Shown piece after piece: positions 1 to 47,244 of a stretch of 47,244 bases of DNA (its first letter is position 1; each line of letters starts with the position of its first letter). Both the position numbers and the translations under genes were made by a program. The stretch is taken from positions 1 to 47,244 of the forward strand of contig JAIRQF010000183.1 in NCBI GenBank assembly GCA_031256635.1, written 5' to 3'. This stretch comes from Treponema sp. Its GTDB lineage: Bacteria > Spirochaetota > Spirochaetia > Treponematales > Breznakiellaceae. The notes below the pieces were generated by a model. The model did no database searches. It worked only from the letters and a program-made list of their open reading frames with translations, and was not told the origin of the DNA.

Positions 1-71
1 TTTAGTTCCGTGAAGGTATGCCCTTCATCTCTATAGGCGACTGCGCACCGAATAAAATCTATACTATACAT
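1..71 (-). CDS. IS630-type transposase, N-terminal fragment cut by window edge
   Basis: An ATG at 71-69 opens a frame that runs leftward off the window. The 23 visible residues begin MYSIDF and continue to RDEGHTFTEL. This resembles the first helix-turn-helix of IS630-family transposases, whose N-termini commonly read like 'YSIDFR..V..Y..EGHTF.EL'. Only this short piece can be judged, so catalytic DDE residues are out of view and intactness is unknown. No clear Shine-Dalgarno site lies upstream and I could not identify a terminal inverted repeat in 72-106. It marks the left border region as mobile-element territory. Confidence 0.5.
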   Translation of the reverse strand, partial: MYSIDFIRCAVAYRDEGHTFTEL

Positions 72-106
72 ACTTTATTTATCGGTTTTTCTTCCAAATA
101 CTTAAA

Positions 107-559
107 TTAATTCACTATATTTAGGTAATTATTATTTTTATCTATTATAGAATAAGTTATAAATAATGTAACTGTTATTAAAGAAATAATTTTACCAAAT
201 TTTATTATTTCAATAAAATATTCATTTATAGAGTATTTAAAATCACAATTAAATATTTCCATTTCTTTTGATATATATTTTTCATTATTTTTTTCTTCTT
301 TAGTAAATTCTTTATTTAATTTTTCTAATGCCTTAGAAATATCAAGCTCCATTCTTGCAATTATTTCTTTTGACCTTTGACTAAAATAATTAAAAATGAA
401 GAAACAACTAATTGAAACTATAATATTGAAAATAAATAATAATTTTAAAAAGTAAATATTTAATATATTTATTACTAAATATATTAAAAATAAAACATTA
501 ATTATAAATATTCCAATGCAACAGATATAAAATATTCTAGATAATTCAAGATTTTTCAT
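107..559 (-). CDS. Small membrane protein, unknown function
   Basis: I prefer the ATG at 559-557 (MKNLELS) because AGAGG sits 7 nt upstream; the frame extends seven codons further to 580 but that start has no such site. The 150-residue product has three likely membrane segments: about residues 8-30, 36-57 and 125-143. A charged Lys/Glu-rich stretch (about 64-105), possibly a short coiled coil, lies between the second and third. I recognise no family. The gene is very AT-rich, like the operon to its right, and is separated from it by about 240 bp with two hairpin repeats. It could be an accessory gene of the island. Confidence 0.55.
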   Translation of the reverse strand: MKNLELSRIFYICCIGIFIINVLFLIYLVINILNIYFLKLLFIFNIIVSISCFFIFNYFSQRSKEIIARMELDISKALEKLNKEFTKEEKNNEKYISKEMEIFNCDFKYSINEYFIEIIKFGKIISLITVTLFITYSIIDKNNNYLNIVN

Positions 560-590
560 AATATACCTCTTTAAATACAATAATTGTTAG

Positions 591-623
591 CATTTTCCAA
601 AACTTAGTTAGTTTCGGAAAATG
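591..623. repeat. Hairpin repeat, AAACT/AGTTT family, copy 1
   Basis: The outer arms CATTTTCC (591-598) and GGAAAATG (616-623) are perfectly complementary. Inside them AAAACT pairs with AGTTT around a five-base loop, with one A/C mismatch between the two stems. The inner arm is shared with the copies at 23891-23920 and 23968-24007, while the outer arm differs in sequence but still pairs. Confidence 0.6.
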
Positions 624-671
624 TTTCTGAAAAAACGCCTAAATGCCGGTTTTTCTACTAAATTTATGGTT

Positions 672-702
672 GCTTTTCAAAAAACAGAAGTTTTGGAAAA
701 GC
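672..702. repeat. Hairpin repeat, related copy 2
   Basis: GCTTTTC (672-678) pairs with GAAAAGC (696-702). After one mismatch, AAAA pairs with TTTT around a short loop. It sits 50 bp from copy 1, and the sequence between them (around 636-656, 'CCTAAATGCCGG' then a T run) resembles the spacer between the hairpins at 23920-23968. Confidence 0.5.
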
Positions 703-801
703 CTCTTGCAATTATATATATATTGATCTATACATCAGAAGCTAGACATAAATAATTTTTATATGTATGATTTTTCATACATATTACCCAATTTCGCTTA
801 A

Positions 802-1038
802 CTAATTAAACGCGATATTATTTGTTTTTATCAAAGATACATTAAGTTTCGAATCATAATTTTCATCACTTCGTTCAAACATCCAACTACCATTCATATT
901 AGCTCTAATTTTACTCAACGCCATTTGATAAATATGCCATTTTAAATGACCTTCATAAAAAGCTTCGTGAATAATTTCTTCTGACGCTATTAAATCTTCT
1001 TCTCCTGCATATCTTGATTTATTTTTATTCCATTTCAT
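802..1038 (-). CDS. Hypothetical 78-residue protein, last gene of the ATPase/FlhA-like operon
   Basis: The start ATG (1038-1036) overlaps the TGA stop of the phosphatase gene as ATGA, so translation is probably coupled. The product is soluble and charged, with a Lys/Asn-rich start, an acidic helix (about residues 12-30, 'GEEDLIASEEIIHEAF') and a Trp-containing middle. I recognise no domain. Its position at the end of a tightly packed operon suggests it works with the upstream phosphatase or membrane protein, but nothing in the sequence says how. Confidence 0.5.
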   Translation of the reverse strand: MKWNKNKSRYAGEEDLIASEEIIHEAFYEGHLKWHIYQMALSKIRANMNGSWMFERSDENYDSKLNVSLIKTNNIAFN

Positions 1039-1724
1039 AAATTAAATTTTCCACTTAACTTATTTCTCAGCAATTCAACTTCTTCCGCAGACAATCCTAA
1101 TTTACATCTAAGGTAAGTTTCAGCGATATGCTGTAGATTTTGTTCGTTTATAATTTGCGAGTTACTCATTGCAGATAAAATTTGCATTACAGTCGCCTCA
1201 TCGGCTTTTTTTGCGTCATAAATACTTGATTCAAAAATGCTGTTAAACGATTTAAGATAATCATTAATAACATCATCTAATGACGCTCCCATAAAAGATT
1301 CAATAACCATACAAACAAAACCTGTTCTGTCCACTCCTGCATGACAATGGATTAAATATGATCTTTCTCTATGAATAATAAATTGTAAAGTTTTTTTTAA
1401 TTTTTTATTAAAACTGACGCTTGTACAATTAAAATCCATACCAAGCGCAATAACTCGTCCGCTTCTAAAGAGGCTGCTATACCAGGGAGCAATCACTGAT
1501 TTTCCGGTAATTCCTGATATTGTATCACATAGATTGATTACTGTTTTAATTTGTACTTTAGAAACCAACAGAGAAATAGTCTTTTCCTGTTTATTGTCTT
1601 TTATTGGATGACTGCTTCGGTATAATGTATTTGGAGCAATGCTTCCCATACAAACTTCACGAAAATTCACAGTATGAGCGCTAAAAAACGCGATTTCTTT
1701 ATTTTTCATTATAATTTTTCCCAT
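1035..1724 (-). CDS. Cys-based tyrosine phosphatase (Y_phosphatase3-like)
   Basis: The protein carries the phosphatase P-loop HCHAGVDRTG, matching HCxxGxxR(T/S), near residue 127. The Cys would be the nucleophile and the Arg would bind phosphate. The N-terminal 'APNTLYRSSHP' and 'INLCDT' segments are typical of bacterial tyrosine phosphatases of the Y_phosphatase3 family, which can act on phosphotyrosine or phosphoinositides. There is no signal peptide, so it should be cytoplasmic. Two starts are possible: ATG at 1724 (MGKIIM) or ATG at 1709, the latter fused to the upstream stop as TAATG with GGGA about 10 nt before it. I slightly favour 1709. The gene overlaps both neighbours in the operon. 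Its substrate is unknown; the adjacent membrane protein or ATPase are candidates by context only. Confidence 0.8.
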   Translation of the reverse strand: MGKIIMKNKEIAFFSAHTVNFREVCMGSIAPNTLYRSSHPIKDNKQEKTISLLVSKVQIKTVINLCDTISGITGKSVIAPWYSSLFRSGRVIALGMDFNCTSVSFNKKLKKTLQFIIHRERSYLIHCHAGVDRTGFVCMVIESFMGASLDDVINDYLKSFNSIFESSIYDAKKADEATVMQILSAMSNSQIINEQNLQHIAETYLRCKLGLSAEEVELLRNKLSGKFNL

Positions 1725-2833
1725 GTTCCATTATACTTTTCATATCTGCCTTCGATATTTGAAATACTTATCTTATTATCTGAAATAAAATATTTCCCTC
1801 TTACTGTTTCAACGAATATTTGCCAAAAAAATATTCCTTTTGCATGAGTTGATGTTAAAGTAAAACAATTGTCTTCTAATTCTATTTTACCCTTTCCATA
1901 ACGGTATCCATTTAGAAAACTTATATAAGTACCACTTTTTATTCTAAGTTCAAAATCATTACATTTCCATTTTCCATCAAAAGTTCCGTTTGTGTTTTTA
2001 GTTTCAATTATTGGCAAAGCCGAACGTGTAACACTAATGCTAACTGCCAATGAAATTATAAATATTGGAAGAAAAAATACAACACCGCTTCCAATAGAAA
2101 TATATAAATAAAATTTTAATGCTTCTAAAAATACTGCTTCATGAAGTAGATAATCTATTATTATTCCGCCCAGAATTATATAAATTATAAAGAATAAAGC
2201 AAATTTAGTATTTCCTGATATAAATTTCATTACAGCATTTAATGAACAATAAAAATTAGATTCTTTTTGAATCTCCTGTTTTCTTAATTGAGCTTGTCCT
2301 TCGGTTATTTCATCCGCGCTATATTCAACTTCAATTGCCATCATTTTAACTTGCATACTATCAAGTTTAAATCTTGCCGCCACTTTAGTTAAACGCGTTC
2401 CTCCCTTTGTGACAATTATAATCATTAATAAAAGAATTATTATTAACAAAATAAAACCTGACCATAAACTTGCGGTTTCGCCTGTACCGGCAATTAAGTA
2501 TGATATAAAACGAATTATCCTCCCATTATACTCAGAACCGTTTGACAAAATAGTCTTTATAATTGATATATTAATTACAGGTGTGAATGCTGTCGAAACC
2601 AATAATGCGGTTGGAAATAAAGAAAAGTCTGTCATTCTCTTTGTGTTTAAAACTATTAATAAAATCAATACGGCAAATAAAATATTTAATCCTGTGAATA
2701 TATCCAATATTATTACAGGAAACGGTATAACAATAAATAAAACTATTAAAAATATTGCAAACCCAAGGAATGATGTTGTAAGCTTGCTAAAAATTTCTTT
2801 AATTTTTTTTATAAATACTCTCCTTATTACCAT
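1709..2833 (-). CDS. FlhA/SctV-like export-gate membrane domain fused to a small beta-rich domain
   Basis: Residues 20-275 follow the membrane half of FlhA/SctV, the type III export gate, along their length. Landmarks are 'IPFPVIILDIFTGLNI' (36-51), 'FSLFPTALLVST' (70-81), the FHIPEP loop with 'VTKGG', 'VAARFKLDSM' and 'KQEIQKESNFY' (141-195), and 'GSGVVFFLP' then 'SVTRS' (248-271). Canonical FlhA then has about 350 residues of cytoplasmic domain. Here there are only about 90 residues (282-374) of alternating beta-like character with NGTFDGKW at the start and NGTWEKL at the end, like the small lipocalin-like modules common in Treponema proteins. No other flagellar or type III gene is nearby. 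Start: ATG 2833 lacks a Shine-Dalgarno site, while AAGGAG lies inside the frame just before Ile8 (ATA), so the true start is uncertain. The upstream AAA+ gene ends 30 nt away and the downstream phosphatase overlaps. Confidence 0.75.
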   Translation of the reverse strand: MVIRRVFIKKIKEIFSKLTTSFLGFAIFLIVLFIVIPFPVIILDIFTGLNILFAVLILLIVLNTKRMTDFSLFPTALLVSTAFTPVINISIIKTILSNGSEYNGRIIRFISYLIAGTGETASLWSGFILLIIILLLMIIIVTKGGTRLTKVAARFKLDSMQVKMMAIEVEYSADEITEGQAQLRKQEIQKESNFYCSLNAVMKFISGNTKFALFFIIYIILGGIIIDYLLHEAVFLEALKFYLYISIGSGVVFFLPIFIISLAVSISVTRSALPIIETKNTNGTFDGKWKCNDFELRIKSGTYISFLNGYRYGKGKIELEDNCFTLTSTHAKGIFFWQIFVETVRGKYFISDNKISISNIEGRYEKYNGTWEKL

Positions 2834-2863
2834 GTTGGATATTTATAAGATTTACTCATTAAA

Positions 2864-4576
2864 CTACGTCCCAAATCCAATTTTTTTATTGGCATTAAAT
2901 CTATTAAAAATTTCATCTTTGCAATACTGTGTCAGGTTATCTGTTAAGAGTTCTTCGCCGCTAAGTATCGCGTCAACTTCAACTTTTCGCGCGATGTTTT
3001 CAATCTGACCGCCTGAAATTTCAAATTCTTTAGCAAGTTTAATAACACCATCATCAGAAAGTTGCGGCAGCATTGTATGCCAGATATTCTTACGGCTTTC
3101 CATGCAAGGTTTTTCAAAAGTAATTTTAAATAAAAACCTCCGCTCATAAGCTTTATCCATATTCTGAATCAAGTTAGATGTTGCGATTAGTATACCGGAA
3201 AGATTTTCAATTTCCTGTAAGATAATATTTTGTATGGTATTTTCTGTCTGATCAATTGTACCATTACCGCTGCCGATTTCATGTCTTTTACCGATTATAG
3301 CATCGGCTTCATTTATTAATAAGATAGGAACTATCTTTGATAATTCCACAAGTCTGCGATAAGTATTAAAAATTCCTTTTATTATCTTTTCGCTTCCTCC
3401 ATACCACATACATTTTGTGTCTGAAATATCAACAAATAAAATATCACGTTTTGTTTCCAGGGCAATTTGATATACCGTTTCAGTTTTTCCCGTTCCAGGA
3501 CCGCCTGAAAACAAACATGCAAGACCTTTTCGCATCCCTTTATCATTTAATCTTTTAATAATTTGGCTGTTATTTTCTTCCTGTAAAAGGGACGTTAATT
3601 TTTGTATTTCGCCTGTTTCCCTTGAATTATAATACATCAGCTTTTTATTAATGTTTTTATATCTAATAATATTTCTATTATTTATAATGTCATCATTTAA
3701 TTCGCTGAATAAATCTTTTTTGGCATTGTCCGTTAGTTTCCAGGTATCTTGCTTTGCGAATCCGTTATCATTGGCATATTCAACCAGTTTCATTTCCATT
3801 AAAATATGTTTCCCGCCAATTAATGCGTCTTGCAATTCCATATAATCAAGAAGACTATCATACATAAATTCTAATTGATAAAACATAATATCATCATATT
3901 GTTTATTTCTGAATAAATGACAGAAACACAAAAGTATTATTAAGTTATCATCGTCAAGATCATAATTCTTGATTTTTTGGCAGAATAAAAGGTGCATATT
4001 ATGATTAATAATATCCAGAATTTCCAGTTTCATGGATTCATATGTATATTCTTCATCTTCTCTTTCTTTAAATACTCGTTTAATATAAGTAAAAAATTTA
4101 TAGATTGAAAAATTGTTTATTTTTTTATGTTTTAACTCCTCATTTAATAAAAGTGATTCTTGAAAATTACTAGGAATACGAAATGATATACCATCTGTAC
4201 TGCGTTTACATCTGATTATCTTCATTCTTTCCAATGTTTCAAATTCTTTTATATACTTTAATATTTTTACTCTGCTGCAACGCAGTGATTCAGCAATTTC
4301 ATTAATTTTATTATATTCATCACTATCTTTATTCAATAAATGAGAGAAGATAACTGCCTGCAAAGGACTTATATGCAGTTTTTTGGCAATAAAATCGAAA
4401 TGAATTTTTCCTTTTGCTATACATTTTTCAATTCCGTATTTTCTAGAAACAGAAAGTATTTTCTCAATGTGATCTAAAATATCCATTTCTTTAACTGCAA
4501 AGCTGTTAAACAAACCGGCTGCATCTGAGGATAATTTTTCTTTGCTGCCTTTTAATAATAATTTCATGCTAACCAT
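2864..4576 (-). CDS. AAA+ ATPase with N-terminal winged-helix-like region
   Basis: The C-terminal third is a classical AAA module: Walker A GGPGTGKT (358-365), Walker B ILLINEAD (418-425), sensor 1 'ATSN' (465-468), two candidate arginine fingers R479-R480 ('YERRF'), and a sensor 2-like 'SGGQIENIAR' (521-530). This is the CDC48/FtsH-like AAA type, not the F1-like FliI ATPase of flagellar export. The first 150 residues look like a winged helix, with 'INEIAESLRCSRVKILKYIKEFETL' spanning about 91-115. The middle (150-350) is helical and unassigned. It is the first gene of the leftward operon; a possible promoter lies at 4622-4650. A chaperone, remodeller or DNA-linked regulator are all possible. 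No transmembrane segment is seen, so it should be cytoplasmic. Confidence 0.75.
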   Translation of the reverse strand: MVSMKLLLKGSKEKLSSDAAGLFNSFAVKEMDILDHIEKILSVSRKYGIEKCIAKGKIHFDFIAKKLHISPLQAVIFSHLLNKDSDEYNKINEIAESLRCSRVKILKYIKEFETLERMKIIRCKRSTDGISFRIPSNFQESLLLNEELKHKKINNFSIYKFFTYIKRVFKEREDEEYTYESMKLEILDIINHNMHLLFCQKIKNYDLDDDNLIILLCFCHLFRNKQYDDIMFYQLEFMYDSLLDYMELQDALIGGKHILMEMKLVEYANDNGFAKQDTWKLTDNAKKDLFSELNDDIINNRNIIRYKNINKKLMYYNSRETGEIQKLTSLLQEENNSQIIKRLNDKGMRKGLACLFSGGPGTGKTETVYQIALETKRDILFVDISDTKCMWYGGSEKIIKGIFNTYRRLVELSKIVPILLINEADAIIGKRHEIGSGNGTIDQTENTIQNIILQEIENLSGILIATSNLIQNMDKAYERRFLFKITFEKPCMESRKNIWHTMLPQLSDDGVIKLAKEFEISGGQIENIARKVEVDAILSGEELLTDNLTQYCKDEIFNRFNANKKIGFGT

Positions 4577-4919
4577 AACTTATATCAGATTGGTCTATCA
4601 CTGGATGCTAGAGCGAAATATATTTTAACGACCAAGCCAGTCTGAGCCAAGTTCAACCTCTATTTCTGCCATATTTTAAAAAATATGTTTTAAATATTAA
4701 GTATGATCATTGTAAACTTTGCAAGGAAGACAAGTAATGGCAATTGTTTTAAGATTTGTTCGGATTCATCTGGTTTACCTTGCTTGCCTAATTAAAAACC
4801 TTTACAGTAAAAGCGGCTTTTCCTTTGTATAAAAATTGTATAATTTACCGAATTCTGTTTATATTATTTAAAAACATACAAAAACATTTTGAAAAAATAG
4901 GTTTTATAACAGAAATTAA
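4577..4919. other. Non-coding gap, 343 bp
   Basis: An AT-rich stretch between the AAA+ gene and the broken DUF1016 gene. Apart from a candidate leftward promoter at 4622-4650 I see no open frame with a ribosome site, no repeat and no RNA gene. Confidence 0.5.
4622..4650 (-). promoter_or_regulatory. Candidate sigma70-type promoter for the AAA+/FlhA-like operon
   Basis: On the minus strand TTGGCT (4650-4645) is followed after 17 nt by TAAAAT (4627-4622), about 46 nt before the AAA+ start codon. Five of six bases match at -10 and three at -35. It is a spacing-based guess in AT-rich DNA. Confidence 0.35.
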
Positions 4920-5954
4920 TTATTTTTTATCACTAAACTGGACTTTTAAAATCTCTTTTTGCCGTTCAATTTCTGCAATAAGTTCATCTTCAGTGGGCAG
5001 ATAAGGCATATATTTTGCTGCGAACAACTGCTGGCTTTCATTTAGGACAGAGTATCTTGCAATGGTTTTATCGGTTTCAGTACATAATAAAATGCCAATG
5101 GTAGGATTGTCCCCCTCCCGTTTTTTTAGATCATCAAACATTCTGACATACATATCAAGCTGTCCGATGTCTTGATGAGTGATTTTTTTTGTTTTTATCT
5201 CTATGAGCACAAAGCACTTCAGAATGTAATTATAAAAAACCAGATCGATGTAGAATTCCGCTGTATCGGTTTATATATGCTGCTGACGGGAAACAAAGGC
5301 AAAGCCTTTTCCTAATTCAAGAAGGAAATGTTGAATGTGATCTATGATAGCTTTTTCAAGTTCTTCCTCGATATAGCCGGAATTTGCAGGTAGTCCAAGA
5401 AATTCAAGAACAGCCGGATTTTTTATAAATTCCAGTTTATCCAGTTGAAGTCCCGCAGTTTTCTCTTCCATTTCTGATACGACAGGCTCTTTTATCTGGG
5501 AAGATAAAAGCCGCTGATAATAAAGAGTGGAAATATTTCTGTCCAGAGTTCTTACAGACCAATTATTGGCGGCAGCTTCGGTTAGGTAATAATTTATGGC
5601 GTTTTTATCTGAAAGGCGCATAATAAGCTTAAAATGAGACCATGATAGATTTGGCATACAGTGTGTGCCAAATTCGATATCCTTAAAAGTCAAATAAAAT
5701 TGCCTGAAATTTCGTAAATTCCGTTCGCCAAAACCCTCTCCAAACTCGTTTTTAAGCTCTTCAGAAAGCGTTTTTATTATTTCCTGACCGTATTCCGCTC
5801 TTTGTTTGCCCTGTTGTTCTTCTTCGATGATTCGTTTACCTATCAGCCAATAGGCTTCTACCATTACGGTATTAATCGCTGTATATGCTCTTTTTCTGGC
5901 AGAGATGATTATTTGTTTTATGTCGGTGATGTATTGATTTTTTATTATTGACAA
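4920..5954 (-). pseudogene. DUF1016 (YhcG-type) PD-(D/E)xK nuclease gene with an in-frame stop
   Basis: Two stretches that look like separate genes are one reading frame interrupted by a single TAA at 5273-5271. The N-terminal part (227 residues, TTG start at 5954 with AAGGAG 6-7 nt upstream) is the helical DUF1016_N domain ('AYWLIGKRIIEEEQQG', 'NLRNFRQFY', 'LSWSHF'). Directly after the stop the same frame continues TDTAEFYIDLVFYN and then IEIKTK, the PD-(D/E)xK active site with Asp in 'YID' and Glu/Lys in 'EIK'. It goes on to 'HQDIGQLDMYVR' and the usual C-terminus. A sense codon, probably Lys or Tyr, would normally stand at the stop. Without readthrough the nuclease core is lost. Family members are linked to phage defence and recombination. 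An internal GTG at 5210 could only make a fragment lacking the first Asp. Confidence 0.8.
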
Positions 5955-6186
5955 TGATTACTCCTTATTATTTATCTAGGTACTCGAAATCAAGCTTATT
6001 AGAATATAAAAGATATTTACCAAGTTTAACATATAGTCATAGATGAGACAATTATCGATAAATAGTCTTAATAAAATATTTAATGTAATTCCAACTTAAT
6101 ATCACTCAATCTCAATAAATTTGCATAAAATACCTATACCTCAGGTTGTCGGAACATCTTACATTTTGAAAACAAAATCAATTTGT

Positions 6187-6210
6187 AAGGAGTTTTTTAT
6201 GCACAGATAA
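6187..6210 (+). promoter_or_regulatory. Ribosome binding site and three-codon frame (MHR-stop) before the helicase
   Basis: AAGGAG (6187-6192) precedes an ATG at 6199-6201 with ideal spacing. The frame reads Met-His-Arg-TAA (stop 6208-6210). The helicase ATG at 6214 is in the same frame one codon later. The original start was probably 6199, with the TAA a later mutation, or else the helicase is now translated by reinitiation. Confidence 0.55.
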
Positions 6211-6213
6211 AGT

Positions 6214-7611
6214 ATGGCAAGCGGCACAGAAGATGTTCTCAGAGAGGAAGCGGTTCATCTTCGTATTCATCAGCTTCAAATGGGGTTGCTGCAGTTCACG
6301 GATTCAACTACGGCATACAGAATGTTAAAGAAATACGGAAGCGATATTCGTTACATCGCGCCGTGGAAGAAATGGGTTGTCTGGAACGGTACGCATTGGG
6401 TTGCGGACAGCGGAGCGCTTATCTATACAAAAGCGCTTGATGTAGTTCGCAGTATTTATACAGAAATTTATAAAACCGCCGACTATAGGGAACGTGTTGA
6501 AATTGAAAAGTACGCTATTCAGAGTGAATCTGTCAGGCGGAGAAAAGCGTTTGTCGAAGGTGCGAGCTTCATTCCTGAACTAAACGCTACTGTCGATGAT
6601 CTTGATCCTAACCCATGGCTGTTGAATGTGGAGAATGGGACGATTGATTTGCGTACAGGTGAACTTATGCCGCATAAACAAGAAGACAGAATTACTAAGA
6701 TGGCAAAGGTATGTTATGATAAAAACGCTGACTGCCCGAAGTGGAAACAGTTCATTCGGGAAATCATGGATTACAAAAGCGATTTGATTACGTTTTTACA
6801 AACAGCCGCAGGCTGGTCAATTAGCGGTGATATTAGCGAGCAATCTATGTTCATTCTTTATGGTACAGGAGCAAACGGGAAAAGCACGTTTTTAAATGTC
6901 ATTATGACTCTTCTGGGCGATTACGCTACTTCAACGTATGCTGAAACATTTATGAAGCGTAGTAACGACACAGCGACTAATGATATTGCGAGGCTGAGGG
7001 GGACACGGTTTGTTACAACTGCGGAAACTGAACAAGGTAAACGGCTGTCTGAACATTTGATTAAACAGGCTACAGGTAATGACCAACTTACCGCGCGGTT
7101 TCTGTACGGCGAGTATTTTAATTTTTTACCTACTTTAAAAATATTTATGGCGAGCAACCACAAGCCTGTTATAAAGGGAACTGATCACGGTATCTGGAGA
7201 CGGATTAAATTAATTCCTTTTACAACAAGGATAACCGATGACAAAATGGATAAGACTTTGGAAGAAAAACTGCTTGCAGAAAAATCAGGTATTCTTAACT
7301 GGCTGATTGAAGGTATGCTTCGCTGGCGTAAAGATGGACTGAACACGCCGCCGATTATTCTGAATGCTACTGACGAATATCGAGGGGAGATGGATGTTAT
7401 CGGGAATTTTATCAAGGAACGTTGCGTACAGAAACAAGGTGTTATGGTTCGAGCGAGAGAACTATTTCAAGCATATCAGGATTGGTGCGATGAGAACAAT
7501 GAGCTTGCAACCAGCGAGAGGATGTTCGGGATGCGGATGAAGGAGCTTGGTATGGCGCAGAAGCGGACTTCGGAGGCTCGGTATTGGGTTGATATTGGGA
7601 TACAGGCTTAA
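6214..7611 (+). CDS. Phage/plasmid P4-type SF3 helicase (D5 N-like plus helicase core)
   Basis: The 465-residue protein matches the C-terminal half of P4-family phage/plasmid primase-helicases. The D5 N-like part has 'WVVWNGTHWVADSG' and 'NPWLLNVENGTIDLRTGEL'. The SF3 helicase motifs follow: Walker A GTGANGKST (about 216-224), motif B around 'FVTTAETEQGKRL' (about 268-280), and motif C 'KIFMASNHKP'. The archaeo-eukaryotic primase domain that precedes this in full-length members is absent. The start at 6214 has no ribosome site of its own; the good one serves an ATG at 6199 that meets a TAA after three codons. GC content and codon use are closer to the core genome than to the AT-rich operon on the left. 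It is probably the surviving replication gene of a decayed prophage, satellite or integrative plasmid; no integrase or capsid gene is visible. Confidence 0.85.
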   Translation: MASGTEDVLREEAVHLRIHQLQMGLLQFTDSTTAYRMLKKYGSDIRYIAPWKKWVVWNGTHWVADSGALIYTKALDVVRSIYTEIYKTADYRERVEIEKYAIQSESVRRRKAFVEGASFIPELNATVDDLDPNPWLLNVENGTIDLRTGELMPHKQEDRITKMAKVCYDKNADCPKWKQFIREIMDYKSDLITFLQTAAGWSISGDISEQSMFILYGTGANGKSTFLNVIMTLLGDYATSTYAETFMKRSNDTATNDIARLRGTRFVTTAETEQGKRLSEHLIKQATGNDQLTARFLYGEYFNFLPTLKIFMASNHKPVIKGTDHGIWRRIKLIPFTTRITDDKMDKTLEEKLLAEKSGILNWLIEGMLRWRKDGLNTPPIILNATDEYRGEMDVIGNFIKERCVQKQGVMVRARELFQAYQDWCDENNELATSERMFGMRMKELGMAQKRTSEARYWVDIGIQA

Positions 7612-8166
7612 GGCTTTCTCCTGTTTTCCCCCGTGCCCCCTTTAGGTTGGGTAATGAAAGCATGAGTTGTGTTTTATCTGACTGTCATTATTGATATTGT
7701 TTGTTATTGAGATAGCGGCAGTTGTTTTAATTGATACGAAATTTTTTAATGAAAAATACTGGTTACATTAATTTTTACAGAAAGTTACAAAAGATGGCAA
7801 TTTTTGAGGGACGCGCACGCCCCTTTAATAAAAAAATTCCTCACTTGCGAGGTGTAATTTCAAAAATTAAGCGTCATTTTATCGAATATATGCTACATTG
7901 AAAATCGTGATACTAATGAGTATAAAGAGATATTATTTACTCTCTTATAATATAAATTCTCTTTTTATTTTGCTTATGCTTTCTAAAAAAGTAAATATAA
8001 TAATAAATAAGATATATATAGAGGTATCCCAAAATTTGGTATCACTACATACATACTACATTTTTTTCCCTCGCCAAAGACTGAATAAATCTCGTCACTT
8101 TCAAGGATTTTTTAAGCAGTTTCTTTTTCATTTTTTCAATGTTGTGGCGGGGCAAGAGCCAATTAA

Positions 8167-8282
8167 AGCCATCACTCGGTTAGCAGTCCGCTATGGCAGT
8201 AAGAGGGCTATTAATCATCACTTACAAGGCTACCGCTGGTCTGCCGAACCGTAACGTAACGAAGTGAAGTGTAGGTGAGGCT
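8167..8282. other. Candidate nested stem structure
   Basis: Four short helices nest without crossing. AGCC-a-TCAC (8167-8175) pairs with GTGAGGCT (8275-8282), CGGTT (8177-8181) with AACCG (8247-8251), GGCAG (8195-8199) with CTGCC (8241-8245), and TAAG (8200-8203) with CTTA (8221-8224). Each helix alone could be chance; the nesting is what makes the region notable. Confidence 0.25.
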
Positions 8283-8548
8283 GTCTAGCGGTGAGAGCTG
8301 ATTAACGCCTTTGGAAGTCCGTGCCGAAAAAATTGCGTGGAGAGAGCGTAGCGAACGAGCGCTATTTTTGAGGCGTATGTGTTGTCTGCTTTTAGTTTTC
8401 CTCTGCCATAACGGAGGTAACCGATTGACCTATTCAGGAGCTATTACGCTTCAAAACTTTTATCAGTATATTGGTTGCGGAAAAAAGAGCCAACAGCAGT
8501 TTTAATTCATAATCTACGCCGCTTGGCTGAAGTTCGTGGAGTGAGCGT

Positions 8549-8563
8549 AGAACCGAAGGTTCT
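8549..8563. repeat. Hairpin with GAA triloop
   Basis: AGAACC and GGTTCT form a perfect six-pair stem closed by a GAA loop. It has the same triloop as the hairpins at 8835-8853 and 9332-9345. Confidence 0.45.
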
Positions 8564-8783
8564 CAGCGAACGGAACGAGGCTGAAGCCTAGCGATAGAGC
8601 CTATTAACTGTTCACTACGAAGGAATTTGTTTCATAGGAGATTTTGTTTTCATTATGCGGATAATTGTATCATTACGGAATTTGGGAGGCGGCTATCACT
8701 AAGTTAGCCGTTGACGGACATCGACACGCTTAGGCGCAACAGAGGATTTTCTTTGGCTGAATTATTTATCACTTACACATATC

Positions 8784-8974
8784 GCCCAACTTCGCTTAAT
8801 GCCGAAAGTATACGACGTTTTTTGCGCCCTATAAAAAATTGCGAAGCAATTTTGGGCGCAAAAAATGTGGGTGAGGGTAGCCAGGATAAACATTTTATTT
8901 TGATAATTATTTCTGCCCGAACCCCGAGCCGCTTTAGCGGCGAAGCGTATACTGGTAATTAAGCGATGTTGGGT
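8784..8974. repeat. attC-like palindrome with core and inverse core
   Basis: The left end is GCCCAAC (8784-8790), which fits the integron inverse core RYYYAAC. The right end is GTTGGGT (8968-8974), which fits the core GTTRRRY. Between them TCGCTTAAT pairs with ATTAAGCGA (9 of 9) and AGTATACG (8807-8814) with CGTATACT (8946-8953). The centre holds two further hairpins (8818-8865 and 8928-8941). Known attC sites are usually about 60-140 bp, so at 191 bp this is long. No integrase is in the window. Treponema denticola is known to carry an integron, which makes attC plausible, but an unrelated palindrome is not excluded. Confidence 0.4.
8818..8865. repeat. Perfect two-step hairpin with GCGAAGC tip
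   Basis: TTTTTTGCGCCC (8818-8829) is the exact reverse complement of GGGCGCAAAAAA (8854-8865). After a five-base bulge, AAAATTGC and GCAATTTT form eight more pairs around a GAA loop. It could act as a bidirectional terminator-like structure, since it has T runs on both strands, or as the loop of the attC-like site. Confidence 0.6.
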
Positions 8975-9160
8975 CTTTGCGAATATATACCTACATGACC
9001 AACAAACTGAAAATCCTCTGTTGCATCGTATCGGACTGCTCTTTGCTTGATGTAAGATGATGATTACAACGGTCTGCGGATTGCGGATAAACGTAACACT
9101 TTTAAAGGGTGGGGGCAGGGGTTTTTGTGCCGCTTTTGTTTTTATGCCTTTGGTTGACCG

Positions 9161-9201
9161 CAGAAAAATTGTTGCGTGATGGATTAGCAACAATTTTTCT
9201 G
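9161..9201. repeat. Perfect 15-bp hairpin
   Basis: CAGAAAAATTGTTGC (9161-9175) and its exact reverse complement (9187-9201) enclose an 11-nt loop. It abuts the next hairpin with no gap. Confidence 0.65.
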
Positions 9202-9228
9202 TTTAGCCTTGCAGGACGCAAGGCTAAA
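9202..9228. repeat. Perfect 11-bp hairpin, abutting the previous one
   Basis: TTTAGCCTTGC (9202-9212) and GCAAGGCTAAA (9218-9228) are exact reverse complements around a five-base loop. Confidence 0.65.
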
Positions 9229-9283
9229 TTGGGATAAACCCTTTTGAATAATTGCGGCACTAAAAGGGCTGCTTCTTATCGGG

Positions 9284-9312
9284 AAAATTGCGTAGCGAAG
9301 CGGAGCAATTTT
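9284..9312. repeat. Perfect 8-bp hairpin
   Basis: AAAATTGC (9284-9291) and GCAATTTT (9305-9312) pair exactly; the loop contains GCGAAGC (9295-9301). The stem sequence is the same as the upper stem of the hairpin at 8818-8865, so the two are probably related copies. A weaker stem, CCCTTTT/AAAAGGG, lies at 9239-9268. Confidence 0.55.
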
Positions 9313-9723
9313 GTCTGTTTATCTTTCTTTTCGGGCGAAGCCTGAACTGTTAAAAAGTGATAATTTAGTATAATTATGCTAGTACGTTATGTGACATATA
9401 ATAAACAGCGAAAAACGGCTTAAAATGGGCTTTGAAAGTGTTTGTAGTGAAATGATACGGTTATGGGGTTTGGGAACGCGCTACGAGCATTTATAAGCTA
9501 CATTCGGGGGTATTATTTATAAGTCCTGTGAGGTTAAAAAATACTGTTTTTGTTTCATACTTTTTGAGCATAGTAAAATATGTTATAAAATATGACATCA
9601 ATTTTTGATAATAATTGATATATTTAGGTAGTCGTTGATAACAATTGTATTGACGTAATTCCTTATCTGGTATAGAATTAGAGTAATTAAGCATACTACA
9701 GAGTAAGAAAAAATAAGTGTTCC

Positions 9724-9750
9724 GAAACTAACCGAGTTTTGCAAGCGGCA
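9724..9750 (+). repeat. Partial copy of the AAACT/AGTTT repeat
   Basis: The right half matches the repeat at 23968-24007: AAACT-aaccg-AGTTTTG, then AAGCGGC, with one difference. The left outer arm is missing or decayed, so only the inner stem can form. Confidence 0.5.
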
Positions 9751-9840
9751 AATTTATAACTATTCCCTGTTCAACAATCCTGACTCCTGACTATCCTCTC
9801 CTTACTTCACACACTTTTCTCTATATGATAATGTAACGGC

Positions 9841-11709
9841 ATGAATCAAATATCAGCAGATGAACTCCGCAGTAAATATATTCATTTTTTTATTTCTAAA
9901 GGGCATGCGCAAATACAGGGTAAATCCCTGCTGCCGGAAAATGATCCGACTGTCCTATTTACAACAGCAGGGATGCATCCGCTGGTTCCATATCTGCTGG
10001 GGGAAGAACACCCGGCGGGAAAAAGGCTTGTGGATTTTCAGAAATGTATCCGGACAGGCGATATTGACAGCGTAGGCGACGCAAGTCATCTTACGTTTTT
10101 TGAAATGCTCGGCAACTGGTCTTTGGGGGATTATTTCAAGGAAGAAGCGATAAAAATGAGCTTTGAATTTATGACTTCTGCGCAATGGTTGAATATCCCG
10201 TTAGAAAAGTTGGGAGTAACCGTTTTTGAAGGCGAAGGGGACATTCCAAAAGATGATGAATCCGCGGCCGTTTGGAAAAGTTTAGGAATTAAGCGCATTT
10301 CATATCTGCCCAGGGAAGACAACTGGTGGGGCCCCGCAGGCGCCACAGGCCCTTGCGGTCCTGATACAGAAATGTTTTATTACACCGGGGACGCTCCTTG
10401 CAGTCCTGACTGCAAACCGGGATGTTCCTGCGGTAAATGGCTTGAGTTCTGGAATGATGTTTTTATGCAGTACAATAAAAACGCAAACGGCGCTTACGAG
10501 CCATTAACGCGAAAATGCGTTGATACAGGTATGGGTATAGAAAGAACCATTACTGTCCTGAATAGAAAGTCCAGCGTTTACGATACTGTAATTTTTTCAG
10601 AAATTATTAGTGCGATTGAACAATCCTTCGGCTGCAAATATTCCGGGGAGCAAAAATCAGAAAGTGTTGATACCGATAAATCCATACGAATAATCGCCGA
10701 TCATGTTAGATCGGCGGTTTTTATACTCGGCGACCCAAAAGCGGTCAGTCCTTCCAATGTGGGAGCCGGCTATGTGTTAAGGCGGCTGATCAGGCGGGCT
10801 GTGCGCCACGGCCGCAAGCTGTTATCAAAAGGGCAGCAAAAAACAGATGAAAACAACGAGTTCGGCCGATCCACGCAAATTAGGCTGTCTTCAATCGCGG
10901 ATGTGGTAATCCGTCAATTTAAGGGCCCTTACCCTGAATTGGAAGATAAAAGCGTCTTTATTAAAAACGAACTTGACAAGGAAGAGGCAAAATTCATGGA
11001 AACCCTGCAAAAAGGCGAACATGAATTTGAGAAACTCCTTCCCAATTTACTAAAAGACCCGCGAAGAATCATGTCCGGGCGTCTTGCCTTCAAACTTTAC
11101 GATACATACGGCTTTCCCATAGAATTGACAGAAGAACTTGCTTCAGAATCCGGAATGACGGTAAACAGGGAAGAATTTGACGAGGCTTTCAGAAAACATC
11201 AGGAGTTGTCTCGTTCGCAAAGCGGACAGGCTTTTAAGGGAGGACTAGGCGATCAGGGAGAAATGGCCGTTAAATACCACACCGCAACCCACCTGCTTCA
11301 CCAGGCTCTGCGGCTGACTTTGGGTGAACATGTGGCGCAAAAAGGCAGTAATATTACGGCGGAGCGGCTGCGTTTTGATTTCGTTCACGATACGCCGATG
11401 ACTTCCGGTCAAATCAAGGCTGTGGAAGATATCGTAAATGAACAGATAAAAAAGGATATTCCGGTTTCCATGGAAACGATGAATCTTGAAGAGGCAAAAA
11501 AGAGCGGGGCAATCGCTCTTTTCGGAGAAAAATACGAAACAACCGTTAAGGTTTACACCATCGGCAATTCACAGCATGATTATTTTGCCAAAGAAGTCTG
11601 CGGCGGCCCTCATGTGGAACATACCGGAGTCCTGGGAAAATTTGTTATACAGAAAGAGCAGTCTTCTTCCGCCGGAGTAAGACGTATCAGGGCAGTATTG
11701 GAACAGTAA
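9841..11709 (+). CDS. alaS: Alanyl-tRNA synthetase, compact form
   Basis: This enzyme charges tRNA-Ala in the cytoplasm. The N-terminal class II catalytic core is clear: 'FTTAGMHPLVPYLLG' (40-54), 'FQKCIRTGDID' (66-76), 'TFFEMLGNWS' (85-94), a Cys-rich insert (187-197), and 'LEFWNDVFMQY' (201-211). The tRNA-binding region 'GAGYVLRRLIRRAVRHG' covers 308-324. The editing-site zinc ligands are present: HTATH (480-484) and CGGPH (587-591). At 622 residues it is much shorter than the usual 860-880. It lacks the beta-barrel that normally precedes HxxxH and the whole C-Ala domain. I recall that Treponema AlaRS is similarly short. The start ATG has only a weak ribosome site. It is followed 55 nt later by the parvulin-like gene. 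Confidence 0.97.
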   Translation: MNQISADELRSKYIHFFISKGHAQIQGKSLLPENDPTVLFTTAGMHPLVPYLLGEEHPAGKRLVDFQKCIRTGDIDSVGDASHLTFFEMLGNWSLGDYFKEEAIKMSFEFMTSAQWLNIPLEKLGVTVFEGEGDIPKDDESAAVWKSLGIKRISYLPREDNWWGPAGATGPCGPDTEMFYYTGDAPCSPDCKPGCSCGKWLEFWNDVFMQYNKNANGAYEPLTRKCVDTGMGIERTITVLNRKSSVYDTVIFSEIISAIEQSFGCKYSGEQKSESVDTDKSIRIIADHVRSAVFILGDPKAVSPSNVGAGYVLRRLIRRAVRHGRKLLSKGQQKTDENNEFGRSTQIRLSSIADVVIRQFKGPYPELEDKSVFIKNELDKEEAKFMETLQKGEHEFEKLLPNLLKDPRRIMSGRLAFKLYDTYGFPIELTEELASESGMTVNREEFDEAFRKHQELSRSQSGQAFKGGLGDQGEMAVKYHTATHLLHQALRLTLGEHVAQKGSNITAERLRFDFVHDTPMTSGQIKAVEDIVNEQIKKDIPVSMETMNLEEAKKSGAIALFGEKYETTVKVYTIGNSQHDYFAKEVCGGPHVEHTGVLGKFVIQKEQSSSAGVRRIRAVLEQ

Positions 11710-11764
11710 CAAACTACTAGCCGTTTTTGTTTATTTTGTGTTATATTAAAGGTAAAGGGAGATT

Positions 11765-12811
11765 ATGAAACGTATTATTTTTATTTTAATAGGTCTTTTA
11801 ACGGCAGTTAACGGATTTTCTCAATCCACGAATTTACTGCAGCCTGCGGCGACAGTAAACCTAATCAGGACAGAAGCCATTACCGTAGGGCAGCTGCGCA
11901 CAGAAGTACTGCGTTATGAGCAGGCCGCCTCGCGGACTTTTACACAAGCCGAAAGGCTTCAGATACTTGATGTAATGATTAATGAGCGGCTGGTACTCCA
12001 AGCCGCAGAGCGCGACAGGGTTCTTGTCTCGGATAACGAAGTAAACCAGCAGATTCAGGCGCTGCGCAATAACCTTGCGGAACAGCTCGGCCGCCAGCCG
12101 ACCGACGCCGAATACGCGCAGGCGGTAATGAATGACAGCGGCCTTGATGTAAACGCTTTCAGGGATCAGATAAGAAAGCAGATGATCATTCAGAAGTATC
12201 TTCTGCACAGAAAAGGTGATTTAATTAATTCGGCCAGAGTCCCAACCGAAGCGGAAATTCTAACTGAGTACAATCTTTTAAGAAGCGAACTAATGCGTCC
12301 GGAAACCATCCGTTTCTCAATGATACAGGTTCCTTTCGGCGCTGACGCCGCGGCACGCACAAGGGCAAGAACGCTTGCGGACAGTCTTCACAGGGAAATA
12401 TCCAATGATCCGGCAAGATTTGACGCGGTTGTTTCGCGCAGTGTCGCGCCTAACTCAGGTTTTCAGGCGGGAGACGCCGGATATATACCGCGAACACAGG
12501 AAGCAAGAAATGTTCTTGGACAGCAGTTCATGGATACCGCGTTCAATTTAAGACAGGGACAGGTATCCCAGATAATTGAAGGCATACAGGGTTTTCAGAT
12601 TATAAAGATTACAGAGAATCACGCGGCAAAAGCGCTTGAACTTAATGATATCTTCCAGCTGGGCACAAGAGTAACCGTCAGGGAATATCTTGGACAGCTT
12701 ATGCTTCAGCAAAGACAGCAGAATGTAATAAATCAGGCAAGCCAGGAACTGGTAACAGAATTCAGAACAAGCAGAACATTTACAGTATTTGAAAATAATA
12801 TTCGATGGTAA
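11765..12811 (+). CDS. Periplasmic SurA/PpiC-like peptidyl-prolyl isomerase or chaperone
   Basis: A signal peptide (about residues 1-19, ending near 'GFSQ') directs export. A helical SurA N-like region follows (about 30-165, with 'INERLVLQAAERDRV' and 'YLLHRKGDLI'), then a parvulin-like domain (about 170-270, 'FSMIQVPFGADAAARTRARTLAD', 'DAGYIPR', 'FNLRQGQVSQIIEGIQGFQIIKI'). Such proteins help outer-membrane proteins fold. Some parvulin catalytic positions are not obviously kept, so it may be chaperone only. GGGAG sits 5 nt before the ATG. T. pallidum keeps a comparable protein next to nusB and groES as far as I recall. nusB starts 3 nt after its stop, so the two are surely cotranscribed. Confidence 0.8.
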   Translation: MKRIIFILIGLLTAVNGFSQSTNLLQPAATVNLIRTEAITVGQLRTEVLRYEQAASRTFTQAERLQILDVMINERLVLQAAERDRVLVSDNEVNQQIQALRNNLAEQLGRQPTDAEYAQAVMNDSGLDVNAFRDQIRKQMIIQKYLLHRKGDLINSARVPTEAEILTEYNLLRSELMRPETIRFSMIQVPFGADAAARTRARTLADSLHREISNDPARFDAVVSRSVAPNSGFQAGDAGYIPRTQEARNVLGQQFMDTAFNLRQGQVSQIIEGIQGFQIIKITENHAAKALELNDIFQLGTRVTVREYLGQLMLQQRQQNVINQASQELVTEFRTSRTFTVFENNIRW

Positions 12812-12814
12812 GGT

Positions 12815-13276
12815 ATGGCCTCAAGGCGAAAAGGCCGTATCCTGGCTTTTCAGGCTTTATACTTCTGGGAATCCAGCAATGAAAAGAATTCTGAAAGAGC
12901 GGCAGTTGAAGAGCTTATAAGTTTCGCCTGGCTTGGTGAAGAAAAGAGAAAAAAGCTTGACGAAGGCATAGCGGCTTTTTCAGGTATTCTGATTGCCGGA
13001 ACCGTAGAAAACATCGCGGTAATTGACAAGACAATAATAGATCATCTTGATAATTGGGATATATCGCGCGTAAACCGCGTAGATCTTGCTGTTTTACGGA
13101 TGTCGGTTTTTTCCCTTATTTTTCAAAACGATATTTCGCCGTCGATTGTAATTGACGAAGCCATCGGCATTTGCAGGGAATACGGCACAGACGATTCCTA
13201 TAAATTTATTAACGGCGTTCTTGACAGCATCCGGAAAACACTGCAATCGAATATTCCCTTGCGGGAAAAAAGTTAA
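12815..13276 (+). CDS. nusB: Transcription antitermination factor NusB
   Basis: It binds boxA RNA with NusE (S10) in rRNA antitermination. The 153-residue length is normal. Family marks are 'RRKGRILAFQALYFWE' at the N-terminus, 'LDNWDISRVNRVDLAVLRMSVF' (about 77-99), and 'SIVIDEAIGICREYGTDDSYKFINGVLDSI' spanning about 110-138. It starts 3 nt after the upstream stop and ends 1 nt before the TPR gene start, so it sits inside an operon. Confidence 0.96.
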   Translation: MASRRKGRILAFQALYFWESSNEKNSERAAVEELISFAWLGEEKRKKLDEGIAAFSGILIAGTVENIAVIDKTIIDHLDNWDISRVNRVDLAVLRMSVFSLIFQNDISPSIVIDEAIGICREYGTDDSYKFINGVLDSIRKTLQSNIPLREKS

Positions 13277-13277
13277 C

Positions 13278-14954
13278 ATGATTGAAGTCTCAAGGCAATT
13301 GCGCATAACGCTGATTGCGGGGTTTATTCTTTTATTGCTGGCGCTGGGAGTATTTGCTTTTTTTCATTTTACCGAGAAACCTTCTTTAAACAGGACAGAT
13401 GAAAATTTCCGCCGCATCCTTCAGGATTGGGATTCCGCTTTTGAAAATTTATTTTTTACAGAAAGGGAATTTGATCATCTTAACAGGGAGCTTGACAGCC
13501 TTGAAGAAAAAGCGGTCTCGGTTGAATCATGGCTTTCCATCCTGAAACGCAGAAGAGCCCTTGCCGGCATTCACCCTTCGTCCGCTGTAAATTACCGCAG
13601 ATCAATCGACAACGCGCTTAAAGCATATCCCTCCTCACAGCCCATAATCGCTGTCGCATCTTCGGCATTAATTAAAAATACCGCGATTAACAGGGAAACA
13701 GAAAACTCCCTTCGCTCTTTACTTTCGCTATTTACAGACTCAAATCTGAGTAATATGCGCCTTGCAATACATGTCTTACTCGGAGACCTCAGAAACCCGC
13801 AAAGAGCCCAGGCAATACAGTCGGTTCTTCTATCCATTTCCTCTTTACGGCCTCATGACAATAAAGATACCTTTACTGAAGATGAGCAGGCAATCTTTCA
13901 GAATCTTGTTATTTTAAAAACATTGCGCAGGGATTTTACAGGAGCGTTTGCTGATATTCAAACACTGTTAAACTCTCCTTCTGTCAGCACATTGCGTTTC
14001 GCTGCCGAGTATCATTATGACTTCGGCGATCTCCTTCGCAGCGCGGAAATCTTTTCCATATTAAGCGGGGAAGCCGCGGCAGAAGGCTTAACAGGCGAAG
14101 CGGAAACGGCGATGATTCGCCAATCGGACGCGCTCTATCTTGCAGGATACAAGGAAGCCGCGTACGCAATCTGGAAGATAATGGCAGAATCAAATGCAAA
14201 TAAAACCTGTCTTTATAATCTGGCTGTAACAACAGAAGATCAAAACACAGCTTTCTCCTATCTTGAGAAAATAAAGACAGCCGGCGTTTTAACAAATTCT
14301 TTAGCCGGTCAATACAGTTTAATCCGTTATAGCCGGTTTCTGGATAACCAAGCGGCTCTTTCATTGTTACAGAGCAGCCTTCAATTTTCGCCGGTTGATT
14401 ATCCGCATATCGATCTTGAAATCTGTAAGCGATACGCGCAGGAATTAAATCCCGGCTTCCGGATTGCCCAAACATGGCTTTTATTGGACCGGCATGAAAA
14501 AAATGAAGACCTTTATGAATGGGCAGCATGGCATTTCATTTTTAACAGAAGCTTTGATGAAGCCAGTATATTTTTTGACCGCGTAAATCAACTTGAAATG
14601 ACTTCCCTGTGGATTAGCTCCTACAAAGCCATTCTGTTCATGAATGAAGGGTATCTTGACTGGGCGGAACATCTGCTTCGCTTGATTCCGTCAACAGACG
14701 CAAACTGGACGCATTATGCAAATCTTGGCCGAATCATGGAATCGCTTCGCTCCCCTTCCCGCGCTTTAGAGAATTATGAGACGGCTTGTACCATGACAGA
14801 AAATCCCAAAATATCTTCCCGAATATACGCAAATATGGCCAGATGTTTCCTGTCTCTTAACCGGCCCAGTGACGCGCGCCGCTGCCTTCAATTTGCTGTA
14901 AATCTGGATCCGGAAAACCATGCGGCTCGTTTGGAACTTGACAGGCTTGACTGA
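13278..14954 (+). CDS. Membrane-anchored TPR-type helical repeat protein
   Basis: I place the start at ATG 13278, directly after the nusB stop; the frame is open further upstream but would overlap nusB by over 120 nt. The 558-residue product has one N-terminal membrane segment (about residues 9-31) and then a long helical solenoid, most likely exported. TPR-like units are clearest near the C-terminus ('WTHYANLGRIMESLRSPSRALENYETA', 'SRIYANMARCFLSLNRPSDARRCLQFAVNLDPEN'). It has no enzyme motif. Such proteins usually act as scaffolds for envelope complexes. The groES promoter overlaps its final codons. Confidence 0.75.
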   Translation: MIEVSRQLRITLIAGFILLLLALGVFAFFHFTEKPSLNRTDENFRRILQDWDSAFENLFFTEREFDHLNRELDSLEEKAVSVESWLSILKRRRALAGIHPSSAVNYRRSIDNALKAYPSSQPIIAVASSALIKNTAINRETENSLRSLLSLFTDSNLSNMRLAIHVLLGDLRNPQRAQAIQSVLLSISSLRPHDNKDTFTEDEQAIFQNLVILKTLRRDFTGAFADIQTLLNSPSVSTLRFAAEYHYDFGDLLRSAEIFSILSGEAAAEGLTGEAETAMIRQSDALYLAGYKEAAYAIWKIMAESNANKTCLYNLAVTTEDQNTAFSYLEKIKTAGVLTNSLAGQYSLIRYSRFLDNQAALSLLQSSLQFSPVDYPHIDLEICKRYAQELNPGFRIAQTWLLLDRHEKNEDLYEWAAWHFIFNRSFDEASIFFDRVNQLEMTSLWISSYKAILFMNEGYLDWAEHLLRLIPSTDANWTHYANLGRIMESLRSPSRALENYETACTMTENPKISSRIYANMARCFLSLNRPSDARRCLQFAVNLDPENHAARLELDRLD

Positions 14955-14975
14955 AAAAGATGGTTCCATTATATT
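14947..14975 (+). promoter_or_regulatory. Promoter for groES
   Basis: TTGACT (14947-14952), a 17-nt spacer and TATATT (14970-14975) make a near-consensus sigma70 promoter overlapping the end of the TPR gene. I found no CIRCE element (the HrcA operator) between it and groES. Confidence 0.6.
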
Positions 14976-15011
14976 AAACTAAATAAAAAACCACATTACG
15001 GAGGAAATAAG

Positions 15012-15284
15012 ATGAAAGTTAGGCCCTTGGCAGACCGAGTCATGGTCAAACTGGAAAAAAATGAGGCGAAAACCGCAGGCGGAATCATTATTCCCGATAC
15101 AGCGCAGGAAAAAACCCAGCAGGGAAAGGTCGTCGCTGTAGGACCAGGCACAGAAAAGGATCCAATCACTGTAAAAGCCGGTGATAAGGTAATGTATGAT
15201 AAATATGCCGGAACCCAGATAAAAATTGACGGCGAGGAACACCTGCTTCTGAAAATGTCTGATATTGTCGCGGTTGTAGAATAA
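15012..15284 (+). CDS. groES: Co-chaperonin GroES (Cpn10)
   Basis: The 90-residue protein opens with the canonical '[13 protein letters not shown]' and contains the mobile loop around '[21 protein letters not shown]' (about 20-40), then 'VGPG' and the closing '[11 protein letters not shown]' and 'MSDIVAVVE'. It caps the GroEL folding chamber. GGAGG lies 8 nt before the ATG. groEL is not adjacent, so it must be encoded elsewhere. Confidence 0.97.
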
Positions 15285-15305
15285 TTTTTTTCCGCAAAAA
15301 TTATA

Positions 15306-15365
15306 CCGCCTGGGCGCAGAAACAATACAAAGAAATTTTTATTTTCCGTTTGTGCGCCTTTGCGG
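15306..15365. promoter_or_regulatory. Large stem-loop between groES and the SH3 lipoprotein
   Basis: CCGC (15306-15309), GGCGCA (15313-15318) and AAAC (15320-15323) pair in order with GTTT (15348-15351), TGCGCC (15353-15358) and GCGG (15362-15365), leaving an AU-rich loop. It lies just before the next start codon. It may be a terminator or a translation control element; neither is proven. Confidence 0.35.
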
Positions 15366-15375
15366 TTGAAAAAAC

Positions 15376-16707
15376 ATGAATATTAAAAAAAAACGTATAT
15401 TTGTATGTTTGATAATCGCCATAACGCTCATTTTTTCTTCCTGTTCAAGAATGGGTTACGGCGTTTTATTATGGTCAACAGATAATCCTCCGATTGACTC
15501 CGGCACGATTCTTCCTGTTTATATAAAATCCAATATCGAAAAAAAATGGGTAGTCGGCGTTCCGGAAAATGTAAGCGCTGACAAGAATTTTAAACTTGAA
15601 ATACCGCTCGCTCAGTTTGAATTTGTTGGAAGCAGAAAAAAAGCGGCGCAATGGGCGCAGGAATTCGCCCCTTACGCGATGGCATATGCTGAAAATCTTC
15701 AGGACAGGCTTCCAATCCGTAACTCCCCCGACAATAACTCTCAGCAGGTTTACCGCTTAAGGCTTGGAGAAGTAATTAAAATACTCAGTCTTGTAAAGGG
15801 AGTGCCGCCAATCAGTACGACAGGCGATCCGCTGCCCGGCGCATGGTACAGGGTTATGACAAACGACGGAGTTACCGGTTATTGTTTTTCATACAGACTT
15901 AGAATATTCAATCAAAATGATAAATCTGTTCAAAACGCTAATATCAGGGGAAGCGAACCGGATCCGGAACTTGATGGTGTTTTATCAAAAACATGGTCAT
16001 CAGAATCCTACCTTCAGATGATTAACTCCCGCAGAATAAATATTCAGGAGATGGAAAAAAATTACCGTTTCGATCCGGGTTATGAAACAGGCATCGCAAG
16101 AATAATACTCCCGGATATTGAAAGACAGTTTACATACGAGAGAATTATCCCGGACGGAGAGCGCGCGTGGATTTTTGAAGGCGCGAATCTTCAGATGGTT
16201 TTGCGTAATAATAATACGCTTGCGGTGCAGTTTTCAGACGGAGACACAAGACGGACAATTATTTTTAACGCGCTTTCAAATTCCATAGATGACATTATTC
16301 TTCAGGAAGAGGCAAGGCGTGAAAATCAATATATGGATATTTACAATCTGGGGCCTGTATTTACAAGTTTAAATTACGGAACAATCACATTCCTGCAAAC
16401 AGGGGACTTTGTATGGACAGGTTTCACTCTTCTGGTTCCTCAGTTGATTCCCTATCAGGCAAACGGCACAGGGCGCGTATCTATGAATATATTCATTGCC
16501 TCTTCTTTGGAAGGCAGCAACACAGGAGCGTTCTCAATGCAATTCGCCGATGTAAGCGCCAATAATACCATTTATTTTACATATGTTCTGGATGATCAGG
16601 GGCTACGCCTTGAGGTTGTACCCGCTTTTGCCATTGAAAATAATATCGTTACAAGACGGGTTGCATCGCCTACTGTTCTGTATTTTTACAGAGATTCGCC
16701 TTACTGA
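15376..16707 (+). CDS. Lipoprotein with bacterial SH3-like domain
   Basis: A basic N-terminus, a hydrophobic segment and the lipobox 'FSSC' (Cys about residue 23) mark a lipoprotein. Residues about 105-178 look like a bacterial SH3 domain ('DRLPIRNSPDNNSQQVYRLR', 'GEVIKIL', 'WYRVMTNDGVTGYCFSYRL'), a module often used for cell-wall binding. The remaining C-terminal half is beta-rich and unassigned ('GTITFLQTGDFVWTG', 'NNTIYFTYVLD'). It would sit on a periplasmic face of the envelope. The ABC-F gene begins 2 nt after its stop, so they share an mRNA. I think this is a conserved Treponema family of unknown function. Confidence 0.75.
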   Translation: MNIKKKRIFVCLIIAITLIFSSCSRMGYGVLLWSTDNPPIDSGTILPVYIKSNIEKKWVVGVPENVSADKNFKLEIPLAQFEFVGSRKKAAQWAQEFAPYAMAYAENLQDRLPIRNSPDNNSQQVYRLRLGEVIKILSLVKGVPPISTTGDPLPGAWYRVMTNDGVTGYCFSYRLRIFNQNDKSVQNANIRGSEPDPELDGVLSKTWSSESYLQMINSRRINIQEMEKNYRFDPGYETGIARIILPDIERQFTYERIIPDGERAWIFEGANLQMVLRNNNTLAVQFSDGDTRRTIIFNALSNSIDDIILQEEARRENQYMDIYNLGPVFTSLNYGTITFLQTGDFVWTGFTLLVPQLIPYQANGTGRVSMNIFIASSLEGSNTGAFSMQFADVSANNTIYFTYVLDDQGLRLEVVPAFAIENNIVTRRVASPTVLYFYRDSPY

Positions 16708-16709
16708 CC

Positions 16710-18671
16710 ATGTCATTTGTACAATTTTCAAGGATAAGTTTAAGCTTCGCTGCCAGAGATTTACTGAAGGATGTTTCGCTGCGCCTGGCCGCTGGTTCGC
16801 GTTCCTGTTTAACAGGAGCAAACGGCAGCGGCAAGTCGACATTAATGAAAATAATCGCGGGTAAAATAAACGCTGATTCCGGTGATCGTTCCGTACAAAA
16901 GGATACACGCGTATCCTATCTTCCGCAGTCAGGAATTGTACACTTCGGAAAAAGCCTGCGCGACGAGGCGGAAACCGCGTTTAGCTTTGTCCATAATTTG
17001 ATTGAGCGCATGGACAAAGCGGGATCTTTACTTGAAAAAGCAAAATCAGACGGCTTGCAAACTCAAGTCTTACTGGAAGAGCATCACAGCTTGCAGGAAA
17101 AAATAGAAGAGTCAGGCTACTATAGGCGCGAAGGTGAAATATCGTCAGTTCTTTCAGGACTTGGCTTTTCCAAAAATGATATCAATCGTGACTGTTCTGA
17201 ATTTTCAGGCGGCTGGCAGATGCGTATCGCTCTTGCCAAAGCGCTCCTTGAAAAACCGGATATTCTTCTTCTTGATGAACCGACAAATTACCTCGATATT
17301 GAAGCAAGAGCGTGGCTTGAACAATGGCTGAATGATTTTCCCGGAGGATACCTTTTGGTTTCACACGACAGGTATTTTCTTGATGTCAGCGTAAACGAAG
17401 TATATGAGCTTTTTAACGGAAACTTAAAGCGCTACGCGGGCAACTACAGCGCATACGAAAAAACACGCAAGATTGAACTTGAAGGTCTTTTAAAACGGCA
17501 CGCGGAACAGCAGGAAGAAATCGTAAAAACAGAAGCCCTTATCCGCCGTTTCCGTTACAAGGCAAGCAAAGCCGCGTTCGCTCAGGAATTAATAAAGCGC
17601 CTTGAAAAAATGGAACGCATCGAAATACCTGAATCTTTCAAAAAAATTAACATTAACTTTCCGCCTCCGCCTCATTCGGGAAATATCGCGCTGACTCTTG
17701 AAGGCATCACAAAAAGTTACGGAAACCGGCATGTTCTTTCGGACTTCGGCCTTTGCCTTGACGCCCGTGAGCGCCTTGTTGTAGCAGGTCCCAACGGAGC
17801 TGGTAAATCCACTCTCTTAAGGATTATCGCGGGCGCTGACAATGATTTTTCAGGTAGCGTAAAATACGGTACAGGAATAAAGACAGGCTACTTTTCCCAG
17901 GACGCCTCAGAAGCCATGGACAGCCAGAAAACAGTTCTTGAGTTTATGGAAGAAGAATCCCCATTCGCTTTAATTCCAAAGTTACGCGACATGCTCGGCG
18001 CGTTTTTATTCCGCGGCGACGATGTTTACAAAAACGTTTCAGTGCTGTCAGGAGGCGAGAAAAGCCGCCTTGCCCTTTTAAAAATGTTTCTTAAACCGAT
18101 GAATCTGCTTATCCTGGATGAGCCTACAAATCATCTTGATCTATATTCCAAGGATATATTACTTGACGCACTAAATAAATTCGCAGGTACAATCATCTTT
18201 GTCTCCCATGACCGCTCCTTTATGGAAGATCTGTCTACCAAAACCCTGGAACTGACTGTGGGAAGCGGTTTATCTCCTGCTAACGCGAAATTATTTTACG
18301 GAAATTATTCCTATTATCTGGAAAAAGTGAACAGCGGGGATTATGAAACAGCCAATATTGAATCGAATCTTCAACTTAGTGAAAATAGCAATGAGAAAAC
18401 AGAAATCAGCAATGAAGACAAAAGGGCTTTAAATAAACAAAAACAGGTAATAATTCGAAGGCTTGAAAAACAGGAAGCCGGGGTTTTACAAATACTGGAA
18501 GAACTTGAGAAAAAAAAGGCCTATCTTGAAGTGGAACTTGCGCTTCCCGATGTTTATATGGACGGCGGAAAAACAAGGGAAGTTAAACGCAAACACTCTG
18601 AATGTATCAAAGCTATCGAGGCAAGGACTCATGAGTGGGAAGAGATAGCGGCGCAGATGGAAACCCGCTGA
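16710..18671 (+). CDS. ABC-F family ATPase (Uup/YheS-like)
   Basis: Two ABC modules lie in one soluble chain without membrane segments. The first has Walker A GANGSGKST (37-45), signature 'FSGGWQMR', and Walker B 'LLLDEPTNYLD'. The second has GPNGAGKST, 'LSGGEKSR' and 'LLILDEPTNHLD', each followed by 'SHDR'. Between the modules is the charged linker typical of ABC-F proteins. The C-terminal 90 residues are a Lys/Glu-rich coiled coil, as in Uup/YheS. ABC-F proteins act on the ribosome in translation quality control or antibiotic protection; which role applies here cannot be told from sequence alone. Confidence 0.93.
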   Translation: MSFVQFSRISLSFAARDLLKDVSLRLAAGSRSCLTGANGSGKSTLMKIIAGKINADSGDRSVQKDTRVSYLPQSGIVHFGKSLRDEAETAFSFVHNLIERMDKAGSLLEKAKSDGLQTQVLLEEHHSLQEKIEESGYYRREGEISSVLSGLGFSKNDINRDCSEFSGGWQMRIALAKALLEKPDILLLDEPTNYLDIEARAWLEQWLNDFPGGYLLVSHDRYFLDVSVNEVYELFNGNLKRYAGNYSAYEKTRKIELEGLLKRHAEQQEEIVKTEALIRRFRYKASKAAFAQELIKRLEKMERIEIPESFKKININFPPPPHSGNIALTLEGITKSYGNRHVLSDFGLCLDARERLVVAGPNGAGKSTLLRIIAGADNDFSGSVKYGTGIKTGYFSQDASEAMDSQKTVLEFMEEESPFALIPKLRDMLGAFLFRGDDVYKNVSVLSGGEKSRLALLKMFLKPMNLLILDEPTNHLDLYSKDILLDALNKFAGTIIFVSHDRSFMEDLSTKTLELTVGSGLSPANAKLFYGNYSYYLEKVNSGDYETANIESNLQLSENSNEKTEISNEDKRALNKQKQVIIRRLEKQEAGVLQILEELEKKKAYLEVELALPDVYMDGGKTREVKRKHSECIKAIEARTHEWEEIAAQMETR

Positions 18672-18728
18672 ATATCTTTATATGAATATTGATATTGTCT
18701 GAGTCAATGTACTGCAGAAAATATAATG

Positions 18729-18780
18729 GCAGCTGTTTACGGAGAACCCCGGTAAATGCTCACTATTGATAAAACCATTC
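18729..18780 (+). pseudogene. Relic of a galE copy
   Basis: GCAGCTGTTTACGGAGAACC (18729-18748) matches galE at 19896-19915 in 19 of 20 bases, coding AAVYGEP in both. After a gap differing by 3 nt, CTATTGAT plus an A-rich run (18763-18775) matches galE 19927-19940. Similarity fades on both sides. It looks like the remains of a duplicated or replaced galE about 1.2 kb upstream of the intact gene. Confidence 0.45.
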
Positions 18781-18794
18781 AATCTGATTATAAT
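18766..18794 (+). promoter_or_regulatory. Promoter upstream of the DUF3782 gene
   Basis: TTGATA (18766-18771), a 17-nt spacer and TATAAT (18789-18794) make a strong sigma70-type promoter. It gives a leader of about 110 nt before the start at 18909. Its -35 lies within the galE relic. Confidence 0.6.
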
Positions 18795-18908
18795 AAGATA
18801 GTGGAATGATTGAGACTTTCAATTTTTTTCATATCAGCTTTTAACCTGCCCATTAGCCACAAAAACATGGCGCTTATGCGTTATTATTACTTCACAAAGG
18901 AGATTGAC

Positions 18909-19490
18909 ATGGAAACTGCGCAAACTATACCGGACTACCCAAGAGGCATCACATTCGAGCAGGTATGGACTGGGTTAATGGAAAACAGGGAAGGATTAAA
19001 AGAATTAAGGGAAGTTCAAAATGAAACTGCCATGCAAATAAAAGAAACCAATAAAAAGATGGGGGATTTATACAAAAGATTCGGTGAAATGGCAGAGCAT
19101 ATGGTTAAACCAAATATACATGAGCGTTTTAATGAACTGGGTTATCATTTCAGCTTTTCTTCTGACACCGCCAAGATTAAAGATGAAAAAGGTATAATTC
19201 TTGCGGAATTCGATACCTATCTGGAAGACAAAGATTATATAATAGCCATAGAAATAAAAACTAAACCTGATTTGGATGATATAGATGATCATTTAAAACG
19301 CTTACAAATTCTCCGAGAAGCGCGGGATAATATAAATGATCATCGAAAAATTCACGGAGGACTAGCAGGCGCGATTTTTAATTCGGATGTAAAAAGAAAA
19401 ACGATAAAAGCAGGTCTTTTCGTAATTGAACAAAGCGGCGATACGATGAAGATAACTGTTCCGCAGGGATTTGTACCAAGAGAGTGGTAA
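18909..19490 (+). CDS. DUF3782-like protein with PD-(D/E)xK-type core
   Basis: The start is ATG 18909 (METAQT), chosen for AAAGGAG 6-7 nt upstream; the open frame reaches back to 18810 without a ribosome site. The 193-residue protein has a helical, probably coiled-coil N-terminal half (about 20-75, 'GLKELREVQNETAMQIKETNKKM'). A nuclease-like core follows with Asp in 'AEFDTYL' and 'AIEIKTK' (about 100-125), the spacing expected for a PD-(D/E)xK fold. This architecture is frequent in Treponema and cyanobacteria as DUF3782 and has no assigned role. It stands alone between a promoter and galE. Confidence 0.7.
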   Translation: METAQTIPDYPRGITFEQVWTGLMENREGLKELREVQNETAMQIKETNKKMGDLYKRFGEMAEHMVKPNIHERFNELGYHFSFSSDTAKIKDEKGIILAEFDTYLEDKDYIIAIEIKTKPDLDDIDDHLKRLQILREARDNINDHRKIHGGLAGAIFNSDVKRKTIKAGLFVIEQSGDTMKITVPQGFVPREW

Positions 19491-19520
19491 TTACCTGAAT
19501 TAATTTGCTATAATATTCCC

Positions 19521-20516
19521 ATGAATATTTTAATCATCGGCGGAGCGGGTTATATCGGCAGCCATGTGACAAGGGAATTGCTTGATAACGGGTACAATTG
19601 TGTCGTTTTTGACAATCTTTCTTCTGGGCTTCGCGAAAATCTTTTTAAAGAAGCCTCCTTTATTCACGGCGACATTCATGACTACCCTTCTCTTGTTAGC
19701 GCAATGAAATTGGGTACCATGTTACCCGATTCTAATAGCCAGTTTGACGCGCTCATTCATCTTGCGGCGTCCAAAGCTGCGGGCGAGTCAATGTTAAAAC
19801 CGGAAAAATATTCGCATAACAATATCGCAGGGACAATTAATATATTAAATGCCGCATGTGAAACGGGCGTTAGAAACATAGTTTTTTCTTCAAGCGCGGC
19901 TGTTTACGGAGAACCGCAATACACGCCTATTGATGAAAAACATCCGGTAATACCTGAAAATTTTTACGGTTTTACAAAGATTGAAATAGAGCGTATTTTA
20001 GGCTGGTACGACAAATTAAAAAATATCCGTTACGCGTGCCTTCGCTATTTTAACGCCGCAGGTTATGATGTAAAGGGGCGCATCACTGGATTGGAACAAA
20101 ATCCGGCGAATCTGTTCCCTATTATTATGGAGACTGCCTGCGGCGTCAGAAAGGAAATGTCTGTCTTTGGAAATGATTACGATACTCCTGACGGCACTTG
20201 TATACGCGATTATATTCATGTAAACGACCTTGCCTCAGGACATTCCATGGCTCTTGACTATATAACAAAAAATAATAAAAGTATCACGGTTAACCTTGGA
20301 AGCGGGAACGGGTTCTCTGTTAATCAGGTGCTTGAAGCTTCCGGAAAAATTATAAATAAACCAATACCGGCAAAAATAACCGGAAGACGAAGCGGAGACC
20401 CTGCAAAACTTACCGCTTCCTGCGCTCTTGCTTTTGAACTGCTTGGCTGGAAAGCGAAACATTCGGATTTGGAAACATTGATTAAAACAAGCTGGAACGC
20501 GTATAAAAATAAATAA
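19521..20516 (+). CDS. galE: UDP-glucose 4-epimerase
   Basis: This extended SDR enzyme interconverts UDP-glucose and UDP-galactose for surface polysaccharide and galactose use. The NAD-binding motif GGAGYIGSH is at 7-15, the SSSAAVYGEP segment near 125-134, and the catalytic 'YGFTK' (YxxxK) near 149-153. The C-terminus has 'NLGSGNGFSV' and 'RRSGDPAKL', typical of GalE. The 331-residue length is normal. No ribosome site precedes the ATG; TGCTATAAT ends 6 nt before it, so the mRNA may be leaderless. The M20 peptidase gene follows 14 nt later. Confidence 0.93.
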   Translation: MNILIIGGAGYIGSHVTRELLDNGYNCVVFDNLSSGLRENLFKEASFIHGDIHDYPSLVSAMKLGTMLPDSNSQFDALIHLAASKAAGESMLKPEKYSHNNIAGTINILNAACETGVRNIVFSSSAAVYGEPQYTPIDEKHPVIPENFYGFTKIEIERILGWYDKLKNIRYACLRYFNAAGYDVKGRITGLEQNPANLFPIIMETACGVRKEMSVFGNDYDTPDGTCIRDYIHVNDLASGHSMALDYITKNNKSITVNLGSGNGFSVNQVLEASGKIINKPIPAKITGRRSGDPAKLTASCALAFELLGWKAKHSDLETLIKTSWNAYKNK

Positions 20517-20530
20517 AAAAGGAAATTATC

Positions 20531-21772
20531 ATGAAAGAAAAAATTTTTGGCTGGCTGGATAAATCAACAGAAATTATTATCGATCTGGAGACAGGCCTTA
20601 CAAAGCATCCTGCCGTATCGCCGGAATCAGGCGGAGAAGGAGAACTGGATAAATGCCTATTCCTTCAGGATTGGCTGCGTTCACACGGCATCACGCAGAT
20701 TGAAAGATATGACGCGCCTGATAAAAGAGCAAAAGGCGGCATTCGTCCCAGCCTTGTCGCAACCATTGAAGGAAATAATAATGATAACCGTCTTTGGGTG
20801 CTCAGCCATATGGATATTGTTCCGCCCGGAGAGGATAAGTTATGGCAAAGCGATCCGTGGACTTGCGTAAAAACTGATTCTCCCAAAGGAATAAAATTAA
20901 CAGGGCGCGGAGTTGAAGACAATCAGCAGGGAATAGTATCATCTGTTCTGGCATCATTGGCTTTTAAGGAATTGGGAATAAAACCTGAACGTACCATTAA
21001 ATTGCTGTTTGCTTCAGATGAAGAGGTAGGATCTGTATACGGCATTGAATGGCTTGTAAAAAATCACAGTGAACTTTTTAAAAAGAGCGATATGGTTCTT
21101 GTTCCCGACGGCGGTGATATTAAGGGAGAGTATATTGAAATAGCCGAAAAAAACATTATATGGATGCGCCTTGCGACAAGCGGAAAACAGGCTCACGCTT
21201 CGATGCCTGATCTGGGAGCAAACGCATTTATCGCGGGCTCCGATCTTGCTGTCCGTCTTTACAATGAACTGTCTTCCAAATTCGGCGAAAGAGATCCGCT
21301 TTTTGATCCTGACTACTCTACTTTTCAGCCTACCAAAAAAGAAGCCAATGTCCCCAATATCAATACCATCCCGGGTGAAGATGTTTTTTATATGGACATG
21401 AGGGTTCTTCCCCGCTATTGTCCTGATGTTATTTTAACCGAAGTTGACAGAATAAAAACCGAAATCGAAAAAAAATATCGCGTAACAGTCAGTTACACCT
21501 TGTCTCAGAAAATGGTATCAAAACCGACTGATGTAAACGCACCCATTGTGCGTCTGCTGACCAAAGCCGCAGGCGAAGTTTACGGAGTAAAAACACATCC
21601 TGTCGGCATCGGAGGCGGCACAATGGCGGCAAGCCTTCGCAATATCGGAATAGACTGCGCAGTCTGGACAAAGACAGACGAAACTTTGCACCAGCCGAAT
21701 GAATACGTTCTTGTGGATAACATTATCGGAGACGCAAAAGTAATATCGTTACTCGCAATGAACATTGAATAA
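20531..21772 (+). CDS. M20-family metallopeptidase
   Basis: A cytoplasmic dizinc hydrolase of the ArgE/DapE/peptidase V type. Metal-site motifs are visible: 'LSHMDIVPPGE' (HxD), 'GRGVEDNQQG' (bridging Asp), 'FASDEEVGS' (catalytic and metal Glu), 'VPDGGD', and the C-terminal His in 'TDETLHQPNE'. The lid domain begins near 'RLATSGKQAHASMP'. Family members cleave dipeptides or acylated amino acids; the true substrate cannot be read from sequence. GGA lies before the ATG. The end overlaps the TTG start of the next gene. Confidence 0.88.
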   Translation: MKEKIFGWLDKSTEIIIDLETGLTKHPAVSPESGGEGELDKCLFLQDWLRSHGITQIERYDAPDKRAKGGIRPSLVATIEGNNNDNRLWVLSHMDIVPPGEDKLWQSDPWTCVKTDSPKGIKLTGRGVEDNQQGIVSSVLASLAFKELGIKPERTIKLLFASDEEVGSVYGIEWLVKNHSELFKKSDMVLVPDGGDIKGEYIEIAEKNIIWMRLATSGKQAHASMPDLGANAFIAGSDLAVRLYNELSSKFGERDPLFDPDYSTFQPTKKEANVPNINTIPGEDVFYMDMRVLPRYCPDVILTEVDRIKTEIEKKYRVTVSYTLSQKMVSKPTDVNAPIVRLLTKAAGEVYGVKTHPVGIGGGTMAASLRNIGIDCAVWTKTDETLHQPNEYVLVDNIIGDAKVISLLAMNIE

Positions 21773-23885
21773 AATTGACGGCGATCTGATAATTTCTTCT
21801 CTTTGTGAAGGCGGCGCCGTCGCCCAAAAACTTCCCTCATACGAACCAAGGCAGGCGCAGCTAGACCTTCTCCGTTTAATAATCCGAGGTTTTAACGAAG
21901 ACGCGCTTGTTATGGCGGAAGCGGGAACAGGCGTCGGAAAATCTTTCGCATACCTTCTTCCGGCAATTCATTTCGCTCTTGGCGGCGATAAAAAATCAGC
22001 TGACAAACCTGTTGTTATATCAACCGCAACCATTACGCTTCAGCAGCAGCTTTATGAAAAAGATATTCCTCTTGTCGCCTCCGGTATGGGGGATGTAAAA
22101 ATTAAATCTGTCATAATGAAAGGCAGGGGAAATTATCTGTGCCTCAGGAGGCTTAATGACACATTACAGGAGCCGCCGGTTTTTGATTTTGACTACGAAG
22201 AATTAAAGCGAATTACTATATGGTCGCGCACAACAAAAACAGGCGGAAAATCTGAACTTGATTTTATGCCCGCGGATTCTGTGTGGGGAAGCGTCTGTTC
22301 TGAATCTGATCTTTGTCTTGGCAATCACTGTCAGTGGAGAGAACAATGTTTTATTCTCTCTCTGCGCAAAGAGGCAAACAGCGCGCACATAATCGTTGTA
22401 AACCATCACCTGCTTTTCGCCGATTTAGCCGCGCGCTATCACGGCGCAGGTTATGAAAACGCGGTTATTCTTCCGCCTTTTTCACGGCTGATAATTGACG
22501 AAGCGCACACGATAGAAAACGCCGCCACTTCTTTTTTTTCTTCCGATTTCAGCCGCGCGGGATTATTCCGTCAGCTTGGAAGGCTCTACAATAAACGAAG
22601 GGCAAACCGGCATGGTCTGCTTGTCAGGTTATGCGCAATGCAGACCTTTAACGAGGATCCGCTTGAAAACCTTGCAGACGCCATTCAAAAAATCCGCTCA
22701 TCTGTGGAAGAACTTGATGACAGGGCCGTTCAAATGTGTAGCCTTGAAAATATATACAGGCTCTCTCCTTCCATTGACGAATCGTATCTGAAAAAATCGC
22801 TATTTCCCTGCTTAAAGAATCTTCGCCGCGATATTCAAAATTTGACAGGCATGATTCGCGATTTAATTGAAAATTTAAACGAAGAAAAAGCAGGTGATCC
22901 TGTAGTCTGGGAAATAAAAGCGATAATCAGGCGGCTTGAAAACGCGGCTGAGACCTGCGATGTATTCTGTAAATACCGCAAGCATGAAAATGATGTTCTG
23001 TGGATAGAGAAAATTAACAATTCAAAAAACTCAGGTCAAATGCGAAACTTTTCTGTTTTTACAAGAACGCCTCTTGATTTAGCGCCGATATTAAAAGACA
23101 GCGTCTTTTCACCTAACAAAACCGTTGTCTGCGTTTCTGCAACCCTTGCGATCAATGAAGATTTCTCATACTGGGCAGGCCGGTGCGGCATCAAAAGCAT
23201 TGAAGAACGTCCTGTACTGTCAGGCTGTTTTCCCTCTCCTTTCCCGTACTCCAACGCGGTTTTACTTGCCTCTCCTTCTGACGCGCCGCCACCTGATGAA
23301 GAAAGTTATCAGGAGTTTGTTGATAAAGCCTCAGGCCGGCTTGCCGCGATCTCGGGAGGTTCGGCGCTTGTTTTGTTCACGTCGTACCAGTCATTAACAA
23401 GCGCACACAGCGCGGCAAAAATGGAACTGGAGCCGCTTGGCATCCGTTGTTTAAAACAGGGAGACGATGACCGCACACGCCTTTTACAAAATTTTCTTAA
23501 CGATGAAAGTTCCTGCCTTTTCGCCACAGATTCTTTCTGGGAAGGAGTTGACGCTCCGGGAGACACACTGCGTCTTGTAATTATCTGCCGCCTGCCTTTC
23601 CGTACCCCTGGCGACCCAATACTTGAAGCGCGCCGTGAAGCAATAGAAAAAAGAGGCGGAAATCCGTTTTTGGAGCTTTCTCTTCCGCAGGCTGTTATGA
23701 AGTTCAAGCAGGGGTTCGGACGGCTTATGCGTAGAAGCGCCGACAGGGGAGTTGTCGCTGTTCTTGACAGCCGTCTTTTAAAAAAAAGTTACGGCCAGTT
23801 ATTTATTAATTCCCTTCCTGAAACCAAAACCAGTTTTACATCATTAGACAACATATTGAATGATATGGAAAATTTCCTTTACTGA
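21765..23885 (+). CDS. DinG/XPD-family iron-sulphur DNA helicase
   Basis: An SF2 5'-3' helicase of the DinG/YoaA/XPD group. Walker A 'AGTGVGKS' is at 53-60 and DEAH at 245-248. Cys126, Cys184, Cys189 and Cys195 have the spacing (C-x4-C-x5-C after a distant first Cys) of E. coli DinG, so a 4Fe-4S cluster is likely; an extra Cys178 lies nearby. The C-terminal helicase half has 'ALVLFTSYQSL', 'DSFWEGVDAPGD' and 'QGFGRLMRRSADRG'. The start is TTG 21765, overlapping the M20 gene by 8 nt; no better start is seen. It resolves structures such as R-loops or G4 in known relatives. A hairpin repeat begins 6 nt after its stop. Confidence 0.9.
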   Translation: MNKIDGDLIISSLCEGGAVAQKLPSYEPRQAQLDLLRLIIRGFNEDALVMAEAGTGVGKSFAYLLPAIHFALGGDKKSADKPVVISTATITLQQQLYEKDIPLVASGMGDVKIKSVIMKGRGNYLCLRRLNDTLQEPPVFDFDYEELKRITIWSRTTKTGGKSELDFMPADSVWGSVCSESDLCLGNHCQWREQCFILSLRKEANSAHIIVVNHHLLFADLAARYHGAGYENAVILPPFSRLIIDEAHTIENAATSFFSSDFSRAGLFRQLGRLYNKRRANRHGLLVRLCAMQTFNEDPLENLADAIQKIRSSVEELDDRAVQMCSLENIYRLSPSIDESYLKKSLFPCLKNLRRDIQNLTGMIRDLIENLNEEKAGDPVVWEIKAIIRRLENAAETCDVFCKYRKHENDVLWIEKINNSKNSGQMRNFSVFTRTPLDLAPILKDSVFSPNKTVVCVSATLAINEDFSYWAGRCGIKSIEERPVLSGCFPSPFPYSNAVLLASPSDAPPPDEESYQEFVDKASGRLAAISGGSALVLFTSYQSLTSAHSAAKMELEPLGIRCLKQGDDDRTRLLQNFLNDESSCLFATDSFWEGVDAPGDTLRLVIICRLPFRTPGDPILEARREAIEKRGGNPFLELSLPQAVMKFKQGFGRLMRRSADRGVVAVLDSRLLKKSYGQLFINSLPETKTSFTSLDNILNDMENFLY

Positions 23886-23890
23886 TAAAG

Positions 23891-23920
23891 GCTCTTGCAA
23901 AACTTCAGTTTTGTAAGAGC
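23891..23920. repeat. Hairpin repeat, AAACT/AGTTT family, copy 3
   Basis: GCTCTT-g-CAAAACT pairs with AGTTTTG-t-AAGAGC around a two-base loop, with the g/t pair as a wobble, giving a 14-pair stem. It lies directly after the helicase stop and might also help end transcription, though no T run follows. Confidence 0.65.
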
Positions 23921-23967
23921 TTCCTCTAAATACCGCAGTTTTGCAGGGCGTTAGCCCGAAAAACTGC

Positions 23968-24007
23968 TTAGCCGCAGCAAAACTAACCGAGTTTTGTAAG
24001 CGGCTAA
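23968..24007. repeat. Hairpin repeat, AAACT/AGTTT family, copy 4
   Basis: The outer arms TTAGCCGC (23968-23975) and GCGGCTAA (24000-24007) pair exactly, and the inner arms CAAAACT (23978-23984) and AGTTTTG (23990-23996) pair exactly. The loop is AACCG, as in the partial copy at 9724-9750. Confidence 0.65.
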
Positions 24008-24033
24008 TGATTATAGAATTTAGCTCTCAGGTA

Positions 24034-24062
24034 TTGAACTATGTACATAAAAAGAATACATT
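24034..24062 (+). promoter_or_regulatory. Candidate promoter of the TonB operon
   Basis: TTGAAC (24034-24039), a 17-nt spacer and TACATT (24057-24062) stand 20 nt before the receptor start. No Fur-box-like 19-bp palindrome was recognised here. Confidence 0.4.
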
Positions 24063-24081
24063 AATAGTATAGGAATAAAAA

Positions 24082-26664
24082 ATGGATAGAATTTTTAAAA
24101 GAATATTAACAGTAATGTTGGTATTTTTTGCCTCAATTCCTCTTTTTGCACGTGATGTTATTATAATCGTAAGAGATGCCGATCTTTCTCTTCCTCTGGA
24201 AGGAGCAGTTATCCGGACAAGGGAAGGAGCGGAATATATATGTGATATAGACGGAAGCGCCGTAATGCAGGTTGCTGACGGAAGACAGACAATTATAAAC
24301 GCATCCTATCCAGGTTATGAAACAGGCTCTTTATCAATTCCGCTTACGGGCAATTTATTTACCGTAGATTTGCATCTTTTGGGTATACTGCACGGAAACG
24401 AACTTGTAATAGAAGCGTCAATACCCGGTACAAGCGATACAAGACCCGGACGCAGCATCGCTGTCACTTCAAGGGAAATTTCCCAGACAGGCGAAATCGG
24501 CCTTATTGAAGATGTAATGAGCACCATTAAACTCCTTCCCGGCGTTAACTATTCAGGGCTTTTTAACGCTCAGCCGAGTATCAGAGGCGGTTATCCCGGC
24601 GATATGGTCGCTTCATTGGACGGTTATGTCGTAAATAATCCCTATTTTTGGGCAGGCGGTTTTTCGATTTTTGATCCGCGTATGGTTCAAAGCGCCCAGC
24701 TTTCACACGGCGTATTTTCAAGCCGCTACGGACATTCAATATCAGGGCTTCTGGAAGTAACCTCCAGAAAACCTTCATCTACGGATACCATGTTTGAATT
24801 CGGCGTCAATACAAGCGCTGCGAATTTTAATGTTTCGCTTCCTTTTGAAAAAGGAGGCATTCTCTTAATGGGGCGCATAACTTATTACGATCCTGTAATC
24901 GCGCTTGCAAAAAATCTTTCCGGCGTATTTCCGGATTTATCAGTAGTTAATTATATAAACAAAGCGCCGTATATCAGAACAGGTACAGTCACCGGGAATT
25001 ACAGGTTCTCGGAAAATCTTGATTTTTCTGCAACCGCGTTCTGGGGAATGGACGGTGTCGGCGTAAGTTATAATAATTCAAACGACACACCGGAACTTAA
25101 AAGCGATACATCGCTTGCGATGAGTTATACAAATTATCAGGGATTTGTAACTGCTTCCTTTTCTTGGAATCCGCGCACCGATATGCTGTACAAAATTATT
25201 TTTGGAATTGGATATGAAAGCACTGATATTAACGGCGGAATGACAAATAATATTCACAAGAAGACAGTATCTCCCTGGCTTGCAGGTTTAAATAATTCCG
25301 GCACATACAATTTTAATAATCATGCCGCCATAAATCAGTCAGAGTTTTCATTAAACGCGCAGGCCCGCGTTGATCTTGACTGGGAACTGTCGCAGCGTTT
25401 CCTGTTCTCCGCCGGAATACAGGAAATGTATAACCGTAATAATTCATCAGGTTATCAGCAGGTGATAGATTATTATTTATTTAAAGAGCTTTCCGTCGCC
25501 GAACAAAATAATATAAAAAATTCGATACCCGCTCTCCAGTATCAGCAAAATCTGGGTGACTTCATCGTGGGAAAACAAATTAATTATTCACCCGATGCGG
25601 AAAATTATTCATTTACAACATCCGCTTATGCCCTTACAGAGTTTAATTATGATAACAGAATTCTGGCCGAACTCGGCCTTCGCATGGATCATTTTTATTT
25701 GTCAGGTAACGGATTTTCAATGGGCAGTACGCCCGCGCTGAATCCGAGGCTTAATGTTGAATATAATGTATTAAGAAACCTTGGAATAATCCAATTGATG
25801 AATGTGTCATTCGGAACAGGTCTTTTCTCATCATTTAACGATAATGTTTATCTTGCGGAAAAAGAATACGGAATTGATGAGATTAAACCAAACCGCTCAT
25901 GGACATCGGTTTTGGGATTAAGGTTTGAATTTCAAAACGATTTAAGCCTTAATATCGAAGGTTATTACAAGTATATATATGACCGTATGTATGTCACATT
26001 AACCAATGCGGATAACGCTCTCGGTTATGATATTAATCCTCAGTTTGACGGCATAGGCCGGATCTGGGGCCTTGATGTAATGCTTCATAAAGTTCAGTCG
26101 CGCTTCTGGGACGGCTGGCTTTCATATTCGTTTAACTGGGCGAAATATCAGGATCCGGGCGGAACGGACAGCGGCAGAGGAATATCAGGCGGCAGTTACG
26201 GAGACTCATGGTATTTTCCGTCGTTCCACCGGTTTCATAATTTAAATCTTGTGTTTAATTACAGACCTGTTCAAAACATAAATTTATATATGCGTTTCGG
26301 TATCGCTTCCGGCATACCGCTGGCAAAACGGACAGAAGACGGACCTAAAAGTTACCCTGTCATTATTTATGATGAAGGCAAAGTTATTGAACAGTACCGC
26401 TGGAGTTCAGTTTTTGACGAATCAAGCCGCACTACCCTGTCGCTGCCCCTAGATTTAAAATTTTCCTACTTTGGAACCAATCGAAACGGTAAAGCAAGAT
26501 GGGAAGTATATGTGGCGGTAGAGAATCTGTTGGCGTTTTTCTATACAGCTCAGGGAAATACAAGATTTAATCAATTTACAGGAGAAGTTGAAACGGGCAG
26601 CGATTCGGCGAATTATGAAATACCGATACCGATACCTTCTTTCGGATTCAAACTTAGCTACTAG
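24082..26664 (+). CDS. TonB-dependent outer-membrane receptor
   Basis: The signal peptide ends near 'PLFARD' (residue 24). A carboxypeptidase-regulatory-like beta sandwich follows (about 25-100), then the plug domain (about 120-235) with 'LIEDVMSTIKLLPGVNYSG', 'QPSIRGGYPGD' and 'GYVVNNPYFWAGG'. From about 240 to 860 alternating beta strands form the 22-strand barrel, ending 'IPSFGFKLSY'. It imports a scarce ligand such as a metal chelate, vitamin or glycan using TonB energy; nothing here names the ligand. It heads an operon that also encodes a lipoprotein, ExbB, two ExbD and TonB. Aromatic, Asn-rich extracellular loops are visible. Confidence 0.9.
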   Translation: MDRIFKRILTVMLVFFASIPLFARDVIIIVRDADLSLPLEGAVIRTREGAEYICDIDGSAVMQVADGRQTIINASYPGYETGSLSIPLTGNLFTVDLHLLGILHGNELVIEASIPGTSDTRPGRSIAVTSREISQTGEIGLIEDVMSTIKLLPGVNYSGLFNAQPSIRGGYPGDMVASLDGYVVNNPYFWAGGFSIFDPRMVQSAQLSHGVFSSRYGHSISGLLEVTSRKPSSTDTMFEFGVNTSAANFNVSLPFEKGGILLMGRITYYDPVIALAKNLSGVFPDLSVVNYINKAPYIRTGTVTGNYRFSENLDFSATAFWGMDGVGVSYNNSNDTPELKSDTSLAMSYTNYQGFVTASFSWNPRTDMLYKIIFGIGYESTDINGGMTNNIHKKTVSPWLAGLNNSGTYNFNNHAAINQSEFSLNAQARVDLDWELSQRFLFSAGIQEMYNRNNSSGYQQVIDYYLFKELSVAEQNNIKNSIPALQYQQNLGDFIVGKQINYSPDAENYSFTTSAYALTEFNYDNRILAELGLRMDHFYLSGNGFSMGSTPALNPRLNVEYNVLRNLGIIQLMNVSFGTGLFSSFNDNVYLAEKEYGIDEIKPNRSWTSVLGLRFEFQNDLSLNIEGYYKYIYDRMYVTLTNADNALGYDINPQFDGIGRIWGLDVMLHKVQSRFWDGWLSYSFNWAKYQDPGGTDSGRGISGGSYGDSWYFPSFHRFHNLNLVFNYRPVQNINLYMRFGIASGIPLAKRTEDGPKSYPVIIYDEGKVIEQYRWSSVFDESSRTTLSLPLDLKFSYFGTNRNGKARWEVYVAVENLLAFFYTAQGNTRFNQFTGEVETGSDSANYEIPIPIPSFGFKLSY

Positions 26665-26712
26665 TACGGAATGTTAAACGTACAGTGAGAAGTTAAGAGA
26701 GTGGAGTTAAAA

Positions 26713-27579
26713 GTGAGAAATTATAAAAAAGGCAAAATAATTTATCCTATAAACTTAACCTTCCTTGCAGCCATGTTGATTATATTATGCGGCTGTGTCG
26801 GGCTTACCGATAAAACAGGGAGATTGCTGGACGGCTCATCCGCTGCGGATAAAACCGTAAACATTTACAGGGTTTATTCAAGCAGCAAATCTGATATTGA
26901 AGTAGAAATTGTCGTAAATAAAAACAATGAAAGATCAGTCATTATAACCGCAAAAGACTTTCCCATGATAAAATTAAGAGGCACTTATCCGCACGATGAC
27001 GGTGTTTTTTATTTCACGTCGCTTGATTACCTTGCAGGCAGCGCCCACGGCTGGAATGAATTTTCACAGGAACTTTACGGAACAGGTAAAATGATTCTGA
27101 CCGGAACAGGAACTCTTGAAGTCACAGAAGCGCTGGAAAAGCTCCAAATAACAAAAGGGCGCATTCACCGTTATGATACTCGCATAACAGGAAATGAAGC
27201 GCTTACCTCCATCCGCAACAGATATGACCGCATCGCGGCTCTTACAGAATGGATGTTAACTGCCGGTAAGATCAAAGGACAGAAAAAAGACAAAAAAAAA
27301 AAATACTGGAAACCTGTTCTCTTTCCGGAAGCTGTACCGCAAAAAAACAGACCTTCTTCCTGGCAGCAGGGCGGAGATGTTTTCCGCATGGCGGAAGACA
27401 TTAACTGGAACACAAGCTACACAAAACGCATCTTCCCTGAGGAACTTATTTCGGTGCGCGACTCCGGCACGCTGCTAAGGGATTGGGAAGAAGCTCTCTC
27501 CCTGATTTATCTGGAATATGAATGGGAAAATTTTTTAAATCTTTTTTCTCAAAAGTTAATTTTAAATAAAATAAAGTGA
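26713..27579 (+). CDS. Lipoprotein of the TonB operon, unknown function
   Basis: I prefer the GTG at 26713, preceded by GGAG with 6 nt spacing, over the GTG at 26701. The product has a membrane segment and lipobox LCGC, with Cys at about residue 28. The mature part has a beta-rich half ('DKTVNIYRVYSSSKSDIEVEIV', 'GKMILTGTGTLEVT') and then a helical, basic, Trp-rich half with a Lys run (about 192-200). I recognise no family. Its place between receptor and ExbB suggests a surface or periplasmic partner for ligand capture. Confidence 0.65.
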   Translation: MRNYKKGKIIYPINLTFLAAMLIILCGCVGLTDKTGRLLDGSSAADKTVNIYRVYSSSKSDIEVEIVVNKNNERSVIITAKDFPMIKLRGTYPHDDGVFYFTSLDYLAGSAHGWNEFSQELYGTGKMILTGTGTLEVTEALEKLQITKGRIHRYDTRITGNEALTSIRNRYDRIAALTEWMLTAGKIKGQKKDKKKKYWKPVLFPEAVPQKNRPSSWQQGGDVFRMAEDINWNTSYTKRIFPEELISVRDSGTLLRDWEEALSLIYLEYEWENFLNLFSQKLILNKIK

Positions 27580-27587
27580 GGTTTTAA

Positions 27588-28550
27588 ATGGGTACTTCTT
27601 CTTTCTCAATATTGGAAATATTTCAGCTCGGAGGGCCAATCATGTGGCCCTTGCTTCTTTTTTCAATCGCCGCGGTAGCCATTGCAATTGAGCGGGGCGT
27701 TTATCTTTTTTATCACAAATTAAATATGGATGAAATGACTGTCAAAGTAAGCGAATACGTCAGTGAAAAAGATTTTTCAGGAGCGTCTGAATACTTAAGC
27801 GGCCTTACAGAAAGGCACATGGGATCCAGAATACTTCTGAAACTGATCGGAGAAAAAAAACAGGGGCAGGCTTTTTTGGCGTACCGCGCGGAGCGCGCTG
27901 CCGAATTGGAAGCGGTTAACTGCATCGGATCTCTTGAAAACGGATTTAATTTCCTTGTCGCGCTTGGCTCCCTTTCTCCTTTAACGGGTTTTTTGGGAAC
28001 AGTAACAGGAATGATTAGCGCGTTCAGATCCATCGCGGAAGCGACGGAAGTAAACGCGCAGATAGTAGCCAACGGTATATATGAAGCGCTAATTACAACA
28101 GTGTTCGGGCTTGTTATCGCGATTATCGCGATGGTTTCTCATTCAATATTCAGCCATATTGTTGACAGGTTCGCATCCGGAGTCGAAAACGCATGTTCAA
28201 CATTGATTGCGCAGATTGATGAAATGTCATCTGATGAAGTAAAAACCGCAGTTACACAGGAAAACACAAACAAGGTAAAAGTCATTTCTGAACCCAAAGA
28301 AAATGTACAAAACGCTAAAATCAATTCAGAGCCAAAAGAAAACATAAATATTGTAAAACCCGAACCTAAAGTAAATACAGAACCCGTAAACGCGGCGAAG
28401 GAGCCTGTAAAAAAAGAACCGGAAAGTCCCCGCAAGGACGTAAGACACAATACAATAGCGGCGGATTCTGAAATTTTCTGGGAGACTATTTCGCATAACA
28501 ATATAAAACCAAATTCAAATGATACCCAAAAGAACACAGGGGACGCATGA
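27588..28550 (+). CDS. exbB: ExbB/TolQ-family proton channel subunit with long C-terminal tail
   Basis: Three membrane segments are visible (about 19-40, 120-142 and 163-187). The MotA/TolQ/ExbB core is at 'LSPLTGFLGTVTGMISAFRSIA' across 129-150 and 'ANGIYEALITTVFGL' (161-175). With ExbD it forms the proton-driven motor that energises TonB. Residues about 215-320 are a hydrophilic tail not normal for ExbB, with a degenerate repeat around 'SEPKEN' (234-239 and 247-252) and further EPK/EPV units. By ExbB topology the tail should be cytoplasmic. AGG precedes the ATG, and the stop overlaps exbD as ATGA. Confidence 0.9.
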   Translation: MGTSSFSILEIFQLGGPIMWPLLLFSIAAVAIAIERGVYLFYHKLNMDEMTVKVSEYVSEKDFSGASEYLSGLTERHMGSRILLKLIGEKKQGQAFLAYRAERAAELEAVNCIGSLENGFNFLVALGSLSPLTGFLGTVTGMISAFRSIAEATEVNAQIVANGIYEALITTVFGLVIAIIAMVSHSIFSHIVDRFASGVENACSTLIAQIDEMSSDEVKTAVTQENTNKVKVISEPKENVQNAKINSEPKENINIVKPEPKVNTEPVNAAKEPVKKEPESPRKDVRHNTIAADSEIFWETISHNNIKPNSNDTQKNTGDA

Positions 28551-28948
28551 AAATAAAACGTAAAATAAAGCAGGGATTTCTGGAAACATGCGCGGCAAGC
28601 GATTTGGCTTTTTTACTAATAATTTATTTTCTGGTTATAGCCGGCTTTAATATCACAAGCGGTTTTATAGTAACTCTTCCCGCCAAGGATTCTACAAGAT
28701 ACATTTTAAGCGACGATCTTCTGCGTTTTGACATGAATGAAGACGGAGACATAATTCACACAGGCGGTATTATATCACTTGTAACAACGAGAGATATAAT
28801 AAAGGGCGCGCAGGAGAATAATCCCGATATCGCGGTTCTTCTTACCATTGACACCCATACGCGCTGGCAAAATGTAGTCTCTTTTGTCGAACTGGCCCAG
28901 GATTTGCACATTGAATCATTTTCTTTTTCAATGCAGAGGGATGAATGA
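28547..28948 (+). CDS. exbD: ExbD/TolR-family protein, first copy
   Basis: A 133-residue protein with a short cytoplasmic start, one membrane segment (about 17-38, 'SDLAFLLIIYFLVIAG') and a periplasmic domain. The membrane Asp that carries protons in ExbD is present as Asp19. It overlaps exbB and the second exbD by ATGA at both ends. The two ExbD proteins share little sequence beyond the membrane part, so a heterodimer around the ExbB ring is possible. Confidence 0.88.
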   Translation: MKIKRKIKQGFLETCAASDLAFLLIIYFLVIAGFNITSGFIVTLPAKDSTRYILSDDLLRFDMNEDGDIIHTGGIISLVTTRDIIKGAQENNPDIAVLLTIDTHTRWQNVVSFVELAQDLHIESFSFSMQRDE

Positions 28949-29346
28949 AACTAAGACGGAAGAAGAAAAAGATTTTTATTCCCCTTTTTTCAATGTCTGA
29001 TATAGCGTTTCTGTTATTGATCTTTATAATGCTTGTCTCGCTTATAAATTACAGAAAGGAAGTAAATATTGAATACCCTGTCGCCCAGACAGGACTGCGG
29101 ACAAACGCGGAAAAAAACATGGATGTATGGATCGATATTAACGGCAGAATTTATATTGACGGTAATGCGGCGGATAGAAACGCGCTTGAATGGAAGATAG
29201 CCGATCTTTCCGTTAATGCTCCTGACACAAGAGTGCATATAATAGCCGATCGCGGCACACCTTACAGTAATGTAAACAGCGTATTGGAATCCTTTCAAGT
29301 CCTTCAATACCGCTTTGTAAGTTTTGCGGTAAAGAACGATGAATGA
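28945..29346 (+). CDS. exbD: ExbD/TolR-family protein, second copy
   Basis: Also 133 residues, with a very basic N-terminus (KLRRKKKK), then 'FSMSDIAFLLLIFIMLVSL'. The proton-carrying Asp is again at residue 19. The periplasmic half contains 'VDIWIDINGRIYIDG'-like strands ('MDVWIDINGRIYIDG'), closer to standard ExbD than the first copy. It overlaps tonB by 8 nt. Confidence 0.88.
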   Translation: MKLRRKKKKIFIPLFSMSDIAFLLLIFIMLVSLINYRKEVNIEYPVAQTGLRTNAEKNMDVWIDINGRIYIDGNAADRNALEWKIADLSVNAPDTRVHIIADRGTPYSNVNSVLESFQVLQYRFVSFAVKNDE

Positions 29347-30064
29347 AAGAAACCTCCGCTTCGCCGCAATAGTAATAACAATAGTTTTACACCTTGCCGT
29401 CATTATATTTGTAGTATTTGAAACAGATATTATCATACGGGAAAAACCCCAGGAAACAAGAATATTAAGACTGATTGATTTGGATGAAGTTTTTCCCGAA
29501 CTGCCTCATTTTCAGGTTATTCCTCCGTCACAGCCGCAGCCTCAGACGCAGCTGGAGCCTCAGCTGCAGTTTCTTGTGCAGCCTCCTCCTTCTCCGGTTT
29601 TCGCTGAAACAGAAATTCCGTTAGTGGAAGAAATTGCTGAAATCATGATTGAATCGGACCCGGTTCCAGAACAGGAAATAGTTCCAGCGGGAACATTAAT
29701 AACGCCTGTTGAAGCTATTGAAGCGGTTGATCATGACGCATCCAGCGGATCATATGACATTTTCTTAAGCGCGGTTCAGGTTACAACACTCCCCCAGTTT
29801 GACGAAGCATCTCTTGCCGCGGATCTTGTATATCCGGCAATCGCGCTTCGTTCCGGCATTGAAGGAAGGGTTGTTCTGGAGTTATTTGTCGATCGTACAG
29901 GAGCGGTTCTGAGAGTGGACATATTACTCGAAGATCCGCAAAACAGGGGATTCGGTGAAGCGGCTGTCAATGTGTTTACAGGCAGAATCGGAACTCCCGC
30001 TTATGCAGACGGAGAGCCTGTCTCCTGCCGAATCAGGCGTCCTGTAACTTTCAGGATCAGATAA
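29339..30064 (+). CDS. tonB: TonB energy-transducing protein
   Basis: The protein has an N-terminal membrane anchor (about 8-28, including a His as in other TonB anchors), a Pro/Gln-rich periplasm-spanning stretch ('PPSQPQPQTQLEPQLQ'), and a C-terminal TonB domain (about 150-241; 'LVYPAIALRSGIEGRVVLELFVDRTGAV', 'RRPVTFRIR'). It carries force from ExbBD to the receptor plug. The linker is short (about 100 residues), implying a modest periplasm-spanning distance. It ends 7 nt before the convergent queA end. Confidence 0.88.
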   Translation: MNERNLRFAAIVITIVLHLAVIIFVVFETDIIIREKPQETRILRLIDLDEVFPELPHFQVIPPSQPQPQTQLEPQLQFLVQPPPSPVFAETEIPLVEEIAEIMIESDPVPEQEIVPAGTLITPVEAIEAVDHDASSGSYDIFLSAVQVTTLPQFDEASLAADLVYPAIALRSGIEGRVVLELFVDRTGAVLRVDILLEDPQNRGFGEAAVNVFTGRIGTPAYADGEPVSCRIRRPVTFRIR

Positions 30065-30071
30065 TTACTAT

Positions 30072-31190
30072 TTAATAAATCAGCATTGCATCGCCGTAAC
30101 TGAAGAACCTGTATCCCTCTTTGACCGCCTCTTTATAACTTTCCATTATCAGATCTTTTCCCGCAAACGCGCAAACAAGCATTAATAAAGTTGAGGCAGG
30201 CGTGTGAAAATTTGTAAAGAGCGCGTCTGTAATTTTAAATTTGTACCCGGGATAAATAAAAATGGATGTACTCTGCCATCCTCTCTTTAAAGAAATTCCT
30301 TCTTTAGTTAATCCGTTCTCTTTTTTCATTTCCGCGCAGGTTTCAAGAGCGCGAAGAGATGTTGTCCCGACAGCGATAATCTCTTTCTTTTTCTCAACTG
30401 CTTTTTCAATAATGGACGCGTTTTCATCTGTAATAATAAACTGCTCTTCATGCATTAAATGATCTTCGATATTCTCGCTGTGAACAGGCAGAAATGTCCC
30501 CAGTCCCACATGCAAAGTAATAAATGCGGTATCTATTCCGTTTTTTTTAAACATATCCAACAGCCCGCGCGTAAAATGTAAACCGGCAGTCGGAGCGGCA
30601 GCAGACCCTGTAAGTCTTGCGTAAATTGTCTGATAACGCTCTGTATCGGAATAAGTATCGTTTCTTTTTATATAGGGAGGCAATGGAACATGTCCATATT
30701 TTTCAAGGAACTCTTCATCAATTGGATTATCAAATTTTAAAAATTTTGACTCTTTCTCAGACCCGGTTATCTCACAGCAGGCTATCTGCGCTCCTGCGCC
30801 GTCATAAAAAACATACCTGCTTCCGGGTTTACGCCGTTTTGCGTGCTGCACAAGAACTTTCCAGCGGCATTCAGAATCTGTTATACAGCGCTCATCTCTT
30901 GTAACCGGCTCAAGGAGTAAAAACTCTACCTCCGCGCCGGTATCGCAGGATTTACCTATAAGACGCGCTTTTTTTACCTTTGTATCATTAAAAACAAGCA
31001 GCGGTTTCTCCCCAGACGGACTCAGGAAATTCTTACTGCATAAAATATCCGCAAGCTGTAAAACAGTCGTATGGGTTCGCTTTCCGTATACTCTATCCAA
31101 AAGCATTAACCGGCTCTGTCCCCGCTCCTTTGACGGTTCCTGCGCAACAAGATGTTCGGGAAGAAAAAAATTAAACTCACTTGTTTTCAC
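30072..31190 (-). CDS. queA: S-adenosylmethionine:tRNA ribosyltransferase-isomerase (QueA)
   Basis: QueA transfers the ribosyl part of SAM to preQ1 in tRNA to form epoxyqueuosine. The N-terminus 'FNFFLPEHLVAQEPSKERGQSRLMLLDR' and 'LLVFNDTKVKKARLIG', plus 'GHVPLPPYIKR', 'ERYQTIYA', 'AAPTAGLHFT' and 'HVGLGTFLPV' are all diagnostic. The start is GTG 31190 with AGGA 6 nt upstream. Length 372 is slightly above the usual 340-350, with an insertion around 'VTRDERCITDSECRW'. It is the last gene of ruvA-ruvB-queA. Confidence 0.95.
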   Translation of the reverse strand: MKTSEFNFFLPEHLVAQEPSKERGQSRLMLLDRVYGKRTHTTVLQLADILCSKNFLSPSGEKPLLVFNDTKVKKARLIGKSCDTGAEVEFLLLEPVTRDERCITDSECRWKVLVQHAKRRKPGSRYVFYDGAGAQIACCEITGSEKESKFLKFDNPIDEEFLEKYGHVPLPPYIKRNDTYSDTERYQTIYARLTGSAAAPTAGLHFTRGLLDMFKKNGIDTAFITLHVGLGTFLPVHSENIEDHLMHEEQFIITDENASIIEKAVEKKKEIIAVGTTSLRALETCAEMKKENGLTKEGISLKRGWQSTSIFIYPGYKFKITDALFTNFHTPASTLLMLVCAFAGKDLIMESYKEAVKEGYRFFSYGDAMLIY

Positions 31191-31214
31191 AATTGTCCTG
31201 TCATTTGATAAGCG

Positions 31215-32246
31215 TCATTCATCGAAAAGCTGTCCTTCGCTATTATTTGGCTTTAAACCTAAATGTCCATAACCAAAACTTGTAACTACCCTGCCGCGGG
31301 GAGTGCGCTGTATAAGTCCCGCCTGAATCAAATACGGCTCGTAATAATCTTCCAGCGTTTCTATTGATTCGCCGATTGAAATCGCGAGAGTTTCCGCTCC
31401 CACAGGGCCGCCCTTATAACGTTCTATAATAATTTTAAGTATTTCCCTGTCCTGTTTCTCAAGACCAAGTTCGTCTATCTCAAGACGGGAAAGGCCGGTT
31501 TTAACAACCTGCGATGTAATGGAAACTTCTCCCGCGTACTGGGCGAAATCTCTCATTCTTTTCAACAGCTGATTTACAACTCTTGGAGTGCCTCTTGATG
31601 ACTTTGCCAAAAGCAAGGCGGCGTCTTTTTCAATTTTAACATTCAGGAGTTTTGCCGATCGATGAACGATTGCTTCCAAATCAGAGAGCTCATAAAAAGA
31701 AAAACGGCATGTTATACCGAAACGGCTGATAAGAGGACTGGAAACAACTCCCGCCTTGGTCGTCGCTCCTACAAGGGTAAACGGCTTTATGGCGATTCTG
31801 ATTGTTCTTGCCATCGGCCCCTGCCCCACGACCCAGTCAATTCCGTAATCTTCCATTGCGATATAAAGAAGCTCCTCGATTGCAGGTTTTAGGCTGTGAA
31901 TCTCATCGATAAAAAACACATCGCCTTTTTTTAGATTGGTCAGAAATCCTACAAGGTCTTTGGGTTTTTCAAGAGCGGGAGCGGTAGTCTGTATAAAACC
32001 TGACTCAAGTTCATTCGCGACAACCTGCGCCATGGTGGTTTTGCCGAGCCCTGCAGGTCCTATTAAAAACAAATGATCAAGTGAGTCGCCGCGTTCTTTT
32101 GCCGCTGTTATAAAAACGGACAGGTTTTCCTTCATTCCTTTCTGTCCCAGGAATTCTTTCAGGTAACGGGGACGCAGCGCCATATCCTGCGTATCATCTT
32201 TAATTGATTCAGGCCTCACAGGACTTACTTCTTTTTTACTGCTCAT
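31215..32246 (-). CDS. ruvB: Holliday junction helicase RuvB
   Basis: This AAA+ motor drives branch migration with RuvA. From the ATG at 32246 (MSSKKE): Walker A GPAGLGKT (63-70), Walker B 'VFFIDEIHSL', sensor 1 'LVGATTKAG', and the C-terminal winged helix with 'YLIQAGLIQRTPRGRV'. The segment 'RPRYLKEFLGQ' is diagnostic. An upstream in-frame ATG at 32276 would add ten residues but lacks a ribosome site; the chosen start is also weak. The gene lies 60 nt after ruvA and 24 nt before queA. Confidence 0.95.
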   Translation of the reverse strand: MSSKKEVSPVRPESIKDDTQDMALRPRYLKEFLGQKGMKENLSVFITAAKERGDSLDHLFLIGPAGLGKTTMAQVVANELESGFIQTTAPALEKPKDLVGFLTNLKKGDVFFIDEIHSLKPAIEELLYIAMEDYGIDWVVGQGPMARTIRIAIKPFTLVGATTKAGVVSSPLISRFGITCRFSFYELSDLEAIVHRSAKLLNVKIEKDAALLLAKSSRGTPRVVNQLLKRMRDFAQYAGEVSITSQVVKTGLSRLEIDELGLEKQDREILKIIIERYKGGPVGAETLAISIGESIETLEDYYEPYLIQAGLIQRTPRGRVVTSFGYGHLGLKPNNSEGQLFDE

Positions 32247-32306
32247 AAATAAACTCACATGCGAACAATAGGACATGGATTCGCGGTTTCAGGGTACGAA
32301 GTTTTT

Positions 32307-32897
32307 TCATGAGTTACTCAAATTGATGATTGCTTCTTTAAAGAGAAGTTTCTCTTTTTCGGCGGCCGGGAGGCCTGCGTCAACTCCGGCTTCAGCTTTT
32401 TCCAATGCCTGCATGGCTGTCTTTCTTTCATATCCCATTCCTACAAGGGCTTCAATTAAATCATTGTAAGCGGAGGATACAGTACTGCCTGATTGGGTTT
32501 GGACAAGCTTTCCTTTTAAGGAAAGAAGCATCTTTTGCGCTGTTTTCTTGCCCAGACCCGGCACCGCTTCAAGCCGCGAAAGGTCTCCGTTTTCAAGCGC
32601 TTTTTCAAGATCATCCTGAGTTATCCCGCTCATTATTTTAATTGCGCCTTTCGGGCCTATCCCTTCAACTTTTAATAATTCAAGAAATGTATTACGCCGT
32701 CTTTCAGCACAAAAGCCGAAAAGCTTCATTTGGTCTTCCCTGTGATAAAGCCAGGTTAACACTCTGCACTCATCATTCAGTTTAAGTTCCTGTATATCAT
32801 TAGCGGGCATTGTAATTTCCCATTCAATACTGCCGCTAAAAATAAAGACCGATTCAATGCCTTTAGCGCTGACAAGGCCTGAAATACTGTTAAACAT
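32307..32897 (-). CDS. ruvA: Holliday junction subunit RuvA
   Basis: Binds four-way junctions and loads RuvB. Domain I (OB-like) starts 'MFNSISGLVSAKG'. Two helix-hairpin-helix motifs are 'VEGIGPKGAIKIMSG' (about 78-92) and 'VPGLGKKTAQKML' (about 112-124). Domain III, which contacts RuvB, ends the protein ('EALVGMGYERKTAMQALEKA'). Length 196 is normal. TGATATTCT ends 7 nt before the ATG and no ribosome site is present, so the message may be leaderless. Confidence 0.95.
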   Translation of the reverse strand: MFNSISGLVSAKGIESVFIFSGSIEWEITMPANDIQELKLNDECRVLTWLYHREDQMKLFGFCAERRRNTFLELLKVEGIGPKGAIKIMSGITQDDLEKALENGDLSRLEAVPGLGKKTAQKMLLSLKGKLVQTQSGSTVSSAYNDLIEALVGMGYERKTAMQALEKAEAGVDAGLPAAEKEKLLFKEAIINLSNS

Positions 32898-32941
32898 GGA
32901 TTAAAGAATATCATTTTTTGAAAAAAAAAAGAAGAAATTAC

Positions 32942-32993
32942 TTGACAAATGATAATACTTATAATATAGTCTAACTAGTCTGACTATATTATA
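32942..32993 (+). promoter_or_regulatory. Promoter and operator of the toxin-antitoxin pair
   Basis: TTGACA (32942-32947), 17 nt, then TATAGT (32965-32970) form the promoter. A perfect 12-bp inverted repeat covers the -10: TATAATATAGTC (32960-32971) and GACTATATTATA (32982-32993), around a 10-nt centre. Phd/YefM-type antitoxins autoregulate by binding such palindromes. Confidence 0.75.
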
Positions 32994-33009
32994 ATTAAAG
33001 GCGGATAAT

Positions 33010-33285
33010 ATGAAATCAACAACTATAGAAAAAAGAAAAACAGAATGGCAATTACAGGAGGCAAAGGCGATGTTTAGCGAAGTAATCCAGTCTGCCGCGC
33101 TTAAGCCGCAGATTATCACTGTCCGGGGAAAAAAAACTGCGGTTATCATTTCCTATGAGGAATACCGGCAGCTTTCAGGACCAAAACAAAATCTCTTTAA
33201 TTTCATCCGGAATTCACCGTTATTCGGCATTGAACTTGAACTGCCTCAAAGAATTCCTGAAGAAACAAGAGAGCTTAATTTATGA
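33010..33285 (+). CDS. Phd/YefM-family antitoxin
   Basis: A 91-residue protein with the Phd/YefM fold: 'WQLQEAKAMFSEVIQSA' then 'PQIITVRGKKTAVIISYEEYRQL', the DNA-binding half. The C-terminal tail ('FNFIRNSPLFGIELELPQR') should wrap and block the PIN toxin. AAGGCGG precedes the ATG. It overlaps the toxin start by ATGA, the usual order and coupling in type II systems. Confidence 0.9.
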   Translation: MKSTTIEKRKTEWQLQEAKAMFSEVIQSAALKPQIITVRGKKTAVIISYEEYRQLSGPKQNLFNFIRNSPLFGIELELPQRIPEETRELNL

Positions 33286-33698
33286 AATATCTTTTGGATA
33301 TAAATGTAATTTCCGAGATTCAGAAACCTGATTGTAATCAGAATGTAAAATCCTTTCTGGAAACTGTTCATTGGGAAGAATTATTTCTGTCAGTTATAAC
33401 CATCGGAGAACTTTGTTACGGCGTTGAAAAACTGCCTGCCGGAAAAAAGAAACATGATTTATCAATTTGGCTGTACACAGAAATACCGGATTGGTTTAAA
33501 AGACGCATTATAAAACTGGATACAGACGTTATACAGGAATGGGGAAAACTCAGAGCTGTTTCAAAAAGGACGCTGCCGACCCTGGATACAATGATTGCGG
33601 CCTGCGCAATTACACACCACATGTTTCTGGTCACAAGAAATACAAAAGATTTTGAAGATATCGAAGGGATAAACCTTCTTAACCCGTGGGATTTCTGA
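33282..33698 (+). CDS. vapC: PIN-domain toxin (VapC/FitB type)
   Basis: A 138-residue ribonuclease-type toxin. The PIN acidic residues are in place: Asp6 ('LLDINVISE'), Glu in 'TIGELCYGVEKL', and Asp in 'PTLDTMIAACAI' and 'TRNTKDFEDI'. The closing 'NTKDFEDIEGINLLNPW' is typical of the FitB/VapC subgroup. Relatives cleave tRNA or rRNA; the target here is unknown. The pair looks intact. It ends 4 nt from the convergent MATE gene. Confidence 0.9.
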   Translation: MKYLLDINVISEIQKPDCNQNVKSFLETVHWEELFLSVITIGELCYGVEKLPAGKKKHDLSIWLYTEIPDWFKRRIIKLDTDVIQEWGKLRAVSKRTLPTLDTMIAACAITHHMFLVTRNTKDFEDIEGINLLNPWDF

Positions 33699-33702
33699 AT
33701 AT

Positions 33703-35082
33703 TTATTTTGAATCAACGGAAAGCTCAGGATCAGATAATAGTCTTAAGGTTCGTATTAATACAGGAATCACTATCACAAGACTTGCAAGTTCAGATACAG
33801 GTCTTGCAAGCTGAATCCCTGTCAGCCCTAAAACAGGTCCAAGTATAAAAAGACTTGGAATTAAAAAAAGCCCCTGCCGGGATAAAGCAATAATACTTGC
33901 CTCAAGCGCTTTGCCCATTGTTTGAGTCATCATATTTACCAATATAATTCCTCCTATAAAAGGAAGGCTAATACACTGAAGCCTTAAACCAAGCGCGCCT
34001 ATTATGATTACTTCCAAATCATCTTTTCTGAACAGCGCGATAATGTTAGGTGCAAATACCGCCATTAGAATTGCGACAATGAAAAGCCCAATACAGCAGA
34101 AGCGGACGCAAAACCAGAACGCTTTTTTTACGCGGCCGTATAATTTAGCTCCGTAATTGAATCCGCACACAGGCTGAAACCCCTGTCCGAAACCAAGTAA
34201 AATTGACAGGGAAAACATTGAAATTCTATTGGCTATTGAAATTGCGGCAATAGCGGCGTCTCCGTAAGGACGGGCAAAATGATTAATAATAATCGAGGCG
34301 ATGCTCATGAGGCTTTGACGTATAAGAGCAGGAACTCCTCCCTTAAACATTTCCGAAAAACGTCCGGCAGAAGGAGAAAAATATTTAAACTTTACAGGGA
34401 TTGTATCCTTTCTGGCAGAGGCGTAAAAAAAGAGAATAAAAAAACTTGTCATCTGGCTGATAAGGGTAGCAATCGCGGCTCCCTGTACGCCCAGGTTAAA
34501 AACAAAAATAAAAAGAGGATCAAGGAAAATGTTCAAAACGGCGCCGGACAGCATCCCGGCCATCGCGAATGCCGCGTTTCCCTGAAAACGAAGCTGCTGA
34601 TTCAATACAGTTGCAGCCACCATCCACGGAGAGGCAATGAGAACAAAAAGAATATAATCCATTGCGAAAGGTTTAATTGTCTCAGTCGTGCCAAGCGCTT
34701 CTACAAGCGGACCCAGCGCGATAAGCCCGGCTGTAGCTATAACCGCCATTACGATAAATCCGCTGATCAATCCTGTAGCCGCCATGCGGGACGCGCCTTC
34801 TGTATCCTTTGCGCCCAATGCGCGCGCCATGTAATTCCCCGAACCCTGTCCAAAGAAAAAACCCATCGCCTGTATAACCGCCATAAGCGGAAAAGCAATA
34901 CCTACCGCCGCAACCTGGCTTGTTCCAAGCGAACTTACAAAAAAAGTATCGGTTATGTTGTATATGGATGATGTTAGCATAATAACAATACTCGGCCCTG
35001 CCAGATTTAGCACAAGCTTTTCTACAGGGGAGGTAGTCATCTTTATATATTTATCGCTTTTTTCATTTGCGGGGACTGACAT
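33703..35082 (-). CDS. MATE-family efflux transporter
   Basis: A 459-residue inner-membrane protein with about 12 membrane helices, using an ion gradient to export drugs or metabolites. The N-terminal 'SPVEKLVLNLAGPSIVIML', 'TDTFFVSSLGT', 'GQGSGNYMARALGAKD', and the second-half 'SILLGFGQGFQPVCGFNYGAKL' are classical MATE landmarks. The substrate cannot be predicted. There is no ribosome site: TGCTATAAT on the minus strand ends 6 nt before the ATG. Confidence 0.92.
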   Translation of the reverse strand: MSVPANEKSDKYIKMTTSPVEKLVLNLAGPSIVIMLTSSIYNITDTFFVSSLGTSQVAAVGIAFPLMAVIQAMGFFFGQGSGNYMARALGAKDTEGASRMAATGLISGFIVMAVIATAGLIALGPLVEALGTTETIKPFAMDYILFVLIASPWMVAATVLNQQLRFQGNAAFAMAGMLSGAVLNIFLDPLFIFVFNLGVQGAAIATLISQMTSFFILFFYASARKDTIPVKFKYFSPSAGRFSEMFKGGVPALIRQSLMSIASIIINHFARPYGDAAIAAISIANRISMFSLSILLGFGQGFQPVCGFNYGAKLYGRVKKAFWFCVRFCCIGLFIVAILMAVFAPNIIALFRKDDLEVIIIGALGLRLQCISLPFIGGIILVNMMTQTMGKALEASIIALSRQGLFLIPSLFILGPVLGLTGIQLARPVSELASLVIVIPVLIRTLRLLSDPELSVDSK

Positions 35083-35183
35083 GAAAAAATTATAGCAATT
35101 TATTTTAAATCATGGAATTATTAAGCGTATACGTTTTCCCGCGGATACTTGTCATTTATTTAACTTTAAAATATTGTAAAAAT

Positions 35184-36503
35184 ATGCCGGCATATATCGA
35201 ACCCAGACTTCTTAAAGGCTTCAGGGATTTTCTCCCGAACTCGGAAATAATCCGCCGTAACCTGACGGAAAATATTGAAAATACGTTCCGCTCATTTGGC
35301 TTTGTACCGATCGACACTCCCGCGATTGAATACGCTGAGATTCTTCTTGGCAAGGGAGGCGGCGAGACAGAAAAACAAATATTCCGTTTTAAGGATAACG
35401 GAGACAGGGATGTCGCATTGCGTTTTGATCTTACCGTCCCGTTCGCGCGTTATGTCGCGCTTCACCGTAACGAGCTTTCATTCCCGTTCAAACGGTATCA
35501 TATAGGTAAAGTCTGGAGAGGAGAAAACGCGCAGCGGGGTCGGTACCGCGAATTTACCCAATGCGATTTTGACATAATCGGCAGCGACAGCGCCGCCGCC
35601 GATTTTGAAATCCTTTTTTTAATACGCACCGCTTTATTAAATCTTGGACTGGATATAAGTATCCATGTGAACCACCGCGGGCTTTTTAACCGTTTCCTTG
35701 CATCTATCAGCCTTGATGAAAAATCAGCCGATATACTGCGCGCTGTGGATAAACTTTCCAAAGTTGGCCAAGAGGATACGTTCAAAAACCTCTGTGAACT
35801 TGCGGGAGATACAAACGCAAAAAAAATACTTGATTTCATTAACGCTAAAGGAAGCTTTACAGAAGTTTTAAATCGCATAACAGAGCTTTCAGGGGGAACT
35901 TCACCAGAATCGCAAAGGCTTTCATCTCTAAGAGATTTTATGCTCAAAGCATGCGATAACGAAGATGGAAATAATACTGATCCGTTTATCCTTAATCCGT
36001 CGATCACCCGCGGACTTGATTATTACACGGGCGTAGTCTTTGAAACATTTTTAAATGAACTCCCTGATATAGGTTCTATCTGCTCAGGCGGAAGATATGA
36101 CAACCTTGCCGGACTGTACTCAAAAGACAAGGAATTAATCAGCGGAGTCGGCTCTTCTGTCGGCCTTGACAGACTGCTTGCCGCTCTTGAAAACCTGAAT
36201 AAGCTTCCTGCGGCCAATAAATGCATTACCGCAATAGCCTGCTGTGACGTTGAAAAGTCAGGAGATTATCAGGCTCTTGCGCAGAAATTAAGGCTTTCCA
36301 GTATTCCCTGCGAAGTATTTCTGGAAGAAGACAAGCAGATGGTAAAACAATTCATATCAGCGGAAAAAAAAGGCATGCGTTATGTGCTTATTCCATCAGG
36401 CGATCAGTTATTTGATAAAATAACATTGCGCGATCTTGGGGCAAGAAAAAACATTGAGCTTTCTTTTGAAGAGGCAATAAAAATGTTAAATCCTAAGGTT
36501 TAA
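35184..36503 (+). CDS. hisS: Histidyl-tRNA synthetase
   Basis: A class II synthetase that charges tRNA-His. Motif 1 lies around 'GFRDFLPNSEIIRRNL', motif 2 around 'RFDLTVPFARYVALHR' and 'RYHIGKVWRGENAQRGRYREFTQCDFDIIG', and the His-specific 'GLDYYTGVVFE' is present, with motif 3 'SGVGSSVGLDRLL'. The anticodon domain follows. I start at ATG 35184 (MPAYIEPRLLKGF), giving 439 residues. A promoter (TTGTCA 35149, 17 nt, TATTGT 35172-35177) ends 6 nt before it, so the longer frame from 35112 would start upstream of the transcript. Confidence 0.95.
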   Translation: MPAYIEPRLLKGFRDFLPNSEIIRRNLTENIENTFRSFGFVPIDTPAIEYAEILLGKGGGETEKQIFRFKDNGDRDVALRFDLTVPFARYVALHRNELSFPFKRYHIGKVWRGENAQRGRYREFTQCDFDIIGSDSAAADFEILFLIRTALLNLGLDISIHVNHRGLFNRFLASISLDEKSADILRAVDKLSKVGQEDTFKNLCELAGDTNAKKILDFINAKGSFTEVLNRITELSGGTSPESQRLSSLRDFMLKACDNEDGNNTDPFILNPSITRGLDYYTGVVFETFLNELPDIGSICSGGRYDNLAGLYSKDKELISGVGSSVGLDRLLAALENLNKLPAANKCITAIACCDVEKSGDYQALAQKLRLSSIPCEVFLEEDKQMVKQFISAEKKGMRYVLIPSGDQLFDKITLRDLGARKNIELSFEEAIKMLNPKV

Positions 36504-36568
36504 ATCTATAACACACCTTTGATTTTTATCAACTAGTCAATCCGTATTATTACCTGTTATACTGCTCT

Positions 36569-37768
36569 ATGGCTAGAATTAACATGAAAACCCCTCTTGT
36601 CGAGCTTGACGGGGATGAGATGACCCGCGTTTTATGGGAAGTAATAAAGGAAAAATTACTTATTCCCTTTATAGAACTAAAAACCGAATATTACGATTTG
36701 GGACTTAAAAACCGTGACGACACCAATGACGAAGTAACGGTTAAATCTGCACATGCAATCAAGAAATACGGCGTAGGCGTTAAGTGCGCTACGATTACAT
36801 CAAATTCCGCAAGGCAGAAGGAATACAATCTTAAGCAATTGCTTCCAAGTCCGAACGCTACAATAAGGGCGATTCTTGACGGCACCGTTTTCCGCAAACC
36901 AATTTCGGTTAACCGCGTAAAACCTTCTGTTAATACATGGAAAGCGCCGATTGTAATCGGCCGCCACGCTTATGGCGATGTTTACAAAGCGGCTGAAATG
37001 GAGATAGACGGACCGGGTATAGTTGAGCTTGTTTTTACAAAGGCCGATGGAAATGTTATCCGCACAAAAGTAGCCGATTTTTCCGGAAAAGGCATTGCGC
37101 AGGGAATGCATAATTTTGACGAATCAATAAAAAGTTTTGCCCGCGCCTGTTTTCTCTACGCGATTGATGAGAAAATTCCTGTATGGTTCGCGACAAAAGA
37201 TACCATTTCAAAAATCTATGACGGACACTTTAAAACAATTTTTAATGAAATATACGAAACCGAATTTAAGGAAAAATGCAAAACCGCGGGCGTTGAATAT
37301 TTTTACACATTGATAGATGACGCTGTCGCGCGCGTTGTAAAAAGCGAAGGCGGATTTTTGTGGGCATGCAAGAATTATGACGGCGATGTTATGAGCGACA
37401 TGATAGCAAGCGCGGCAGGAAGCCTTGCGATGATGACCAGCGTCCTTGTATCACCCTCTGGGGTTTTTGAATATGAGGCGGCTCACGGAACAGTGCAGCA
37501 GCATTATTACCGCTGGCAGAAAGGAGAGAAAACCAGCACAAATCCCGCGGCTCTTATTTTCGCGTGGAGCGGCGCTCTTGCAAAACGGGGTGAGATTGAC
37601 AATACTCCCGGCCTTATAAGTTTCGCGAAGAAACTTGAAAAAGCTGTGCTTTCCTCGATAGACGAAGGAATAATGACGGGAGACCTTGCAAGACTTTCAG
37701 ATCCTCAGCCTGAAAAAATACTTAACTCATGGGAATTCATCGACGCTGTTGCGCGAAAGCTTGGATAA
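36569..37768 (+). CDS. icd: Isocitrate dehydrogenase, eukaryote-like homodimeric type
   Basis: Oxidises isocitrate to 2-oxoglutarate. It follows the mitochondrial/cytosolic NADP-IDH type: 'VELDGDEMTRVLWEVIKEKL' (11-30), isocitrate-binding Arg100, Arg109 and Arg132 in 'NATIRAIL', 'VFRKP' and 'GRHAYGD', and metal-binding 'LIDDAVA' and 'YDGDVMSD'. In the cofactor loop, 'AAHGTV' is followed by QQHYY (310-314) where animal NADP enzymes read TRHYR, so an Arg that helps bind the 2'-phosphate of NADP is Gln. Cofactor choice is therefore open. TGTTATACT ends 5 nt before the ATG with no ribosome site. Confidence 0.92.
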   Translation: MARINMKTPLVELDGDEMTRVLWEVIKEKLLIPFIELKTEYYDLGLKNRDDTNDEVTVKSAHAIKKYGVGVKCATITSNSARQKEYNLKQLLPSPNATIRAILDGTVFRKPISVNRVKPSVNTWKAPIVIGRHAYGDVYKAAEMEIDGPGIVELVFTKADGNVIRTKVADFSGKGIAQGMHNFDESIKSFARACFLYAIDEKIPVWFATKDTISKIYDGHFKTIFNEIYETEFKEKCKTAGVEYFYTLIDDAVARVVKSEGGFLWACKNYDGDVMSDMIASAAGSLAMMTSVLVSPSGVFEYEAAHGTVQQHYYRWQKGEKTSTNPAALIFAWSGALAKRGEIDNTPGLISFAKKLEKAVLSSIDEGIMTGDLARLSDPQPEKILNSWEFIDAVARKLG

Positions 37769-37793
37769 TGGGAAATTGAAAACAGCGGGAAAA

Positions 37794-39080
37794 TCAGGTT
37801 TTTCGCAGCAGCTCCATCGGCTTTAGCTTTCCTGCTTTGTGCGCGGGAATCCATGACGCAAGTACAGAACATAAAACCGTAAATATTCCAATAAGCAAAA
37901 CTGCTCCCCAGTCGACAATAATCGGAATTGTTTCAAGGTAAAAGCCGGGATCGAGTATTTTTATTTCAGTGCCGTTAAAAAGAAGCGAAAAGAAGCTGAG
38001 CAGCTTTTCCAAAGAGTGAATCAGGAAATTGATATTGATTCCCATCAGAAGCCCCAAAGAGATGCCTATTACGGCGCCTGTAAGCCCTGTTAAAAAACTC
38101 CCGAAAAGAAAGATTTCCTTTACGCCCTTGACGCTTTGGCCTGACACTTTTAAAACCGCGATATCCCTGTGGCGTTCAATGACGAGCATGCTTGTCGCCG
38201 AAGATACATTGACAGCGGCGACAATCACTATTAATGCCATTATAAACAATAAAAGCTGCCTTGTTGTTTCATAGGAACTGTACTGCGAGCGCAGGAGATC
38301 CCTCCATGTGTAAATGCTGTAACCGCTTCCGAGTTTTGAATATAATTCCCATGCGGTATCGCCTGCTTTCCTGTATGGATCGTCTATTTTTACAATTAAA
38401 CTTGATGATGATTGATCGCCCAAAAGAACGCGGTCTCCTCCTTCCAGGCTTATTATGCACCATAAAGCGTCTAACTCATTGTAACCGCATGATACTATTC
38501 CGCTGACTGTAAAGGGAGCTGTTCTTGGAGACATTCTTCCGCCGGATGTTCCGCTTTCAAGATATCTTAAAGTCATCAGCCTTACAGTATCGCCTAACCC
38601 TGCGCCGATGCTTTGCGCAAGCGATTCACCTAACACAATGTCGCGATCCGCCTGGGGTTTATGGCTGCCTTCAATTATTTTTAAAAAATCCGCATCGTCC
38701 CAAAACGAAGATTCCATTGAACGGACAGTAACTCCAACCCTTCCGTTTCTTCCTGCAAGCACTCCCATTCCGCGCTGTTCCTGCCATATTCCCCTGATTC
38801 CGCCGATTTCATTTATTTGTTCAATCGTATCTTCAATCGAACTTAAATTCATATAATCAAAAACCTGAATATGTCCCGTTCCCAGTTCAAGATATCTGTC
38901 CGTTATTCCCCTTATCATTCCGTTTGCGACAATTAGTGTAATTATTATCGGAATAAGGCTTACGGCAATTCCCGCCGCTGCGCCCCTTAAATACCTTACT
39001 CCTTCGTGCGCCCTGCACCAGAGGTATCTAACGGCGATAAAAAATGAGACTGCGGCGGAGTTTCCCGCGATTCTTTTCAA
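37794..39080 (-). CDS. LolC/LolE-type ABC permease, second of two
   Basis: Four membrane helices (one N-terminal, three C-terminal) surround a periplasmic MacB_PCD-like domain. Landmarks are 'LIPIIITLIVANGMIRGI', 'DTVRLMTLRYLESG', and the FtsX-like end with 'SSATSMLVIERHRDIAVLKVSG' and 'WIPAHKAGKLKPMELLRKT'. With LolD and the other permease it should release lipoproteins from the inner membrane. The start ATG overlaps the lolD stop as ATGA. It is the last gene of the operon. Confidence 0.82.
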   Translation of the reverse strand: MKRIAGNSAAVSFFIAVRYLWCRAHEGVRYLRGAAAGIAVSLIPIIITLIVANGMIRGITDRYLELGTGHIQVFDYMNLSSIEDTIEQINEIGGIRGIWQEQRGMGVLAGRNGRVGVTVRSMESSFWDDADFLKIIEGSHKPQADRDIVLGESLAQSIGAGLGDTVRLMTLRYLESGTSGGRMSPRTAPFTVSGIVSCGYNELDALWCIISLEGGDRVLLGDQSSSSLIVKIDDPYRKAGDTAWELYSKLGSGYSIYTWRDLLRSQYSSYETTRQLLLFIMALIVIVAAVNVSSATSMLVIERHRDIAVLKVSGQSVKGVKEIFLFGSFLTGLTGAVIGISLGLLMGININFLIHSLEKLLSFFSLLFNGTEIKILDPGFYLETIPIIVDWGAVLLIGIFTVLCSVLASWIPAHKAGKLKPMELLRKT

Positions 39081-39841
39081 ATCTGTCTCCTGTTTTTATT
39101 GCTTTTTAATGAATAGCCTCTTTTTTTAATCCTGCGCCGTTTCAGCGTTATCTGCTCATTTTTAAGCAGTCCGTTTTCAAGAACAAGCTGTATCGACGCT
39201 TTTTGAGCTATCTTTTTATCATGAGTAACTACAATTAATGTTTTTCCCCATTTCTGCGCGTTTTCATAAAGCAGATGAGTGACAATTTCACTGTTCTGCG
39301 AATCAAGGTTTCCAGTCGGCTCATCTGCAAGAATTAAAGCGGGATCATTTACCATAGACCTTGCTACCGCGACTCTCTGTCTCTCTCCTCCTGAAAGCTG
39401 GGAAGGAAAGTGATTTTTTCTGTCTTCAAGTTTTACATCAGCCAACAGAACTTCCGCTCTTTTTACAGCTTCTTTCTTTTTCATTCCGGCCATAAATGCC
39501 GGAAGCATTACATTTTCCAAAGCTGAAAAATCCTTAAGAAGGTAATGAAATTGAAAAATAAATCCTATGCGTTTTGATCTGTACTGCGACATTTCTTTTT
39601 CATTAAAGGAGGTAATTTCATCGCCTCCTATGAATACGTTTCCTTCATCGGCGCGATCAAGTCCTCCTATAATATTAAGAAGCGTGCTTTTTCCGCTTCC
39701 GCTTATACCCATGATTGCGGCGGATTTTCCCTCTTCTATTTCAAAGTTTACGCCTTTTAAAATATGTAGCGTTTCCGTTCCGGATAAATAATTTTTTACA
39801 ATGTTTGATACCTTTATAAGACTTCTTTTATGTTCATTCAT
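39077..39841 (-). CDS. lolD: LolD-type lipoprotein-release ATPase
   Basis: ABC ATPase of the LolD/MacB class: Walker A 'GISGSGKST' (about 45-53), Q-loop 'FIFQFHYLL', signature '[15 protein letters not shown]', Walker B '[12 protein letters not shown]', and H-loop 'VVTHDKKI'. '[24 protein letters not shown]' is typical of LolD. A basic tail (about 230-254, many Arg/Lys) extends beyond the usual end. It overlaps both permease genes, so the three are made together. Confidence 0.9.
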
Positions 39842-41129
39842 AACGCAGCACCTCCGCCGGCAGTATTTTGGCTACCTTCCGTGACGCAAACCATGCGGCC
39901 GCAAGAGAAGACAGAAAACCAAACATGAAAATCATTACCACTTCATAATTTATAATGCGGGAAGATATTTCCTTCAGATAAAAAACCGCAGGCGAGAATA
40001 TTTCAAAGTTCCCCGCTATTCCCGCTCCGAACAAAAACGCCACTTCATTAATTAATCCTATAAAAAAATTAACTACAGTTTCCACAAGCGAAAAAAACAT
40101 CTGAATATTTGACGCGATTAAAAGACCCAGTATTAGTCCAAGACACGCTCCTGTAAGCCCGATAACAGCGCCGTCTATTACAAACACCAGCTGAACGGAT
40201 TTTTCATTTCCGCCTACTGCGCGTATAAGGGCGATTTCTTCCCTGCGCTGAAGAACCGACCTTCTCTGGGCCTGATAAATATTAAGACCGACTACAATAA
40301 AAATAAGCCCGACGAGAATAAACATAAAGAGCTTTTCTGTGCGCAGCGCTCCAAAAAAAGATCTGTTATAATCACGCCAGCTTGATAATTTAATGCCGCT
40401 GAAGCCTGAATCAGATAATTTCCTTTGCGCGTTTTCAAGCGCGCTATTGTCATGGAAGCGGTTGGAAAGTTTTATTCCCAATTTCAGATCTGTTTCGCTG
40501 TCCAATAGAGATATACTTTCAATATTTAAGAATGCCCAGCTGCAATCATATTCATAATAATCTGTTCTGAAAATGCCGGTTATGATAAAATCAGCAATGC
40601 CGCCTTCGTCCTGGGCGGATAAAATTCCTGTAATTGAATAAAAAGAAACCTCATCGCCGATTCCAAGTCCAAGACGGCGCGCAAGCTCGGTTCCCAATAA
40701 TACATTACGGGTATTTGATATATCAAAAGAGCCTTCTTCAAAAATTAATATTTTTTCCATTGCTCTGTCAATTTGCAGGGTGTCTTCCCTTAAACCCCTA
40801 ACAAGCACCGCGTGCTGGGTTGCTCTTCTTCCTCTTGAGAGAACCTGAAGTTCATTAAACGGAACTGCCGCATTTACGCCTGGAATTGTCAGCATGATCT
40901 CCTGTAATTCGTTAATTCTTTCATTTTGAAAATTTTCCAGACGTAAATGATATGAGGAAACTTCCAGTATGCTTTCTATAAAACCAAGCTGAAATCCGTT
41001 CATAACGGCGATAATAACAATTAACGCAAGTACTCCGATTCCTATTCCAAGAACAGCCAAAACAGGAGAGTTGCTTCGTCCTTTAAAAATATAGCGTGAT
41101 GCGACAAAAAGAATCCAGAGTTTTTTCAA
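39834..41129 (-). CDS. LolC/LolE-type ABC permease, first of two
   Basis: 431 residues with the same topology as the other permease. 'ASRYIFKGRSNSPVLAVLGIGIGVLALIVIIAVMNGFQLGF' in the first 50 residues is close to LolC/LolE N-termini ('RYLR..R...SFIS..S..GIALGV..LI...SVMNGF'). The C-terminal FtsX region contains 'QRREEIALIRAVGG' and '[19 protein letters not shown]'. An insertion with a hydrophobic helix pair lies near 345-385. It starts directly after the stop of the upstream unknown gene. Confidence 0.85.
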   Translation of the reverse strand: MKKLWILFVASRYIFKGRSNSPVLAVLGIGIGVLALIVIIAVMNGFQLGFIESILEVSSYHLRLENFQNERINELQEIMLTIPGVNAAVPFNELQVLSRGRRATQHAVLVRGLREDTLQIDRAMEKILIFEEGSFDISNTRNVLLGTELARRLGLGIGDEVSFYSITGILSAQDEGGIADFIITGIFRTDYYEYDCSWAFLNIESISLLDSETDLKLGIKLSNRFHDNSALENAQRKLSDSGFSGIKLSSWRDYNRSFFGALRTEKLFMFILVGLIFIVVGLNIYQAQRRSVLQRREEIALIRAVGGNEKSVQLVFVIDGAVIGLTGACLGLILGLLIASNIQMFFSLVETVVNFFIGLINEVAFLFGAGIAGNFEIFSPAVFYLKEISSRIINYEVVMIFMFGFLSSLAAAWFASRKVAKILPAEVLRYE

Positions 41130-42341
41130 TTACCTCATCCTTGTCTCGGATATTTTTCTGCCGTCTTCCCATACGGCTCTTAGCACCAGGGCATTGTTTA
41201 AATAAAGATCTTCAATTTCAGTATTTCCTTCCATGCTGACAATACGCTCAAGGACGCCGTTTTTAAAATTACGCTCCAGAACCCTGTCTCCGCCGGAATT
41301 ATACTCGAATTCGGCCAAAAGTTCCATATCATCTTCAATTTTTACTGTAGAAATAATTCTGTTGTTTTCCCATGTGTTGCGGATAATACGTATTATTTTT
41401 TCATCATCATTATATAATGTTTCGCTTAATATCCTTCCCCTTTCATCAGTTTCATAAACTATTTTATTACTGCTCTCTATAGCATCATCGCCGAAGAATT
41501 CAGGATATAAATTGATTCTTTCATTACCCAGACTGGATTCCTCTACAGCATCCATAATGCGTCTTGGAAAGCTGATAAAAACAGAATCATCGGCAGGCTG
41601 TATATCTGTAAAAAATATCCGCTCTATTGTCCTTAATGAAGAGGAGCGGTTGTAACGGTAATAATCCACGTAAATTTCATTATATTCTTTATTGTTATCC
41701 TGAATTGATACAAAAGCGCCAATCAGAATATTATTTTCATACTCATAATTAGTTCTGCTGTTTCTTCCGTTTTCATATAACCTGTACTCTGTAATTAAAA
41801 ATGAATTATTATCGAAAATTTCGATAAAGCCTGTTTTGTTTTGAATATTGTCAATATAATTAATTGTTTCACTGTTATATAAATCCATTCCCAGAAAATC
41901 GCTTGATTCTGTAAAAACCGCATTGAGTCTTGTATTGCCTCTAGAGTCCCTTAATATCCATTGTGTTCTTGTCTGCTCTCCGTTTTTATAAAGGATGCGT
42001 ATTTCCGGCAAATAATCTCCATCGTAGAATTGCGAAAGAAATGGCGGTATTTCGTTGTTATGCGCAAATATAACCGCGAGCGCGTATTCATGCCTTAAAG
42101 CGACAGCGCGGGAGAGCGTCTCTTCAAGAGCCATGCCTCCGGCGTTTGATCTGAACCATCGGGCCGGTCTTACCCAGCCTGATGAAAAATCATTATTAAC
42201 TTCACCTGATGAAAAAATATCCATCTCCTGGGCGATAACAATAAAACCGGCAAAAAGAGCCAATACAGAAAATATTACAGGCATTACCGCTGCGGATCGA
42301 TGTATCTCTTTATTCCTTGCTTCTTTATTCAATTCCAACAA
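41130..42341 (-). CDS. Exported protein of unknown function in the ftsY-lol operon
   Basis: A hydrophobic segment at about residues 18-38 probably anchors the protein. The rest is periplasmic, with short repeating beta-like units of the 'YENGRNSRTNYEYENN' / 'YETDERGRILSETLYNDDEKIIR' / 'EYNSGGDRVLERNFKNGVLER' type, resembling YD/RHS-like or MORN-like strands. No enzyme motif is visible. The frame opens with TTG 42341, overlapping ftsY by 17 nt; the true start could be any of the nearby TTG codons or ATG 42284. It lies between ftsY and the Lol genes, so a role in lipoprotein traffic is a contextual guess. Confidence 0.65.
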   Translation of the reverse strand: MLELNKEARNKEIHRSAAVMPVIFSVLALFAGFIVIAQEMDIFSSGEVNNDFSSGWVRPARWFRSNAGGMALEETLSRAVALRHEYALAVIFAHNNEIPPFLSQFYDGDYLPEIRILYKNGEQTRTQWILRDSRGNTRLNAVFTESSDFLGMDLYNSETINYIDNIQNKTGFIEIFDNNSFLITEYRLYENGRNSRTNYEYENNILIGAFVSIQDNNKEYNEIYVDYYRYNRSSSLRTIERIFFTDIQPADDSVFISFPRRIMDAVEESSLGNERINLYPEFFGDDAIESSNKIVYETDERGRILSETLYNDDEKIIRIIRNTWENNRIISTVKIEDDMELLAEFEYNSGGDRVLERNFKNGVLERIVSMEGNTEIEDLYLNNALVLRAVWEDGRKISETRMR

Positions 42342-43194
42342 ATTCCTTTGTAAATTTTTCCGGATTAAAAATATCTATGTCTGTGTATTTTTCGCCTGTA
42401 CATATATATACAACAGGTAATCGCAATTCTGAAGCAAGGGAAAAAACGACGCCGCCTTTAGCGGTAGAATCGTATTTTGTAAGTATTACTCCGTCAAGGG
42501 TTACAGCAGAATGAAATATTTCAGCCTGAGCGAATGCGTTCCTTCCCGTTGTAGCGTCCAGCACCAAATATTTCAAATAACGCGCTGAAACCGCTTTTGA
42601 TTCAACAACTCTGTCGATTTTTCTGAGTTCTTCCACAAGCGCGGATTTAGTGTGCATTCTTCCTGCCGTATCCGCGATAACAAAGTCCGCTCCGCCTGAA
42701 AGAGCCGCCTCCAGGGCATCATACACAACCGCTGCCGGGTCTCCTCCCTGTTTATGAGCAACTACCCTTGTGTCAAGATTTTGCCCGTGAATTTTCAATT
42801 GGTCTATCGCGGCGGCCCTGAACGTATCGGCGGCCGCAAGGATTGTTTTTTTATTATATTGGGAGGCGTACATATGGGAAAGTTTTGCGGCTGTTGTGGT
42901 CTTTCCGACGCCGTTTACTCCAAGCAGCAGAATCGCCGTAAGTTTTTCCGCAGAATGAGAAAAATCCGCATGCTTTGCCTTTTCCAGTTCATCAAGGAGC
43001 AGCTTTGCAAGCTGCGAAGGTAATTCTTCGGCGCTGTTTTTTTTACACCGTTCCTTTAAAAGACTTGTAATTTTTACAGCCTGCGCCGCGCCGAAATCGC
43101 CTTCAATCAGCAAGTCGCACAGGTCATCAAAAGTTTCCTGATTAACAGCGGATTTTCCTGAAAAAAAGTTTTTTATTCTTTCGCTGAATTTCAT
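42325..43194 (-). CDS. ftsY: Signal recognition particle receptor FtsY
   Basis: An SRP-GTPase that docks ribosome-nascent chain complexes to the membrane. The N domain (about 1-80) leads to G1 'GVNGVGKTTTAAKL' (about 93-106), 'AADTFRAAAIDQLK', G3 'IADTAGRMHTKSALVEEL', G4 'LTKYDSTAKGG' and 'YICTGEKYTDIDIFNPEKFTKEF'. At 289 residues it lacks the acidic A domain of E. coli FtsY, as in many bacteria. It starts immediately after the stop of the PEGA gene and overlaps the next gene. Confidence 0.95.
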   Translation of the reverse strand: MKFSERIKNFFSGKSAVNQETFDDLCDLLIEGDFGAAQAVKITSLLKERCKKNSAEELPSQLAKLLLDELEKAKHADFSHSAEKLTAILLLGVNGVGKTTTAAKLSHMYASQYNKKTILAAADTFRAAAIDQLKIHGQNLDTRVVAHKQGGDPAAVVYDALEAALSGGADFVIADTAGRMHTKSALVEELRKIDRVVESKAVSARYLKYLVLDATTGRNAFAQAEIFHSAVTLDGVILTKYDSTAKGGVVFSLASELRLPVVYICTGEKYTDIDIFNPEKFTKEFVGIE

Positions 43195-44667
43195 TTAATT
43201 TTCTTCTGTTGTTACTGTCACAGCCGCGCTCTTGTTGGCTGTATAAAGATATCTGACTAAACGGTATATACCGTATATGGTAACGGCTCCAAAAACAATC
43301 GCTGTTCCCATGCTGACATAGTACAATGATTGATAACTGTCATAAAAATTGCGTGTCGGCGAATCAGCGGTTCTTATGGCAGAATCAGCGCTCATATATG
43401 ATTGATACGCAAGCCATGCGCCGATACCTGTAATCCATGTTCCGCCCCATGCCCAATAATAACTTCTTCTCTCTTTATCTACATGTCCGCTGTCAGGGAG
43501 CGTCAGCGGATTAAGGGTCAATGAATGAGAAGTATCAAAGGACTGTGGCACCTGAAACACAACAGCTGCTCTTTCCATGGAAGAATTCTCAAATTCAATA
43601 TATTCCATTCTGTCGGCCGGAAGACGCAGCGTTAAAGGCGTCTGCCCGGCATATAACGCTCCGTGATAAACGCTGCCTGGCGTTTCAGACAAAATATCAA
43701 TATTTCTGTATTCAACAGGATTCAACCGTAAAAAAATATCGATATTCTCTCCGCCTGCGACACCGGTATTAATGGATATACTTTCATAATTGGGAGAAGA
43801 CGCGTCTATTGTTATTGTTCCCGGAGGATATTCAATCGTGATATTTCTGTCCCTGTTAACATATGAATTGTTAACAAGCAATAACGCGTCCTGCGGCTCT
43901 GTTCTTATTGTAACAGAAGCCGGACGGTTTCCTGAAAGAACCAAATGCAGCCTTTGCGTGATTTCATCAAGCGCGCTGTCAATATCACCTAACGAAAAAA
44001 CCGCACTGTCTTCCCATGAAAACGAGCCTGTATAAACTGTATAAAGTTTCACTGAAAGAAGATATCTGCCGTAAAAATCTGAAATTGACATTACAAGAAA
44101 CGCGTCAATTTTTTGATCGCTTGCGAATTTATACTCAGCGCCGGCAGCAGGAGCGGCAGGGAAAACAAGGTCATGGTTAGGGGAGAATATTATAAAACCA
44201 GGCTCTCTGTTTACAAGCGGGGCGTTATTTTCAATTTCTTTAAGAGCGGCCCTTAATTTTTCTATATCTGAATCAATTGCGGCGATACTCTGACGGTATC
44301 TCCATTCAGGCTCTCCGCGGAAAACAAGCGAGGCCCTTTCTTCCAGTTTTGCGTTTAACGCTCTTGCCGCAGAAGATCGATCATTCGCCCATGCTTTGTC
44401 TTCATAAAAAGCGTATTCGGAAGATATACGCGTACGGAAACTGACAGCGCTTAATTTTTCAACCATCATTCTGGAAATAATTTCTGATATATTTCTCTGG
44501 GAAGGAAGCTGATTCGTATCAATCTCTGTTATGCAAAGAATCCACTCATCATTCTGTGTTTTAATTTCTTTTTCATCCTGTTTTCCGGCGGCGAATATCT
44601 GCGTATACAAAATGAAGAATAGAAAAACTGTAAAACAAATCCTTTTTTCCAAAACAATTCCCCGCAT
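43195..44667 (-). CDS. Exported PEGA-domain protein with C-terminal membrane pair
   Basis: A signal peptide (about 1-27, ending 'QIFAAG') is followed by a region with an alpha/beta look (30-245). A PEGA-like domain follows (about 250-312, 'SVTIRTEPQDALLLVNNSYVNRD', 'YPPGTITIDASSPNYE'), then a second beta module. Two hydrophobic helices near the C-terminus (about 408-425 and 450-475) could anchor it. PEGA domains are thought to aid surface-layer or envelope assembly. The gene lies 26 nt after prfB and touches ftsY. The precise role is unknown. Confidence 0.7.
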   Translation of the reverse strand: MRGIVLEKRICFTVFLFFILYTQIFAAGKQDEKEIKTQNDEWILCITEIDTNQLPSQRNISEIISRMMVEKLSAVSFRTRISSEYAFYEDKAWANDRSSAARALNAKLEERASLVFRGEPEWRYRQSIAAIDSDIEKLRAALKEIENNAPLVNREPGFIIFSPNHDLVFPAAPAAGAEYKFASDQKIDAFLVMSISDFYGRYLLSVKLYTVYTGSFSWEDSAVFSLGDIDSALDEITQRLHLVLSGNRPASVTIRTEPQDALLLVNNSYVNRDRNITIEYPPGTITIDASSPNYESISINTGVAGGENIDIFLRLNPVEYRNIDILSETPGSVYHGALYAGQTPLTLRLPADRMEYIEFENSSMERAAVVFQVPQSFDTSHSLTLNPLTLPDSGHVDKERRSYYWAWGGTWITGIGAWLAYQSYMSADSAIRTADSPTRNFYDSYQSLYYVSMGTAIVFGAVTIYGIYRLVRYLYTANKSAAVTVTTEEN

Positions 44668-44693
44668 TATTCAGACTACCACGCTATGTTGCA

Positions 44694-45825
44694 TTATTCA
44701 TCTGCATTACTTTGCAATGCATTGTTTGAGCGCCAGGAAAATTTCAGGTATTCTTCTATGAACGGATCGATGTCGCCGTCCATTACCGCCTGTATGTTTC
44801 CTTTTTCAACCTTTGTTCTGTAATCTTTTACCATTGTATACTGTTGAAACACATACGATCTTATCTGATTACCCCATGAAATATCTTTTTTCTCCTGTGA
44901 GAATTTGGCGTTTTCTTTTTCTTTTTCCTGACGGTAATGTTCATAAAGGCGCGCTTTTAAAATACTCATCGCGATTGCCCTGTTTTTTATCTGGCTGCGT
45001 TCGTTTTGGCAGGCAACCACAATTCCTGTAGGAAGGTGGGTAAAGCGGACTGCGCTGTCTGTCTTGTTTACATGCTGCCCGCCCGCTCCGCCGGAACGGT
45101 ATGTGTCGATGCGCAAATCCTCAGGTTTTATTTCCACTTCGATAGTATCGTCAATAACAGGAAAAATATAAACCGAAGCGAATGATGTGTGCCGCCTCGC
45201 GTTTGAATCAAACGGGCTAATCCTTACAAGCCTGTGAATACCCGATTCTCCTTTCAGATAGCCATAAGCAAAATCTCCGTCAACCTGACATGTGGCTGAT
45301 TTAATCCCCCCTTCAGCTTCCTGCCTGTCAACTTCTTCCGCTTTAAAGCCTTTCTGCTCCGCCCAGCGAAGATACATGCGATAAAGCATTCCCGCCCAGT
45401 CGCATGCCTCAGTTCCGCCAGCTCCGGAATGAACTGTCAAAAAACAGCAATTTTTATCCATCTCCCCTGACATAAGCTCAAAAATATTTTGCTTTTCATA
45501 ACGGGCGGTAAGATCCTTTAAGGTATTTTCAACATCCGCGCTTTCCCTTTCGTCCTTTACGTCATTGGCAAGCTCATAAAGAGTTTGTAAATCCGTCAAT
45601 TCATCATGAAGGGTCTTCCACGGTTCATACCGGTTCTTAAGGCTTTTAAGCAAAGCCACTGTTTTTTCTACGTTTTCCTGATCGTTCCAGAAACCGGGCT
45701 GCGCGATTTTCGCTTCCGTATCGGTTATACGCTGCGCAAAGGAAGCGTCTTCAAAGCCGCCTCCATGTTTCGTTTATTTTTTTTGATAAATCTGTAATTG
45801 GCGCTGAAAGTTCGGATAAAAGCAT
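44694..45825 (-). CDS. prfB: Peptide chain release factor 2, with programmed +1 frameshift
   Basis: RF2 ends translation at UGA and UAA. The first 24 codons run from ATG 45825 (AGGAG 6 nt upstream) and reach an in-frame TGA at 45753-45751, preceded by CTT. GGAGG stands three bases before CTT, the same spacing as in the E. coli prfB frameshift site. Shifting +1 at CTT-T continues 'EDASFAQRITD' and 'PGFWNDQENVEK' and then the whole protein, 376 residues in total. Later landmarks are the anticodon-mimic 'SPFDSNARRHTSF' (SPF) and the catalytic 'GGAGGQHVNKT' (GGQ). RF2 thus regulates its own synthesis. It heads the seven-gene operon that ends with the Lol genes. Confidence 0.95.
45751..45765 (-). 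promoter_or_regulatory. prfB frameshift site
   Basis: Read on the minus strand: a GGAGG Shine-Dalgarno-like stimulator, a three-base spacer, slippery CTT, then TGA and A. When RF2 is scarce the ribosome slips +1 and reads through. Confidence 0.85.
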
Positions 45826-45846
45826 AATTATCTCCTGTATACCGAA

Positions 45847-45875
45847 ATAATAGTTGAATTTCATGGGAAATACAA
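45847..45875 (-). promoter_or_regulatory. Candidate promoter of the prfB operon
   Basis: TTGTAT (45875-45870), 17 nt, TATTAT (45852-45847), about 21 nt before the prfB start codon. Four of six and five of six bases match consensus. Confidence 0.5.
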
Positions 45876-46019
45876 GATAAAGCGATATCATATACGATTT
45901 AACATAACGGTAAAAATTGCGAAATCATGTATAAAGGCACAGAGTATAAACTGCCGCTAATGCCAAAATTCATTAAGGATTCTTGCAATTCTTAAACTAT
46001 CCATATTAAAATATTAAAT

Positions 46020-46427
46020 ATGATCGAAGATATCCGCTGGAAACAGCGTTTTCAAAGTTATAAAAAAGCCCTTGCAACTGTAAAAAACGCCGTTGAACTC
46101 GCGCAGAAACGGGAATTGTCCGATCTTGAAAAACAGGGAGTAATACATGGTTTTGAGTTTACCTTCGAGCTTGCCTGGAATGTCATGAAGGATTATCTTG
46201 AAGAACAGGGAATAACCGGTATAATAGGCAGCAAGAACGCGATCAGGCATGCGTTTAACAAGGGAATCATTGAGGACGGCGAAGCGTGGATGAAGATGCA
46301 AAAGGATCGTAATCTGACGTCGCATTTATACGATGAAGAAGAGGCTGAAAAAATATTAATCGAAATAAAAAATATATATTACTATCAAATGAACAAATTA
46401 GCGGATAAAATGACTAATATGGAATAA
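46020..46427 (+). CDS. HI0074-like (HEPN-type) partner of a nucleotidyltransferase
   Basis: A 135-residue helical protein of the 'nucleotidyltransferase substrate-binding' HI0074 family, part of the HEPN/KNTase-partner superfamily: 'WKQRFQSYKKALATVKNAVE', 'QGVIHGFEFTFELAWNVMKDYL', 'IRHAFNKGIIEDGEAWMKMQKDRNLTSHLYDEE'. It pairs with the MNT protein encoded 3 nt downstream. Such pairs behave as toxin-antitoxin modules in some bacteria, with MNT modifying the HEPN partner. The canonical RNase motif Rx4-6H is approximated by 'RNLTSH', so toxin activity is possible but not certain. Confidence 0.85.
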   Translation: MIEDIRWKQRFQSYKKALATVKNAVELAQKRELSDLEKQGVIHGFEFTFELAWNVMKDYLEEQGITGIIGSKNAIRHAFNKGIIEDGEAWMKMQKDRNLTSHLYDEEEAEKILIEIKNIYYYQMNKLADKMTNME

Positions 46428-46430
46428 TAA

Positions 46431-46736
46431 ATGGAATACGGATTATCAGACAACATAATCTCCGCTCTTTTCTCTGTTTTTAAAAAATATAACGGCATAA
46501 ATCAGGTTATTCTTTACGGCAGCAGGGCGAAGGGATGTTTTAAAACAGGCTCAGATATTGATATCACCATTAAAACAGATAACAATTTTACACGCGATGA
46601 TCTTCTTCATATCGCCAATGATTTTGACGATTCGGATATTCCCTATTTTGTCGATGTTTCAATTTACGAAAACTTATCCAATCCTGACTTAAAAGCGCAT
46701 ATCGACAGAGCCGGAAAGGTTTTATATTCAGCGTAA
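46431..46736 (+). CDS. MNT-type minimal nucleotidyltransferase
   Basis: A 101-residue protein with the polymerase-beta nucleotidyltransferase motif 'LYGSRAKGCFKTGSDIDITI' (GS..(x)n..DxD, about 30-49) and a third Asp in 'PYFVDVSIYE'. In HEPN/MNT modules it transfers AMP or similar to the HEPN partner and neutralises it. It starts 3 nt after the partner's stop. Confidence 0.87.
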   Translation: MEYGLSDNIISALFSVFKKYNGINQVILYGSRAKGCFKTGSDIDITIKTDNNFTRDDLLHIANDFDDSDIPYFVDVSIYENLSNPDLKAHIDRAGKVLYSA

Positions 46737-46741
46737 GGGTA

Positions 46742-47244
46742 TCACTCAAAAACTTTTTTAAATTCTATAACGCATCCTGGAAATGTAAAAAGAGGAACAT
46801 CATCTTCTCCTGAAAAATTACGGCAAATATAATTACCGTTAACATATTCAAGAGTGGTGATAATTTGTTCTTCAGGGTCTATCATCCAGTATTCATTAAC
46901 ACCGGCTTTTTCATAAAGGTTTAATTTTGTTACCATATCGTGAGATCTGTTGGAAGATAGTATCTCAATAATAAATTTCGGAGCGCCGTTGTAGCTGTTT
47001 TCCTTTAATTTTGACAGGTCGCAGGCAAGGAAAATATCCGGCTGCACAAGCGTGTATTTATCGCCTTTTTCATAAAGGGGATATACATCAAACGGAGCGA
47101 CTATTGTTTTGCAATTATGTGCGGATAGCTGACCGTCTAACTGTGTAAAAAGCCGTCCTGCTGTTATCTGATGTTTATATCCTGGAGAACTCATCGCGTA
47201 TTCTGTACCGAAAATGAGTTCAAACCGGGGCTTTTCAAGAGAAC
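46742..47244 (-). CDS. Uma2-family (DUF820) PD-(D/E)xK protein, start cut by window edge
   Basis: The visible part matches Uma2 endonuclease-like proteins: 'HQITAGRLFTQLDGQL', 'VQPDIFLACDLSKL' (Asp), 'PKFIIEILSSNRSHDMVTKLNLYEKAGVNEYWMIDPEEQ' spread over about 87-126 (Glu-x-x and Lys). The frame stays open to the last base of the window, and the codons upstream of the ATG at 47194 read 'RFELIFGTEYAMSSPGYKH', which is the usual Uma2 N-terminal strand. The real start is therefore beyond the window. Uma2 genes are multi-copy in many genomes; their role is unsettled. Confidence 0.8.
   Translation of the reverse strand, partial: SLEKPRFELIFGTEYAMSSPGYKHQITAGRLFTQLDGQLSAHNCKTIVAPFDVYPLYEKGDKYTLVQPDIFLACDLSKLKENSYNGAPKFIIEILSSNRSHDMVTKLNLYEKAGVNEYWMIDPEEQIITTLEYVNGNYICRNFSGEDDVPLFTFPGCVIEFKKVFE

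Follow-up and report, generated by a model that had tools for sequence, protein, structure and literature searches.

FlhA, which uses the proton motive force (PMF), lies at the core of type III systems, both flagellar and virulence-related, and is regarded as an indivisible part of the type III machine. Sections of a cryo-EM preprint describe a nonameric FlhA basket in which transmembrane segments TM2-6 form the core, flanked by TM1 of one neighbouring subunit and by TM7-8 of the other (PMC13308203). In excerpts from this preprint and from a second paper, the FlhA substitution D208A is reported to increase proton leak (PMC13308203; PMC8179193). A flagellum-related device that acts in defence is Zorya, whose ZorA and ZorB are related to MotA and MotB (PMC11890865). 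Among the titles and abstracts listed from the open-licence PMC literature, none describes a gate-only FlhA (the membrane gate without the cytoplasmic ring domain) or FlhA in defence loci.

The stretch of DNA analysed here (the window; 47,244 nt) is contig C99 of a draft Treponema sp. genome of 2.48 Mb in 189 contigs. It encodes a gate-only FHIPEP gene with a beta tail (1709..2833, minus strand), an ATG-initiated open reading frame of 374 aa. Residues 30-272 match positions 1-239 of the 657-position FHIPEP profile (PF00771, E 4.6e-61), and the profile matches solved FlhA and SctV-type chains. The NCBIfam equivalog models for FlhA (205 bits, cut-off 772) and SctV (161 bits, cut-off 692; profile 9-250 of 677) are both matched below cut-off, the latter distinguishing the protein from injectisome SctV in length as well as score. 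Judged by sequence similarity, residues 30-272 are FlhA, and the gate probably has the FlhA fold.

The FlhA-like membrane part, TM1-TM6 plus the FHIPEP loop (residues 1-272; 2018..2833, minus strand), was delimited using PF00771, an alignment to E. coli FlhA and an AlphaFold model. Its best-conserved region is the FHIPEP cytoplasmic loop (about residues 144-205; 2219..2404, minus strand), which is 60% identical to the host's own FlhA, as against 39-47% for the TM segments. Just beyond the point at which gate-only proteins end, the host FlhA (287-316) and E. coli FlhA (285-329) have a hydrophobic stretch that we take to be TM7-8. TM7-8 is missing from the window protein, as judged by alignment to E. 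coli K-12 FlhA and the hydrophobicity of the host and E. coli proteins, and so is the ring domain, both of which FlhA and SctV possess. Given the description of a TM2-6 core decorated by TM1 in parts of PMC13308203, the window gene therefore keeps the core and TM1, without TM7-8 and the ring. The initial annotation was right that the ring domain is missing, the PF00771 match ending at profile position 239; its description of a membrane half recognisable end to end is incorrect, as the similarity stops after TM6. By alignment, the C-termini of 19 of 27 gate-only proteins fall at E. coli FlhA residues 267-282, and alignment gaps scatter the last residues of the remaining eight to 290-335.

An AlphaFold model of the window protein, built with an alignment of ten gate-only sequences, has a mean pLDDT of 63.6 over the chain. 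Its helices (2-35, 40-63, 73-98, 105-115, 119-172, 178-229 and 233-272) are compatible with six predicted TMs and a long FHIPEP hairpin. Residues 273-374 all have pLDDT <50 in the whole chain, and the tail modelled alone has a mean pLDDT of 40.7, so that neither model establishes a fold for the tail.

This tail comprises the last 94 residues (281-374; 1712..1993, minus strand) and is homologous, by sequence similarity, to treponemal lipoprotein-like proteins. Among 145 genomes of the family, it matches small treponemal proteins in four others (L094, L095, L096 and L097; 42% identity to L094, E 1.3e-18), with an additional weak match in L041. These "LEGTW..." proteins contain the same domain, but behind a hydrophobic N-terminus in which a Cys sits in a lipobox-like context (by eye; L096 is cut by its contig), whereas in the window protein the domain comes after TM6. 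The tail would be cytosolic if the topology follows FlhA, although its relatives look secreted. A PDB search with the tail returned only two matches, with E about 0.5. The ring had been reported as swapped for some 90 residues of beta-rich sequence; the tail is present, but its predicted strands have very low confidence and the swap is not general. Across the 29 gate-only genes examined (27 within the order and two outside), none of the other 28 has the tail, as judged by ORF length, and the general feature is the loss of TM7-8 and the ring rather than a domain swap. The tail therefore appears to be an addition particular to the window gene, seen only in this copy, with relatives stopping after TM6.

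Occurrence of the tail in one genome only, in a draft assembly of 189 contigs, could be taken to mean that it is an assembly chimera, the underlying gene being a gate-only gene of the usual kind. We consider this very improbable. The join is in frame and at a domain boundary, the frame is unbroken across it, GC content is similar in the gate and tail halves (0.279 and 0.267), the stop overlaps the start of the next gene by 16 bp, and tail homology extends to within a residue or two of the end of the tail.

Residues important to FlhA were scored at the sites named in the available parts of PMC13308203, in E. coli numbering and with one gate-only copy, L062, excluded from the main counts. All 27 flagellar FlhA rows of the order (the host's plus 26 others) retain N/Q137, D249 and Q254. 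The corresponding counts in gate-only rows are 0/26, 0/24 and 1/25. Other charged positions are mostly retained, including D/E158 (21/24), R/K94 (22/25), R/K147 (18/25), R/K154 (17/23), D/E199 (17/26) and K203 (15/26). The window copy has M137, S249 and F254, and shares R147, R154, D158 and K203 with FlhA. Conservation is highest in the FHIPEP loop for eight of nine copies compared with the window host's FlhA, the exception being L051. Treponemal gate-only copies have thus lost the proton-relay residues and largely kept the FHIPEP cup. Because N137, D249 and Q254 are lost, a PMF-driven proton channel like that of FlhA is unlikely in these copies. Outside the order, L140 retains R85 and N137 and L139 has E249, so relay loss is not universal.

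The genomic setting of the window gene also differs from that of FlhA, which is normally found among flagellar genes. As the initial annotation stated, no flagellar or type III secretion gene is nearby: a Pfam scan of seven further ORFs of the window, at 1-7.6 kb, identified none. The gene is not an orphan in the sense of being the only FlhA of its genome, as a normal, full-length FlhA is encoded on contig C18 (771.6 bits, profile 1-655). Located 30 bp upstream of the gate gene is a gene for a 570-aa AAA ATPase (2864..4576, minus strand; Pfam, NCBIfam and PADLOC) with the Walker A motif GGPGTGKT and weak helix-turn-helix matches near its N-terminus. On the other side, overlapping by 16 bp, is a gene for a Y_phosphatase3-type phosphatase (1035..1724, minus strand; Pfam E 1.5e-18) with the CX5R motif HCHAGVDR. 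All three genes are on one strand, and their families occur together again in L043 and L055, there with an exonuclease and a WYL regulator. The ATPase appears only weakly IetA-like: it scores 71 bits with the PADLOC IetA model and 71.9 bits with that of NCBIfam, far below the NCBIfam cut-off of 510. The PADLOC model is that of the IetAS system, from which the locus further differs in that Pfam found no protease family in the neighbouring window ORFs scanned. This AAA family is present in 87 of 291 genomes of the order (E<=1e-25). The operon is contained in an AT-rich block (1..6000, unstranded) with a GC content of 0.294, compared with 0.423 for 9841-47244. The block adjoins DUF1016/YhcG and D5-type primase genes (Pfam), and thus has the look of an island at the end of the contig, beyond which its other flank lies.

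Gate-only genes are patchily distributed in the genus, where they occur in 7 of 39 genomes (a fragment in G035 was left unclassified), all seven of which also encode a full FlhA. Among the 291 genomes of the order, at least 25 outside the genus have two or more matches. Of these, 23 were examined closely (G176, with two full-length frames, and G036, with a split match, were left out), and 18 have gate-only genes in 20 loci, which with those of the genus gives 27 loci; three of the 27 copies are cut or short (L059, L060 and L061). Set aside were FlhA genes cut by contig ends (G035:C37 and G280), a frame-broken gene (G198), a full-length second copy (G064) and fragments (G035:C47, G276 and G285). 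Outside the order, a search of 392 genomes of the phylum, followed by a renewed search of 13 multi-match genomes, gave two loci, L139 (in G630) and L140 (in G488). When contigs were scanned with five aligned gate-only proteins as the query, ten loci emerged, one of them in Treponema bryantii XBD1002 (a rumen species available in culture) and the others in assemblies of uncultured Treponema; five of the ten may repeat genomes already counted. Full-length FlhA is present in all 25 gate-bearing genomes of the order, and in G630 and G488.

Contig-end artefacts were ruled out as a general explanation because gate-only genes sit inside the contigs of genomes assembled in one or two contigs (G084, G159, G069 and G630). 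We also rejected an origin of the gate in phages or viruses. No relatives of the window protein or of two gate-only alignments were found in viral contigs, and in a phage collection ten records matched, the one opened (MT835480.1) holding a full-length, 688-aa FlhA-like frame. Plasmids gave 464 matching records, and among the 20 listed 19 are labelled mxiA and one is unlabelled.

In a 51-row tree, from which L060 was omitted, one branch has all 25 FlhA rows, E. coli among them, on one side and 24 of the 26 gate-only proteins on the other; L035 and L062 group with FlhA (support 96/84). The window copy groups with L033, L034 and L043. The family is thus a diverged lineage, for the most part distinct from FlhA. 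Estimates of dN/dS by NG86 are 0.37 for L053/L054, 0.32 for L056/L058 and 0.23-0.34 for more distant pairs (dS above 1). Purifying selection on these genes is indicated, if not strong, and the YN00 values of 0.61 and 0.48 for the same two close pairs suggest that it may be relaxed. These values and the fast divergence would suit decaying FlhA duplicates carried as functionless passengers in AT-rich islands, as would the short or broken copies (L060, L061 and G276) and L062, which lies in tandem with a full flhA, the only such case among the 27 loci. We consider decay improbable, given the lower NG86 values, the similar end after TM6 in 19 of 27 proteins, gene arrangements on a single strand that leave short gaps or overlap, and neighbours that recur, outside the order too.

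These neighbours were surveyed by clustering the ORFs found up to 7 kb from each of the 27 loci. WYL regulators occur within about 7 kb in 17 of the 27 loci (and additionally in L139), compared with 0.5 expected from 86 WYL matches in 25 host genomes and 15-kb stretches (nominal Poisson p 3e-25, a figure that overstates the significance because WYL genes cluster in islands). Two representatives were confirmed by Pfam, and Pfam WYL positions give the same 17 loci. AAA ATPases of the window type are found in ten of the 27 loci, one as an 86-aa piece, compared with about 0.23 expected (a lower-bound background obtained at a stricter threshold). A DEDDh exonuclease is encoded in 8 of 29 loci (six of the 27 in the order, plus L139 and L140). 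In L043, L052, L055, L139 and L140 it directly adjoins the gate gene on the same strand with gaps of 3-85 bp. Of 136 further neighbours, excluding WYL and AAA members, 102 were scanned with Pfam, and matches among 25 of 80 neighbour families include RNase_T (5), PDDEXK_4 (4), FliG_C (3), ToxN (2), metallophosphoesterase (2) and DUF3990 (1). No MotAB match, as would be expected for ZorA/ZorB of Zorya, is among these 25 families. DnaB-type fragments are also present in loci of this kind. A small ORF in L055 has a FliM-like start; it has no Pfam match and was left uncounted. PADLOC 2.0.0 models matched by neighbours are IetA (weakly), WYL, DEDDh, PDC-S48 and PDC-S26, of which the WYL, DEDDh, PDC-S26 and IetA domains also occur outside defence.

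Other pieces of the export machine are found in WYL islands of the relatives. Three free FlhA cytoplasmic domains were identified (L114, E 1.3e-69; L116, E 4.8e-71; and a third, E 6.3e-18), as were FlhB cytoplasmic domains (E 3.8e-11 and 1.8e-11) and a FliI/EscN-type ATPase (E 4.6e-66) that retains the P-loop GSCTGKST (by eye). At the position of NPTH, which we take as the reference motif of FlhB, the FlhB pieces have NGTE or NGQE (by eye). Relatives thus have the missing halves, as free FlhA and FlhB cytoplasmic domains, at loci of this kind. In L139, genes for WYL, an FlhA_C domain (profile 319-553), the exonuclease and the gate are all on one strand. A single 240-kb contig of G155 contains two gate-only genes together with free domains of the FlhA, FlhB and FliI types; the gate protein is identical to that of T. 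bryantii XBD1002, and this genome is probably the same organism. PF00771 matches confined to FlhA_C are found in 6 of 25 gate-bearing genomes and 1 of 33 others (Fisher p 0.035, ignoring relatedness), and four of those 33 carry weak membrane-part matches themselves. In gate-bearing genomes, 8 of the 12 such places listed are within 10 kb of a WYL gene. The FlhA_C copies of L141 and L145 lie outside WYL loci, near ftsH- and lepA-like genes (by eye), and that of L145 is an FlhB_C-FlhA_C fusion (Pfam). FliG_C shows a similar association: among 81 matches over cut-off (two sub-cut-off rows were dropped), 11 of 25 short frames (up to 345 aa) but only 1 of 56 long ones are within 10 kb of WYL (Fisher p 4e-6).

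These fragments could belong to a minimal, split type III-like translocation machine, in which gate, FlhA/FlhB platform and FliI-like ATPase act in trans. The free platform domains and the type III-type ATPase with its P-loop in WYL islands of gate-bearing genomes, the two FlhA halves on one strand in L139 and the higher frequency of FlhA_C-only genes where gates occur would all fit. Such a machine is nonetheless quite improbable. A phmmer search extending 7 kb from each of the 27 loci gave no FliP, FliQ, FliR or FlhB, and located an FlhA ring only in L062, beside the full flhA. In addition, the proton relay is lost, and a free FlhA cytoplasmic domain is absent from the genome of the window.

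The main rival to a role in defence is interference with the flagellum. Gate-only FlhA, free FlhA and FlhB domains, FliG_C and FliI-like pieces might act as dominant-negatives that slow export or rotation under WYL control, or, in a variant of the same idea, as decoys for something that attacks the flagellum. Taking both variants together, we judge this unlikely, if a serious contender. Every piece derives from a protein of flagellar export or of the switch, a full FlhA is always kept by hosts in the order, the FHIPEP cup is the best-conserved region in nearly all copies compared, the FlhB pieces are without the NPTH motif, and short rather than long FliG_C frames accompany WYL. As TM7-8 pack on the neighbouring subunit in the basket described in parts of PMC13308203, their loss would be expected to disturb a mixed ring. 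Interference leaves the recurrent exonuclease, PDDEXK and AAA neighbours unexplained, as it does the DnaB-type fragments, and five divergent gate-only proteins have just 14-32% identity in TM1-4 to FlhA of the window host (not of their own hosts).

We tentatively favour, at a little short of an even chance, the interpretation that gate-only FlhA is the membrane part of undescribed defence-type operons of Spirochaetota, WYL-regulated, nuclease-linked and assembled from export-machine fragments. The gate fold had been proposed to be taken over as a channel or sensor in a different system. The context supports the "different system", given a truncated FlhA lineage accompanied by WYL, AAA and nuclease genes in hosts that keep a normal FlhA, but not the specific "channel or sensor" part. 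In the favoured scheme, the gate-only protein would form an oligomeric membrane collar, with a cytoplasmic cup that may dock cytosolic partners (the AAA ATPase, the exonuclease or a free FlhA domain). With the proton relay gone, the gate would not be PMF-driven and could serve as a gated pore or simply as an anchor. Infection or DNA damage may be what the WYL regulator or the ATPase senses, and the effector could be a nuclease or the opening of the pore. The tail of the window copy, if topology follows FlhA, would be a cytosolic ligand-binding add-on.

Several observations weigh against defence. Neither the window gate nor four other gate-only proteins match any PADLOC 2.0.0 family. The window locus has no WYL or exonuclease gene, and no Pfam WYL was found in its genome. 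Ten of the 27 loci, some on short contigs, have no WYL within 7 kb, and L036, L037 and L038 sit among other kinds of genes. In the reverse view, a gate is present in 3 of the 30 AAA loci inspected, each on short flanks of about 1.5 kb. The grouping of L035 and L062 with FlhA and the YN00 values, which allow relaxed selection, point the same way.

By analogy, a Zorya-like mechanism may be envisaged for the gate-only operons, in that a flagellar membrane part would be reused beside cytosolic effector genes. The part is a different one, with no sequence relation known to that of Zorya, and the defence role of the gate is a proposal. Furthermore, ZorAB keep ion-transduction residues (PMC11890865), whereas gate-only copies lose relay residues. 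In sum, the gate departs from FlhA and SctV in defining features, its AAA neighbour falls below the IetA cut-off and the gate has no PADLOC match.

In a broader sense, it is possible, though rather doubtful, that in spirochaetes the export apparatus was dismantled and its pieces (gate, FlhA and FlhB platforms, FliI-like ATPase and FliG motor domain) reused in immune operons that are under WYL control and carry nucleases. If so, this would be a second flagellar membrane machine turned into a defence device after Zorya, in treponemes without the proton relay. With a widespread family that consists of TM1-6 and the FHIPEP cup, encoded outside export clusters, nature has in effect tried out what a membrane ring is capable of by itself. 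Should the operons be defensive, the export gate would be, alongside the stator, another piece of the flagellum taken up by immunity; if their products are flagellar inhibitors, they may constitute a regulated brake on spirochaete motility.

Short orphan proteins with a FliG C-terminal domain were identified in loci of related genomes (L049:5947-6672, L051:2928-3716 and L060:5371-5730; also in L114 to L118), and WYL-type regulators lie within 10 kb of 11 of the 25 short hits (frames of up to 345 aa). The window's own genome (G000, contig C101) encodes a FliG_C-type ORF of 156 aa (L113:2849-3319), which is adjoined by response-regulator-like genes.

The L114 and L116 islands encode a free ATPase of the FliI/EscN type and, likewise on their own, FlhB cytoplasmic domains with a changed NPTH site (L116:3324-4457; L114:16687-17805; L116:12277-13389). 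The same islands encode free FlhA cytoplasmic domains. Also identified were ORFs with an FlhA cytoplasmic domain in L141 (8180-9508), L145 (8536-9912) and L144 (7963-9414). By Pfam, the L145 ORF is an FlhB_C-FlhA_C fusion, which those of L141 and L144 resemble by eye. Around the L141 and L145 ORFs are ftsH- and lepA-like genes instead of WYL regulators. In two small ORFs (L117:8586-8816; L055:4162-4476), a FliM-like 'EID' motif lies close to the start; neither had a FliM match in Pfam.

Adjoining an exonuclease and a gate-only gene is a free DnaB N-terminal domain (L140:9733-10236); BLAST identified DnaB-like fragments again in L047, L049 and L122. In the window, the DUF1016/YhcG-type nuclease gene (4920-5954) comprises two ORFs of one family and appears to be broken.

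In L062, a gate-only copy (5792-6661) is directly followed by a full flhA, and is probably a tandem duplicate lacking the ring.
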